64,000 nt of DNA from Helicostylum pulchrum. Lineage: Eukaryota > Mucoromycota > Mucoromycetes > Mucorales > Mucoraceae. The translations under genes were made by a program, and so were the position numbers. Below the pieces are notes generated by a model. It made no database searches, was not told where the DNA came from, and saw only the letters and a list, made by a program, of their open reading frames with translations. Position 1 is the first letter of the stretch, and each line of letters begins with the position of its first letter. The DNA is taken from positions 1-64,000 of the forward strand of contig JAIXMO010000033.1 in the NCBI GenBank assembly GCA_025677825.1. Direction: 5' to 3'. Of the stretch, positions 1 through 64,000 are shown piece after piece.

Positions 1-2942
1 TTCAAATACAAAATCGGCTTGTTCTTTAGGATATTCGGTAGACTTGGCAAGACGGTTCTTTAAGAAGGCAATAACCTTTTCAACAAATTGGTTTGTGACG
101 GACTTACTGGGAGTGGCACGAATAATATTTAAAAGAGGAACAATCAAACTCAATACAAGAGGGTTGGTAGGGTTCTTGCGAGCATAGATAACAATCAAAC
201 CCATAACATTGTTCTTGAAGTGAACAACGTTTTGTTGCATGGTTGTCTTATCTTCTTTAAGAATCTTCTTTTGCTTGAATACCTCAGCTAACTTTTCATC
301 AAAAGCGGCCATAGCCTCGTCATCTAATTCTTCATCAGATGCATCATCAACAGCGTTAATACCTTGTGCCTTCATAGCTTCTTCAATCTTTTGACGGAGC
401 TCTTCATCGACATCTTCATCATCATCTTCAGACTCTTCCTCAATATTATCCATATCGATCATTTCAACATCATCATCTTCGGAATCCTCATCATCATCAC
501 CAAAGAGTTCACCGTCTTGCTTGTTATCTTCACCACTAGCCAAGATAGTCAAGAGCATCTCAAGAGATTGCTTGGTTAACTTGTGAGAGAAGATTTCAAA
601 GACTTGTTCAGCAAGGTTCTTGAGAACAGGAGATTCATTGGTCAAGAAAGAAACAAGAATATCAACGATAACGTCAATAGGATCTAATTGTTCTTCGGTT
701 TCTTCAGTAGCCTTCTTTGACTTCTTGCTGTTAGTCTTCTTGGTAGCAAAAGTCTTTTCATAACAATCAGTTAATTCACTCAAAACAGAAACACCTTCAG
801 TTTCGTTGATTAAAGTATGAAGAATAATGTTCAAGAACAAAATTTCAAAACCACGTTCAACACTATCGTGTACTTGAGCTTTATCCATCTTTTCAATCTT
901 GGATCTCAATTCGGTAACAATCTTGACAGCCTTTTCAGTAGCCTTGATGGTCTTGGCAGCAGGGGCAATATGAGTAGTCAATTTCTTGTTCTTTTGAAGA
1001 GTTTGGTAGATGGAGAAGACCTTGAAAGCCCATAATTCACCATCGTTGGTAATACCATTTAATTTCTTGGTCTTGACAGCAGCTTGTTGCAAAGGAGGTA
1101 ACTTGGAAAGAGCAACAAGTACGTTTTGGAAACGCTCTTGACAGAACTTGATGGTAGATTCAGAAAGAGCGGGGGTAGGCTTTTGAAGGCCGGTCAAGTA
1201 AGACTTGGACTTATCAGCAGATTTGACATCAAAGAAAGAATGGATCATCAAGAATTGAACTAAATCAGTTACCCATTGTTCTTCCTTGGGGATCTTGGTG
1301 TTGGTAACCAATAAGGTCATTTGGTTAAGAGCCCACTCACGACTGGTCTCAGCGGTCTTGTCATCCAAGTTGATAAAGGTTTGAGCAAGGTATTCGAGGT
1401 AAGATTTGATACCTTCAGTATCCATGGTGGTCAACAAGTTTTCAACAGTCTTGGTACGTGTAATACGGTCAAAGTTTTGGTGACCGTTCTTACCCAATAA
1501 TTGAGTGATTAATGCAAAACCAACTTGCTTGTTCTCTTCAGCAACGTTTTGAATAACATGAGCCTAAAAATATATATATCACTCAGTTTCTTAAACAAAA
1601 ACAAAAACCCCTCCCTATACACGCACACATATATAAGTTACTTACGGTATGTCTAGCAGCTCTGTTTAAGAAACGATCTTCAGAAGAAAGATTGTTGATG
1701 AAACTTCTCATAAAGTTGGCAGTGAAAATCAAGGGCATTTGATCGGGAGAAAGACGACGTAAAACCTTTTCAACAAGTTGGAAACCCCAGAACTTACGAC
1801 CATGGGAAGCATTCTTATCAAACATAGTGTCTAAAATGAAAAGCAAAAAGTTAATTATTTTTTTTGCCATATAATTTTTTTTTAAAAAAAATAACTTACT
1901 GTCAACAGCAACAGACCAAAATTCTTGGAAAGAAGCAATTTCTTTGGGTTGCTCATCTTGGAAATAAACAGCAAGAAGAGGATCCCACACGGAATGAAGT
2001 TGAGGCTTCCAATCAGCCAAAGCTTCTTGAGTCTCAATAGGAATTTCCTTGAGAATATTAGCCAAATGAGCTAAATTAGCAGTATCCAAAATCGTTTGGC
2101 TCTTCCAGTTAGATAATTGTTCAGATAAATCGACATTTTCCAATTGTTGTTGAATACCAACAACAAGGTTAAGCTGATCTACATTGGTAATGGGTCCGTT
2201 GAAAAATAATTCCTTTACTTTTTCAATAACTGCTGATTGATGTTCGGTATCCTTCAACTATACAATATAATATTAGGTTTTTTTTTTCTTCTCTATTTCC
2301 CCTTTTTTTTTATATATATAATTGTAAACTTACGTAAGGAAGAATGTTGATAACAACATGATGACAAACTTCGGCAAGATAAGACTTAGCAGTGGCCATC
2401 TCGTGTAAGCTTTCAACAATACGAATGATATCTTCGGAAGTAGTAGAAGATCTAGCAATCATACCAGAAGCAACAACTGACATCAAACCGAAAAGACGAC
2501 CAAATAACATATCACGGGTTTCATCACCGCTCATGGATCCAGTACGTTCAGTATATTGGAACAAAAGATCAAGTACGAGTTTAGCAGAGAGAAGGTCAAT
2601 AACAGCAAGAAGCTAATATATCTATAGTAAGTAAAATAAAAAAAAAATAATCTAAAACGTCAAATAAGTTACCTCGGTCAAAGCTAAAGAAAAACCTTGA
2701 CGAGCACCTTGTCTGGAAGAAGGAAGACCACGGAGCAAACGACGAACAGCGTATGAAACATCAGAAGCGCAAAGAAGGTCAAGCTTCTCTTCAGTATCAG
2801 CAATATCCTTGGACTCTAAAGTTTCTTCATGATTCTTTTGGAAATCGGCAAGAGTTTTAATCAATGAATGAGCTGCTGTTTGTCTAACGCTGGGTTCAAA
2901 TGAAGCAAGATCCCAGTAAAGCTGAAGTGTAGTAGTTGCCAT
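1..2942 (-). CDS. POL5: Pol5 / MYBBP1A-type ribosome-biogenesis protein (partial, 3' end off window)
   Basis: Nucleolar Pol5/MYBBP1A family, HEAT-like repeat proteins needed for rRNA synthesis and large-subunit assembly; despite the old name DNA polymerase phi/V the family is not thought to act as a replicative polymerase. Exons read on the minus strand: 2942-2673, 2612-2334, 2257-1900, 1830-1646, and 1563 to the left edge. All junctions are GT-AG and keep frame. Residues 1-90 carry the family signature: LYWDLASFEPSVRQTAAHSL, then RRLLRGLPSSRQGARQGFSL followed by the LTELL segment across intron 1. The last exon holds an acidic Asp/Glu-rich stretch (encoded near 390-500), typical of the C-terminal half of the family. 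About 885 codons are visible; yeast Pol5 is about 1020 residues, so only the C-terminal tail is missing. The start is the first ATG of the conserved N-terminus. Confidence 0.88.
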
Positions 2943-4377
2943 TGTTAGCTTTATTTATTATAATAATAATAAAAAAAAAGGGTAAAAATGAAATATATGC
3001 TTACAGGAAAAAAAAAAAAAAAAAAAAATAGATAACTTGTCAAATTTCATAAAGGAAAAAAAAGTGAAGAAAGGTGGCTGAGTATAAGTGACTGTTCACG
3101 TTTTTTTTCTGATTCTCTTCCAGAGTATATGCTGTCAATGCATTCTACATATCTTTAAAAAGAAGCAAATATAGTAGTTTCTATTGCTGTTTTTTAAAAA
3201 ATTTTAGTAGTTAAAGTTGATAGTAGGAGAAAGAGGCCGATGAGCGATGGCGACCTAGCTGCTATTTCGTGCAAATAAAGTGTAGCATCATTTCTGTCAA
3301 TGATAGACGTACCATTTTGATATATATCATATCTGTAAAATATTGTCTATAAACCCGCAGGGCCACGACTCCACGGAGCGTAGCTAGTTGTGGGATGCGG
3401 TGTTGTTTATGAAGAATATCTTGCCATTGAATGTTAAGGCATTATTGTACGCTTCCCCTACCAATCTTTGTCTCGTCGTAAAAAGGACTGTAGTCCAACA
3501 TAGCATCTTTCCTTGCAGAACTCCACTATCCATATTTGCGATCTTGTTTTTGTTCTTCTTGTAGCATGGTATTAATTATTCACCTGGATCATCTTTTTTT
3601 ATCTCTTTTTTCTTTTTCTTTTTCTTAACCTTTATTTACTTTGTCTTTTCGCTTTCATGTTTTATTTTTTATTTTTCTTTTTTTTATTCTCGTACAAACC
3701 TATACGTTCTTCTTAGAGTAGCGGCTATCTATAAAAGTAAGTAATACTTCAGACTTTTTTTAATCGACCGTGTAAATTGACCGTGTATCAAGATTTCCCA
3801 AAAAATGCAGAAGACGATTTTCAAAGTACGGTTTTTGCGCTTTCTTTTTCCTGTATTCAGAAAGTAAAAGAATGGGCGAAAGCTCAAGCTACTTCCAGTT
3901 ACACTGTAAGCTAATTACCAAAGGAGTAGTCTTGTAATAAACTTGCACTTACTATTAGACAATCTATAATACTGAAACGCTTGGGTTCTGGTCTACTATA
4001 GCTATCACAATAAGTGCTAGAAACGATATTATCAGTACCGAAACAATTAAATTTAAACATAGCACCAGTAGTACTTTTACTAACAAACGACAAAAGGTGG
4101 CTACTGGACCACGAAGACGAACTGTAATTTTAAGCCGACATTCAATATAACTAAAAGATTCTAATTTTTTTTTCTTCATAATAGGATGATGATGGCATTA
4201 TGGTTGATAACATGGGCTGCCCTTTAGTTTCCTATCTCAGAAGCTGTATGATGAATCTAAATTCTTGAATTTAACTCTTTAAACGAAAAACAAAAGTATT
4301 TCACGATGTATGTTTATAATTTTGTATGCGCATATAATATTTATACAATATTAAACTTATTTATTTTAGAATAACAA
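2943..4377. other. intergenic region upstream of POL5
   Basis: No convincing gene. It contains the POL5 promoter side with poly-A/T runs (3009-3027) and a more GC-rich patch around 3355-3400. ORFs of 60-71 codons at 3911-4179 are AT-rich, lack family motifs and look like chance. Confidence 0.5.
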
Positions 4378-5302
4378 TGAATAATGTTATGAATCTGACG
4401 GACGATACCGGAGACAGTCAGCTTTCTCTTTTTTCGTCTGCTCAACAACAGCAATTACATAAAGCTCTTTTGTACGATGATAATATCACCAAGTTTTATG
4501 AAGGCAACATTGAAAGCGAAGATCAACACGGTAAATATCTGTTGTCAAATAAATAGTTTATAATAATGTTTTAGTTCGTAGTTGCAAGATAATTTATGGC
4601 GCGCATTAAGCAAAGTGTCATCATTAATTAATAAGTCTAATGAGGATACTGACATAGTCCTAATCTATAGACATATGTAAGTGTACAATATAAAAACTAC
4701 CAAATATACTGAGTAGAGCTACTACATTAATTCTTGTCGTATTTAGTCTTGAAAAACATTTGCTTTCTGAAGTTTTTAACGATTCTATAGAATCAGAATT
4801 TTCGGAAGCAAATTACATTGCGTACCTCTGGGGTCCTGTTATAATGACCCTATTTCTAAATACTGATCTCATTGGTATGTATACACCTATTTTATCTTGC
4901 GATTTTACTAAGTATAATACTTAGGGGGGACGCCGAGTCCTTAGATTTGTCCTAAATTATTTTTTTACAGAATCTTGCTGCTAATTTACAATATATTGTT
5001 GTCGAGTAGATCCAAAAAAAGAGGAAAAAAAAAATGTTGAAAATACGACAAAAATACATCAACTGAGGTACGGCTGTAATTTGGGTCATGGGGAAGTAAA
5101 AGCAAAGTCTAGCGTCTGTGACTACCATGCTAGCCACAATATTTACTGTGTGTTAAAAGATAATAAACATTTCCATACAGTCTCACAGTATTTATCTGCC
5201 TTACTTTATTATCTTTATGAGAGCGTTACAGTTTTCGCCCTTGCGTATATATCACTGAATAAAGAAAAAAATAAAAATGTACAAGTTTTTTATTATTATT
5301 AA
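4378..5302 (+). pseudogene. decayed Mucorales-type hypothetical protein gene
   Basis: Three exon-like pieces join in frame: 4378-4530 (starting MNNVMNLTDDTG), then about 4585-4676 after an AG at GCAAG (DNLWRALSKVSSLINKS), then about 4746-4874 (ILEKHLLSEVFNDSIESEF, SEANYIAYLWGPVIMTLF). After the next GT-AG intron the frame soon hits TAG. A further open stretch at about 4985-5302 reads QLRYGCNLGHGEVKAKSS, but it cannot be joined without a frameshift or stop. The pattern of an acidic N-terminus, an ExNY..xWGP block and a later GEVK block resembles hypothetical proteins I know to recur in Mucorales; this comparison is from memory. Function is unknown. It could instead be a truncated expressed copy. 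Confidence 0.4.
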
Positions 5303-5306
5303 GTAA

Positions 5307-6676
5307 TCAGTTTATATTTTTCAATATTTCATGATTAAGTAACTTATTCCAAGTATCTACAGGTCCGGGAATACAAGTATGTAAACAATCTGCGTCTGGT
5401 TTAGAGTGGGCATCACCTCTTTGGTTTGATAGTGTAGAGACGTCAAATATATCAAATCGAGTATCTTCATCATCTGCTAATAAATGTTTCCAGATATTGT
5501 CAAATTCTTCGAATAAATGCCACTCGTACTCGCCTGTTTTTCCAGTTGGTGCGAATGGGTTCACCTGAGGCTCTTTAAATCGAGAGCAACTAGCATGACC
5601 ATATGGCGTGGTTCGAATCCATACCTTTTGATGTGATTTTACATTATCCTTTAAATAATCTAATACGGCAGACATGGCTTTTTTAAACGCAGCTAATAGT
5701 TCTTGTTCATTTTGGTTTGGTCCCCACTGAATATTTGGGTGCCAATGAGGTCCCTAATATAAAATCACGTTTTAATATACCAAATGTTTTAATGAGGTTT
5801 TTTTTTTTTTTTACTTACAGTATTTAAAATGATATAATCAAATCTATCAAGTGCATGAACCCTATTTTTTTTAAAAAAAATAAAGTTAATAAACTATTTG
5901 TATTTAGTATAATTACAACATATTACCAAGGATTATTTTCTCCGTTTCCTAGCTGAGATCCAACATCTTCAAAAGGACTTATCACTTTATAGTCATCCAA
6001 CCTTAATAAATAATCGGATCGAATATAAGCTAAAGAAGATGTCTCTCTATCGATGGCAGCTAACTCGTTTACTTTAATCTTGGTATTACCGCCATTTAAA
6101 TTTGATTTCGGCGGGTGTCTGTTGGGAAAATGCTCTCCTAATAAACAAGCTAAGCTTTCGAATTGTAGTTGTGTAATGGAATCGCCTACAAATAAAACTG
6201 GATGTTCCCTAAAGTGCTCGGCCAAGACTTTTGGATTTAGTTCAATTGATCTACAAGTTTCGGGTTGCCATCTATAATCCATACTAGGATAAAAAAAAGG
6301 AAAAAGAAATTAATATAAATTTTATTTTTTTTGATCTAAAAACAAGTAGTATATACATTTGCTTTGCTCTTAGTGATTCATCTCCTCCTCGACGAAAACA
6401 TCGATGAGCGAATTTTTTAAGGCAATGGTATCCTGCGGCTTTAGCGAATTGTGTTTGATTTGTGGGTGATTCGATATTAATAGGATCATAAATCCAGTTT
6501 CCTTGATTAAATAGTTCTGGCGTACATAATGGAGAGTCTTGTGATGTAGGTTGACGATCTATGTGTTCATCTTTTAAAAAAGGTTTTGGTGTGTATACTG
6601 TAATCCATAATATAATGCATCCAAATATTGAAGCAATATAAATATATTTTGTATTTCTTTGTTTGTTTATCACCAT
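5307..6676 (-). CDS. TBL/CAS1-like PC-esterase family type II membrane protein
   Basis: Likely Golgi polysaccharide O-acyltransferase or esterase of the plant trichome-birefringence-like (TBL) PC-esterase type. Exons on the minus strand: 6676-6357, 6283-5927, 5861-5819, 5753-5307; 388 codons plus stop with frame kept. Residues 8-30 form one hydrophobic signal-anchor after a short basic cytosolic tail. A PMR5N-like segment follows (GNWIYDP, then YRWQPETC). The catalytic GDSI block VLFVGDSITQLQFESLACLL lies at about 137-156 (GDS Ser near 143). The C-terminal DCLH motif (DxxH, Asp near 362 and His near 365) sits in CLHTCIPGPVDTWNKLL. Together these give the Ser-His-Asp triad layout of the family. 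The substrate is not deducible; fucose- and glucuronate-containing wall polymers of Mucorales are a plausible target. ATG at 6676 precedes the anchor and is the only suitable start. Confidence 0.85.
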
Positions 6677-8909
6677 GGTATTTTATATAAAGATTAGAAA
6701 AAGAAGAAAAGAGAGAGAGACAGAGAGAAAACAAGGGGAGGAGTGTTAAAGATGTTTTTTTATATAACATTTTGTCTTTCCTAAAATGGTTACATACGAT
6801 TACCTTTTTCTTTAAATAAAATGTCAGTCCTTAATTTGAAGGCTTGTTAGTTCGATAAGCGATCAATTAATATCATTATTTTTTTTGCAGGGAGTTTAAT
6901 TTATATATATTTTTTATCGCCCTGATTGCCTCTCTCTCTCTCTCTTTATTTTTTATTTTTTTAAATATAAAAAAAGGGTGTCTTCTTGACCTTCTATCAA
7001 GTCCTATTGCACAATTAAGTGGTGTTACGAGTGATATAAAACCCAGACATCCGAACCAGACTCTGTTCCACCTAGAACCGAATACAGGAGACTCTAATGA
7101 GTCGTGTCTTCTTTTTTTTATCTCATTTTCTTGTTAGCTGATATCGACATAATTTTTATTTTCAACAAAAAGATAAAGGGAAATTGTATTGGCAAGCGAC
7201 TGACAGACCGCCATTATTATTTATTAATTTTCCGCTGTCAAACCAGATTAAGTTCAGAGCTTTTTTTGTTCCTGGTAAATCAGGATTTACTAAATCAACA
7301 TATTTTGGTGATCACTTTTTCATGTTAAAAAATAGATTTATGCCGCCATCACATTTTTTTTTTTTTTTTTTTTTGTTCTCTTGAATACCTAGAAAAAATT
7401 AATATATGCGTTTATCGTTATTTAAAGAAAAAACTTTGTTCAAAAAAAAGGGGGAAAGTGTAAGACAATGTGCCCCCCCCCCCTTCTTAATCATAATTGA
7501 CCAATTGGGTATAAAAAGTGTCGTCTATGCTGTAGGGTATTTTTTAGTTCTTTTTATACCGAGAACACGTACAAATATTCGAAAAGAGGGGTTACATGTG
7601 ATATGGTGGTGTCAGTGCAAACGGATATTCGTGAGCTATGGCCAGAATGGTCGCTTAAAAATACGGCCATCTTCTCGGGCACCCCCCTTCATCGTTAAAC
7701 GGTTACCCTTTACTATATATTTCTATTACATGCGAAAATTTAAGTAAAATAGAAGATCGATGTTGGCAATTCTCAGTACTATATATTTATTTTCAGTTCT
7801 TTAAAATAAACTATTTCGGAGAACACACATACTTGGGCGCAAATTTTTGAAGCTACATAATCAGAAAAAATATCATTGGGGCATTTTAATGCTTCATCAT
7901 ACTACCAAATATAACTGAAAAACCTTACGATATGTACCCTCTTATAAGTAAAACGTAACAGACATATCCCAACGACAGAACCCATGGGTAGCAAATAATT
8001 ATTTTCAGGTTCGAACGAATTAAAAAAAAAAAAAAATTGCATGGAACCAAAACTTCGGAAACACACATTATTTTTAAAAGATTTGATATACGTATAAAAT
8101 AATTCTTTAACACTTACGTTGCAGGGTTTCAGTAGTGGCACTATTTTTTGTCTTTACCTGTTTCTAAAGAAGACCGGTTTATATTGAAGAGTATATAACG
8201 AACCTTTTAAAAAAAATCTTTACTGTCGGCAGAATGCTTGGACGCTGGAATTTGCGTAACGTTCAACTGGATCCATCTTTACCCTTCCGCTGCAGATGTA
8301 TTATTTTGATGAGAAGATTTTTGTATTCAGTTGGTGCGGTTTAATAGTGTTAATTATTTTTAGATGCAGAGACAGATCCGAGTAAAAATACTCCCCTTAC
8401 CATAACTATAATGTTTCACTTCCAATATAGACATTTGGTTTTACAGACTGCTGATACTGCTTTAAACAAAAACGTTATCCTTTAAGCATTCTTTGAAAAC
8501 GAAGGGGTTTATCTGGTACAAAGAATAACTTTGTATTAGGTTTACAATCCCCGCGTTTTTGCATCAGTGTATTTCCCCACCAGCTGCTATTAAAGCTTGA
8601 CTTGAATTTTAAGTTGTGGGGGTAGAAAGATGTTCTTCTAAATAAATAAACAAAATGCAATACATGTAAAAGAAAAAGAAAAAGATGTTCCCTTACTCCA
8701 GTGCTATTCTTTCTGTTTTTTTTTAAAAAGCAAACCCTCTTTTTTTTTTTTTTATTACTCTCTCTCGGATAACCATAAAAGACGTCACTGTGATCTAATT
8801 GGATTAAAAAAAAAGAGGTTTAATTTTCCAGTTTTCCAACTGAACTAGTATCTTTTTCTTTTCCCTTTTTTCCTTTTTTTTTGTTTCTACATATTAAAAA
8901 AAAAAAAAA
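6677..8909. other. intergenic region between PC-esterase and NRAMP genes
   Basis: Holds two divergent promoters and AT-rich DNA with many homopolymer runs (for example 7352-7374 T, 8014-8035 A and T). Several 60-113 codon ORFs occur on both strands, without recognisable domains or splice continuity. A CT-rich and poly-T/poly-A stretch at 8840-8909 directly precedes the NRAMP start. Confidence 0.5.
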
Positions 8910-10817
8910 ATGGTGCCACATGATGCTGGAGGATTATCCGAAGAAGATTCAGATTTATTAGCTCTTTTAGAATACGACGATACTGGATTTATAAAAGAAG
9001 AACGAACAACAACTTCCCGAACTATATTTGGTGACGAACTAGATATCAAGCCAGAAGTAGATACCGGTACCGTATCTGAATCTTGTTTCTCCTTTCGAAA
9101 ACTATGGAAGTATACCGGTCCAGGTAAAATAACCCATCTTTTTTGCATTCTTTTCACACAACATATACTAACCTTGTAACGCAATAGGCTGGTTAATGTA
9201 AAAACATGCATTTTTTTTTAACTCTCTCCCCTCCCAACTTACACACAATATTTTTTTAGGTCTATTGCATATCTTGATCCAGGTAATTTAGAATCGGATC
9301 TACAAACGGGTGCTGTAGCAGGAACAAAGCTGTTATGGTTATTATTTTGGTCGCATGTGATTGGTAAAAAACAACGAATATCTGTATAATTTTACGTTCA
9401 ACTAACTTTGTAACAAAAAAAAAAGGTCTTATCTTTCAACTACTCTCAGCAAGACTAGGCACCATTACAGGAAAACATCTTGCACAACTCATTCGCCAAA
9501 GTTATACCACCCGACTCACCGTTGTCCTCTGGGCATTTGCACAAATTGCCATTATCGGCGCCGATATCTTGGAGATTGTGGGTACCGCCGTTGCCTTACA
9601 TATCCTGCTTCGACTTCCTTTATGGGCCGGTGTCCTCATGACCGCCACCGACACATTTACATTCATGATGATTCAGCGCTACGGTATTCGACGCTTAGAA
9701 GCCTTTTTCATGGTCCTGATTGCCGTCATGGCCATTTGTTTCTGGGTAGAACTTGTGCAGTCGAACCCAAACGTAAAAGAGATCTTGCATGGTGTATTGG
9801 TCCCCATCATTCCCAAAAATGCAGAGTTTCAAGCAGTCGCCATGTTGGGTGCTGTGGTCATGCCTCACAACATGTTCTTGCATAGCGCTTTGGTCATGTC
9901 TCGTGATTTAGGAAAACAACCTTCCATTCGAAAGTTAAAAGAAGCCAATTTTTATTTTGCTATAGAGTCTATCTTGGCCTTAAGCGTATCTTTTTTTGTT
10001 AATTTAGCTATTGTTGTTGTATTTGCTAAAGGTAAAGTATAAAAAAAAAAAAAAAAAGTTGTAAACATATCATTAACAAGCCGTAATAGTGTTTTATAAA
10101 CCGGATCAGCTTGGACCTATTAAATTACCAGGCCTAGACGATGCAGATATTGGATTAAGTGGTACATTAGGGTCAGCGGCGAAATACTTATGGGCAGCAG
10201 GATTACTTGCCGCTGGTCAAAGTTCAACTATGACCAGCACATTAGCAGGACAATTTGTAATGGAAGGGTTTTTTGGAAACGTATTTAAAAAGGATTGGCA
10301 CCGAGTAGCTGCCACGCGTAGTATTTCATTAGTACCTGGTATGTTGGTTGCCATTTTTGCTGTAGATCATTTTGATACAATGGGAGAATTATTGAATGTG
10401 TTACAAAGGTAAAAAAAAAAAAAGTTATTTGTGTACATACAATTAAAAAATGTATATATTTATTTGTTTTTGTTTGCTTGTAGTGTTTGTTTACCAACAG
10501 TATTAATCCCAATTATCAAATTATCAACATCATCTAATATCCTATCAAAAGAATTTAGACCGTCTAAATTACTACAATTCATATGCTGGTTATTAACCCT
10601 AGTTGTGATTTCATTTGATATTTACTTGTTTGTAAAGCATGCCACCGATATTCTAACTTCTGTGCTTATTGGTGTCACAGGAACTATTTATATCGTATTT
10701 TTAATATACTTGGTATGGAAACCACTACAAGAAACAGATAAGCCTGCAGATGGTTGGATGAGTTTACCACAGCATGAACAAACTACATCTGACGATGAAG
10801 AGATTTATGCTCTCTAA
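8910..10817 (+). CDS. NRAMP divalent metal-ion transporter
   Basis: Proton-coupled Mn/Fe transporter of the NRAMP/Smf family. Exons: 8910-9123, 9188-9197, 9260-9363, 9426-10031, 10090-10408, 10484-10817; 528 residues. A 10-nt second exon (encoding part of GWLM) is needed to keep the frame. The metal-site motif [12 protein letters not shown] lies in TM1 (Asp near residue 80), and MPHN lies in TM6 (about 255-258). Both are hallmark residues of the family. About 11 hydrophobic segments are visible, in line with NRAMP topology. The N-terminal 60 residues are acidic and Ser/Thr-rich, and the C-terminus ends in an acidic tail ([10 protein letters not shown]). Both could be regulatory sites for ubiquitin ligases, as known for yeast Smf proteins; this last point is inference. 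Confidence 0.93.
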
Positions 10818-11015
10818 AAAACCAAATCCTCCTTCCTCTCTCTCTCCACCGTGTACTATATTCTCTCTCTCTCTTCTCGTTTGTTGTTACCCCCAGTTCT
10901 TTTTCGCCCCCTACATTTTTAAAATACCAAATCACACTGAGAAGATTAAAATAAAATAGATTTTTTCAACATGTATGTACAAAGAGGGGGGTTTTTTTTT
11001 ATTTGTTAAAAAAAC

Positions 11016-14000
11016 TTAAAGTGATAATTGTAATTGATAAATGGAAGTTGTAATGCGATCTTCATTTTGCATAGTAAAAAAGAGTGGTTGAGTAAAATCA
11101 TTGTTAATCGAAATGAATTGAATTTGATGACCTTGTACCGCCTGTATTAATTCGGTCTATACCACACACAAAATGAGTAACAAGTTACAATGGAGAGGGG
11201 GGTTTTTTTTTACTTACAGTTTCAATATGTCGTACTTCTATCACGGAAGAAGAAAATGCTACAAGATACGGGTAAATCATGGCAACATTATTGACGACAG
11301 ACTCAAACTTCATGCGTACCAAGCCTTTATCGGCCTGCTCAAACAACGGTACCGCATACGCGTACTGAGGATCACAAACAAACCCCATCGACAACACTCC
11401 AACATTCGACCCCGTAAATATTTTTCGAGTCTCTACAAACAAATCCATCACCTTGGTAGATATATCAATGCGTTCAACACCGTGCCGATCTGATCTTATA
11501 AACACCGAGTCATTTATAATCTGTATATCATTTGGATCTTTGATCGATACAATATGCTCCTAAAAAAACAAGTAATTTTTAATCCAACAAAAAACAAAAA
11601 ACAAAAAAGATCACCCTTACCATTCTGTACTTTTTAAACCAATGGTTCTTCATATGAGTTAAAGAAGGCACGATAATAACCAACCAAGTCTTTTGCAACC
11701 TCCTAGTCAAATAAATAATCACCGACTGATTTCTTATTTTCCCAACCGTGAAGCAAATCACAAACGATCTCTTCACCACGCACCAATCCAAATCTTGTTT
11801 ATCGCCCAGAATTGATTTCAAGTTGTACGCGATCAACAACCGGTGTTTGTTGTCTTGTGTCAGTACGATCAATTTATCTTGTAAAACAGACACTTGGTAT
11901 ACGTCTTGGTTTGGTAGCACCAACTGGAACGGCCTTGACCCGTCGCGTGGGCCCATCCACACTCCACTTTGTGACCCTAGCGCTACCATACTTTTATGAT
12001 GAATTCCACTTGAATACACTATTCCAAAAAGAAAGGGGATTGTTAAAAAAATAAATTTTTAAACGTAAAAAAAAAAACTTTACAAAAGGCATAGGCACAT
12101 CGAATTCTACCAATGGTACCACCATGCACAGGCATCTGCGGCATGGCCAAACTATTACACAACACAGTTGCTCGAAACACCTTATACCCCTCACTCATTA
12201 CCACTTCCCGCATCACGTTTTCCCAAATCAACCTATCCGACCTTGACAAAAACTCCAACTTGAACGCATTTTCAGGGTACGCCATATGACAAATCTTTAG
12301 CGTCCTCCTATGCTGCGCCAACTTTTTCTCTGGCTTGTTGTACTGAATCAACAACGCCGCCGGTGCCGAATCCCTTCTCAACACACACCTTTTTGTCTCT
12401 TGGTGATCAAATAAATTCCATTTAAAATTCGCTTTTAGTTTTTTCAACAGTTTACTGGATTTGAATTGTGTAGTAACTTTTGGTTTAATACGCAGTAAGG
12501 TTGTTGTTCGCTGTGTTGGACTGCTTTGCGTGCTGCCTAGTGAGATATCTGAATTCACGCTCTTTTGACGCCGCAAGTTGCTGATCAGATGAAACGGTGT
12601 TGATACAATCGACGTAGATGCAAACGAAAGTCGACGTATCATGGACGTTGTCGAGTTGGCCTGGTTCAATGAAAGCAGCTGGATAGGTATAGGTGAACCC
12701 GAGACCACAATATACTCTGTTCTTCCATTCGTGACTCTGGGATGCGTTAAAATCAACGCATGTGAAAACAAAAAGACATGGCACAACGACGGCTGTAACG
12801 GGTGCGTAGATCTCGCTAGCCATAACGCTTCTTCTCGAATCAAGTTGCTACCTTCAGGGATTGCCAACAACTCTAATTCTGAACCAGATATCGTATAGAT
12901 CGAAGTCGAAAGTTCCTCAAACCTGAAACCTTCCGGTGATACATTGGCGCAAGTATTCATGCGACATAAGGTATCATGCAGGATGGCCAGCGACGCCTTC
13001 AGCGATAACTGATCTGCATCATCCACGGTGTTTTTCAAAATGGCCTGCACCAGCAACTTGAGTTTCCCTATCCACAGCGTCGGTGAAGTTAAATAGTGGC
13101 GTAAACCCAACCTCCTTGTACACTTTAACGAGTTTTGATCCGCCAAGAATTTCGAGAACATGAGATTATGGTTGGTTTCCAACGACATGCAAAAGATCGC
13201 CTTAACATGGTTAGACGCATACAGTATATACGGATCAATCAAGTTGGTTACGTGTTGCATGATGATGTTGCCTACGCGTCCAATAAAAAAACTCGACTGT
13301 CGATGCGACGTTAACTGACGATAGAATGAGAGATGAATATGCGTAATATCCAAATAATTTCCAAACACATTTTGGTAAAATCGCTTGCGACGAGATGGGT
13401 TGCTGATAACAAGGGTGGATTCTAAAAGCGGAATAGCATAGATGCGGTGCAAAATATCCAGGTCTTGACAGTAGTTTTGTTCTGTTAATAAGAGTTCCGC
13501 TATACCTGCTTGTCGTTTCAGTTCTTTTCGGTTAGTAGAGTTTCGAATATGATTTGGTATACTTGTAATCCAATCTTTTGGTTGTGCATCCTATAACAAA
13601 AAAAGTGTTAGTGTAACCCACCACTGCTGTAACAAACAAAACAACATACCTGTTCTCTAAGGATATCTTGCTCTTGTGTTTGTTGATTCAAATTGACTAG
13701 ACGTAACAGACTTGAAATACGCTTGTTGGGACAAAGTGGAGAATAACAGGTTTGATTGTTCAATTGACAAGAGGGAGAGTAGCACTTGGTAAGCGGTATA
13801 AAGATACCGTTCATACATGCATCGTAATTAATACTGAAATTATTCTCTGCTAATTTGTACAGCAGCAGCTTATGACTGATAAAACAATCCAAAACTTGAC
13901 CGTGTATCAAATCATTATGATCATAAAGGAAATAACCAATTGTATCCTAAAAAAAAAAATTATTCAATGTTATTTTTTTTTTTCAAAACGGGTAATTTTT

Positions 14001-14282
14001 TATTTTTTTCATATGGGTATACCAGTGCATCTTGTTTACTCAACGTATAGTAACTGATGGTCGTGATAAATAAGCGAGATAAATTAGATACGAGTGAAGA
14101 AGGTGGTGCTTGTTTGATATACTGTTTAATCATCGTCGATCCTTGATTGGCCTGGAATATTTCACTATTTCTTAGCCATGAATTTATGACACCATCATTG
14201 TCCTATGTATCACTTTGTTAATAAACAAAACTAGCGAAAAAAAAAAAAAAAAAAGATACAATATGCGTACCAATTCATACAT
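11016..14282 (-). CDS. Rho guanine nucleotide exchange factor with DH, PH and CNH domains
   Basis: Rom2/Rgf-like activator of a Rho GTPase in cell-wall integrity and polarity signalling. Exons (minus): 14282-14271, 14202-14023, 13946-13650, 13590-12084, 12018-11621, 11559-11218, 11156-11016; 958 residues, total divisible by three. Residues 5-165 form a helical N-terminal region resembling the part before the DH in fungal Rho1 GEFs, with two Cys-rich CYSPxC motifs. The DH domain starts near residue 190 (RQAGIAELLLTEQNYCQDLD) and runs to about 385. A PH-like domain follows, with an insert rich in Ser, Arg and Lys. The CNH (citron) domain begins near 655 (YSSGIHHKSMVALGSQSGVW) and reaches the C-terminus. 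The first exon is only 12 nt (MYEL). The start was chosen because the upstream frame is closed and preceded by a pyrimidine tract; an upstream non-coding exon is possible. Confidence 0.87.
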
Positions 14283-14985
14283 TATTTTTCGACAAGTAAA
14301 TAAAAAAAAAAAAAAGAAAAAAAAAGTTTAAAGAAGAAAAGAGAGAAAAAAGAAAGATTAATAACAATGCAGTAAGATCGTAATAAACAAAATGATGTGT
14401 ATTTGATGCCCCCATTATTGTTAAACGTCAGGTGGCTCATTGTGATCATATCAAAGCGTTTAGCTTGAGAAGAAAACAAATCATTGTACAGTGCGTCGTA
14501 TGGTTATTTAAAACCCAGGCCACTACTTTTGCTGACAAGTTTAATTATTTCTCGTTTCAATGCATAAAATTTAGCTTTTATGCTATATCAATTAAGAGAC
14601 CTCGCAGGGGGCATGTGTACTTTATAAAACCAACTTTATATAAAGTAGTTTTTTTTAACCCCCTTTTTTTTAAAAAAGAAAAACAAACAATTTATCGAAA
14701 CTGTATACAAAACGCCTTGTAGTACACGTTAATAGACTGAAGATACAAAGGCAGTGTGCAACGGATCTGTACTCATTGTGTTTGCATTAACTCGTTTCAC
14801 ATCGCGTCGACAAAAAAAAAACAATTAAACTCTTTGTGGTTTTATCGCAACAACAGTCAAATATAAAATATAATAGCATTTTTCGTCAATTCAGTAAGTA
14901 AAAGAATGATTGGGGGCTCCTGTCAAAATCCGCCTCAGTTTATGTTACAAATATAGTTATTTTATTATGAAAATCTTTTTTTTTT
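14283..14985. other. intergenic region, shared upstream/downstream space
   Basis: About 700 bases of AT-rich DNA between the Rho GEF start and the NAS2 stop. ORFs on both strands (65 and 96 codons) lack recognisable features. No RNA gene seen. Confidence 0.45.
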
Positions 14986-15642
14986 TTACAGCGGTAATAA
15001 ATGACAGCCTAAAGTACCTCTTCCTCCCCACCCAGATCTTGGCGTCACCGTAGAATCCATGGCCTCTCCATCTCTCAAGAAAGAGACACTCAACTCCCTG
15101 TTTTCACTCTGCCCAATCAACGCATTCAAGGCCTGAAGCCTCTGATGATTCGAATGATCCAAATGCCCAAACTTGAGAATACGATCATTCCTACGTAACC
15201 CAGCTGAATATGCAGGAGAGTCTGGTGCCACCGCATTGACAATTGCAAACGCAACGGGTACCTCATCCACCATCATTGTATCCTCCTCCTCAGCTGGTAC
15301 TGCTGGCGCTGCTTCAGGTACTTGGCCTTCTCTTTTAGCTTCATGCACCTTGTGTAAAACCTTTTCAATATCAGCCATGATTTCTTTATGATCGTTACGA
15401 AGTCGAATAATTAAATTTCGGTTGGTTCGTACAGTATGTACGTCGACTTCAGACCGAGGAAAGCCAGCACTGTCAACAAGTGGTTCCGTCATACCAATAC
15501 CTGCTTCCAACAAACGATCCTCCATGTCTCGCAATTCTTTTTCAACCGTGTCTTTGCGTTCAATCAGGTCTTTGGCTTGTTTCATAAGTTCGCCAAAGTC
15601 TTGTGTAGTAGACGAGTTGCTTCCTGGCGGTAAAAGTCCCAT
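14986..15642 (-). CDS. NAS2: 26S proteasome assembly chaperone Nas2/PSMD9 (p27)
   Basis: Chaperone for assembly of the proteasome base; in yeast and human it binds the Rpt5 C-terminus. It is a single-exon gene of 218 residues, matching the family length (about 220). The N-terminal coiled-coil region carries KQAKDLIERKDTVEKELRDM and VDSAGFPRSEVDVHTVRTNR, the most conserved block of the family. A charged/Pro-Ala linker follows (about 105-125). The C-terminal PDZ domain begins near residue 128 (FAIVNAVAPDSPAYSAGLRR) and includes the carboxylate-binding region. The stop is followed closely by a poly-A/T stretch. ATG at 15642 begins the conserved N-terminus. Confidence 0.95.
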   Translation of the reverse strand: MGLLPPGSNSSTTQDFGELMKQAKDLIERKDTVEKELRDMEDRLLEAGIGMTEPLVDSAGFPRSEVDVHTVRTNRNLIIRLRNDHKEIMADIEKVLHKVHEAKREGQVPEAAPAVPAEEEDTMMVDEVPVAFAIVNAVAPDSPAYSAGLRRNDRILKFGHLDHSNHQRLQALNALIGQSENRELSVSFLRDGEAMDSTVTPRSGWGGRGTLGCHLLPL

Positions 15643-15920
15643 TTATAAAAGTAAAAGAAAGGGGTTAAAAAATTGTATTACGTATTGTTAGTAGGATAAT
15701 ATATGAAATCTCCGACTGCTTTCAGTAAACTTTTTTTTTTCCGAAAAGCCTTTCAAGTCTGACTAGGAACCTTTTTTTTTTTTTTTCGTAAAAAATGTTA
15801 TCGGGAATATTTACTTTGTTATGTATATATAAGCTGTATTTATTTTATTTATCATGTTATAACAACTTTTTTCATAACGTTTTCAAACCCACAATAAAAA
15901 AAACAATAATAATATAACAA

Positions 15921-16978
15921 ATGAAATCATTCAGCACTCTTGTTATGACAGCTGCTTTAGCATGTGCTGTTTGTAAGTTTCTTTCCTTCTCTTTTTACGC
16001 ACAAAACATCCTTCTAACTCTCCTATTTTAGCTGCTTACCGTCCTGATAACGATGGACCTCACGGACCTATCGTTCACCCTGTCTTATCCCAGCCTGGAT
16101 TACAAATCGAAACAAGACCTCCTGTTGTCGTCGTTACAACCGTTACCCGTACCAACAGTTGGGGAATCCGTCCCACCGTAAGTTTCAACACTTTTTTTTT
16201 TTTTTTTTAAAAAAAAAAATATATATAGTACTTAACTATTTTATGTGTGTAGGGTAAGCCTCACTGGAACCAAAATGGTCACGGCCACGGTGGTAATAAG
16301 TGGGAAGGCAAAGATGATTACGGCCACGGCGGTAATAAGTGGGAAGGCAAAGATGATTACGACCATGATGATAACCACGGTGGTAACTGGCATCAAGGCG
16401 GTGGTCAAGTAGGTGGCCACGGCGGTGGACAAGGTGGTGGACAAGGTGGTGGACAAGGTGGCGGACAAGGTGGCGGTCGCCCCCCTTATCATGATCACGA
16501 TGATCACGATGACTATGATGATATCTATGATGATATCTATGATTACGACGACGACGACCATTCCCACGGTAGCTGGGGTGGACAAGGTGGCGGTGGCGGT
16601 GGTGGTGGAATCCGTGCCAACTCTTTAGATACCGAAGACAGTGAAGATTCCTCCGATGTTGCCGCCGAAGCAGTTGACGCAGCCGAAAGTGCTGTTGACG
16701 GTATTGAAGCTGACGGTGTTAACTCACTTGCTCCTGAATCTGCTGATGCTGAAGCTATTGGCGGTTTAGCCGCTGCACAAGCCTCTGCTACTACCAACAC
16801 ACCTTTAGTCGCTTCTGCTAAATCTGCTGTTGCATCCAAGGCTAGCAGTGTTGCTCACTCTGTTGTCTCTACTTCAAAGCCCTCCAATACCGCTACCACC
16901 GGTGCTGGTAACAACGTTCAAGTTGGTAGCACATTTGTTGCTGCTGCTGCTGGTATTGCCGCTTACTTACTTATCTAA
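15921..16978 (+). CDS. secreted His/Gly/Asp-rich GPI-anchor-type surface protein
   Basis: No named family recognised. Exons 15921-15972, 16032-16177, 16253-16978; 307 residues. Residues 1-18 form a signal peptide (MKSFSTLVMTAALACAVSA). A Pro/Val-rich segment follows. A low-complexity region comes next: two near-identical 13-residue repeats (GHGGNKWEGKDDY, encoded near 16279-16359), GGGQ repeats and an HDHDD..DDIYD acidic/His run. A Ser/Ala/Glu-rich stalk follows, and the C-terminus is hydrophobic (AAAAGIAAYLLI) after small residues, as in a GPI-attachment signal. The His, Asp and Gly clusters suggest metal binding or a hydrated wall layer; this is inference. A CT-rich leader and TATAAG-like site near 15828 support the start. 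High third-position C/G in this gene suggests strong expression. Confidence 0.8.
16279..16359 (+). repeat. 39-bp coding tandem repeat, two copies
   Basis: Two adjacent copies of a 39-bp unit inside the His/Gly-rich protein gene, differing by about one base, each encoding GHGGNKWEGKDDY. A third, diverged unit follows. GGTGGACAAG-type 12-bp repeats lie just downstream (16425-16470). Direct inspection only. Confidence 0.75.
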
Positions 16979-17367
16979 GTTGCCTACTACCCTCCATAAT
17001 AGATATCTATCTTTTGTTTCAAAGAACATTTTAAATTATTTTTTTCACCCATTAGAATGCCCCCCCATATTAGAATTTTCCCAACTTTTTTTTATTTTTT
17101 ATTTCCCTCCCTTTCTCTCTCTTTAATGTTGCTAATTATTATAAAATTTCAATCAAAATATTACTAAAACAGTTGTAATGCATTCTTTTAAATTTTCCTA
17201 AAATTCGACATTCTAAAGTAGACACTCGACAAATGTTGGGTTTAACCCAATCATAAGTACGCAGTGACTGTTTGATTCAGTTTCCACACACGGGCACACA
17301 ACCTTTTTGGCGTTTTTTTTTTCTTCTTTTTTCCCCCCACGAGAAAAAAAAAATTATACACAACAAT
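16979..17367. other. intergenic: terminator side of GPI gene and LSM6 promoter
   Basis: AT-rich spacer with pyrimidine tracts (17085-17125, 17316-17340). No gene or RNA recognised. Confidence 0.5.
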
Positions 17368-17735
17368 ATGGAGAATAAAGCTAGTACAAGATCACCTACC
17401 GATTTCCTCAGTACGGTTTTAGGACAAACCGTTAAAGTAAGATTAAACTCTGGCATTGACTACAAAGGTAATATATATACACACCTACTGTTACGAAAAA
17501 CTCATCCGTTTTTTTTTTCTGTAGGTACTTTGGCTTGTTTAGATGGTTATATGAATATTGCATTAGAAAACACAGAAGAATACGTTGACGGTAGATTAAA
17601 TAACACTTATGGCGATACTTTTATTAGAGGAAACAATGGTATATGGGCATACATATCGAAAGACTTTGTATAGAAACTAACATTTTTTTTTTTTTTTGTC
17701 TAGTTTTATATATTAGTGCTGAAAAGTCATCATAA
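17368..17735 (+). CDS. LSM6: U6 snRNA-associated Sm-like protein LSm6
   Basis: Subunit of the LSm1-7 (mRNA decay) and LSm2-8 (U6 snRNP) rings. Exons 17368-17467, 17525-17638, 17704-17735 give 81 residues, the usual family length. The Sm1 motif spans FLSTVLGQTVKVRLNSGIDY and LACLDGYMNIALENTEEYVD. The Sm2 motif is the RGNN(V)LYIS end, which appears only when the last 65-nt intron is removed: exon 2 ends AATG, and exon 3 continues TTTTATATTAG. Reading through the second intron gives a false tail (GIWAYISKDFV). The start ATG follows a poly-A leader. Confidence 0.95.
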
Positions 17736-18536
17736 TTTTTTTTTTTAAAAATCAAAAAAGATGGGTCCAAAAAAAAAATATCCCTCTGTAATATTATCAT
17801 ATTTTTTTTTTTACCCTTTCCTTGTAGATATATTTTCTTTCTTTTTTTTTTTTTGCATGTGTGTGAGTGTACGGGGTATGGGGAGAGGGGGAGTGTTGGA
17901 TTTGGTTTATTTAAAACAAAACGCTTTAATCAGGTGTGGGCAGTTTCTCGTAAAAAAAGAAACCTTTTGGAATTACCTTTATTCTGGCCACGTATATTAA
18001 AGCGAAGATATTTTCACCTTGCATTTTCATTAATGCGTTTTACCTCTTTTACGCGTCTTATCTTTTTTTTAAAAAAAATAAAAACCATTTGCTAGTTATC
18101 CAATCGCCTTGCTTATTTTTATTTTGTGCTGGGACCTAAAGTACCTTGCTGAAATTTTCTCGGGGAAAGTAACATGCATTAGGAAGTCGATATACGCGTT
18201 TAAAAGTAAAACAAAAGAGGGTCTTTAACTATCTGACGGATTTTATCAGGTGGTTTATAAGTTACCCGCCCTTTTTTTCACAAGCCAATAATTGATTATG
18301 AACTAAACCCAGTAACAAAAAAAAAAGCTACTTTTTTTTTGCTTTACGTGATTCCCCAGATTTTCATAAGTAAAAGACGGAAAAGGCCGGATGTAGAACT
18401 CCAAAATCGTCTGTGACCCTAACTTTCCCAGGGCGGAGGTTCACATTTTTTTAAAAAGGTTTAAATAGCACACACAAAACCACTTTCTTCTTCTTCTTCT
18501 TTCAAGTAATTTCTTAAATTCTAAACATATATAAAA
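17736..18536. other. intergenic with FBA1 promoter
   Basis: The distal part is AT-rich without genes. The proximal part has a TTTAAATAG TATA-like site near 18460 and a strong CT run (CTTCTTCTTCTTCTTTC) at about 18484-18504, directly before the aldolase ATG. This is the classic layout of a highly expressed fungal promoter. Confidence 0.5.
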
Positions 18537-19930
18537 ATGGGTCTCCTCGATATCGTTCCTGCTGGCGTCGTTACTGGTAAAAACCTCTCAAAGGTCTTTG
18601 AATATGGTAATTATTACACATCTCTCTTTTTCAAAAACTATTCCCAACTAAATCACTTTTAATTAGCTCGTGAAAACGGATTTGCTATCCCTGCCATTAA
18701 TTGTACTTCTACCAGGTAAAGATTCATAAGAAAAGGGGGAACGGGGGGAACATATCATGTGTAAGCCTTAACACCCCCAGATGAGCGGTTGTTTAATATG
18801 ACTCGGGATCCTAACACATCTTTTTTTTTTAGTACCGTTAATGCTGCTCTTGAAGGAGCTCGTGATATCAAGTCTCCCATTATCATCCAATTCTCTCAAG
18901 GTGGTGCTGCTTACTTTGCCGGTAAGGGTTTAGATAACAAGAACCAAGAAGCCTCTATTATTGGTGCCGTCGCTGGTGCTCAAGTAAGTTTTACATACAC
19001 ACTAAAATAAAAATAAAAAACCTGGTAAACTGATAAACAAACCACTTTTTTGTAGTATGTCCGTACTGTTGCCAAGGCTTATGGTATCCCCGTTATCATT
19101 CACTCTGATCACTGTGCCAAGAAGCTCTTACCTTGGTTCGATGGTAAAGTATTATTAAAGAAGCGTGTACTTGTGTAAAGTTTGTATACTAAAACAAACG
19201 AAAAAAAATAGGTATGCTCGCTGCTGATGAAGAATACTTCAAGGCTCACGGTGAGCCTCTCTTCTCTTCTCACATGTTGGATCTCTCTGAAGAGTCCAAG
19301 GAAGAGAACATCGAGATCTGCCTCAAGTACCTCCGCCGCATGGCCGCCATTGATTGTCACCTCGAGATGGAAATCGGTATTACCGGTGGTGAAGAAGACG
19401 GTGTTGACAACTCTGAAGTTGATAACGCTGCCCTTTACACTCAACCTGAAGACATCTGGGAGATCTACCAACGTTTCTCCGAAGTCACCGACTTGTTCTC
19501 TATTGCTGCTGGTTTCGGTAACGTGCACGGTGTCTACGCTCCTGGTAACGTTAAGTTGCACCCTGAACTCTTGGGTAAGCATCAAGCCTACGTTGTTGAC
19601 CAACTCAAGTGTGAGAACCCCAAGCCCGTCTTCTTCGTCTTCCACGGTGGATCTGGTTCCTCTGAAGCAGAGATTGCTGAGGCTGTCAAGAACGGTGTTG
19701 TCAAGATGAACGTCGATACTGATACTCAATGGGCTTACTGGGCCGGTCTCCGTGACTACTATGAGGCCAAGAAGGGGTACCTCCAAACTCAAGTCGGTAA
19801 CCCCGATGGTGATAACAAGCCTAACAAGAAGCACTATGATCCTCGTGTCTTTGTTCGTGAGTGTGAAAAGACCATGATCCAAAGAGTCAAGCAAGCTTGT
19901 GAGAACTTGGGTAACGTTAACAGATTGTAA
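18537..19930 (+). CDS. FBA1: fructose-bisphosphate aldolase, class II
   Basis: Zn-dependent glycolytic/gluconeogenic enzyme that splits fructose-1,6-bisphosphate into dihydroxyacetone phosphate and glyceraldehyde-3-phosphate in the cytosol. Exons: 18537-18606, 18667-18715, 18833-18983, 19056-19143, 19212-19930; 358 residues, the normal length of the fungal enzyme. Visible motifs: HSDHCAKKLLPW (catalytic Asp near 108, zinc His near 109), LEMEIGITGGEEDGVDN, GNVHGVYAPGN (zinc His), VFHGGSGS (zinc His and phosphate loop) and MNVDTDTQWAY (substrate loop). Codon use is strongly biased towards C-ending codons compared with neighbours, as expected of an abundant protein. Confidence 0.98.
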
Positions 19931-21171
19931 ATAACTCATATAAAACACACTTCCCCCCATCTTTTCTTCGCTTCAGTAGTATAATATCCCTCTTTTAAAA
20001 AAAAAGTCTTACTTTTTTTGCAGCTCTTTTTTTTTACAAGAAAAAGAGTAAAAAACTTTTTAAATAAAAATGATTTCAATCAATTAACCAAAAAAAAAAA
20101 AGAAACCCTTTACGTCTAGGGGTGGATGAATACCCCCCTTGTTTGATCTGTATAATGGTAATATAGTTTTCGGAAACTAAAATTACCCAACAAATGCATT
20201 TAAGAAGGTTCTGGTAGCGAGAAAAACTTATAATGCACTTTTTTTTTTCTGGCCTAGTCCTTTTTTTTTCACTGTGTTACGAGAATTAACTTTTTGTTTA
20301 TTTGTTTGTCCTTTAAAAAAAAAAGAGAGAGCGTATCGTTTGATATGTAATGCGAGAATATGTACTTTAACAACTTACAACTTTCACGAAAAAATTAAAA
20401 CTACGTTTACCCCGCAATTTCTCACGCAATGGGCGTACACTGAATTAGATTTGGGGGCATCATTTCGCGTTAGGTCTGGACAAAACCTTAAATTTAAGCG
20501 GGGGAAAGATTTTTTTTACCTTGAATTGTTAATAAAAATACCAAATTTAAAAAAGATCAAATCATCCGGAAAAAAAAACGAACAACTTTTAAAAAAGTTA
20601 ACTATAAATAGGCTGCTGGCAAATGTATACATTAAATACACATCCATTTTATCAGCCTAAAGCAGAATTTATTCTATTGGAAAACGCGAATTGGGTCTTA
20701 AAAAGTACGCTAATTGAAAATTTCAAATGCGCGAGTGATTTTTCAAAAGCGCAAATTGGCACCGGAAGCACTGTATGTGTACTTTTTTTTTTAGTATTTT
20801 TGTTTTCGTTCTTCCTAACACAACCACCGGGCATAAGCTACTTTGGTTCTTAAAGGTAATATTTACCTCGTTTACAGATTTGCTTTTTGTTTCATTCTAA
20901 TCTGTGTGGCTAAAGCCAACTAGAACTGCTGAGGTGTTTATAGTATTTGGATACTGATAACTACGACAACGATATTATCGGCATATACAATTATAGCAAC
21001 GAACAAGTATAATGTAATTAAGCTCCTGAGCACTTATTGTATTGTATAAAGGTAAAAGTGGCTAATCATCCTCAACAAAATGTATCAAGAGGAACTAAAA
21101 GATTTTACTTTCATTTACGTTAGCTCAACAAGCGCTAAAAAATACAATCAGAAAATAAAGCTTTCCGTACA
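19931..21171. other. intergenic, no gene recognised
   Basis: AT-rich DNA downstream of FBA1. An open stretch of 128 codons at 20274-20660 (+) has no domain, starts inside poly-A/T DNA and reads like chance. Confidence 0.4.
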
Positions 21172-22320
21172 ATGACTTCTTTGGACTGCGAGCCGTTGGC
21201 TGCACTCCTTTCCCATCCAAAACTCAATTATGATACTGATTTTTTTTTTTTTTTTACTCTGGCCAGAAGAGAAGAAATAGCAAACATCTGTAACGTCGCA
21301 CCTACTCCCCCAACGTAAAGTTCACCGTGCTATTTACGTGTACATTACAATTTCACAAAGAGAGTAATAGTACGATAGATCTTAAAAACCCCTGAAAAGA
21401 CCAACATTGTCTCCTCGCTAAAAAACGCCGTTGAAACTTCCTTCTTTCCCAATTTACTTTCAAGAAACGGAAGTTACGAGGAACCAGATGACTACCTTTT
21501 GAAGCAGCTTAACTTTAATTTTCGGGTCTATTGCAAGCAATCGCGAAGCTTCATACTTACGGACGTGTCGATATTTGATAAAGATGTCATTTTCTCTTTG
21601 ACTGATGAAGCTTACTGCTGTAGTAAAGGCATCGACATACATGGAGAGTCAAATCTCAACACGTTGCTTATACAAATCATTGTATGTAGGATTTTATGCA
21701 GAAGCCGACGGAAAAAGAATCAAGCATAGGCTGAAGATAGGGTCCAAAACAATGAACGTTTTGATTACGCTTTCTGTTCATTTAAATCACATAGCATTTC
21801 AAGACTGTATTGATATTGGTCCAGATTCATCTTCGATTCCTCAAACAATTAACCCTCATACATACGGATACGCTTCAAATCAACCGCCTTCCATTTGATC
21901 AAGAAGTGCTCAAATGTACTCCACCCGATGGTAATACCGTGCAGATATATGGGCTTCTTTTATAAAGGTACGTAAAAAAGTAATACACCAAGCTTTATTT
22001 TATGAACGTGTAAATAGAACTCGCAACCAAAATCTAACAATTTTTTTTTTTAGTTGTGCACAGGAATAGACACCTTATGTCTATATCCATAAGATTATTG
22101 TCAATGTTGCTTCGTTTGCATTAACACATTTGTGCACGCCTGGAACCTTAAGGAGACATCTCCTCCGTCTCCTCCACCACCACCACCACCACCACCACAA
22201 GAGCAGCAACAAGAGCGACAAGCTCAAAAGCTCAGCATAGAGCTGAAGAAGCGCAAGAGCAGACGATGGAATAGCAAGACGCTCTACAAAAACAAACACA
22301 GCAACTAGAAGACATATATC
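21172..22320 (+). pseudogene. degenerate coding-like region of unknown family
   Basis: Three open pieces on the plus strand have more coding-like composition than the surroundings but cannot be joined. The first is 21172-21318 (MTSLDCEPLAALLSHPKLNY, ending TAA). The second is about 21600-21898 (AEADGKRIKHRLKIGSKTMN, LNHIAFQDCIDIGPDSSSIP). The third is about 22140-22320: a Pro run followed by Gln/Glu/Arg-rich coiled-coil-like sequence that is open only if the frame shifts near 22230 and one TAG is ignored. The minus strand of the last part gives a meaningless Leu/Trp run. I do not recognise the family; decay by frameshift is inferred. It could also be one gene with introns I failed to place. 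Confidence 0.3.
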
Positions 22321-23071
22321 ATCTTTTTTTTAAAATTATTTTACTTTCTTTTATTTCTACATTTTCTTCATATATTAAAATAAAATAAAATAAACTATGA
22401 GAGCTCTTTTTTTTTCAGTGTTATATAATTCGAATTGAAAGTATTAGTATTCACTTAAGGTATGATAATGTTGTGGAAACATACTATAGAAAAATATTTT
22501 GCTATCAATTCAAATATACCACAAATCAATCCTCTATAATAAGAAAAAACCGATGCAAAAAGTTTTAAATCGCGAAAAACAAGGATTGGAAATTTGGAAC
22601 TTGAAGAAATACGAACCCTTGAGTAGAGATTGTATCTTCCCGATTTTAAGCATTTACTCACAAATGACTACCACTAAAAAACACCCCCCCCCCCCCCCTC
22701 CGTAAAGGAGAAAAACTGTTAGTTAATAGTATAGCTATTATCTTTCTGAAAAGAAACTTACACACTTGATTGGCCTTTTGGATAAGAATTTGTAAATATA
22801 GAACGTGAAAAGAGTGAAGTGTAAGAATGATGTCTATAAAATAAGAAAAAGAAACCGAGGAAGATGAAGAAGAGAATATTGAATGTGGGTCAAAAAATAT
22901 TAAGAACGTAAGGACGTTCATTGAATCATATACAACACTACTGAATTAAGAAGCAGCGGCTTTTGGATCCCCCTGTGACTTACAAATTACGAACAACCAG
23001 CAAATGTACTTACTTTTTTGGTTGAGAGGAACCACCCCCTTTGTAAACTATATTTTTTTTTTCCTTAAAAA
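22321..23071. other. intergenic, includes a 17-base poly-C run
   Basis: No gene recognised. A homopolymer of about 16-17 C at 22683-22699 is unusual in this AT-rich sequence. The promoter of the HYPK-like gene lies at the end (T-run then A-run before the ATG). Confidence 0.45.
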
Positions 23072-23581
23072 ATGGCTGCTGCTCACGACCATCACGATCA
23101 CTCCAACTGTAGCCACGATCACGGAGAACCTAAAAAGACTAATGTTGTTAGTGATGAAATGACTCTTAGAAAACAAGCCGCTGAAAAACTTACCAAGGTA
23201 AAAAAAAAAAAAAAAAAAAAAAAAAGGGATTAAGTTTTTCTTTATTTAACCATATTATTAGTCTTTAGTAGAATTACAAGAAATCGCTAACGAGCATAGA
23301 AAATTAGTTCAGTAAGCTTTACAGTGAAATAATACTGGCAACATAATAATTGACACGACTTTTTTTTTCTTAGAAGTAAAACTTCTGCCGAACCTGTGAA
23401 CAAGGCTGACGTGGATCTTTTGGTAAGTACCAAAAGGGTAATTGGTTGTTCCTGTTGTTGTACTTACTATGTGTTATTTTAGATGAAGGAAATGTTACTT
23501 ACAAAGCCCGAAGCCGAAGCAGCATTAAGAGCTAATAAATGTGATATCATTGCTACTCTTACTTCTTTGGTCAAGCAATAG
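23072..23581 (+). CDS. HYPK-like protein with NAC-type UBA domain
   Basis: Small partner of the ribosome-associated N-terminal acetyltransferase NatA in other eukaryotes (huntingtin-interacting protein K family). Exons 23072-23197, 23262-23311, 23374-23422, 23483-23581; 107 residues. The N-terminus is His/Asp-rich (AAAHDHHDHSNCSHDHGEP), the middle is helical and charged, and the last 40 residues form a UBA-like domain (VDLLMKEMLLTKPEAEAALR, then CDIIATLTSLV) matching the HYPK/NAC-alpha pattern. All introns are GT-AG and phase-consistent; the first contains a 24-base A run. The N-terminal His cluster is not part of the family core and may bind metal. Assignment to HYPK rather than another NAC-UBA protein is probable rather than certain. 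Confidence 0.75.
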
Positions 23582-24069
23582 ACATAATAAAATAGATTTT
23601 TTTGCTGTATACCATCATGCCCGTCGGTAACACCAAATTTAAACGAAATAAGGTTGTGATGTTGTGTGTCAGCTTATAATCATGTTTTAGCATGGCTTCA
23701 TTGTGACAATAGAAAAAAAAAGATGACCTTTTTTTTTATTGTCTATTGTTTGATTATTGGGACGTGTTGGATTTTCACTGGTGCTTTTGATCTTTCTAGT
23801 TCACGTTTTTGTTGGAAAAAAAAAGAGTATGAAGTTATCTTCTACCTTCAGTCATCTCTTCTGTATCGTGTATTGATATCGCCGGTTATTGAGAAAGCAT
23901 ACTTTTTTAATCATTGAGCTTCTACCTAAACTTTCCTAATAACAGGCAGAAAAGTTCACCAAGATGTACTTTTTGCCACGTCACAAATTACATTTCTTTA
24001 ACTTGAGTCTTTGTAGTACTTTTTCCTTTTTTTCTTTTTTCTTTCTTTTACGTATATATTTTATTCAAG
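23582..24069. other. intergenic between HYPK-like gene and SEC22
   Basis: AT-rich; an 83-codon ORF at 23666-23917 has no family features. Pyrimidine-rich DNA at 24020-24055 is the likely SEC22 promoter. Confidence 0.45.
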
Positions 24070-24910
24070 ATGGTAAAGACAACTATCATTGCAAGAATTT
24101 CCGATGGACTTCCATTAGCTGCTAGCATGGATGATGAGCAAGTAAGTTTTTTTTTCTTGGTATAAAAAAAAAAAGAAAGCAACTAAGTGTACATAATAAG
24201 GTTGAAACCGAGTTGGCTGAATATAAAGCGCAAGCAAAGCCTCTCTTCAAACGTCTTGGTCCTAATTCAGAACCGAGATGTTCTATTGAGTCAGGAAAAT
24301 ACATGTTCCAGTAAGTTGTTATATTTTCAAATATCTCTCTTTTTTTTTTTTGCTTAAAAAATCTTTTTTTTTGTATCAGTTATATTATTGAAGGAAGTGT
24401 TTGTTATCTCTGTATTTGTGATCAATCTTATCCTCGTAAGCTTGCATTCAGTTATTTGGAAGAGTTGGTCAAGGAATTCAATATGAGTTATGGTAATGAA
24501 GTAGATAAACCTGGATTGAGACCTTATGCCTTTGTTAAATTCGGTAAAACAAATAAAAGAACGCGTGAAATAAAAAAAAACTGATCCGTTATATTTTGTT
24601 AGATACATTTATGCAAAAGACAAAGAGAATTTATCAAGACACACGAACTCAAAGCAACTTGTCTAAATTGAACGAAGATTTACAGGACGTTACACGTATC
24701 ATGACTAAAAACATGGAAGATTTATTATGGCGTGGAGATAGTTTGGATCGTATGAGTACCATTTCTGGAGAATTAAAAGACAGTGCCAAAATGTTTAAGG
24801 ATAAAGCGCGCCACTTAAATTTACAAGCATTATATCGTAAGTATGGTCCTCCGGCCATCATTGCCTTGGTTATTTTGTTTGTGTTGCTTGTACGTTATTA
24901 TTGGTTTTAA
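24070..24910 (+). CDS. SEC22: R-SNARE Sec22
   Basis: Vesicle SNARE for ER-Golgi transport in both directions. Exons 24070-24141, 24201-24310, 24380-24543, 24603-24910; 217 residues, close to the 214-215 of known Sec22. An N-terminal longin domain (about 1-125: TTIIARISDGLPLAAS, CYLCICDQSYPRKLAFSYLE, LRPYAFVKFD) is followed by the SNARE helix (about 130-190, LNEDLQDVTRIMTKNMEDLL with the central Arg of R-SNAREs in LLWRGDSLDRM). A C-terminal membrane anchor follows (PPAIIALVILFVLLVRYYWF). The start ATG matches the family N-terminus MVKxTxIARxxDGLPL. Confidence 0.97.
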
Positions 24911-24942
24911 ATAAATAATTCAATATATACCAATACAATGTA

Positions 24943-26971
24943 CTATTGTCTTTTATTATTCTCTAATACATAACGAGATAGCCATCCTTCTTTTTTTGGC
25001 TCACTCACTGATATCGTACCGTTTAAAAGATATAATCGATGGTTACTTTCTATGCGATCTGTAATATAATTGTAATTAATCATAATACCAAAAGATTCTT
25101 GTAATCCCTTGTCAGAAGTGTCCGCCTGCCAGTGAATTTGATGTGCGCAAGCTCCATTTCTCAAGTGGAAATTAGCTTAAAGAATGAGTTTAGTTACATT
25201 CATATATATTTATATACGTAAAGAATCGCTTACCAACAGGATCTAAAGCATTTTTTTCGGCCCTCTTTTCAGACAAGATATACCTAGAGCATAATTTCAT
25301 TATTGGATCCTTTAATTCGTTTTGATCTTGACTATTGAACCGATCTAATTTCTACAAATATATATTACAACAATGAGTACAATAAAAGTATGTACTTTAA
25401 TTATTACTTTACTGTCTTCCATTCTGACCCCAACTCAGCCTGAATACCAGCATCAGTTTCAGCATGATTTAGTAGCCACTTTCTAAACCCAGGCAAAGGA
25501 CTGAGTGTAGCAAACGTTTCTAACTGAGGATAATGATTTTTTAAATCATTTACTACTTGTTTAATCAAATAGTTTCCTAAATTAATACCACCAAGGCCTT
25601 GTTGTGTAGTGATGGAATAGCATACAGCACATTTAAATTCGTCCGTATTTAATTCATCTTCATTTGGAACAGGTTCATTCAAAATAGCTTGCACTGAATT
25701 TGACATATCAGGAACAAGCGCTACGTGAACAAAGACGAGTGGTTCATTAGGAACATTATTCTCGAAAAAAGCATATACACGTCTATCAGGGCCTAATCGT
25801 CTAAAGAGAGAGAGAGAGAGTTTGTTTAGTTAACAAATAAATTAAATGTAAAGAAAAAGCCACCTTTTAATATCTTTCCAATCTTGTACTGCATGAACTG
25901 CCTCATAATCGCAAATCTTTTTTTTTTTCGCATAGCAATGTTAAATTCAATAATAATGAAACACTACAAGTGTATAAATACCTTTTCTAATAACTCTGCT
26001 GAGCTCTTTTGCCAAGTAATTCTCTCCAACTTTAAAAACCCAATGACGTAGGTCTTTAGTTTTAGTCGAATATCATGTTCCAAACTAGAGAATTCGAGAT
26101 ACTCTGGGCTATCTCTAGGACCCATTATATCCTATCCGTAGTAGCCATTTAATATAATAAATCAATAAAGATGCATGGTTTTTTTTTTACCAGTAAATCT
26201 GCTCGCATATCAGCCAATAATTTTAATCCATTTGGAAGTTGATGTATGCGGTCAAAAAATAAATTATACTTGGGCTCTAAATAGTACAACAAACTTTTTT
26301 CCACCTATATAATGTTGACTTAATACTACATGTAAAGATATAGAACGATATAAACACAAACCTGCGTAACATTACTTTTCCCGAGTTTAATGTATTCTTT
26401 TGCCTCTTTCACCGCATTTACCCGATCAACGTCTAATGTATTTTTTGTTGTAAGTTATAATCCCCTTCTTCTTTTTTTTGGCCGCAAAAAAAAAGAATAA
26501 AAACTTACCAAACTCTGTAGATAATACCTTGAAAAACTCCTTTTTGCCATTCTATAGAACCGATACAAAAAAAAAAAGTGTGTTTTTTTACATCGTAAAT
26601 AAAATCGTCCCTCTTTCTCTTTTTTTTCTCTCTTTCTTTTTTTACAAGTTTTTTACTTTATCCAATTGTTTGAAGAAATCGCAACATTTTTCGGTAAAAA
26701 GAGGTGGTGGTAAACTATTATTGTTCTCAGTAATCTTTTCTAATAATTCTTGCATAAATAAGCGGTCTTCAGGTACAACAGATACTGTTTCTTTTGTATT
26801 AAAGACTAAAGTTTTGTGTGTGTCAGCGTTTATATCTTTTTTTTTAAAAAGAAAAAAAAACTTGGTTTTTTATATTATACCTGGCTTCGTAAATAGACTC
26901 TTGCACCGTTGTAAAGGAACTACCTGTCGTTTTATAACAAGAGGCGATACCCCTTTTACGAATCGTTGCAT
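24943..26971 (-). CDS. MLYCD: malonyl-CoA decarboxylase, mitochondrial-type
   Basis: Converts malonyl-CoA to acetyl-CoA and CO2; this removes malonyl-CoA and affects fatty-acid oxidation. Ten exons (minus): 26971-26881, 26835-26657, 26551-26509, 26432-26362, 26304-26191, 26131-25982, 25916-25864, 25800-25413, 25351-25234, 25175-24943; 479 residues (human 493), total divisible by three. Residues 1-30 are basic and hydroxylated without acids (MQRFVKGVSPLVIKRQ), a mitochondrial presequence. The helical N-terminal domain precedes the GNAT-like catalytic domain with YEAVHAVQDWKDIKRRLGPD, AVCYSITTQQGLGGINLGN, FATLSPLPGFRKWLL (catalytic Ser region) and the C-terminal ANFHLRNGACAHQIHWQADT (His region). 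No peroxisomal SKL tail: it ends NNKRQ. It converges with SEC22; the two stops are 32 nt apart. Confidence 0.93.
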
Positions 26972-29900
26972 TGCAAAAAAAAAATATGTATAATTATTTG
27001 GGAAAGGAAAAAAAAAATATGTAAATTACTGAATCAAGGCGTGGGATATAAGAGTTTTTTATTCACGTGAAAAAGTATGGTTCCACACAGACTAATGTTT
27101 CCTTTTGACTGGATAGCAAATTAAAAAGTTGTATTTGGTAAGACAGTAAGAAGATAAATGTAAAGAACGTGCTTATACTTACAGCCAGCTGTTTATTCGT
27201 TTTATAGTACGATAGCGAAAAAAAAAAAAAATACAGGCAAAAAAGAAAGCCACGGTTGTCTATCGCTTGTTGAGCGACTTTTTTTTTAAAAACCCGCCCC
27301 AAAAAACTCAAATCAATGCAATGGTTTATTTATACGGAACTGAAACAAAGTCTAAAAAAAAAGGGGGGCGAAGGGGCCAGCCGAACCTTCAGCCGTAGTA
27401 GAATACTTTTGTTCAACCTTATATTTGAATTTCTACTAACCACTGCCTACTGTAAATCTTCGTTGTTTACTTGACGAATAACCAAATATTATATTTCTAA
27501 AAGGCTTACTATACAGATTGATTAAACGCTACTGTCTGCGCATATTAAATTATCAAGTAAAGTTTCTTAAAATCACATAATTAGCGGATTTTCGAAGTCA
27601 ATTAACGTTAAATATTTTCTTTATTTTAAACACTTTGAAAAAAGCTTTGGTAAAATGCTGGATACAGTTTCTTAATGAAGTTTGAGGAACATTATTACAT
27701 GCCTCAGTAATTCTTGTATGCATATCTTCTGTAGCATCGAATTTACTACGCTTAATACTACTTTTAACAACCTATACCCTCTGCTAGTAGAGATAATTGT
27801 AAACTTTTACATGAGACCACAAATAAATTTTGTTGTAGACCTTCTCAAAATCATTATATATTAGACATCTTTTAAGAAATAGATGTAAAGTTGAATAAGA
27901 CAATTGCTTTTTTTTATATATATTTAAGATCAATCGTCTTTTTTTAGTTAATGCATCTATCATGACAGCTAAGCAGTTGCTGCATTAAAGAAATAGCATT
28001 CCATTGTGAAACTTTCGTACCTTTTGTTTAAGAAGACTTTATTACGTTTTAAGTTTTGTTTAATTAAATGCAAACTAAGGTATTATACATCATAAAGGAT
28101 GTGCATACAGTAATCACAACGCCTGCATCAAGTATAAACTTACTGGTGTATTTATGCTAAAACTTAGCGGCCTGGTTGAGTAGTGACAGTCCAGACATAT
28201 AATTATTAGTAGTATTGATTAATAAAGCGAATGAACTTCCCTAACACATATACTTAAAAGCTTTATTAGAAGATCCAATTCCAAAGCAAAAAAAAAACCC
28301 CTTTTTCATCTTATCAAAGTCAACTATATTATTCAAACAAAATTGAGTAATATCGATACAATATTAACCTAACTCAGCTTACTTTCCTTAATTTAACAAA
28401 GGGTGTTTTAATGGAAATGACCACACTACCGAGATTTATCAGTGTCGTGTCGAGCAGCTCTCTGCGGTCGCGATTTCTTTCTTTGTCTTTGAGATTTATC
28501 TTCAAATAGAAAAAAAAACGTATTCGTTCGGTTCTGATTATAACGACTCCATTTTAAGTTTAGTATAAAGGACTATCGGAGGCCTTTCACTTTTAGTATT
28601 ACGAGAAGTGTTAATAGTATATCATTGGGCTTCCCAATTATTTATTTTTTAAAAAAATCTTTATCCCAACTTTGCTACTTAATCTAAATGGTAAATTTCC
28701 TTTCTGCACTTTACGGCTCCTTCATCATCGTCGTTTTCCCCTTTTATTTTCAGAGCCGCCGAAGTTTCTGCTTCCTCGGCCTCTTGGACCAAATGTTCCC
28801 TGCGTATAGCGTACAACGATACCGGATGAACTCCTAAAGAGATCATATCAGTAGCAAAAGTAGTGATAGCAGCATTAGTAGCAGTAGTAGTCCTTTAAAA
28901 AGTACACATATAAAAGAAAATACTTACTGGTGGTAGTTGCATTGTAATAAAAATAAAGAGGAAGAAAAGTGATTTATTCTTATTCATGTGATCTATTTCG
29001 TCATTTGTATGTCAAAATATGTACGTGCATAACCTGTACATGTACCTCTCGTTTTCGTGACATTCGCATTTGCTCAATTCGTAAGGGATCAATCTATAAA
29101 CAGAGCGTCTGCCGTAGATGAATCTTTTCTTTTTTTAAAAGTTCTTTCATGTTTCTAGCGGTTTTTACCGATTTTTAACAACTGTCAACAATTCTTTATT
29201 TGATTTTTTTTTAATCCACCAAAGAAATTGTATGCATCGGTATTTCAATGTATACACAGCATGCATAATTTTCCTTTTTTATCATAAAAAAAAAGTCGTT
29301 TTTTTCTCTTCCTTTCTTTCAAGACAAGACCTTCTACACAAGACCTCCTTACACAAGGTGAACTTTACAACATTTTGATATTGCCAACGTAAGTAGGGGA
29401 ATAAAGGAGCAAGATATAAAACAAGTACGCAAGAACAAGTATGTAAGAAGTAATATCCTGCACCTTTTTTTTTTTGAACTTGTAAATTGACAGTGCATTT
29501 GCTCATTTTAGAGATCCCCAAAGCAGACTTCAAAATAGTAATCAAAAGATGTGAATATATAGCGTGTATATATCACTGAAAACCAAATTTAACTTGCTAC
29601 GGATGGTGCCATGCTTACTTAAATTCCGAATACAAAACTCACGACTTTTATTTAGTTTTATATACCTATTATTGTTTAATCTTATTCTAGTCATCAGTTA
29701 TCTACTACAAATGAAGAAATTACGCCTTTAAAGATGATTAACAGTATTATTTTTTTACAACATTATTTAGTTTTACAAGTACAACAAATAAGCAACCACA
29801 ACAATACAACAAATAAGCAGCCACAATAACAACGAAAATATAAGGAACACCTCTTCATGCTACACGAAAATTTCCTTTGCGGCGTGACTTTTATTAATCC

Positions 29901-30257
29901 TTTCCTCTTTTGTACCACATTTCCCATTTTCCTTAAAATATAGTAATTTCTCAATATTAATAAAAAAAAAAAGCTTTTACCACTCTAAAACTATATTACT
30001 AAGGTCCACAAATTAAACGTTGTAGTTAGACACGTCGATTTGGAACGACCGAGAGTAATATTATAAGTTAGCAACAGTATCATCGCTCGAATCTGATTTT
30101 CGATCCCTTTCGATACAACAAGAATTTGGTAGCTTATCGCCCCTTTTATTTTACTTTTAATATTTTTGAAGTGTCATCTAAGAAAGACTAACTTGTGCTT
30201 CCGATTAGACCTTTGTCACGATCTCACTGCAAATTTACAGAACTAAAAATAGAAATA
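26972..30257. other. gene-poor 3.3-kb region
   Basis: No complete gene recognised apart from the small ORF at 28677-28908 described separately. AT content is very high in 27.4-28.4 kb. A near-duplicate segment of about 25 bp (ACAACAAATAAGCA-x-CCACAA) occurs twice at about 29782-29830. Minus ORFs at 27063-27311 and 29282-29545 lack domains. Confidence 0.4.
28677..28995 (-). pseudogene. small candidate secreted protein, two exons out of frame
   Basis: On the minus strand an exon starting near 28995 encodes MNKNKSLFFLFIFITMQLPP, a good signal peptide, up to a canonical donor GTAAGTATTTT at about 28928. After an acceptor at TTTTTAAAG (about 28896) a 70-codon open stretch reads TTTATNAAITTFATDMISLG, then VHPVSLYAIRREHLVQEAEE and an acidic C-terminus ending in a stop near 28687. 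Splicing as written is one base out of frame, so either the gene is broken, the true junction differs, or these two pieces are unrelated. No family recognised. I rate the second exon more likely real than the link. Confidence 0.3.
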
Positions 30258-30802
30258 ATGGCCTCTTACGCAAACATAAATATTATTCACTTGACTAAGC
30301 CTGGACAGGTAGAATTAGCTTATTCTGTTCGATATGAAGTTTATGTCCGCGAGCAGGGTTATGCAACCAATACAGTTACAGACGAGTTCGTTTTTTTTTT
30401 AAAAAAAAAAGAGGCATAAACTGACTATTTTATTTCGTTAGAGAGGATGAGCATTGTCAACATTGGGCTGCTGTTGCAGACAAAACAAATGTAGATGGAA
30501 CGATCGAGAATGGAGTTTCTATCGGCACGATTCGTTTAGCTATCAAACCAGATAACGTAGCAAGACTAGGCCGTGTTGCAGTTATTTCTTCTGCTCGCGG
30601 TCTCAAAGTAGGACCCAAACTGATCGATATATTTGAACGCTATTGTATTGAACAAGGATACCATACTATCTACTTACATGCCGTATCCGAAAAGAGAGGA
30701 TTCTACGAGAGACTTGGTTATGTTGTTGAACAAGGTGATCATGAAGAATTCTCAGAAGACGGTACACCTCATATTCGTCTTTGGAAACGAAACTTAACAT
30801 AG
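30258..30802 (+). CDS. GNAT-family N-acetyltransferase (YjcF/ElaA-like)
   Basis: Acetyl-CoA-dependent acetyltransferase of unknown substrate. Exons 30258-30385 and 30442-30802; 162 residues. The N-terminal part YSVRYEVYVREQGYATN resembles the VR..VFV.EQG block of YjcF/ElaA-type GNATs. EDEHCQHWAA and the beta4-beta5 core (IGTIRLAI, then ARLGRVAVISSARGLKVGPK) give the acetyl-CoA pyrophosphate loop, here RGLKVG, in place of the Q/RxxGxG/A consensus. C-terminal YLHAVSEKRGFYERLGYVVE is the typical FYxxxGF motif. The start is the first ATG after a short leader. It is convergent with CHL1 (31 nt between ends). The substrate cannot be deduced. Confidence 0.88.
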
Positions 30803-30833
30803 ATTTTTATTTTTAAAATTAAAAAAAAAAAAA

Positions 30834-33800
30834 TTACTGCTTTTCTCGAAAGAATTTAGCTGTTTTTCCCATCACTAAACCGAATTTATCGCATTTCTCT
30901 ACATGCTCACCAATCCATTTAGGCAACTTTTTCCCAATACGAGGTGTTCCGTATCTTTTATCAAGTAGAACAATGGTGGCGTAATCTCCTTTATGACGAA
31001 TAGCTCTTCCGATAGATTGATTGACTCCACGCATACAAAGGTTCTCATAATATTCAGTTCCTGCATTTACTGTACCATCATTCTTTTGACAGGTGTTAAA
31101 AAAAACAGAAAAAAAAAAGAGAGAGAAATATTTTATCTTACCGAGCATTCTTGAGCATACTTCATTTTTTCCAACAGTTCCACAGAACCTCGGTTAGCAA
31201 AAGGCAACCCAATCATAATAACACCTCTGTAATAAATATGATGAGTAATATAAACTTTGTTTTTCAATGTACACACACATATTTTTTTACCTTCCTAATC
31301 CATCCGAGAAATTAATACCTTCAGACATTTTACCATTAACAACACATAACAATATTGCACCCATTTTTTTATCTGGTGAATCAATTTGTAAAGAGTACTC
31401 TCGAAGCGTTGCTTCCACCTGATTACTTTCTCTTGGTTCTTTAAACACTTTTTTTCTTTTTTGAATTCTATCTAAAATACCACCACTTTCTATCGAGCTC
31501 CATCTCTTATAAACTTGATCCAAGTAAGTAAAACTAGGGAAAAAACAGACAATACCGTCGGGGATTACATTACACAAGTTTGCAATTGAGTGTCCTACTT
31601 CATCCATCTTGATGCAAATCATTGTTAGAATAGAGGCGAAGTATATACCAGTGCAAATAATACTTACTAATTTAAGGTCTTGTCTACTTTCATAATTAAA
31701 TATCAGTGGTTTTCCTGAAGGTCCTTCGTGCAATGTAATAGTAGACAAGTTTGTAGGTGGTATAATATGTCCGCAAGAAAAATGAGCGATTCTTTCTTTA
31801 GGAACGGAAGGAAACAAGTGAGTAAAGAAATCAGAGACAGGCTCCATCGTACCACCTGCCAAAACAATACTTTTTGCTTCCTCTACAATAGGTCTAAACG
31901 CATCGGCAGGGTTTAACAGCATATATTTGATACTTGCACCGGGATTTTCTGCAGTTCCAAAGCTAGTTACAATACGTCCATCTTTATCCGGGTTAGTTAA
32001 CGCCAATAAAAACGACTCGATTTGTGTCAGTGTTAAAGTAGAAGTTGTTAAAGATGCTGAAGCAGGCGGTAAAGGAGCTTTAGGGTTAAGCAATCTTTGT
32101 TTCTGCCTCTCTTCCTCTTGCTTTTCTTTCGCTTTATCGACAAATCCATTCAACTTTTTTGAAAGACTGCTAACGTCTAAATATGTTTTAATTTTAAACA
32201 TATTAATATGATCAATATTTGAGACGTGTAAAAATTCATTGACTCCCATGACACTATCTTTTTTTTTGGATATGTCTGTAGGTTGCAAGTGTCGAATAAA
32301 TACTTTAATGATGTTTAGGATCTGTTTAATATAAACAACGTTTTTTCCCAATAATCTAGATTTATATTTTTGAATGTACAAGTTGAGTTGATTCCAGGCC
32401 AGCTGTATCTGTTGTAAGGTGAGCGACACAGTGTAAATAGAGGTGATGGTTTCCATTAAATTATGCGCTTCATCAATAATAACAATGTTGTTTTTTAATG
32501 ATATACCAAGTGAGTCTCTAGTACTTGTGTGGAGTAAATGCTGATAAGGTAATACAATAAGCTAATAATAAACATGTTTAGCACAGAAAAAAAATATATA
32601 TATTATAAGGTATAAAAGCTTACTCTAGCAGATTTAGCTGTGTTTCGAGATCCATAGTAAGGACAGGTTGAAAGTTTCTCTCCTACTGTAACTAAATCCT
32701 CTATATCACGCACTTTTGCTAATGCATGGTCTCTAAACTCGTTCCATTTTGCTGTATTATCAGCCGGAGGTAAATATTTACAAGGTCCCTTCTTTGATCC
32801 TAATGACATTTACATAATTAATACCTGTACAAAAAAAAGTATATACGCAACCTACCACTCTTTTGAAGGTCAAGACAAGCTTCGTTAATTTTAGTTACAT
32901 TTCCCAACTTTTTAATATCTGGATTGATACACATGTTTTTTCTTGAAGCCAACGAGACTTCAAAGATATCTTCAGCGTACATCGTTTTGCTTACTTCATG
33001 CACAAATTGTGTCAATTGAGAATGGGTTCTGGAAGCATAATATATCTTTGTCTCTTCTACATCCGAATCCTCGTCTTCGTCTTCATAAGATACCTTTTTT
33101 TTCGACTCGAATCTATTATTTTTAAGAATTTTAATAACATACCCCACCCTTTTTTTTAATAAACCGGCACACATTACTTTGCTAATAAGGCTTGCACTTC
33201 TTTTGACAAGTTCGAATTGTTATTTGCTTTATTGGCAGTGGTAGTGGGCCCATTTTCATCGTCACTTACGTAATCGTCAATCAGGAACTCATCATCATCA
33301 CCTAGCTGTCTACTCTCTTTTGACCTCTTGCTGCTTTTAGCAGTAATTTCAATATTCAAATCGTCTTTGCGGACACGATCGATACGTTGCTTTAATTCTT
33401 TTCTTTTTTCTTCCAGTCGAGCTTTTTTTCTACTGCCTTCCGATTTCGTTTGCAATGCTGTAATCCAATCAGGTTGATTCACTTTTTTTTTTTATAAAAG
33501 AATACTATATGAGCAGCATGTCCTTTTTTTTTTTAATACGTACACAATAGCGTACCTTTAGGTTTAATGACAGGTTCGGTGGGTTCAGGATCCTTTTGAT
33601 CGTGATCCTTTAACCACTTTAAAGATCCACAAATTAAACTAAGCGATTTACCCTAATCGTAAAGCGAAACAAACTGAGTAAAGAAAGGCTCTTTTTGTTG
33701 TAGTTGAAAACCTGTACTTACTGTACCCGTAGGGCTTTCGAAGATACCAATTTTCCCCTGGTCTAATACGTTATATAATTCTTTCATGAAATCCTTTTGG

Positions 33801-33850
33801 ATACCGTAAGGCTCAAACGGGAAACCAAAAGGTTTGGTCTCTGAACTCAT
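30834..33850 (-). CDS. CHL1: Chl1/DDX11-family Fe-S DNA helicase
   Basis: XPD-like superfamily 2 helicase acting in sister-chromatid cohesion and fork processing. Nine exons (minus): 33850-33722, 33652-33556, 33481-33178, 33112-32856, 32799-32624, 32561-31668, 31607-31291, 31226-31142, 31082-30834; 835 residues, total divisible by three (yeast Chl1 861). Walker A is SPTGTGKS (near 39-46), split by intron 1. The Chl1-specific charged insert (about 75-175) is Lys/Glu-rich. The helicase motif [11 protein letters not shown] is followed by four Fe-S Cys in NMCINP, ACLDL, GPCKYL and STCPYYGS. Motif II is DEAH ([10 protein letters not shown]), and motif VI is [15 protein letters not shown]-terminal [16 protein letters not shown] is motif V. 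The ATG follows a poly-T/A leader. No truncation is seen. Confidence 0.95.
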
Positions 33851-34292
33851 TTTTTTTTCTAGGGTTATTGTAAGTCTATTGAAAGTAGGTAAAAAAATAA
33901 AAGACAAGCGGAAAAAGATAGAAGGAGGGAGATACTTAGAACTATCTAAAAGCAGTCTTGCCGCAATGCAAATAAAAACCGTTTGTTTTTAACTTGCCAT
34001 TAGTGGCAACAAACAAACTGGTTAACCTCGATAGAATGAGTACAATACTTCTTCTTCTTTTTAAAGAAAACTGTAGATGGCATGTAAAAATCAGATTGTA
34101 TGTTTTAGCTATTTCGTTACGGATCACGCTCATATACATAAACGGGTGAATATTCGTATCACCGAAGCATGTAAATAAGTTTCGAAGAGTGGTCAAACAT
34201 TCTAAATTAAGTTTCAACGACACTACTTGGATGAACCAATTTAGGTCATACATATTTAAACTGAATAAAAAAACGACATTATTTATTTTTAA
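33851..34292. other. intergenic upstream of CHL1
   Basis: CHL1 promoter region. A minus-strand 103-codon ORF (33942-34253) has no recognisable feature and is AT-biased. Confidence 0.4.
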
Positions 34293-35330
34293 CTATGGCT
34301 TTACAAAAGAAACATTCTCTTCGTCGCCATCTTTTTCCGTTGGCAAAAGAAGGCCATACTCTGTCCCTCTTACCGACTTTTCAATTTCTAAATCAATAAG
34401 TGTTTTTAAGGTCTTGCGAATCTCGTTACTGTTCATCATTTTTTTGACTTGGAAATTATCGTGTTCTTATTTTATTTCCTTGATCACATATGACGTTGCT
34501 TCAAGTGCGCGCTATCATCATACAAGATATTTTCAGCAATTTGTTCTTAACTTATGTTTATATTTTCTTCTCTTACCTTCAATAGCCAGACGAAGTTACC
34601 CATTGCCAAAATATTTTGGGTATCTTCTTTGTTTTCAGGGACAGTAACTAAATTTAAATACCTTTTTCAAGGCATAAAGCTTACTTGAGCAAAGTTCAAG
34701 TGTCCAGAGATGAATTTTATAATCTAAAATAAATGAGTAAATTAATACTTCAATATACTAAACATCTTACCTCTGGCATGTATAAAAGATATTTGAAGCT
34801 TATACACCGATTCTTCCGTTGCATAATAGTAGGTTTTTAATACACAGTTGAACAAGCAGAGACAACCGAAAGTTCCTTTTACGTGATCATACCCAAATAT
34901 AGCGTTGTCACGAAAGCCTTTACTTGTGTGCTAGGACTTGCAGCGTAAAATTCTGCTTGGTCTACCTGCTAATGATAATGCTAATACATCAAAACGATGA
35001 ATCGCATGTAGTTCGAATATTCCGGAAGTCTCCAGCAAAGTAATTTCCAAGTAGTTGTAAATAACGGCTGCGTCAGCCTTGTACTCTTCCTCTGAGGACT
35101 TCAAAGTATATTCACCAGGAATAAATATGAATTCTTTCATGTTACTAACCGCAAGTTCTACCAATGGCCAAATTAAAACATGATTAAAATTAGGCTCGTT
35201 AATAGCTAAACTTGAGTACAAATTAAGTCTATCAAAAAGGCAGTACCTTCTGATAAGAATAAAAAAGAGGCACCTTCAACCTCTATCAAGAACCAAAACG
35301 TACTTACTGAATCTCAAAAAGTACTTGCTA
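34293..35330 (-). CDS. Mucorales-type hypothetical protein with LETSG and DHVKG.FG motifs
   Basis: Function unknown. A chain of exons with GT-AG introns keeps frame on the minus strand: 35327-35308 (5' end uncertain), 35249-34966, 34917-34771, 34723-34685, 34647-34577. It reads RYCLFDRLNLYSSLAINEPN, LIWPLVELAVSNMKEFIFIP, GEYTLKSSEEEYKADAAVIY, LEITLLETSGIFELHAIHRF, then NAIFGYDHVKGTFGCLCLFN and YKIHLWTLELCS. From memory this pattern (E/S-x-x-F...WP, GE..L, YKAD, LLLETSG, DHVKG.FG) recurs in many hypothetical proteins of Mucorales; I know no function. The order GE..KAD..E-x-T-S loosely recalls a PD-(D/E)xK core, which is speculation. A final open stretch 34440-34293 (MMNSNEIRKTLKTLIDLEIE) is one base out of phase. 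The N-terminal exons are missing or unrecognised, so this may be a recently broken copy. Confidence 0.5.
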
Positions 35331-36578
35331 CAATGCAAAAAATTCTTTCTACCAAAATTTATTCTACCCCTCCTATCAAGAGCTAAAACGTGCCTTCTGC
35401 CAAGTGAAATGTAAAACTATAACTTTATTTAAAATATACAAACCAACTGTGTTTACGAGTTAGTAAGGATAATTGTAATAGTAGTATAAATCATTCCAAA
35501 TAGAATTGTTGGTCAAGGGTTGAATTTAAAGAGTTAACGTAAAATGAAATAAGAGAGGGACTAAGAGAATTGGGGACTTTGATAATTATACATAGTTTGG
35601 TGGAGTTAGGACTTTGGTAACAGTGATTTGACTAGGAATTTGTAATTTGAGGTAATTTTGGGTCCTACACTTCACAAGACTGATTCTACTCTTACCAAAC
35701 CCTAAAGGCCGATTACTGACATCAGCGATGTAAATATAATTATAGTATGGAAATTAGTTGAACGCACTGCAAGAGCGGGTACAATGATACCTTGGCTACA
35801 CAATAGCCAGTTTTTTTATCTCGATGATCCTACCTCTAGTTCGCCTCAAATCAGTGAGACTAGTCTACCCTCTGAGACCACTCCATAACTACTTTAATTA
35901 AAACAAATAATATGCCAATAGTCTGGTTAAAACCGGAAAACCTCAAACTCAATTGGACTACATTCAAAATGACAAAGTCTCGAAAAAAAATTAGCGAGTA
36001 TCTCTCACATCCTCCACTTAATGTAAAGAGAAATAAACTACAGAAAAAAAATAGTAACAGCTCAATGGTGAGGCACTGAGGTATTTATGACGCTCATGAT
36101 CTAATTTGGCAACAGAATCATTGAGACTATATGATGAAATATAAAAAAAGACCGAATTTTTTAACCGATTTGTAATGTATATGCCATATTTGTAACCATA
36201 GACTTTATTCTTCTAAATCAATACTAATTTGATCTACAACAATAATAAGGGGCCAGGCGCTTTATGTACTTTTCTTTCTAAAAAAAAAATCTATATCTGA
36301 AAATATAGTTCAAGTCTAACCTCTATTGTTAATGATGATGCCATTATAAATAATAATATCTTACTCACGTTTATTTCTTAACCACATCCTATTAACGGTT
36401 TTTTGACATAACTGCACAAAAGAGAACACCCCCCTTTTTTTTTCAGCAGTTGTTATTACTATAACATTAATTTTTTTTCTTCTTAAAATTGATATATAAA
36501 CAATAGACATTGTTCTATCAATTTGTTTTTTCCTTCTTCTTTCCTTTTCCTCGTTTTCTCTGCAGCAGAAAAAGAAAA
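35331..36578. other. intergenic, AT-rich, no gene recognised
   Basis: Probably contains undetected 5' exons of the neighbouring hypothetical gene. Two related stretches of about 28 bp (CTATCAAGA-R-C-Y-AAAACGT) occur at about 35282 and 35373. Poly-T and CT tracts at 36430-36545 are the likely promoter of the PRM10-like gene. Confidence 0.4.
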
Positions 36579-38617
36579 ATGTCTAGAAAGTTCAAGCGAA
36601 ACTTATCTTCTACTTACTACGACGCCGGTTCTTTTTCAAGTTTAGCTTCACAGACAACACTGACAGATACGCAGCAAAAGAAGTCAGCCCACGAAGATGA
36701 AGTACCAAACAGCAGCTTACAAGAACAACAAATACAGGCGGTGACAGAATCAAATACCGAAACAAACTCGGCTGGTACAACATCTGTCATAGAAGCACCC
36801 TTACCTTTTCAGCCATCGTTATGGCGAGTACCAACAAATAATGCAAGACCTGCTGCTACCCCAGATATTGAACAAGGTATGAGTATTAAATCAAATTATT
36901 TTATGGACGATACAGCCACACGAAACACAGCAATGTATAATACCGATTTGACAAGAGATAACAGTATAGCGACAGCTATTAGTATGCGTCGTGCAGATAT
37001 TATGGTGTCCAGAGATAACCCACAGCATCTACATCAACATCGTCTTAGTGGGGTATTAAATAATAGTACTGACGAAGAAGAGGTTGCCAACACTTTACAT
37101 GAAAATAACAATAATCTCCATCATAGTCATCATCATGCAGTGCCGGAGAGAGACGAACTCTTGTATGAAAAGAAGAAGAGTATTATCATTTTGTTAGGTA
37201 GATTGTTACTTAAATGTGGATGTCCATGCCATCGAGTTGTAAGTACTATGTATTCTCTTTACAATCGTTTACAATGTATAAGAAAGAAAAAAAAGAGTTA
37301 ATCTTTATTCATTTATAAAAAAGGACGAAGCATTACAACATACAGCCAAACTATTAGTACTCGACGCATCTTTTTCATTTTTACCAGACTCAGTTTTGAT
37401 TACGTTTACTAATGCAAGCGATACACAATCAATTATGGTTAAATCCCCACAAGGATTTGATAACGGCAAAATCGCAAAAATCAATGATATCATGAATAAT
37501 TTCCATAGGGGAGAAATCGATCTAGATCGATGCCTAGTAGTACTTCATGAGGTTGCAACTGCACCGCCCACATGCGGGTTCTGGTCAACACTCTTTTTTT
37601 TCACAGTTAGTAGTTTTGCGGCTTCGGCAATGATGTTTGGAGGTACGTGGGTCGATGCTGCTTTTAGTGGATTATTAGGTTTATTGGTGGCTATTTTGTT
37701 TACCTTGTCTGGCTATTTCCCCATTTACGCTCGTGTCTTTGAAATATCTGCTTCGGTACTTGTTGCTATCATCACAAGGGCTTTACACAAGTACTGTTGT
37801 TTCACTAGTGTAGCTATACCTGCTATTTTAATTCTGTTACCTGGTTATACAATGACTGTTGGTGTGGTAAAGTATTTTTAAATCCCAAAAAAAAAAATTA
37901 TATTAAAAATAGCCTCCCTTATTTTGATTAGATTGAACTTTCAGCAAGACATGTAACAACGGGCATAATTCGGCTCGTGTACGCAGTATTTTATGCATTT
38001 CAATTGGCTTATGGGTTACAAATTGGTAGTAGTGTGTATAATGCAATTGATCCCAATTCATCCGAAGAAGGGCTTTGTGGACAAACATTGGTTTCACCTT
38101 GGTTTTATATTCCTCTATTACCTATTCTTAGTATCGCAATTGCTCTTTCTTACGGATCTTCACATAAACAATGGATCTCCCAAATTATTTCGGTCGCGAT
38201 TGCCTTTTGTATCTCTTACTTTTTAGGCAAAGTTATCCCGGACGGACAAATTGTGGGTAGTATTGCAGCGTTTGCAATAGGCCTTTATTCCAACTTTGCA
38301 TTAAAAGTGACGGGCGAGCCTCCTTTAGCGCCCTTATGTGTTGGGGTGACGTTATTAGTACCTGGAAGTATAGGTAAATTTCATGCCGCTACCTACCTTA
38401 AAAGTTTTTTTAAACTAACTCTTTTTTTTTTTTTTTTTTTTTTTTTGGTATAGGTGTAAAAGGAGCATTTTCAGTTTTACATCACTCCGATTTAGATCAA
38501 AGTATCTTTCCTATGAAAATGCTGACAATTGCACTAGGATTATCGGCAGGTTTGTTCGCTTCGGCTATGATAGTTTATCCGTCTGGTAAAAAGAGGTCCA
38601 TGTACATTTCTTTATAA
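36579..38617 (+). CDS. PRM10: Prm10/ThrE-family multipass membrane transporter
   Basis: DUF1212/ThrE family: bacterial ThrE exports threonine; fungal members such as Prm10 are induced by pheromone and their substrate is not established. Exons 36579-37238, 37324-37866, 37932-38373, 38454-38617; 602 residues. The first about 200 residues are cytosolic, polar and rich in Ser/Thr/Asn with a His cluster (HHSHHHAVPERDEL). The ThrE part begins LLGRLLLKCGCPCHRVDEAL (the family's R..l..G.p.hR.E motif). The DUF1212 cytosolic lobe and two sets of five transmembrane segments follow (for example WVDAAFSGLLGLLVAILFTL, IPAILILLPGYTMTVGVV). The last exon is short, after a 26-base T run within the intron. The N-terminal low-complexity region is commonly variable in this family. 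Confidence 0.9.
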
Positions 38618-38700
38618 AATAATAAACCCTTTTTTTGTCGTTGTAATTTTATATCTATATGTTTATTTACAGTTTTTTTATTATTATTTTTTTGTTAATA

Positions 38701-39659
38701 TTAATCAGAAGAGGAACTACTATCATCATCATAACTAGCTAATAATGATAAAGCACTTTTAGCAGGTTCCTCCTTCTTCTTTTTAACAACGACGATAGGA
38801 GAAGCCGCAGCAGCCTTTCGTTTTTTAATGATGGCAGAAGGTTTAAACGAAGGAATTTCCATGGCAGCCGAAGATTGGTTAACGAGTTCAATAGCATCTG
38901 GTTCAGCCTCTTTTAATTTACGCACTTGTTCGCCGTCAGCACTTTCAAAGATGGCTTTTGCTTGTTTCGCATCCTCCTCTTCTTCCGATTTCATACGAGA
39001 ACTAATAATCACTTGATCTTCGTTATTAAAACGGTCTAAAACATCTTCTACGTCCACACGTTCTGATCGTGCGTTACGCGTACGGATTTCGTCTAAAGCA
39101 TCCATAATATCCATTTCTCTCTTCGAGTCTAATGTTCTGTCTTCCAAGGCCTTCATGGGATCATCGGGATCGGATTCCTCACTGGGATCTTCCTCTCCAC
39201 GCCATGGTTCAAAGTTTCTGTTGGCACCATTCTCTGCTACGTAATCTGTATTTTTAGGATCGGTTTTAAATGTAATTTCAGCAGAACAACGAGGACATCT
39301 TTAAAGTAATACATATTAGTTGTTATTTCATCGTTTTCTTTTTCGAAATTGTGTCTTTTACCTAATATAAAATCTATAAATCTTGATGTTTAAATACATT
39401 TCGCCTTCTACAGTTTCTTTTCTAGCATTGAATTTCTTTCCTTTATAAATATATTCACCACAACTTTCACATCGCATAGAGAAAGGAGACATGAGACGAA
39501 CTTTGTGTTGCAGATCCTTTGGCTTTTTTCTATTTTTATTGTCGTTAGAAATTCATAAAGTTAGAAGAAAAAAACTCGAGTATAAACTTACTGTCTTGGG
39601 ATCTGCGAAGGATCGAAATTAGGAGGGAAATACTTGTTAAGTACTTTACGTTCAGACAT
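38701..39659 (-). CDS. YJU2: spliceosome factor Yju2/CCDC94 (CWC16 family)
   Basis: Step-one pre-mRNA splicing factor of the Prp19-associated complex. Exons (minus): 39659-39592, 39529-39362, 39298-38701; 277 residues. The N-terminus [20 protein letters not shown] is nearly the family consensus. A zinc site is formed by CESC (Cys 43 and 46) with CPRC (Cys 80 and 83), with [18 protein letters not shown] between and [20 protein letters not shown] after. The C-terminal half is coiled coil and acidic, ending in a Lys-rich ([20 protein letters not shown]) and a poly-Ser/Asp tail. Both introns interrupt conserved sequence at GT-AG sites. The YJU2 branch is preferred over CCDC130/SAF4 because of the N-terminal sequence. 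Confidence 0.96.
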
Positions 39660-40844
39660 GGTGTATGAATAGCTTTGTCGATAACAATTAAAAAGAAAAA
39701 AAAGGGTATTTCCTGTACCTCAGATTTGGAGGGAGTAATATTTTTTTTTTCTAAAAAAAAAAGAGACTGTTTTTTCCTTATTACAAGTAGAGTAGCCAAA
39801 GTTTTTAGCATGAATTTAAGACACTTTGAAGATATTTCGAAATAGAAAAGTTGGACTGACGTATATAGCGATTTATTCGTATAGGTTTTGTTATTTTCAG
39901 TACCTCATCTAGCCACCAAAAGGCTTAACATATCATCGTGTGGTGGGTAAAAAAAAGTTCGTTTTACACACAGTTATTGACAGGTTGAGCGGGTCACTAT
40001 GCAGTAGCTAAACTACAGCCAAACCGGATCCCCGGTTGTATCTGACAGAGAGTATAGTGATCATTATACCTCCACTACTGCAAAAAAAGGGTACAAATGC
40101 AAATAAAAACAGGGCCGTTCAAAGGTTTCTATTAATAGTTGAGAAAGAAAAAAGAGTCTATTAGTAGTTGACATGGCATATTCTTAGTTCCACTTTATAA
40201 TAAACTTGTGCCAATAGTCTCGTGGTATATGTATAGAAGAAAAATAGTTTAATGTGCTGTTTAAGTCTCGTGTATAGAATATAATGTGAGTTATTGCATT
40301 TGTCATAATCTGTTTCAGCGCCGTCAAATATAAATTAAAGAGCGGCAGATCAGGATAGTTTTATCGTCGCGTTTAGTAAAGACTTGCAGGTTTATTATTA
40401 TATTAAACCTAATTATGAATACCTTTCAGTAGCTTGTAACTATAATCCTATATAAAAATACGGTTACACTTACTGGTGGGAGGCTATATTACAATCAAAA
40501 TTGCTAGCGTTGTAAAAAGGAGTTGAATACATATGTTTATATTGAATAAATGAAAAAAAAAAAAAATAGCTGTAAATAATGAGTATAAACAGGGACGCAA
40601 AAACTCTAGTAAACATGTATATTGTCTTAAAAAGGTATAGTTATTTAGAATTAAAATGGCCTATGATGATTACTCTCATTGTTTTAAATCAGGTTGAAAA
40701 CACAAAGAGATGCATGCACAATATTGTCTTACACTCCTTTTTTTTTCATATATGTACCTCCCTTCTTTACTAGTTTCTACAAAACTTTTCGCTATAATCA
40801 TTTCCTTTTGCTTTTTCCTTTTTCGCTTTATTATTATTCTAGAG
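39660..40844. other. intergenic, divergent promoters of YJU2 and fucosidase
   Basis: AT-rich with no gene recognised. CT-rich stretch at 40790-40835 before the fucosidase ATG. Confidence 0.45.
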
Positions 40845-43492
40845 ATGCAATTTCTCAACAGTAAAAGAGTGCTACTTTTTACCCTGTACCTGGCAACAGT
40901 ATTTATTTCCCGCCATACCATTTATGCTAAAGCAGTGCCCTCAAGTGTCTTGAACACATCACACCACACGATCGATATTAACCCATGGCTCGATAATAAA
41001 GGCTTTGGAAGTACAGCTGATTTTGACGATAGTGGCACTTACTTTGACGGAGACCTAGATACCAGTGACCTCCTCATAAAATACAATACAAACCATGGTA
41101 CCCAAAAATACGATAACGTTAAATCCAACGGACAGATGGTCGCTCTACTAAAGAACTCGCCACTCGGTGCCATCTACATGCTAGTATCAGCTAGTCACGG
41201 CCCAATGACAGCATTAGTCAATATCACTTACACCGACGGTTCACAAGACTCCACTGTCCTCAGCATACCAGACTGGCAGGACGAATTCGTGAACCAAATG
41301 GACAGATACCAAGTCCTTACCTACCCAACAAATATCGAAGGCAGACAAGCGTCTATTTTCAGCGCTCCAATTTTTGTAAATCCGTCCAAAACCGCAGCAT
41401 ATTTAATTTTGCCATTAGCTTCAAACGGGTACGAAACCATGCATGTGTTTGCTGTCACTGCATATGATAGCGGTAACGCTATTACTACAAGTGTAGAATC
41501 AACTGACGAGTGGATAAATGAAACTGACCAAGTCATCTTGGTTAAAATTCACAACATGAGTCCGTTCTGGATAAAAGACGTAACCGTAAACATTTCTTCG
41601 CCGAACAACGTAGTAAAGACTGTGAACGAAGGCGTATCAGAAGCGCTTGCACCTGGTCACGTTCAAATGGTTCAAGTCATTGTTCAAAAAACACAGCAAA
41701 CTCAAGCAGGTGTTACCGTGACTTTAATGTACATAGAAGGTGGAGTAACCACCACGAAAAAAACAGTTGCGTTACTAGCACTTCAATCTACGTCAGGCAC
41801 GTACACTCCTACTACAACGTAAATATATTTCCTTCTACTTTATAAGCTAAATTTTTTTATTTTATTTACGAATTATTTTTTTGTTGTGCATAGATCTGTT
41901 CAAAAGCATAGACCACCTACTTGGCTAAAACAAGCTAAATTCGGTATATTTATTCACTGGGGATTATTCTCAGTACCTTCTTGGGCTCCTGTCGGAAAAG
42001 CATATGCAGAGTGGTACTGGTGGCGCATGAACCACAAGGACGATGCAGCCTTTGCATACCATCGTAAGACATATGGTGAAAGCTTCGAGTACGACAATTT
42101 CCTGAGTCAGTGGCAGCCTACACGTTTCGACCCTCACGCCTGGTTAGATTTAATAGATAGATCAGGTGCAAAATACTACGTGTTTACTACCAAACATCAT
42201 GACGGTATTGCATTATTCGATACCAATGTGACGGATCGTTGCACTTCTCATTTACTCTCACCCGGTCGTGATTTTGTTCAAGAATTAACAAGTGTATCAG
42301 AAACTGCCTACCCTCATTTAAAGCGTGGTCTTTATTGTAAAAATCCTTGGCAAAAAAAAAAAAAAAAAAAAAAGTACGTTGATAATTTATTTACGCCAAA
42401 GTTTTTTTTTTCTCTCGTAGTTTCGTTACCTGAATGGTATCACCCCAAGTATAACGATGATTCTCTTGGCTGGAACGGACCGCCTGTGAATCCATACACT
42501 GGAGAAACCGTGCCTTATACCGGAAGTAAACCCATTGAAAGTTTTGTGAATGAGCTTCAAGTACCTCAGTTTCAAGAACTAGCAAACACTTACAATCCTG
42601 ATATATTATGGTAAGAATATTGGAGGAGGAAAATCGATTATATCCTTTTTTTTTTTTTGTTACTCATGAAATTTAATTAGGTGTGATATTGGAGGAATTC
42701 ATAATTCCACTGTTTGGCAATCAGACTACTTTAATAACGCTTTAAAGAAGGGGAAGCAAGTTACTGTAAATGATCGTTGTGGTTCCGGTAGCGCCTCCGA
42801 TTTTACTACCGTAGAATATGAGGCTGTTACAAACACACCTACGAGGTAATTTCATAAAGAAACAGAAAAGGAAAAAAAAAACTCAATTATAAACCTATTC
42901 TAGATTCTGGGAGGCTACTCGTGGTATAGACCCATATTCTTTCGGGTACATTTTTTAATTTTTTGAGTGTATATTTATTTTGTAACTAACTCAAGATATA
43001 CGTAGATATAATCGTGAGACAAAACCCGAAGATTACACCAGTACGACAGAACTAGTGCGAGACCTAGTAGACGCCGTATCAAGAGGTGGAAACTTTCTTT
43101 TAAATATCGGACCAGAGGCATCAGGGTTTATCCCCAGTACCATGTCTACGCCTCTCTTGGAAATTGGATACTGGTTAAACCTAGTCCATGCTAGTATTTT
43201 CGACTCTGTACCTTACTGGGTTACATCAAATCAAGGTGATTTACGATTTACCGCAAACAAAAACGGAAAATCCATCTACATATTTTCATTTAGTCAGGCT
43301 CAAGATATTGTAGTGACTACGCCAATATCTATTCAAAAGGGGTCTCGTGTTTTACTTATGAACGATCCTACAGCAAAAGTTGATTGGAAATACGATATGA
43401 AACAGGGCGGTATTGTACTCCGGTTGGATTGGAAGGCGTACAATGTATCCTTGATACCTGTATTTGAAATTAGCATGCCATCGTTTATTTAA
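40845..43492 (+). CDS. GH29 alpha-L-fucosidase with N-terminal extra domain, secreted
   Basis: Hydrolyses alpha-L-fucosyl linkages (retaining). Exons 40845-41818, 41894-42336, 42421-42610, 42681-42845, 42903-42944, 43006-43492; 766 residues, longer than the usual 450-600. Residues 1-29 form a signal peptide. About 30-330 is a beta-rich, Asn-glycosylatable region (NPWLDNKGFGSTADFDDSGT, NMSPFWIKDVTVNISSPNNV) that I do not recognise. The catalytic part starts PTWLKQAKFGIFIHWGLFSV, then PVGKAYAEWYWWRM, AKYYVFTTKHHDGIALFDT, and the nucleophile block NPDILWCDIGG (Asp near 538, in the position of the family WxDG motif). NDRCGS, RFWEATRGIDPYSFGYNRET and GGNFLLNIGPEASG follow. A C-terminal beta-sandwich ends the protein. 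In Mucorales the wall polymer mucoran contains fucose, so wall remodelling is a possible role. Confidence 0.93.
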
Positions 43493-43675
43493 TATGTATA
43501 ATAAAATGCTTTTTATCGAACACTTTTTTAAATCCGGACCACTCGATTGTTATTATTAACTATTATTTTTACTTTTTTATTCTTCTAAAAAAAAGCAACT
43601 GTTTTTGTTTCTAGTATTTTCTTGCCATAATATTAAAAAAAAAAAAAATGAGAGAAAGAAAAAAATAAATTTCCT

Positions 43676-46471
43676 CTAATAATCTTCTTCATCATAATAC
43701 TCTGGTTCATCATCATCTTCACCAAAGGTATACTTTGCACGTGCATCTCGTAACAAACGTTCATCATCAGCCATATCATCCGAATCCATTTCCTCATCAT
43801 CGTCTTCCTCCACGACCTCCGCAGGCTTTTCTTCCTCATCATCAGATCCACTTGTTTTCTTTGGTGCGTTAGGATCGGGTATATCTCCAGGCTCTTCCAC
43901 GACTTCGTAGACGGGAGCTACAGTTATCGGACTGGCGGCATTTGCACTAAGTTTCAAGATCGCGTCTCTTTGTTTGATCTTTGCAATCGATTCCGCAGAC
44001 TCAAACATATCATCAAACACCTCTTGATTAATCTTTTTCGAAAGTTTCTTATTCATCAATAATTGTTTTGCTGCTTCAGCCGGTGTAGAAGGTGGTGGCA
44101 ACTTCTTCTTCTTTCCTCCTTTACCCTTACGATGTGAGTAGTTTTTGTTGCTTTCAAGCACACGACGTACTGCCATTTCTTCTAAATAGTCCTTATTGGC
44201 GTTGTACCAAATCTTTGTCTTCAATGCTACCTCTCGGTCTGTTAAAATCATTGCTTCGATTTCTTCATCGTCTACATCCGACAAGTTTCCGTCTTCGTCT
44301 TCATCCTCTTCGTCTTCTTCATCCTCCTCTTCTTCTCCATTTTTATCAGCTGCATGCTTTGTTTTTTCAAGTTCTGCTGCGGCCTTGTTAATAGATTCAT
44401 CACCTAACCATTGTTCCATATCATCAGCAATGATCCTTGTGTCTTCTTGAAGTTCAGGATTTAATAATTCCGCGACTTCATTTGCAACCTTTGCTTTAGC
44501 CATTAATGTCAATGCTCTCTTTTCCTCCGTTGTAAGATGCTCAAAGGCCGGATCCTTGATGGTGATAATACTAGGATCTTCTGTATCATTGTTAACCTCT
44601 TCAGAATTTTCAATTTCTTTTAATATCAAGTCTTCATTAGAGGCGGTGGTAGCCAAAGTACAGTCTTCTCCTGCTTCCTTAATTCCTTCATTTAAAGAAT
44701 CTTCAATTTCCTTTAAAATCAAGTCTTCCTCAGTCGGTAATCCTTCCGAGACATCTACTCGAGGACCCTTGAATGGTCCGACGATTTCATCATCTGATAA
44801 TGCTTCGTCTGCAGAACCCTCGACATAATATTTCTTATCTTGTTGGCTGCTTCTATCCACAGCTTTTCCTTTATTCTTTTTAGCGGTCCTTTTCTCTTCT
44901 GCCTCTTCTTCTTCGTCACTTGATTCTTCTACATTAATCTCTTTTCCTAACGATGATGTAGCAATATCCATTTTACGTTTCCTGGATGCTGGCAATCCTA
45001 CTTTCTTATCTTTATCTTGTTGGCTGCTGTCGACAGATTTGCCTTTACTCTTTTTACTAGGTCTTTTATCTGCCTCTGCCTCTTCGTCACTTGGTCCTTC
45101 TACATCTATTTCTTTACTTAATGATGAAGGCTTTGATGTATCTCTCTTACGTTTTCTAGATGCTGGTACTACTTCTTCTTTATCTGACTCGTCATCAGCA
45201 TCAGTATATTTATGTTTTACTGTTGTATTCTCGTCTTCCGACTCATCTTCCGATTCATCACGTTCTTCTTCCACTTCATCTTTTTCGTCGTTTTTTTTAG
45301 CTTCTACCGTTCTACTCGATTCGCCCTTTCTGTTTTTCTGATACGAAGGTGGATCTGCCCGATTCTCTAACCAAATCGTTCTGAAATCACGAACAGAGAG
45401 CTGAGACGATTCCGTCTGGTTGAACTCCTTTAATCTCTTTTGAATGGTGATATCCGCTACTTTGACAACATAAATCATTTCACGTGTTGTTCTACGGAAC
45501 CCGTTCATACGCGCTGCAATCAGTAAACATGCACCACAGATACCGGCCGGTCGACGACCACTGGTGATCCAATCACGATCCATACGCTGTGCAATACGTA
45601 CTGCATCTTGTGCCACACGTTGGGTATAATCACCAAAATCTAGCGCAACTGCAAACCGAGAGATGTATAAAGAAGGATCGACGTGGGGTAAAGTAAGATT
45701 TAACACTCTGCATAATTTTAAAAACGTTGCACCAAGCGTAAACACATTAACCTAAACATAGATTTGTTTTTAAGTAAAAATTACAAGGTAAAAAGGGTAG
45801 GTTTTTTTTTTTTTACCTGAAGAATATCTGAGAAATCAATCAACATGTGTGAACTCTTTTCTGTTCTACAGACAGCATATAAACAAACCGCAGCAACAAA
45901 GTCACTACGACGACCACGCGTAAATCGATTGACTACAGCTAGATTATAATATCTTTGTGCTGAGTCTCTGTAACGCTCTGGTAAATGCACAGCATGCGCT
46001 AAACTAGAAATCTTTAAACGACCTACAACAATCACCATACATTAGTAAATCTAGATATCTGCGTATTATTTTTTTTAGTAGTATTATATTTACCATTTTC
46101 AATAGCTTGTTCTTGACCTTCTCTACCACGGCTTCTACCAAATAAACCACCACCAGAAATTCGACCTATTGGGGCCGTGTCAGAATAATAATAATAATAA
46201 TAATAAAAAAAAATTACAATTCTCTTTTTTTTACCTGATTCACCAGCATATGAACCTTGAACTACTGCTTTACCACCAGAAGTTTCTGCAAAAGCAACTT
46301 CAGAAACAATTCTATTCTCTTCCAGTACCTTTATTTTTTACTTTAGTTAAATCAACTCTATAACACAAGTAACCAAAAAAAAAAACTTACCACACCACAA
46401 TTAACACAGACACTAATACCAGAGGCATTATCTACTTCCGTTTTATCTGACCCACAGTTATGGCAAGGCAT
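43676..46471 (-). CDS. BRF1: TFIIIB subunit Brf1
   Basis: RNA polymerase III initiation factor, TFIIB-related. Exons (minus): 46471-46391, 46328-46235, 46165-46094, 46022-45817, 45751-43676; 842 residues, longer than yeast Brf1 (596). The zinc ribbon is MPCHNCGSDKTEVD...CVNCG (Cys 3, 6, 22, 25). The B-linker and two cyclin repeats span about 83-265 (RYYNLAVVNRFTRGRRSDFV, VAQDAVRIAQRMDRDWITSG, RRPAGICGACLLIAARMNGF). A long acidic/Lys-rich spacer (about 300-540) contains an internal duplication centred on PASRKRK. The conserved Brf1 C-terminal block, which in yeast binds TBP, includes ILTDREVALKTKIWYNANKD and YLEEMAVRR. The end is Asp/Glu-rich (EPEYYDEEDY). Introns are small and phase-consistent. 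Confidence 0.96.
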
Positions 46472-46742
46472 TGCGTTTTTTTTTAAATAATATAAACTAT
46501 ACGGACAGAAGAGGAGAAGACAACAAAGTGGGTGAAAAAAATAAAATAAAATAAAAATAAAAAAAAAAGTTCGTCTCTTTCAATTGAGGGCAGTCACGAT
46601 CATCCGCCTTGACAATGAAACGTTTCAGGACACAGTAAGGTATCTCATTGTATACATTGGTAATTGGAATCAATTGTGATAAAACAAAGATATCTGGTTA
46701 CGCAAAGATTTAAAACAAAAAGAGAGAAAAGAGGAATCATTT

Positions 46743-47105
46743 ATGCGTAATTGCTTAGAAACATATTTATTTTTTTCAGGCACAAGAAACGTTCAATTGG
46801 GGACAAATGTACTATCTAATTCTAAGAAAACATGCTATTTACCACAGCGCGGCTATATGTATCTTTCTGTACAGCAAACAAAGAGTCTAAATCGTAGACT
46901 TCGTCAAAAGCCGAACCAGCAACAAGACACCGTCTCAATGTCTTCGTCGTAGAGACAGCCGGAACCCGACACCTCAGAAACTGGATCTGCAGACAAGAAG
47001 ACGGTATCGTCCAGTACAACCAAGTATACTGGCAGCGCCTTGCTTTGCGCTTTTCTTCATTCCGTAGAAGCCATAAGTTTATCTGGAGCAGAAGGCCCAA
47101 TTGTA
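46743..47105 (-). pseudogene. frameshifted ORF relic next to foldback element
   Basis: The minus strand reads APDKLMASTE, a TGA stop, then RKAQSKALPVYLVVLDDTVF, LSADPVSEVSGSGCLYDEDI, ETV. Continuing one frame over gives CLVAGSAFDEVYDLDSLFAV, QKDTYSRAVVNSMFS and a TAG stop. Two overlapping frames, one internal stop and a GC content clearly above the surroundings point to a broken gene piece. Family unknown. It lies about 50 bp from the left end of the foldback element, so it may be a remnant of mobile DNA; this is inference. Confidence 0.4.
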
Positions 47106-47169
47106 ATTGAGCGATACATATTGCTCTATTTGGTTCTCTCTAAATATATATACAGTTAGCGCAACACTA

Positions 47170-47300
47170 AAGGGCGATTTTTTAAATAAAAGGGCGGTTT
47201 TTAAAATTCTCAATAGGCGGATTTTTTTTTTCCAAAGGGCGGTTATAATTTTCTCAAAAAGCGGTTACTGTTTTCTCAAAAGGCGGTCTCTTCGGTCCTC
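47170..47300 (+). repeat. GGCGG-centred short repeats in arm of foldback element
   Basis: The left arm carries at least six copies of an AAAGGGCGGTT-like motif spaced about 22-27 bases, several followed by TTTTCTCAA; two more copies lie at about 47421 and 47443. The right arm carries the complementary copies. This is a subterminal repeat pattern such as transposases often bind; binding is inference. Confidence 0.7.
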
Positions 47301-47543
47301 AGTAGATATTTTTTACAGTTGTCTGTGACATTTTATTAGATAGAATTGCTTTTTAAGCAACCTTCAAATATGTTTTTAGAGTGGCTGTGTAAATGGCTCA
47401 TAAATAGTTACTTTAGGCTCAAAAGGCGGATTTTTCAAATTGTAGGGCGGTATACAGTCAGGCTTATGGTGATTGGCATTTTCTCAAAAATAATTGGCTT
47501 CAAATCAAAAATAAATGTCTGCTTTTGTCTCGAGTTTAGATTG

Positions 47544-47706
47544 CCGTCCACTTTTTTACTTATTCATTTTGAGCTCGCGTCTACCTCCCGTCCACTTTTT
47601 TACTTATTTGTTTTGAGCTTGCGTCCACCTCCCGTCCATTTGTTACTTATTTGTTTTGAGCTCGCATCCACCTCCTGTCTACTTTTTTTATTTATTCATT
47701 CTGAGC
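47544..47706 (+). repeat. 44-bp tandem repeat, about 3.7 copies, in loop of foldback element
   Basis: Units start at about 47544, 47588, 47632 and 47675 with core CCGTCCACTTTTTTACTTAT and a shared end TTTTGAGCTCGCGTCCACCT. Units differ at a few positions; the last is diverged and runs into the right arm. Confidence 0.8.
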
Positions 47707-47924
47707 CTAAAGTAACTATTTATGAGCCATTTACACAGCCACTCTAAAAACATATTTGAAGGTTGCTTAAAAAGCAATTCTATCTAATAAAATGTCACAG
47801 ACAACTGTAAAAAATATCTACTGAGGACCGAAGAGACCGCCTTTTGAGAAAACAGTAACCGCTTTTTGAGAAAATTATAACCGCCCTTTGGAAAAACAAA
47901 AACCGCCCTTTAGTATTGCGCTAA

Positions 47925-48512
47925 TTGTATATACATTTTTTTTAATTTATCATAAACCTATACATAGGAGAAGTAAAAAAACATACTATTCAAAAAGGAA
48001 AAAAATTACTATAATCACCAAATATCCTAGTATGTGTTTGCGCTACGCCTCCCTCTAATATTCTGCAGCAGAAATTCTTTTAAATAAATGGCCTTTACGG
48101 AGAAAAAACTGTTAGATTGAAGGTGCTTCACTACGTGCACACCAATAGTGCAGGATAGGAGTATTCGCATCGGCACTAAACCAGATTCACGTTCGGTTGA
48201 AATATCAAGGGACTCCTGAAACAAATCGTATTTTTCTCTCTTTTTTGAGAACGTTTGTATCGTACGGAATGATAAAAAACTTCCTAACTACCAGCTTAGT
48301 ACGGTCGATTCAGAAGATACCTAATATCGAGTTGATCCCCAAATAAGCTTCTCAAAAAAAAGATGAGTCGTATTTTTTAAGGGCAAAAGCAACCAATTAA
48401 ACAAGATTTCTTTTTTTAAAAAAATCACGGCGAAAGTAACCCTGAAAACTTTTTTGTACCTTAAAAAAAAAAGTGTTATTGTTGTTGTTTTTTTTTGTTT
48501 GTTTGAAATAAA
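47925..48512. other. intergenic with promoter of Zn2Cys6 gene
   Basis: No gene recognised; short minus ORF at 48027-48224 without features. T- and GTT-rich tract at 48470-48505 immediately upstream of the ATG. Confidence 0.45.
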
Positions 48513-50460
48513 ATGGCAGGAAAAGTGATATCTACTGGAAATAAAGACTTGAGTTGTCTTCGTTGTCGAAAGAAGAAAGCAAAGTAAAAGAAAAAGAACC
48601 CCCTTTTTTTTGTTACTTCTTTTACAGCCTCAACTTACATTTAATTAAATTAGATGTTCTAAAACACGACCTACTTGTACACGATGTTCTCGATCTAATC
48701 AACCAGTATGTTCTCTAACACCACCACCAACCAAAAAAAAAAAGAAAAAAAAAAGAAAAACAAATTTAACGCTCTCCCCTCTTTTTATATAGTGTGAATA
48801 CCCAGATGCACCACCGAATCTTACAGACTTATCCCAAAAAGTACTCACACTCTACGACACCTTAAAAGAACTCGAAGGAGAATTCCTTGTAAAATACATG
48901 CAGACATCCGAAGAAGACAAGCTTGACAAACTCATCAATGGCGAACTCGAACCCGATCCCGAGCCTCAAACCCCATTACAATTACAACACGCCACCACCA
49001 CTATCCATCAATTTGATGTTGATACCAAACCCATTGACGAACCCGCTGGTTGGTCCATGTCCTTATCACCTCGCGGCCTCTCTATCCACGCCGTCACTCG
49101 CAACCTCAGTGAATTCAATGAATTTATCAAGACAGTCTCTGGCCAAGTTATCCGAGACTTCGGCGCAGACTACTTACCTGCGCTGTGGGACCCTGACGCC
49201 GAGGGGTACTTTGAACAGGAATCAGATACCGAGGAATTAGAAGAAGATGAGTATTTAGTTACTGTACCTGTATTCTGTACCAGCTCTTTACTTTCTCGTC
49301 GTCACCACCCACAAACTCAATTAAATACTACAAGCAACACGGAAGACGTATCAATACAGATCCAAAAAATGGTTCCCGATATACTACAGCACCTATTAGA
49401 AAGATATAAGACACTACAACAACAACCCAATAATGTAACACATCATCTAATACAATTAATGCTACAATTAGAAGAGCATTTAAGGCTCTCCTATGAAACC
49501 AGGGACGAACTGTCGTTTATTTGCGTAATTACTGCATATACCATCTCGATTTCGTATTTTCCTCCTACATTAGGAAATAATTCCATAATGCATGATTGCA
49601 TTTGGTACTTAAAAACGATATACCTAGACTACATTTTACGCGTTGAAGCTGCCCCCACTTACCAACTGATTCTATGCTCAGTTCTATTAGGTTGGATAGA
49701 TAATTCCCTAATACCAATTGCCATTCGCTTACTCTGCAACTCGGACTGGCGGCAACAAGATGATGCCAAGTGGCAAGTGTTAATTGCCAGCTTAATTTAT
49801 TTAGATATTGAAAGTGCTACATTTCAGTTTAAATGTTCTCAGATCTATGACGCAAAAGAGGTGATGAAACAATCTGCTGCAACAATAGAACCAACGGAAT
49901 GGGACACGCCTCCGCTGCAAGTCGCGGTGATCATTCTAGAAGCGAAATTAATGTGCCTTTTGAATAAAGTGGTCACGCTTTTTTATCAGGTGGTACAGGT
50001 AAAAGAAGACCAAGTACGCAAGATCGATGTTGATGAAGTGTTGACCCTTGTCAGGGATATGGAGATTTGGGAACAGGAGCTTCCGGATTGGGCGAAATGG
50101 AATGTTATCAAGGAAAATAATAAAGGGTCGGAATTTATAGTACACATGCACATGATTTACAACATGGTCAAGATATTGTTGTTCAGGCCGTTTAGTATTA
50201 CTGTGAACCAAAGTGAAGAAGAACAAACACTTACCAAGACTACGTTTTTAGACTTGTCGATTCAAGCAGCGGATAAGCTGACGACGTGTTTGGTAGATGT
50301 GTCATCGTCGTTTCACGGACAACAACAACAACACTGGAGGAAATCTGCTTGTAACCTAGTAACAGATGTGACAGAAAGAGTAACGAAAATGTTTGATAAA
50401 GATGAGGAGATCGTAGATCGGTTAGAAAAGATACAATCGCGTTTAAACAAATGGGAATAA
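48513..50460 (+). CDS. Zn2Cys6 (fungal binuclear cluster) transcription factor
   Basis: DNA-binding regulator; target genes unknown. Exons 48513-48583, 48654-48705, 48793-50460; 596 residues. The cluster is CLRCRKKKAKC and CTRCSRSNQPC with the spacing C-x2-C-x6-C-x6-C-x2-C-x6-C (Cys 15, 18, 25, 32, 35, 42), split over three exons, one intron falling inside the basic loop. The linker and a short Leu-rich coil follow (LSQKVLTLYDTLKELEGEFL). The long C-terminal part is helical and hydrophobic, as in the fungal-specific regulatory domain, with acidic and Gln-rich patches. The start was chosen because ATG 48513 gives a 14-residue lead to the first Cys and upstream is poly-T. Confidence 0.9.
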
Positions 50461-50656
50461 ACTCAAACTAAATATAGAAGTAGTTTTGTTCTATTGGTTA
50501 AATATCTTTTTATTTTTTATTTTTTATTTTTTATTTTTTATTTTTTTTTCCTTTTTTTTATTCTTTTATTCTTTTATTCTTTTTATCCTTTTTTCTTTCC
50601 TTTTTACCATACACTTGGTTTTTTTACCCTGCACTTGGATTTTTTACCCTCATTAA

Positions 50657-51466
50657 ATGGAAAATATAAGCACCTTTGATAGCAACGAAAGCGCGTTAAA
50701 AAAAAGACCCTTACCTTCCTTTATAAAGAAATTATGGTTGTAAGGAAATAAATAAACTAAAAAAAAAAGCTTATATCTCTCTCTTTTTATTAAAAAAAAT
50801 CGCTTAGTATTTTAAATGATGCGGCGTCTCAAGAACATATATTTTGGGTAGACAGCGGACAAGTTATTTGCGTTCCAAATGCTTCTAATTTCTCAAAAGT
50901 TATTTTACCAAAATATTTTAAACACAGTAATTGGCAAAGTTTTGTGCGTCAGTTAAATTGTAAGTTTTCTATTTTCATTCTATTTCTTTTTTTAATCGTT
51001 TTACTAGTGTATGGGTTTCGCAAAGTATATCGATTGAATTTATCCTACGATGATACTGCTGAAAAAAGGGCCGTGTGGCAATTCAAACACGATTGCTTTA
51101 GAAAAGACAACACAGAAAAGTTATGCGAAATTAAAAGGCGTACAGCAAAACCAAACCAAGAGCAACAAGGAGAGGGAGTAGCTGATGCAACAGATCAACA
51201 GCATAAATCCGACTATACTAATGAATCTATAGAGAACACCTTGTCGGGATTTTCTGATAGGCTAGACCTTGTAGACAAAAAAAGAAGGGATTTATGGGGA
51301 CAAACTGTCGAACTAAGTCGTGTCCAAGCAAAGCAGCAAAAAGTTAGTCATCTAAAACTTTACTGTATCACAAATATTTTGTTTATTTTCCGTATTTTAG
51401 GTAGTGGAAGCTCTTGTGGATTTTATCATGCAACTGTTAGATAAATGTAACATAAAGCACAGTTGA
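50657..51466 (+). CDS. short HSF-type DNA-binding protein
   Basis: Heat-shock-factor-like winged-helix transcription factor. Exons 50657-50739, 50808-50959, 51008-51342, 51401-51466; 211 residues, total divisible by three. The HSF domain spans about 18-105: PLPSFIKKLWFILNDAASQE, HIFWVDSGQVICVPNASNF, VILPKYFKHSNWQSFVRQLN then LYGFRKVYRLN, the recognition helix being the FKHSNWQSFVRQLN part. The HSF intron within RQLN|YGF is conserved in position in many fungi (from memory). The remaining 100 residues are charged with a short heptad-like segment (LVDKKRRDLWGQTVELSRVQ). It is much shorter than yeast Hsf1 or Skn7, without a receiver domain. Alternative splicing into downstream ORFs is possible. 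The first exon was found from the conserved N-terminal part of the domain. Confidence 0.88.
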
Positions 51467-51618
51467 AAAAAACACTAATTTTTATAAACTAAACAAAAGA
51501 TGTCATTAGACCCTAATTCCGAAAGTGACAAACATCATTTTTCTAAAATAAGCAAGTATTTATTCTATTTCTTCTTTTTTATACTAATTTGAAAAAAAAA
51601 AAAATAGGACAAACTGTA

Positions 51619-51891
51619 ATGGCAACGCAATCACTTGATTACCTTATGAACCCAGATGGGGATACTATGATGTTAACATCGTCTCCTCCACCATTATTAC
51701 CCACTACTCCACCATCATTAGCCACTATATCTCCTCCACCTCCACCTGCATCATCCAATATATCATCGCCTCTACCATCTTTATCTTCTACATCACACCA
51801 GCACCATAGTTTACCTTCCATCTCTAGTTTAATGGCTACTCGTTTAGAGCATGAATTACCTCCTTTACAAAAGAGGCATACATTTAAATAA
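51619..51891 (+). CDS. Ser/Pro-rich small ORF downstream of HSF-like gene
   Basis: Open frame of 90 residues: MATQSLDYLMNPDGDTMMLT, then a Pro/Ser/Thr-rich stretch (PPPLLPTTPPSLATISPPPP) and a C-terminus with SLMATRLEHELPPLQKRHTF. No known domain. It may be a separate short gene, or a 3' exon of the HSF-like gene joined by splicing I could not prove. A preceding ORF at 51500-51555 (MSLDPNSESDKHHFSKIS) ends at a good donor, but its phase does not match. Composition resembles a transcription-factor activation region. Confidence 0.45.
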   Translation: MATQSLDYLMNPDGDTMMLTSSPPPLLPTTPPSLATISPPPPPASSNISSPLPSLSSTSHQHHSLPSISSLMATRLEHELPPLQKRHTFK

Positions 51892-52138
51892 AAAAAAAAT
51901 CATTATGTTTTTAGTTACCCATAAGTCGTCATGGTAACCGGCACTCTAGGATTGCATGTGTTACGCGTGCATAAAATACTTTTTTTACGACGCGTGACTC
52001 ATTAGTTTGTATTTTGACTGGCTCAAAATGGTGTATACGATTTCACCCGAAAAAATAAACGGAGAATTCATACCGTGAGAAATAGAAATTTAAACCAGAT
52101 TTTTTTTTTTATTTATTTATATAGGGAGACAAGTAAAT

Positions 52139-52693
52139 TTATATGATGGTTGCGATGGGTGAATTGACGTTTGTTTTTGCAGTGAGTGCTATTCTACAGT
52201 CTCGTGGTAAGATAGATGATAATGATGCAGATGATGCAGATGATGTGGATGATGCTATATGATTAGATGTAGTAGTAGTAGTAGTAGTATTTATATGGGG
52301 TATAGTCTTCTCCTCCTCTTCTGCTTCAACTTCATCATCATCTTTAGCAGATGATCTTAGTGGTGAGTGATTTTCTTTATTATTTACAACGTGTTTCATG
52401 GAGAATTCATCCGACGAATGTTCTTCTTCGTCTTCTGCCGCCATCACACGTCTATTGGTACGTCTTGTACGTGCATTCAAAACTTCCTCTGCTTTCGATA
52501 TCGTGTTACATAACAATAGCCTTTCGCGAACATGATACCTTTGTTTACTTCGTTTATCATCACGATCTAGTTTCTTACATCCTAGCGTATACGCTTTATT
52601 AGCAATCTGACGAGGTGATAATGTAGTACTTGTGAATATTGTACAAGGCGCTGAACGATTATTTCTTTTACTAGACCAAATTGTTGTAGCCAT
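52139..52693 (-). CDS. hypothetical protein, basic N-terminus and acidic/Thr-Ser C-terminus
   Basis: A single open frame of 184 residues. The N-terminal 75 residues are basic and helical (LSPRQIANKAYTLGCKKLDR, KQRYHVRERLLLCNTISKAE), which looks like a conserved core. Then come an acidic stretch (EDEEEHSSDEFS), a second acidic run (DDDEVEAEEEEKT), a seven-Thr run and a Ser/Ala-rich tail. It lacks a signal peptide or membrane segment, so it is probably nuclear or cytosolic. I do not recognise a family. The clear upstream A/T leader and length support a real gene. Confidence 0.65.
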   Translation of the reverse strand: MATTIWSSKRNNRSAPCTIFTSTTLSPRQIANKAYTLGCKKLDRDDKRSKQRYHVRERLLLCNTISKAEEVLNARTRRTNRRVMAAEDEEEHSSDEFSMKHVVNNKENHSPLRSSAKDDDEVEAEEEEKTIPHINTTTTTTTSNHIASSTSSASSASLSSILPRDCRIALTAKTNVNSPIATII

Positions 52694-52991
52694 TTTCTTT
52701 TAATCTCTTCAAATACATATACTGTCTGTGTTTCACTTTTTTATGCTCAAGGTATTAAAGAAAATGTAAAAGAAAAAAATGTTAAAAAGGTAGAGAAGAA
52801 GAAACAACCTTTTTTTTTGTTTTTACTTGTCGTTAAACCCTTATTTATACCAAAAAAAAAAAAAAAAAAAAAAAAAGTCACTACATTAACGGGTTTGTTC
52901 GGAAAAGAAAGCATATGAAAACTGCGGACCCAATCAAACCTTAGTTTTCTCTTCCCGTATTTGTAACTAAACTTTTTTTTTTTAATAAAAA

Positions 52992-53911
52992 ATGACCAAC
53001 ACACGCTGGAGATACTGTACTGAGCCTATAAATAGTTTGCTTGCCTATCCAGAGTTCAACTTGCAAGAAACCGAACTAAATATTATAGCATTAGGTAGAA
53101 CAGGTGATGGTAAATCTAGTTTGTTAAATGACCTAGTTGGTTCACAAGCTTTTAAACAAAAGATATCTGCCAAAGTAACTACAAACATTCAATAAGGCGA
53201 GCTGATTTTTTTTATAACATTTTCTTTAAATAGTCTCAAACAAAAGATATCCAATCATTATCTGCATTTTGGGCTCCACTACACCCATACCTTCACAACA
53301 AGGAACATTTCGGCTGTCATATCCATGTTATAGACACACCTGGTTTCGCTGATTCTCAAAACAGAGACGATGAATTCTTTACCATCATCCAGCAAGCACT
53401 ACTCCATACCGCCATACATAAAGGTGGTATTCATTGTATTTTGCTCGTCTTTAAAATCACCACCTCGTAAAGTCATGCACAACAACCCATATATCACATT
53501 CATTTATACTAACCCCTCTAAAAAAGATCCGACACCATTTATAAAACAATAGATTCTTTTTTTAACTTGCTATCCCCTTACTCACACGACTTTTGGAAAA
53601 ACGTATTACTTGTATTTACTCACGCCGACGTATCTCACGGCCACACAAACAGGCACCAATCGCATAAAGTTGCATTAAAGACAAACGTCAATCGTACTTT
53701 AAAACAAAAGTACAGTCTAGACTTTGACCTGCCTATGCTTTGGATCAGTACGCAGAAATACGTCTGTAGCTTCTTGAAAGGGTTAGGTGACTGTGATTGT
53801 GAAACCGGGCATAGGTACCATTCTGATTGTCGTAGGCGTTTATTTGAGCAAGTAGTCAAGCGAAGACATTTACCATTCTGCATTGATTCAGGTCCCGAAG
53901 AAGAAGCGTGA
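52992..53911 (+). CDS. AIG1/GIMAP-type GTPase
   Basis: Septin-like TRAFAC GTPase of the AIG1 family (plant AIG1, vertebrate GIMAP). Exons 52992-53174, 53234-53466, 53527-53911; 266 residues. G1 is GRTGDGKSSLLN (about 35-46), G3 is DTPG (about 95-98, VIDTPGFADSQN), and the AIG1-specific box after G3 is HTAIHKGGIHCILLVFKI. G4-like THAD (VLLVFTHADV) replaces the usual TxxD. The C-terminal helix region holds CDCETGHRYHSDCRRRLFEQ with several Cys/His. Exon 3 begins at an AAAAAAG acceptor, restoring SDTIYKTIDSFFNLL; using the nearer TAG would hit a stop. The role in fungi is not established; membrane or defence-like functions are known in plants and animals. Confidence 0.85.
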
Positions 53912-54023
53912 CGTAGCTTTTCCCTTTCCTTAATCGACGCGTAATTTATTTCCAATAAAAAATGTAATTTCTTCTCCTTTTTTTTTTCCTCTAAACTCTT
54001 TTTTAAAAAATATTATTTCAACA

Positions 54024-55399
54024 ATGAAGAAAGAAGGAATCAAGTCTTATTATCAAGCAAAGATTGAGGAATGTGAAATCGTCACGAACGAAAAGTCTCA
54101 AGACTTGAGACGTTTAGAAGCCCAAAGAAACGCATTAAACGCAAAGGGTAATAACAACTCCAGTAATCTAATACTTACCCCTAATACTGACATTTCCCCA
54201 TTCTTAGTTCGTCTCTTAAAGGAAGAACTTCAATTATTACAAGAACCTGGATCCTATGTTGGTGAAGTAGTTAAAGTTATGGGCAAAAAGAAAGTTTTAG
54301 TCAAGGTAACCATACATTACATCTTAAAAAATAATACGCACACAAACAAACTCATCTTCAAAAAATATAGGTCCACCCTGAAGGAAAATTCGTTGTTGAT
54401 CTCGGCGCCGACATTGACATTGCGTTATTAACACCCACCACCCGTGTCGCACTCCGCAACGACTCTTACCAACTCCACAAAGTCCTTCCCAACAAGATCG
54501 ATCCTCTCGTCTCTCTCATGATGGTTGAAAAAGTCCCCGACTCCACCTACGAAATGGTCGGTGGTCTCGACCAACAAATTAAAGAAATTAAGGAAGTTAT
54601 CGAGTTACCCGTCAAGCACCCCGAGTTATTTGAAGCTCTTGGTATTGCGCAACCTAAAGGTGTACTCTTGTACGGTCCCCCAGGTACCGGTAAAACCCTC
54701 TTAGCAAGAGCCGTTGCTCACCACACAGACTGTCGGTTCATTCGTGTCTCTGGTTCTGAGTTGGTTCAAAAGTATATTGGTGAAGGTAGTAGAATGGTTC
54801 GTGAACTCTTTGTCATGGCCAGGTAAAATAATACAATTACATTTTTTTATATATAATCGCGTTTTTTTTTTTTTACTAACGCACAAAAAAACAGAGAGCA
54901 TGCCCCTTCAATTATCTTTATGGATGAAATTGATTCTATTGGTTCTGCCCGTATGGAAAGTGGAGGCGGAGGAGATTCCGAAGTACAAAGAACCATGCTG
55001 GAATTATTGAACCAACTTGACGGTTTTGAAGCTACAAAGAACATCAAAGTGATCATGGCCACCAACCGTATAGATATTTTAGATCCTGCATTACTGCGTC
55101 CTGGACGTATCGATCGTAAGATTGAGTTCCCCCCACCAAGCGAAGAAGCCCGTGCTGATATTTTAAAGATCCATTCACGTAAAATGAACTTGACCCGTGG
55201 TATCAACCTCCGCAAGATCGCTGAGAAAATGAGCGGTAGTAGTGGTGCTGAGGTAAAGGCCGTCTGTACTGAGGCTGGTATGTTTGCTTTACGTGAACGT
55301 CGTGTTCACGTCACTCAGGAAGATTTTGAAATGTCCGTTGCAAAGGTTATGAAGAAGGATTCCGATTCTAATACCAGTTTAAAGAAGCTTTGGAAGTAG
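54024..55399 (+). CDS. RPT6: 26S proteasome regulatory ATPase Rpt6/PSMC5
   Basis: AAA+ ATPase of the 19S base. Exons 54024-54147, 54208-54305, 54371-54822, 54895-55399; 392 residues. The coiled coil ([40 protein letters not shown]) is followed by the OB region, the AAA domain with Walker A GPPGTGKT (about 176-183), Walker B FMDEID (about 234-239), sensor ATNR and Arg-finger [14 protein letters not shown]. The C-terminus ends KKLWK, matching the Rpt6 type. Intron 1 is 60 nt, divisible by three and stop-free: reading through it would insert 20 residues between ALNAK and VRLL, a place where other Rpt6 proteins have none. Confidence 0.97.
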
Positions 55400-55508
55400 T
55401 TTGTAGAAGATCTTTTTTTTTATGCGCACACCTTAAAATAAAAAAAAATATATATAACACATAAAGGGGGGGATATTACTTTATTTACAAAAAAAAAAAG
55501 ATTTTATT

Positions 55509-56257
55509 TTATTTACTGGATTGAATCTTCTTTTCCAAATCGGCTAATTCAGCTTCCAACGTCTTCAATTTAGTATCCAACAAATCATTATACTCCTCTT
55601 CAGAAAGCTGATGGATAGGAAACCAGCTAGGCAAATTGATATACTTCATAATACTAAACGGTTCTTTTGGTTGCTCCGTACTTGTCGCCTGATTCCCACC
55701 AACACTGCCTTCTAAAATCCACTGCTGTCTCCAACTATTACCTGCTGTATACGCCACCTGCAACCCTGTACAGATAGCACCGTACATTACCGCCCCCGAA
55801 ACCACGCTCTTGGGCCCCTTGTACGCTGCCGAAAGCAACCCACCCGTTGTAGCTCCCGCCATTGCACTACTAAACAACGCATCGATATCTTTGGTCTCCG
55901 AGTCCTTTAATCCAAACTGAGAATTCTGTTTACGTTGATATGTAATAAACGTCTCTCTAACCACTATATTTTACGCTGTATTAAAAATCGCTTTCTCGAT
56001 CGTAACGTAGTATAAAACTTACTGAAAAAAGTTGCACCGAATACTCCACAATTTAAACCAGTTGAAATCGCATATTGTTTGACAGGAGCATTCTTTAAAA
56101 CTGCAATCGTTGCTCCTGTTGTTGCACCTGTCAAAGCTTATTCCATCGTTTTTTTTAAGTGATCTATGTTTTTTTTTCGGTGTGCTTGTGGTTTTTTTTT
56201 ACCTGTAAGTCCTGTACCGAATACTACACTTTCAAGTGTCTCTTTACTTCTACTCAT
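55509..56257 (-). CDS. Tim17/Tim22/Tim23-family inner-membrane protein
   Basis: Exons (minus): 56257-56203, 56136-56023, 55963-55509; 207 residues, total divisible by three. It has four hydrophobic segments rich in Gly/Ala: VVFGTGLTGALTGATTGATI, YAISTGLNCGVFGATFF, SSAMAGATTGGLLSAAYKG and AVMYGAICTGLQVAYTAG, the Tim17-type topology with small-residue packing. The C-terminal 75 residues are soluble and end in a coiled coil (LLDTKLKTLEAELADLEKKI). No cleavable presequence. It is probably in the mitochondrial inner membrane, but the subfamily (translocase subunit, complex I accessory or other) cannot be settled from sequence alone. Start ATG 56257 immediately precedes the first conserved segment. 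Confidence 0.8.
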
Positions 56258-56895
56258 TTTACCAGGGTAAAAGAAAAGAAAAAAAAGGGGGGGAGGACAA
56301 CTTTATATATTTAGACATTTTTATCAAGTCACAATTTCCGAGAAAAGCTACAAGAACTCTATTTGGTTTCGTTTGATAGCGATAATTAAAGGGATTTATG
56401 CTAGTGAAAAAGTAAATAGGTTGGTTTGCGAGTAATATTTTTAGGGACGCTCTACTCTACAACGTTCAGCAAAAAAAAAAAAAAAAAAAAATAAAAAAAA
56501 AAAAAAATAAGAAATTGAGTACTTTTTTTTTTCATGCGCTAGCTCAACTTCGAACTTGTTGCATGAATCAAGTTGAAAACGTTAGATGTCCAACAGGTTA
56601 TAAACAAGGTTTGTTAAAAAAAGGGAAATAGTATTCAGTAACACAATTAACATATTAGTTGTGTTTCTGCTGGATATGGGAAGAAGGACTATATCACTCC
56701 GTGTTCACTTAGGCCATTCTATTTAATCAGAACTTTTACACTTCATTTTCCAACACTGAATTTAACATTAATAACATTCCAGCAGCCCAAACTGAGTTTG
56801 ACTGTTGTCGTACACAAAATGTTGATACATATAAAAAATGCCTTTACAAATTCCGTGATTAATCACGCCTTTCTCCTTTACATATTTTTTTCCTC
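56258..56895. other. intergenic, includes long poly-A tract
   Basis: A 19-base A run followed by another A run at about 56470-56508, then a T run. Otherwise no gene recognised; promoter for the F-box gene. Confidence 0.45.
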
Positions 56896-58045
56896 ATGAG
56901 TAGTTGGAAAAATGTACCTGTGGAGATCTTTGGTATAATCTTTAAATACCTTGAGCTAAAAACCACCCCTCTAAACGGCCCAAACTTCCAATGAAAAGAC
57001 ATGTTCCAGTGCCAGCTCACCTGCAAGAACTGGGACGCGCTAGCACAAATGAATATCTACAAACGAGTGATACTAGAACGTACGCAGCAGCTAGCAACAT
57101 TCGCCCGTACCTTAAGTTGCAGCAATACAGGGTACTTGGTCAAACGCATCCATTTTCGCTTCACAGACAGAGAAGAAAAACTACATCCGTTGTTTCGACA
57201 AGTAGATCGCTCCTGTATACAGTTGATGTTCGGGTAAAAGACTGTTCGTCTATTCAATCCGTCGATGTACTATGCAAAGGGAGCACGATACTCAAAACAT
57301 TGTCAAAAATCTTCATATTATCTTTAAGCAAGTAAATAAAACCAATCTACTATCTCTATCAACCTACACCAAATTAGTAAAGACCCTAACGCTTCAAGTA
57401 TCCTACACGCGAGAAAACCCTTACTACTTTCTACCACGGCTTGGTTTATTTGAACGTTCAAAACATAACCTTCAACGTCTTAAAATAGACATGTGCTTAA
57501 AATATGGGTGCGAAGAAACAATATCTAGAACATTATCAAACGTTACTTCCTTTTCTGATATTTTGCGTCAATGTCCCAACTTGCACGAAATCGAAATTAT
57601 CAACACACCTCTGTACAGTTTTACCTCGGAAGCACAATACCCAAGTAAACTATTGTCCTGCAATTACGTATACCTGTTTGAAGTATTGATATATCCTTCC
57701 TTCTTAACTATGTTTTCATCACACGTATCTTATATTGCTGAATTTACCGTTTCCAGTTGCGCGTTTATTGGCGACTTGGATAATAATATCGATATGTTAG
57801 ATACGACCTTTGATCATATTTTTTTTTATGGCTTTGCGACGGTACGTTCAGTTTATTTGAAATTGGAAAGGACCGGGAGTGATAGTATTACGCGGTATGT
57901 CGATTGGGAAAATCATTACGGAAGATATACGTTTGCACAAAGGCTTTCACATGGCACACGATACATGCCGGTTTTTATACGATGCAAAGCCGTACGTACT
58001 GTTACTATAAAAGACACAGTAAATAACTTTACAATAACTCTTTGA
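56896..58045 (+). pseudogene. F-box protein gene with an in-frame stop
   Basis: Substrate adaptor of SCF-type ubiquitin ligases in the family sense; here possibly broken. Exon 1 56896-57233 reads MSSWKNVPVEIFGIIFKYLE ... PNFQ, a TGA at about 56992, then KDMFQCQLTCKNWDALAQMN, IYKRVILERTQQLATFARTL. The F-box pattern (P.EIF..I....L, FQCQLTCKNW) is continuous across the TGA in the same frame. Exon 2 57280-58045 (after a GTAAAAG donor at 57234 and an AAAG acceptor) continues with leucine-rich-like repeats (LVKTLTLQVSY, LQRLKIDMCLKYGC, CPNLHEIEIINTPL) to a normal stop. Total 368 codons with one stop. An alternative start at 57001 would lose half of the F-box. It may be a recent pseudogene, a sequence error or readthrough. 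Confidence 0.7.
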
Positions 58046-58159
58046 AAACAATAATTATACTCTGACTATAAAGATCTCAATAAAAAAATGAAAAAATACT
58101 TATATTCTTTTATTTATTTATAAATTGTAAAAAAAAAAATTTAAGGAAAAATAGTTAAA

Positions 58160-60433
58160 TTAGACAGACCCAACGATTTCGTCAGCCTTTTGTAACGCTT
58201 CAATCATCTTCTTGCAGTCCTTTCTTCTTTGTCTAGTGAAATCTGATTCTTGTAACAGATCGTCTAATACATCGTGTTTATAAAGTTCAGTGAGCAACTC
58301 ACGTTGAAGTTCTTCTTTCGAGTGATTGACCAAGTTCAACATGATTGCTTTAGGTACCATATCAACCATCGTACGCTTTACAATATTATAATACGATTGG
58401 ATCAATAATTCTATTTTCCAAAAGAAAAAACACGTTAGCTTTTTGGCCCTATTTCTACAGCAGTGCAAAAAAAAAAAAAAAAAATACTTACTAATAACTT
58501 CTGTTTCCATAAATTCACGATCAGAGAGTGCACCCGTAGCCTTTAATGTCGTAGGTGGTGCGTCCATCATAGCAGAAGCAGATTTCTTTTGTGTGTTCTT
58601 CTTTCCCGAAAAGAAACTACCGAATAAACCGTTATTTTCAGTATTTGAAGACGTATCAGCACCGTTCGTTTGTAATGTATTGGGCGTCTTGGATTTTGTG
58701 CTATGCTCAACTTGTTGCTGGTTCTTTTGACTAATTCTCTCATTAACAATACCGATTGCTTGATGACCGTTTAAAAAGTCGGGATGCGCAGTATTGATAT
58801 AACAAGCCTCCATAGCGACTAAATCCGTCACCAACTTGGACGTAGGCTGGATAGCCTTTTTAAAAAAGGTCAAGACAACTTGGTAAAACTTTTCTTTCAA
58901 CGTAGGGAAACGTTTGAAGAACTGCTTGGTTAATAACTGACCAAGAATACGCACGAGCTCATCGTATACCATATTGATACATTTGACACTGGGTTCTTCC
59001 AAACGCTTAATCTGCTGCTTGATAATGACTTCAAACGCAGTAGTGGCCACAAATAATGCAGGAGAGGAACCAGAAGAGTTGTACAAGATGGTACGGATAT
59101 CAATATCTTTGGTTTGTTCCAAGGGATCAATACTCTTGACACCGTTCGCATACAATTCATGGAAAACAAAACTGATACGTGCACCACCCGATAATTCAAA
59201 GCTAGAAAGATCGTTTGAGTTACCATCAATAATCGTTCTAAATTCCGTACAGAATTCAGTGATAATATTTAAAACCAAATTAGCACGACTAGCTGAAGAA
59301 CCATCATCCAACGGATCACCTAAAGTCAATAACTCTTGTTGGTATTTTTGTAAAGCGGCTTGAATCTTGGCCTTGATTTCAGGTAACGTATTTCTAATAT
59401 GATGCATCAAGATCATATTTAATTTACGAGCCAAGAAGGGAGTACCGCAGTATTGAGCTTTAGACTTGTAAGCAGCATGGTTTTCAAAGTACTCGGATTC
59501 GTATTCTAACGCACGCTTGATGGATTTTTTAGACTCGATATCACGCTGACCACGATTGACGACAGGGACATAACCTAATCTTAAAGGAACCACACGACCA
59601 GCTAAAATATCAATGACATCTGTACCTTGGTCCATTAAATCTACTTTTGTTAATACACCGATCGTACGAAGTCCCTCAGGATCGACATCTCTTGCCAACT
59701 TTAAACCATCCGAGTTAGCCAAATCTGTATTAGCAGCAGTAACAGCCAAGATGATTGCATTTGGCTTTGTAATATACTTGAGAAGCATATCACGAATTTG
59801 TTTCTCGATATCCTTGGGCTGATCTCCAACGGGCACCTTTGTTAAACCAGGTAAATCAACCAAGGTCAACGTCAAGACGTTAGGAGAAAATATACGCAAG
59901 TTGATAGGTTGTGGGGAAATACCAAGGTTTTTACCCGTCTTTAATTCTGTATCCTTTACAATCTCTTCTCGAATCTTGTTGAAATCATAAAACTTTTGAC
60001 CCGGTAAATGAAGAAACTCTCCCCATTCGTTTTGATTGTCCTTTCCTTCATCTTGTTTGTCACTTTCTTCTTTATTTTCCTCGGACGCAGGTCGATTGAT
60101 TAATTGTAAAATCTAAAAGCAAGGAGAAATAATAAGAATAATTGCATACACGTTTTTTTTTATAAATGTTGTTTACCAAGGGACGACGAGTAACAATACC
60201 CGTACCTCGTGGAAGAAAATCACGTCCAACAATGTTCTCTAATACTGAACTTTTACCACTGGATTGAGACCCAATTACGGCGATTTGAGGTAAATCCACT
60301 GGATTGTGAACACCGACTGTTGCGAAAGCATCTTGGAGTTTATTGACTATTGACAACACTTATCAGTATATTTGAAAATATATACTTTTGTTGCTACTTT
60401 ACCTGTTTTAATGAGTTGTGAATCCATACTCAT
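58160..60433 (-). CDS. VPS1: dynamin-related GTPase Vps1
   Basis: Large GTPase for vacuolar sorting, endocytosis and peroxisome fission. Exons (minus): 60433-60403, 60358-60177, 60112-58492, 58410-58160; 694 residues, total divisible by three (yeast Vps1 704). G1 is GSQSSGKS (about 40-47), switch region [14 protein letters not shown]3 DLPG (about 157-160) and G4 TKVD ([13 protein letters not shown]). The middle/stalk domain follows, then a Vps1-type variable insert (Lys/Ser/Thr/Asn-rich, about 520-570), and a C-terminal GED ([40 protein letters not shown]). No PH or Pro-rich domain. Vps1 is preferred over Dnm1 because of the close N-terminal match (VNKLQDAFA...[10 protein letters not shown]). 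Confidence 0.95.
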
Positions 60434-60579
60434 CTTGAAAAAAGGAATAAAATATAAAGAAAAAAAGAAAAAGAAGAATAAAAGGGGCGAAAACTTATAA
60501 CAAGCATGACGTGCCAAGCGAAAAATTACACGGAGTTTAATTAAAAAACGTTTATTTTTAAAGCAAGAGCAAAAGCTTA

Positions 60580-61923
60580 TTATCTCAAGTCTTTGACTGA
60601 ACTATATTGACGAGCTCTTTGAGGGTATGTACCATTTCTATTATATCTCGACATATTATTGTACTCTTGCATTGGTTGGTTATAGTAGCTCGAATTGCTT
60701 CCGTAATAGTTTTCATAAGGTGCACTACTACTATTATACATCCTTCCTCCTCCGTTATAATTTTGTATTGGGTATTGTTGCTGTTGCTGCTGTGTATAAT
60801 AATTAGGTTGTTGCTGTAACTGTTGTTGTCGAAACATATTTTGCTGTTGATACGGCTGCTGTTGCTGTGCTTGTACCATGGCAGACATTGCTATCATTTG
60901 CTGCTGCTGTTGCTGCTGCTGCATTTGCTGCTGCATTTGTTGTTGTTGCATTTGTTGCTGTAACATCAGCTGTTGTTGATATTGATTCATTTGCGGTTGT
61001 TGTTGCTGTTGTTGTGGCTGCTGTCCATTCATCCCTAACATCATCATGAGCATCTGTGCTTCCTGTTGTTGTTGTTGCTGCGACATCATACCTCCGCCCA
61101 TGCCTCCTCCTCCCATACCTCCTCCGCCCATACCTCCTCCGCCCATACCTCCTCCGCCCATACCTCCTCCGCCCATACCTCCTCCGCCCATACCTCCTCC
61201 GTTCATAGCATTATTCTGAAGCATCATTTGTTGCTGTTGCTGTTGTTGTTGTGGCTGCTGTCCATTCATCCCTAACATCATCATGAGCATCTGTGCTTCC
61301 TGTTGTTGTTGTTGCTGCGACATCATACCTCCGCCCATGCCTCCTCCACCCATACCTCCATTCATACCTCCTCCGTTCATAGCGTTATTATGGAGCATCA
61401 TTTGTTGCTGCTGCTGCTGTTGCTGCTGTTGATGCTGCTGTCTCACAACCATTTCTTCTGCTACTGCAGGTACTGGTACAGGTGCAACGATGGGCTGTGG
61501 TTGCTGAATGGATTGTTGCATATTTCTCATATTCGGCTGCATCATCATTTGTTGCTGTTGATGATAATATTGATCGGGAGAGCCTCCTAGATTGGCAGCT
61601 AACCTTATTTTATTTAGGACGCCATTCATAAAGGTATTTCTTACGGGTACGGGATTAATTATAGGATGAGCTCCCATATGCATCGGTCTTTGCTGTGCCA
61701 TAGGATTCAAGTTACCCATCATAGGTCCTGTTGGACCTACAGGAACTCCGGGTGCAGCTACAGCAGCTGCCATCGGTGCAGGAGCTGCTGCAGCAGCGGG
61801 TGCCGGTGCGGGTGTTGCCAGTGCCGGTGCAGCTGCTGTTGGAGGAGCTTGAACGGGAGTTACGGGTGCGGCAGCAGCAGCAGGTGGAGGAGCCACCACT
61901 GGTGTTGCTTCTGCTTCGGCCAT
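60580..61923 (-). CDS. Gln/Met/Gly-rich low-complexity repeat protein
   Basis: No domain family recognised. Single open frame of 447 residues: an Ala/Pro-rich N-terminus (MAEAEATPVVAPPPAAAAAP), a short conserved-looking helix NTFMNGVLNKIRLAANLGGS, Gln runs of 8-11, Asn/Gly/Met repeats, and a C-terminus with Tyr/Asn (YNGGGRMYNSSSAPYENYYG) ending YSSVKDLR. A block of about 65 residues (NNAMNGGG ... EAQMLMMMLGMNGQQPQ) occurs twice, and the second copy contains eight GGGMGG units. Such composition is typical of prion-like or RNA-granule proteins. The frame stays open through all repeats and codon use is coding-like, supporting a real gene. Start ATG 61923. Confidence 0.75.
   Translation of the reverse strand: MAEAEATPVVAPPPAAAAAPVTPVQAPPTAAAPALATPAPAPAAAAAPAPMAAAVAAPGVPVGPTGPMMGNLNPMAQQRPMHMGAHPIINPVPVRNTFMNGVLNKIRLAANLGGSPDQYYHQQQQMMMQPNMRNMQQSIQQPQPIVAPVPVPAVAEEMVVRQQHQQQQQQQQQQMMLHNNAMNGGGMNGGMGGGGMGGGMMSQQQQQQEAQMLMMMLGMNGQQPQQQQQQQQMMLQNNAMNGGGMGGGGMGGGGMGGGGMGGGGMGGGGMGGGGMGGGMMSQQQQQQEAQMLMMMLGMNGQQPQQQQQQPQMNQYQQQLMLQQQMQQQQMQQQMQQQQQQQQMIAMSAMVQAQQQQPYQQQNMFRQQQLQQQPNYYTQQQQQQYPIQNYNGGGRMYNSSSAPYENYYGSNSSYYNQPMQEYNNMSRYNRNGTYPQRARQYSSVKDLR
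61018..61400 (-). repeat. duplicated coding block and 15-bp GGAGGTATG-type tandem repeat
   Basis: Two copies of a block of about 190-240 bp (61018-61245 and about 61250-61400, inside the Gln-rich gene). The first includes seven or eight tandem 15-bp units ACCTCCTCCGCCCAT (61090-61200), which code for GGGMG. Polymorphism in copy number is likely. Confidence 0.8.
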
Positions 61924-63940
61924 ATTACAGGGTTAATAATAATAAAAAGAGTTGTAAAAAAAAAAAAGAAAGAAAAAGAAAAAAAGAAAAAAGACGAAAC
62001 GTAAATAAACAGATGATCGAATGACTGGGACTAACAAAATTGTTCTCAATTGGGAATCAGTAAAAACAAGAACCAGTCTTTATTTGTATATTTCACAGTA
62101 ATACAGTAAAACTTCATTTGTGATACCAAACAGGTTTGATTGCTCACTCAATTCCATTGGTTAGATTTTCATTATCTGCCTTTTTTTTAAGCTTTTTTTA
62201 TATATATGTGTATGTACGGGCTGAGCTCAGATCACCTAATATTATTACTTTATATACAGGACGAAACCTGCTTCTAATGTCAATATGAAACACTCCGGCT
62301 TGATCCAGGAAGGGTATCCGTCGCATTGTTACCCGACCGACTACAAGAGCAGTCGACGTAAAAAAAAACCGAGACCTACGAAGAATAAAAGCCTATTTAC
62401 GTCCAGGAATTGTAATAGGTCACTTCATCAGTTTCTTAAAAATGAGCCTTGATGATACGAATAAGTGTCCGCGTATTATATAGTCATAGATAATGCGCCA
62501 ATTCACACACACACAAACTGTAAGGGAGTATTTTGAATATTGAGGATATAAATGTGTAGGTCTTCCTACTTACTATTTGGGACTTAATACAATAGAGCAG
62601 CCCTGGACAGTGGCAGAAAGTCACGTTCTCAAAAAATAATTACGTAAGCCTACAACAGGGTGAAAAAAGGTTAATAAAAATAAGCAGGCAGCTCATATTC
62701 AGCTTTATTTATGGTTTTATCTATACTTTCATGTAAAACAAGTACACCAAATGTCATCTTATACTCGGACACATTTATAGTTTGTTAAATACGTTGTGAC
62801 AACGGGTTTGTAGACGTGTGCCTATGTATAAAAATGATTGAATTGAATGCGTACGGACGTATATAGTCAAAATGATGAGAGAACCGCTTACTGTGAAATC
62901 TTTATTCCAATCTTTAAATAATTTGGTAATACAACCAAAAAACTGTGCTATGTTTCTAAAACAATCAAATTTAGATTAAATATCAAAATAGCATGATGAG
63001 ATGGCACATTCGTATCCCTGAGTCAAAATAAATAGTCTGTTCCAATCTTTGTTCAGTATCGCAGGTCTATTAAATCGTTTGTCGATAGTAAGCGAAAAAT
63101 ACATTAATATGTGAATATAATTATTTACATACTCAACAACTTGCTAACTCTATCGGTTGTGTCTATCTCCATGTTTATTCGTGTCCTCCAGACATTTGCC
63201 AACTCCCTTGTATTGTCAATACTTATTCCTGAACTATAAATAGGCAAGTCTTCAGGAAATTCTTGATACGCGGTTAATTCACACGGTCGATTAAAAAATC
63301 TGAAGTATTACTTACCTTTATATATAGCGGTTACTTTAAGAAGAGCCATATAGGGCGAACATATAAAACGAAAGACAAAAAACAATAAAAGCAAAAAAAA
63401 AACGAAACGAAGTAATAAAGACAAAGATAAAAAAAAAGATAAAAAAAAAGAAAGGTTGATAAAATAGGCGTAATTCATGTGACATTCACGACGTATTTAT
63501 ACTACAAGTTGTTTCATAATACTCGTATTGCGTGGATAAACGAGCGAGCACGCGAAAAAAATACTAAAATACATGACACTTTTTTACCTTGTCTGTTATG
63601 AACATACTCAACTAGCAGTAATATCTGTACACGGCTTGAATCATTCTGGTTTCGCCCGTTTTCGTATCTTGTAACTTTTGTGTTTGGTCCAGGTTTTTTT
63701 TAAAAACTGGAGCTCAGAAACTACTCAATTGCTCATCAATTGCTCATAATAAAACCCTTTTTTCTCGCGTACTTTAATCTGCTCCTCAATTAAGTGGTGT
63801 AGCAAGACATTTTTCTTATATTGCTGACATCATCTTTCGTCTTTATCTGGCGGGGAAATATGAAGGTTTCTGAACCAAGGGGTGAATTTTTTTTTTATAT
63901 TTCTTCTTTTTCAAAATACTTGTACTAAAAAAAACTCACG
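61924..63940. other. intergenic, 2.0 kb
   Basis: No gene confidently recognised. A 56-codon ORF at 62285-62452 (+) starting MKHSGLIQEGYPSHCYPTDY has a non-AT-rich start and basic middle; it is too short to judge. The final 200 bases are the promoter of the gene at 63941. Confidence 0.4.
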
Positions 63941-64000
63941 ATGCTTAGACTTTCAGTTCAACGTTTGAGTACCACCACTCTTCGCAAAACCTCAGTTAAG
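63941..64000 (+). CDS. start of a gene with mitochondrial-targeting-like N-terminus (partial)
   Basis: ATG at 63941 begins MLRLSVQRLSTTTLRKTSVK, rich in Arg, Ser and Thr with no acidic residue and an amphipathic pattern, as in mitochondrial presequences. The frame is open to the window edge. The preceding leader has T-rich and A-rich tracts. The product cannot be named. Confidence 0.55.
   Translation, partial: MLRLSVQRLSTTTLRKTSVK

Follow-up and report, generated by a model that had tools for sequence, protein, structure and literature searches.

A near-perfect foldback element in Helicostylum pulchrum with the ends of a Tc1/mariner transposon

We propose that a 775-bp hairpin in the genome of Helicostylum pulchrum very probably derives from a Tc1/mariner (DDE_3) transposon, as a non-autonomous foldback element that a Tc1-like transposase mobilises in trans at TA sites. 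The element is flanked by TA, its ends are common to other elements of the same genome, and its arms are homologous to the 3' end of a transposon; its mobilisation in trans and the history of its construction we infer from the sequence. The window analysed here is a stretch of 64,000 nt of contig JAIXMO010000033.1, and the genome examined comprises 32.2 Mb in 168 contigs; C-numbers denote other contigs and L-numbers excerpted loci. The host belongs to the Mucorales, as the first-pass annotation of the window had supposed.

Long-armed foldback elements are well known, and to our knowledge their origin from ordinary short-TIR transposons can rarely be read from sequence. Here a single genome holds a transposase-bearing 3' end, two copies on contig C89 that appear to carry the first end replacement, and the finished hairpin with its junctions mapped. 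A literature search on Tc1/mariner foldbacks, inverted end duplications and subterminal arrays, covering titles and the abstract openings of the matches listed, showed no foldback from the Mucorales, and the name Helicostylum pulchrum was absent from the papers listed by a separate search; such elements may be in print elsewhere. We regard the element as ordinary in kind; its making is well recorded, and the genome that carries it has been little studied.

Anatomy of the hairpin and of elements with the same ends

The features of the element, in window coordinates, are these:

47153-47927: whole foldback element, 775 bp, CAG...TTG, bounded by termini common to its relatives and by TA on both sides
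47151-47152: left TA, probable target-site duplication
47928-47929: right TA, probable target-site duplication
47153-47424, plus strand: left arm, 272 bp; inverted transposon 3' end to ~47375, then ~49 bp absent from the C78 and C85 3' ends
47699-47927, minus strand: right arm, 229 bp; complement of the left arm minus two repeat units
47227-47421: exact core, 195 bp, pairing with 47702-47896
47174-47286, plus strand: left array of six GCGG/GCGA box cores, spacings 20, 23, 22, 22, 22
47837-47906, minus strand: right array of four box cores, spacing 22
47336-47374, minus strand: transposase 3'-end remnant, NIFEGCLKSNSI*; C85 counterpart, NIFEDCLKGNPI* (asterisk, stop)
47749-47787, plus strand: transposase remnant of the right arm, placed by arithmetic from the exact core
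47418-47454, plus strand: 37 bp identical to the 5' flank of the C85 transposase pseudogene
47552-47706, plus strand: loop tandem repeats of ~44 bp, three full units and a truncated fourth
47699-47706, plus strand: putative inner copy junction, an 8-bp microhomology, TTTTGAGC, between a tandem unit and the complement of the left arm, now with one substitution

The arm block 47216-47424/47699-47907 is 99% complementary, 3 of its 209 positions being mismatched, and its halves stand 274 nt apart; the terminal 24-bp block of the arms pairs at 92%. The foldback with near-perfect inverted arms described in the first-pass annotation is thus real, its ends lying 3 bp further out on each side. About 145 bases had been called identical; the exact complementarity holds, but the run is longer, at 195 bp. 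The unequal arm lengths given there (223 and 266 bases) are accounted for by the box arrays, because the left arm contains six boxes of the 22-bp repeat and the right arm, shorter by 43 bp, contains four. With long inverted arms and a short or absent coding region the element has the structure of a foldback, and no transposase is encoded in it, as had been noted. A coding role for a 135-aa frame across the element was rejected, since the frame has no Pfam match at E 0.01, and a known structured RNA was likewise rejected, there being no Rfam match at gathering score in 46500-48600. The element lies on the upstream side of a minus-strand BRF1 gene (TFIIIB subunit; 43676-45751, PF07741 and PF00382), and its other neighbour is a 555-aa open frame on the plus strand (48793-50460) with no Pfam match.

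The ends have the form CAG/CAA-TTAGCGCAA, which 11 termini genome-wide carry with 0-2 mismatches (10 independent termini if the duplicated C89 pair is counted once); the terminal reading is CAGTTAGCGCAACACTAAAGGGCGG, with the CAA variant at the window element's right end and at C78. TA adjoins all 11, compared with a TA frequency of 8.4% in the window. A search with a 21-base terminal pattern, allowing up to 3 mismatches, found 13 places, 12 of them beside TA, against a single place for the reversed control. The two that differ at 3 positions were not counted: C100 has TA but a different terminus, and C92:359426 has neither TA nor a GGCGG box following it. The terminus count leaves out C85, whose last bases are missing, and C57, C68, C83 and C2, which have different terminal sequences. 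In the C100 region (C100:193042-193062, L036) there is a MITE-like relative, ~118 bp long and flanked by TA; it has a CAGTCAACGC end, and both ends carry a GGGCGG box.

Searching the genome at the DNA level produced 34 matching pieces, three of which are the window's own. The first-pass annotation had allowed that the inverted repeat might be single-copy and had proposed that copies be aligned for target-site duplications; related termini occur elsewhere, so the ends are not single-copy, and TA stands on both sides in four of four complete copies. Besides the window element, these are:

C110:109804-113296: complete copy, 3493 bp, arms ~1.0 kb, 98.6%
C81:375003-377051: complete copy, 2049 bp, arms ~290 bp, 91%
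C96:164228-164538: complete copy, 311 bp

Each of the four has its own structure. The C110 element (L009 2305-5797) has ten GGCGG-type boxes at each end of its 1.0-kb arms and a 217-aa open frame at L009 3468-4121 with no Pfam match; no meaningful domain match was found for the C110 frames, and those of C81 gave sub-threshold HTH and IS630 matches only. The two C89 copies (L011 283-3117 and L012 273-3137) are a segmental duplication, ~32.5 kb apart and 97% identical over 2.9 kb, that ends inside tandem repeats of the foldback relative, and a separate palindrome of ~150 bp (L012 3339-3489) adjoins the C89b copy. Another foldback, of a different, GTGTCG-rich family, lies on C88 (L034 2500-4261), with arms of 787 bp that are 99.5% identical; short relatives at C1, C13, C109, C123 and C165 have pieces in common with the C110 element.

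The parent transposon and the construction of the hairpin

Several observations connect the arms to a Tc1/mariner transposon. At C78 and C85 a homologue of the left arm, 91-92% identical, lies directly 3' of an open frame with a PF13358 DDE_3 domain (E 1.3e-19 and 2.5e-24, respectively), and the arms themselves encode the remnant listed above, comparable with the C85 transposase end. The ends of the element are shared with a transposase-bearing member (at the C78 right end, and at the truncated end of C85), the probable target-site duplication is TA, and a related transposase has a Tc1-type DDE triad. The first-pass annotation knew of no foldback family with these ends; they prove to be of Tc1/mariner type, with a TA target and a CAG start, on arms that contain the 3' end of a Tc1-like transposase. 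These ends and the linked transposase rule out an unknown foldback superfamily, and hAT or CACTA elements, considered because of the CAG start, are ruled out by the TA flanks and DDE_3. C78 lacks its 5' half, and C85 is frameshift-split and without terminal bases; a complete autonomous copy with exactly these ends was not found in the genome, and the original 5' end is therefore unseen.

The triad was located in a relative on C2 (L068:1785-3382) that is uninterrupted, with 41-bp perfect TIRs, TA flanks and a 466-aa frame. In an alignment of 12 related sequences, D255 and E398 of this frame are invariant and D363 nearly so, and the distance from D363 to E398 is that of DD34E. Its best match by sequence among solved structures is the Sleeping Beauty transposase (E 1.2e-5), and its protein relatives with an organism name, among the matches listed (120 of 213), come from Rhizopus, Mucor, Circinella, Helicostylum, Parasitella, Absidia, Apophysomyces and Rhizomucor. 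Tc1/Mariner is described as the largest group of transposable elements in the Mucorales genomes studied (PMC7928374). At C2:694000-703000 (L068 1780-7368) the Tc1-like element occurs twice in opposite orientations; the copies are 99.8% identical over 1728 bp and enclose part of a 415-aa open frame, forming a palindromic structure of 5.6 kb.

We hypothesize that the hairpin was made in two steps. In the first, an inverted 3' end would have replaced the 5' end during faulty repair or replication, bringing with it its GGCGG boxes, which are arrayed with a spacing of 22 bp and may be transposase sites. In the second, which would be recent, the right arm was recopied from the left along a tract reaching from the TTTTGAGC microhomology in the loop to the GGCGG boxes; the outer rejoining would have taken place out of register within the boxes, so that two units were lost and the old right terminus was kept. 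Both ends would then bear boxes, and the hairpin would be near-perfect. In animals, TIR transposons have been described as undergoing template switching at microhomologies (PMC8277862).

The left arm bears on the first step. Read from outside it consists of the terminus, the box array, the 3' untranslated part and the last transposase codons, all inverted, as far as ~47375. The inner ~49 bp of the arms fall outside the matches to the C78 and C85 3' ends, which stop at query position 220 and resume at 593. On the left side, in the window and in both C89 copies, these ~49 bp run into the 37-bp piece identical to C85, and the two together match the C85 5' flank at 76% over 83 columns. The same left-side order recurs in both C89 relatives, where the junction is ~31 bp longer, and it therefore probably predates the window element. 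As a right end was not recognised in the C89 copies, they fit an ancestral and a truncated state equally well.

The second step concerns the right arm, which is the likelier copy because the left ~49 bp adjoins the 37-bp piece and partly resembles the C85 5' flank; copying from left to right is thus most likely, a direction read from sequence adjacency. The microhomology is found in the three full tandem units and in the complement of the left arm, and the inner limit of the tract falls in the fourth unit. There are 2 mismatches in the outer 24 bp and none in the 195-bp core (post hoc Fisher test, p 0.012); this outer stretch is closest to the C78 right end, with 1 mismatch. We read the right arm as, probably, a conversion-like tract of recent date joined to a right end that is older, and the near-identity of the arms fits recent copying or gene conversion, as was suggested at the outset.

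Alternatively, a single template switch could have made a symmetric foldback at once, the terminal differences being later mutations. This course is simpler, the inner junction at the microhomology fits one switch, and two mismatches in the outer 24 bp could be due to chance. Nevertheless, the outer 24 bp differs where the adjoining 195 bp does not, the right terminus has the CAA variant in common with C78, its second repeat unit matches C89b exactly, and a single switch needs a 43-bp step at the repeats as well. We consider one event possible but, on this evidence, somewhat doubtful, and favor two steps. Because no second copy of the window form was found among the best candidates of the genome DNA search, nothing shows movement since the arms became identical, and the TA flanks may be older than the recopying of the right arm.

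Recurrence, box arrays and RNA silencing

Replacement of the left end by the 3' end appears to have arisen more than once, as judged from three different breakpoints in the window/C89, C81 and C96:164228 elements. The C81 left arm contains an inverted piece of transposase-like coding sequence that is continuous only on the right side, and the C96:164228 left end is an inverted 3' end that takes in more of the transposase gene than the right end. The sequence of the C110 arms is silent as to their origin.

In the longest arrays successive GCGG/GCGA cores are separated by about two helical turns, with offsets from the terminus of ~21, 41, 64, 86, 108 and 130. Phased boxes at 3' ends number 7 at C2, 6 at C85, 6 at C78, 4 at C83 and 3 at C101; on the 5' side there are 2 at C85 and 2 at C2 (1 by a stricter scan), and C101 has three at both ends. 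In a scan of 43 transposase loci, several of them overlapping, chains of at least 3 boxes were seen in nine rows, which represent five places; 33 of the 43 rows had no such chain at either end, and one further row had no transposase match. The longest chain in 300 shuffles of one flank was 2. Neither the array nor its asymmetry is general, as C101 has both ends alike and most rows of the scan are without a chain. From their spacing, the GGCGG boxes may be transposase sites. An array of boxes at one end would be a testable cause of end replacement, and the phased 3' array is a possible reason why such replacement recurred.

One can extend this into a broader scheme, in which a 3' array of transposase sites makes the 3' end dominant in this Tc1-like lineage, and derivatives with an inverted 3' end in place of the weak 5' end arise repeatedly by microhomology-driven template switching and are favoured by the transposase. 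The transposon would thus keep turning into hairpins, some of them feeding RNAi that silences the family. We think it improbable that this scheme holds as a whole.

The element is a natural near-perfect hairpin in a fungal order where an expressed hairpin triggers silencing (PMC3720535), and its RNA, if made, would be a plausible Dicer substrate, as the first-pass annotation proposed. A further reading makes it a natural trigger of RNAi: read-through RNA would fold into a hairpin, and Dicer would cut it into siRNAs by which the parent Tc1/mariner family is silenced, a mechanism proposed for Mu killer in maize. Consistent with this, the predicted fold of the element as RNA is -424 kcal/mol, compared with a mean of -168 for 20 shuffles, and the genome matches the Piwi domain once and the Dicer-dimer domain twice. 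PMC3720535 reports for Mucor circinelloides that carB was silenced by a hairpin construct in 104 of 137 wild-type transformants and that transgene silencing requires dcl-2; Mu killer has a similar end architecture, with both TIRs from one end (PMC3440606). On the other hand, left-arm 21-mer positions number 13 in C85, 1 in C78 and 0 in the intact C2 element (the counts in other relatives being 72 in C110, 36 in each of C89a and C89b, 24 in C96:164228 and 23 in C81). Moreover, the element sits between genes, and the Mu killer paper itself disputes the simple hairpin model (PMC3440606). We judge this role unlikely.

That the element is a member of a MITE family, amplified as a hairpin, is disfavoured and has little to commend it. 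It is short and non-coding, with TA flanks and inverted ends, and the C100 relative looks MITE-like; yet the many similar short copies of such a family were not found, the window form itself recurring nowhere among the best candidates, and the complete copies (window, C81, C96:164228, C110) each differ in structure. Chance or an assembly artefact we consider scarcely credible, since 200 first-order Markov resamplings of the 2 kb around the element gave no exact inverted word longer than 26, against the exact run of 195 bp, the inversion stops where the transposon ends, next to TA, an indel distinguishes the two arms, and the inversion leaves out the loop.

Comparison with known systems

The derivation from Tc1/mariner thus preferred places the element beside the IS630-Tc1-mariner transposons of Mucorales (DDE_3/DD34E), with which it shares TA flanks, the CAG start, the 3' end and a transposase remnant. 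In contrast to these it has no transposase, both of its ends come from the 3' end, and its arms measure 229-272 bp compared with 41 bp in the intact C2 element. Stowaway/mariner-type MITEs are likewise short, non-coding elements with a TA target; the present element differs in that it is not amplified in its window form and in that its hairpin appears to have been copied from one end.

Mu killer, a MuDR derivative of maize, also has both ends from one parent end and part of the transposase gene inverted (PMC3440606). It belongs to a different superfamily, however, and the element described here includes only the last ~13 transposase codons.

Finally, Galileo and Foldback of Drosophila have long, internally repetitive inverted ends like those of the window element. 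Membership of the FB/Galileo family by descent was rejected: the linked transposase is DDE_3, and not of the P superfamily as in Galileo. The repeats here are 22-bp GGCGG boxes, candidate sites only, whereas the tandem repeats in Galileo TIRs are shown to be multiple transposase sites (PMC3688188), and for Galileo and Foldback, too, variants derived by repair have been proposed (PMC4168063).
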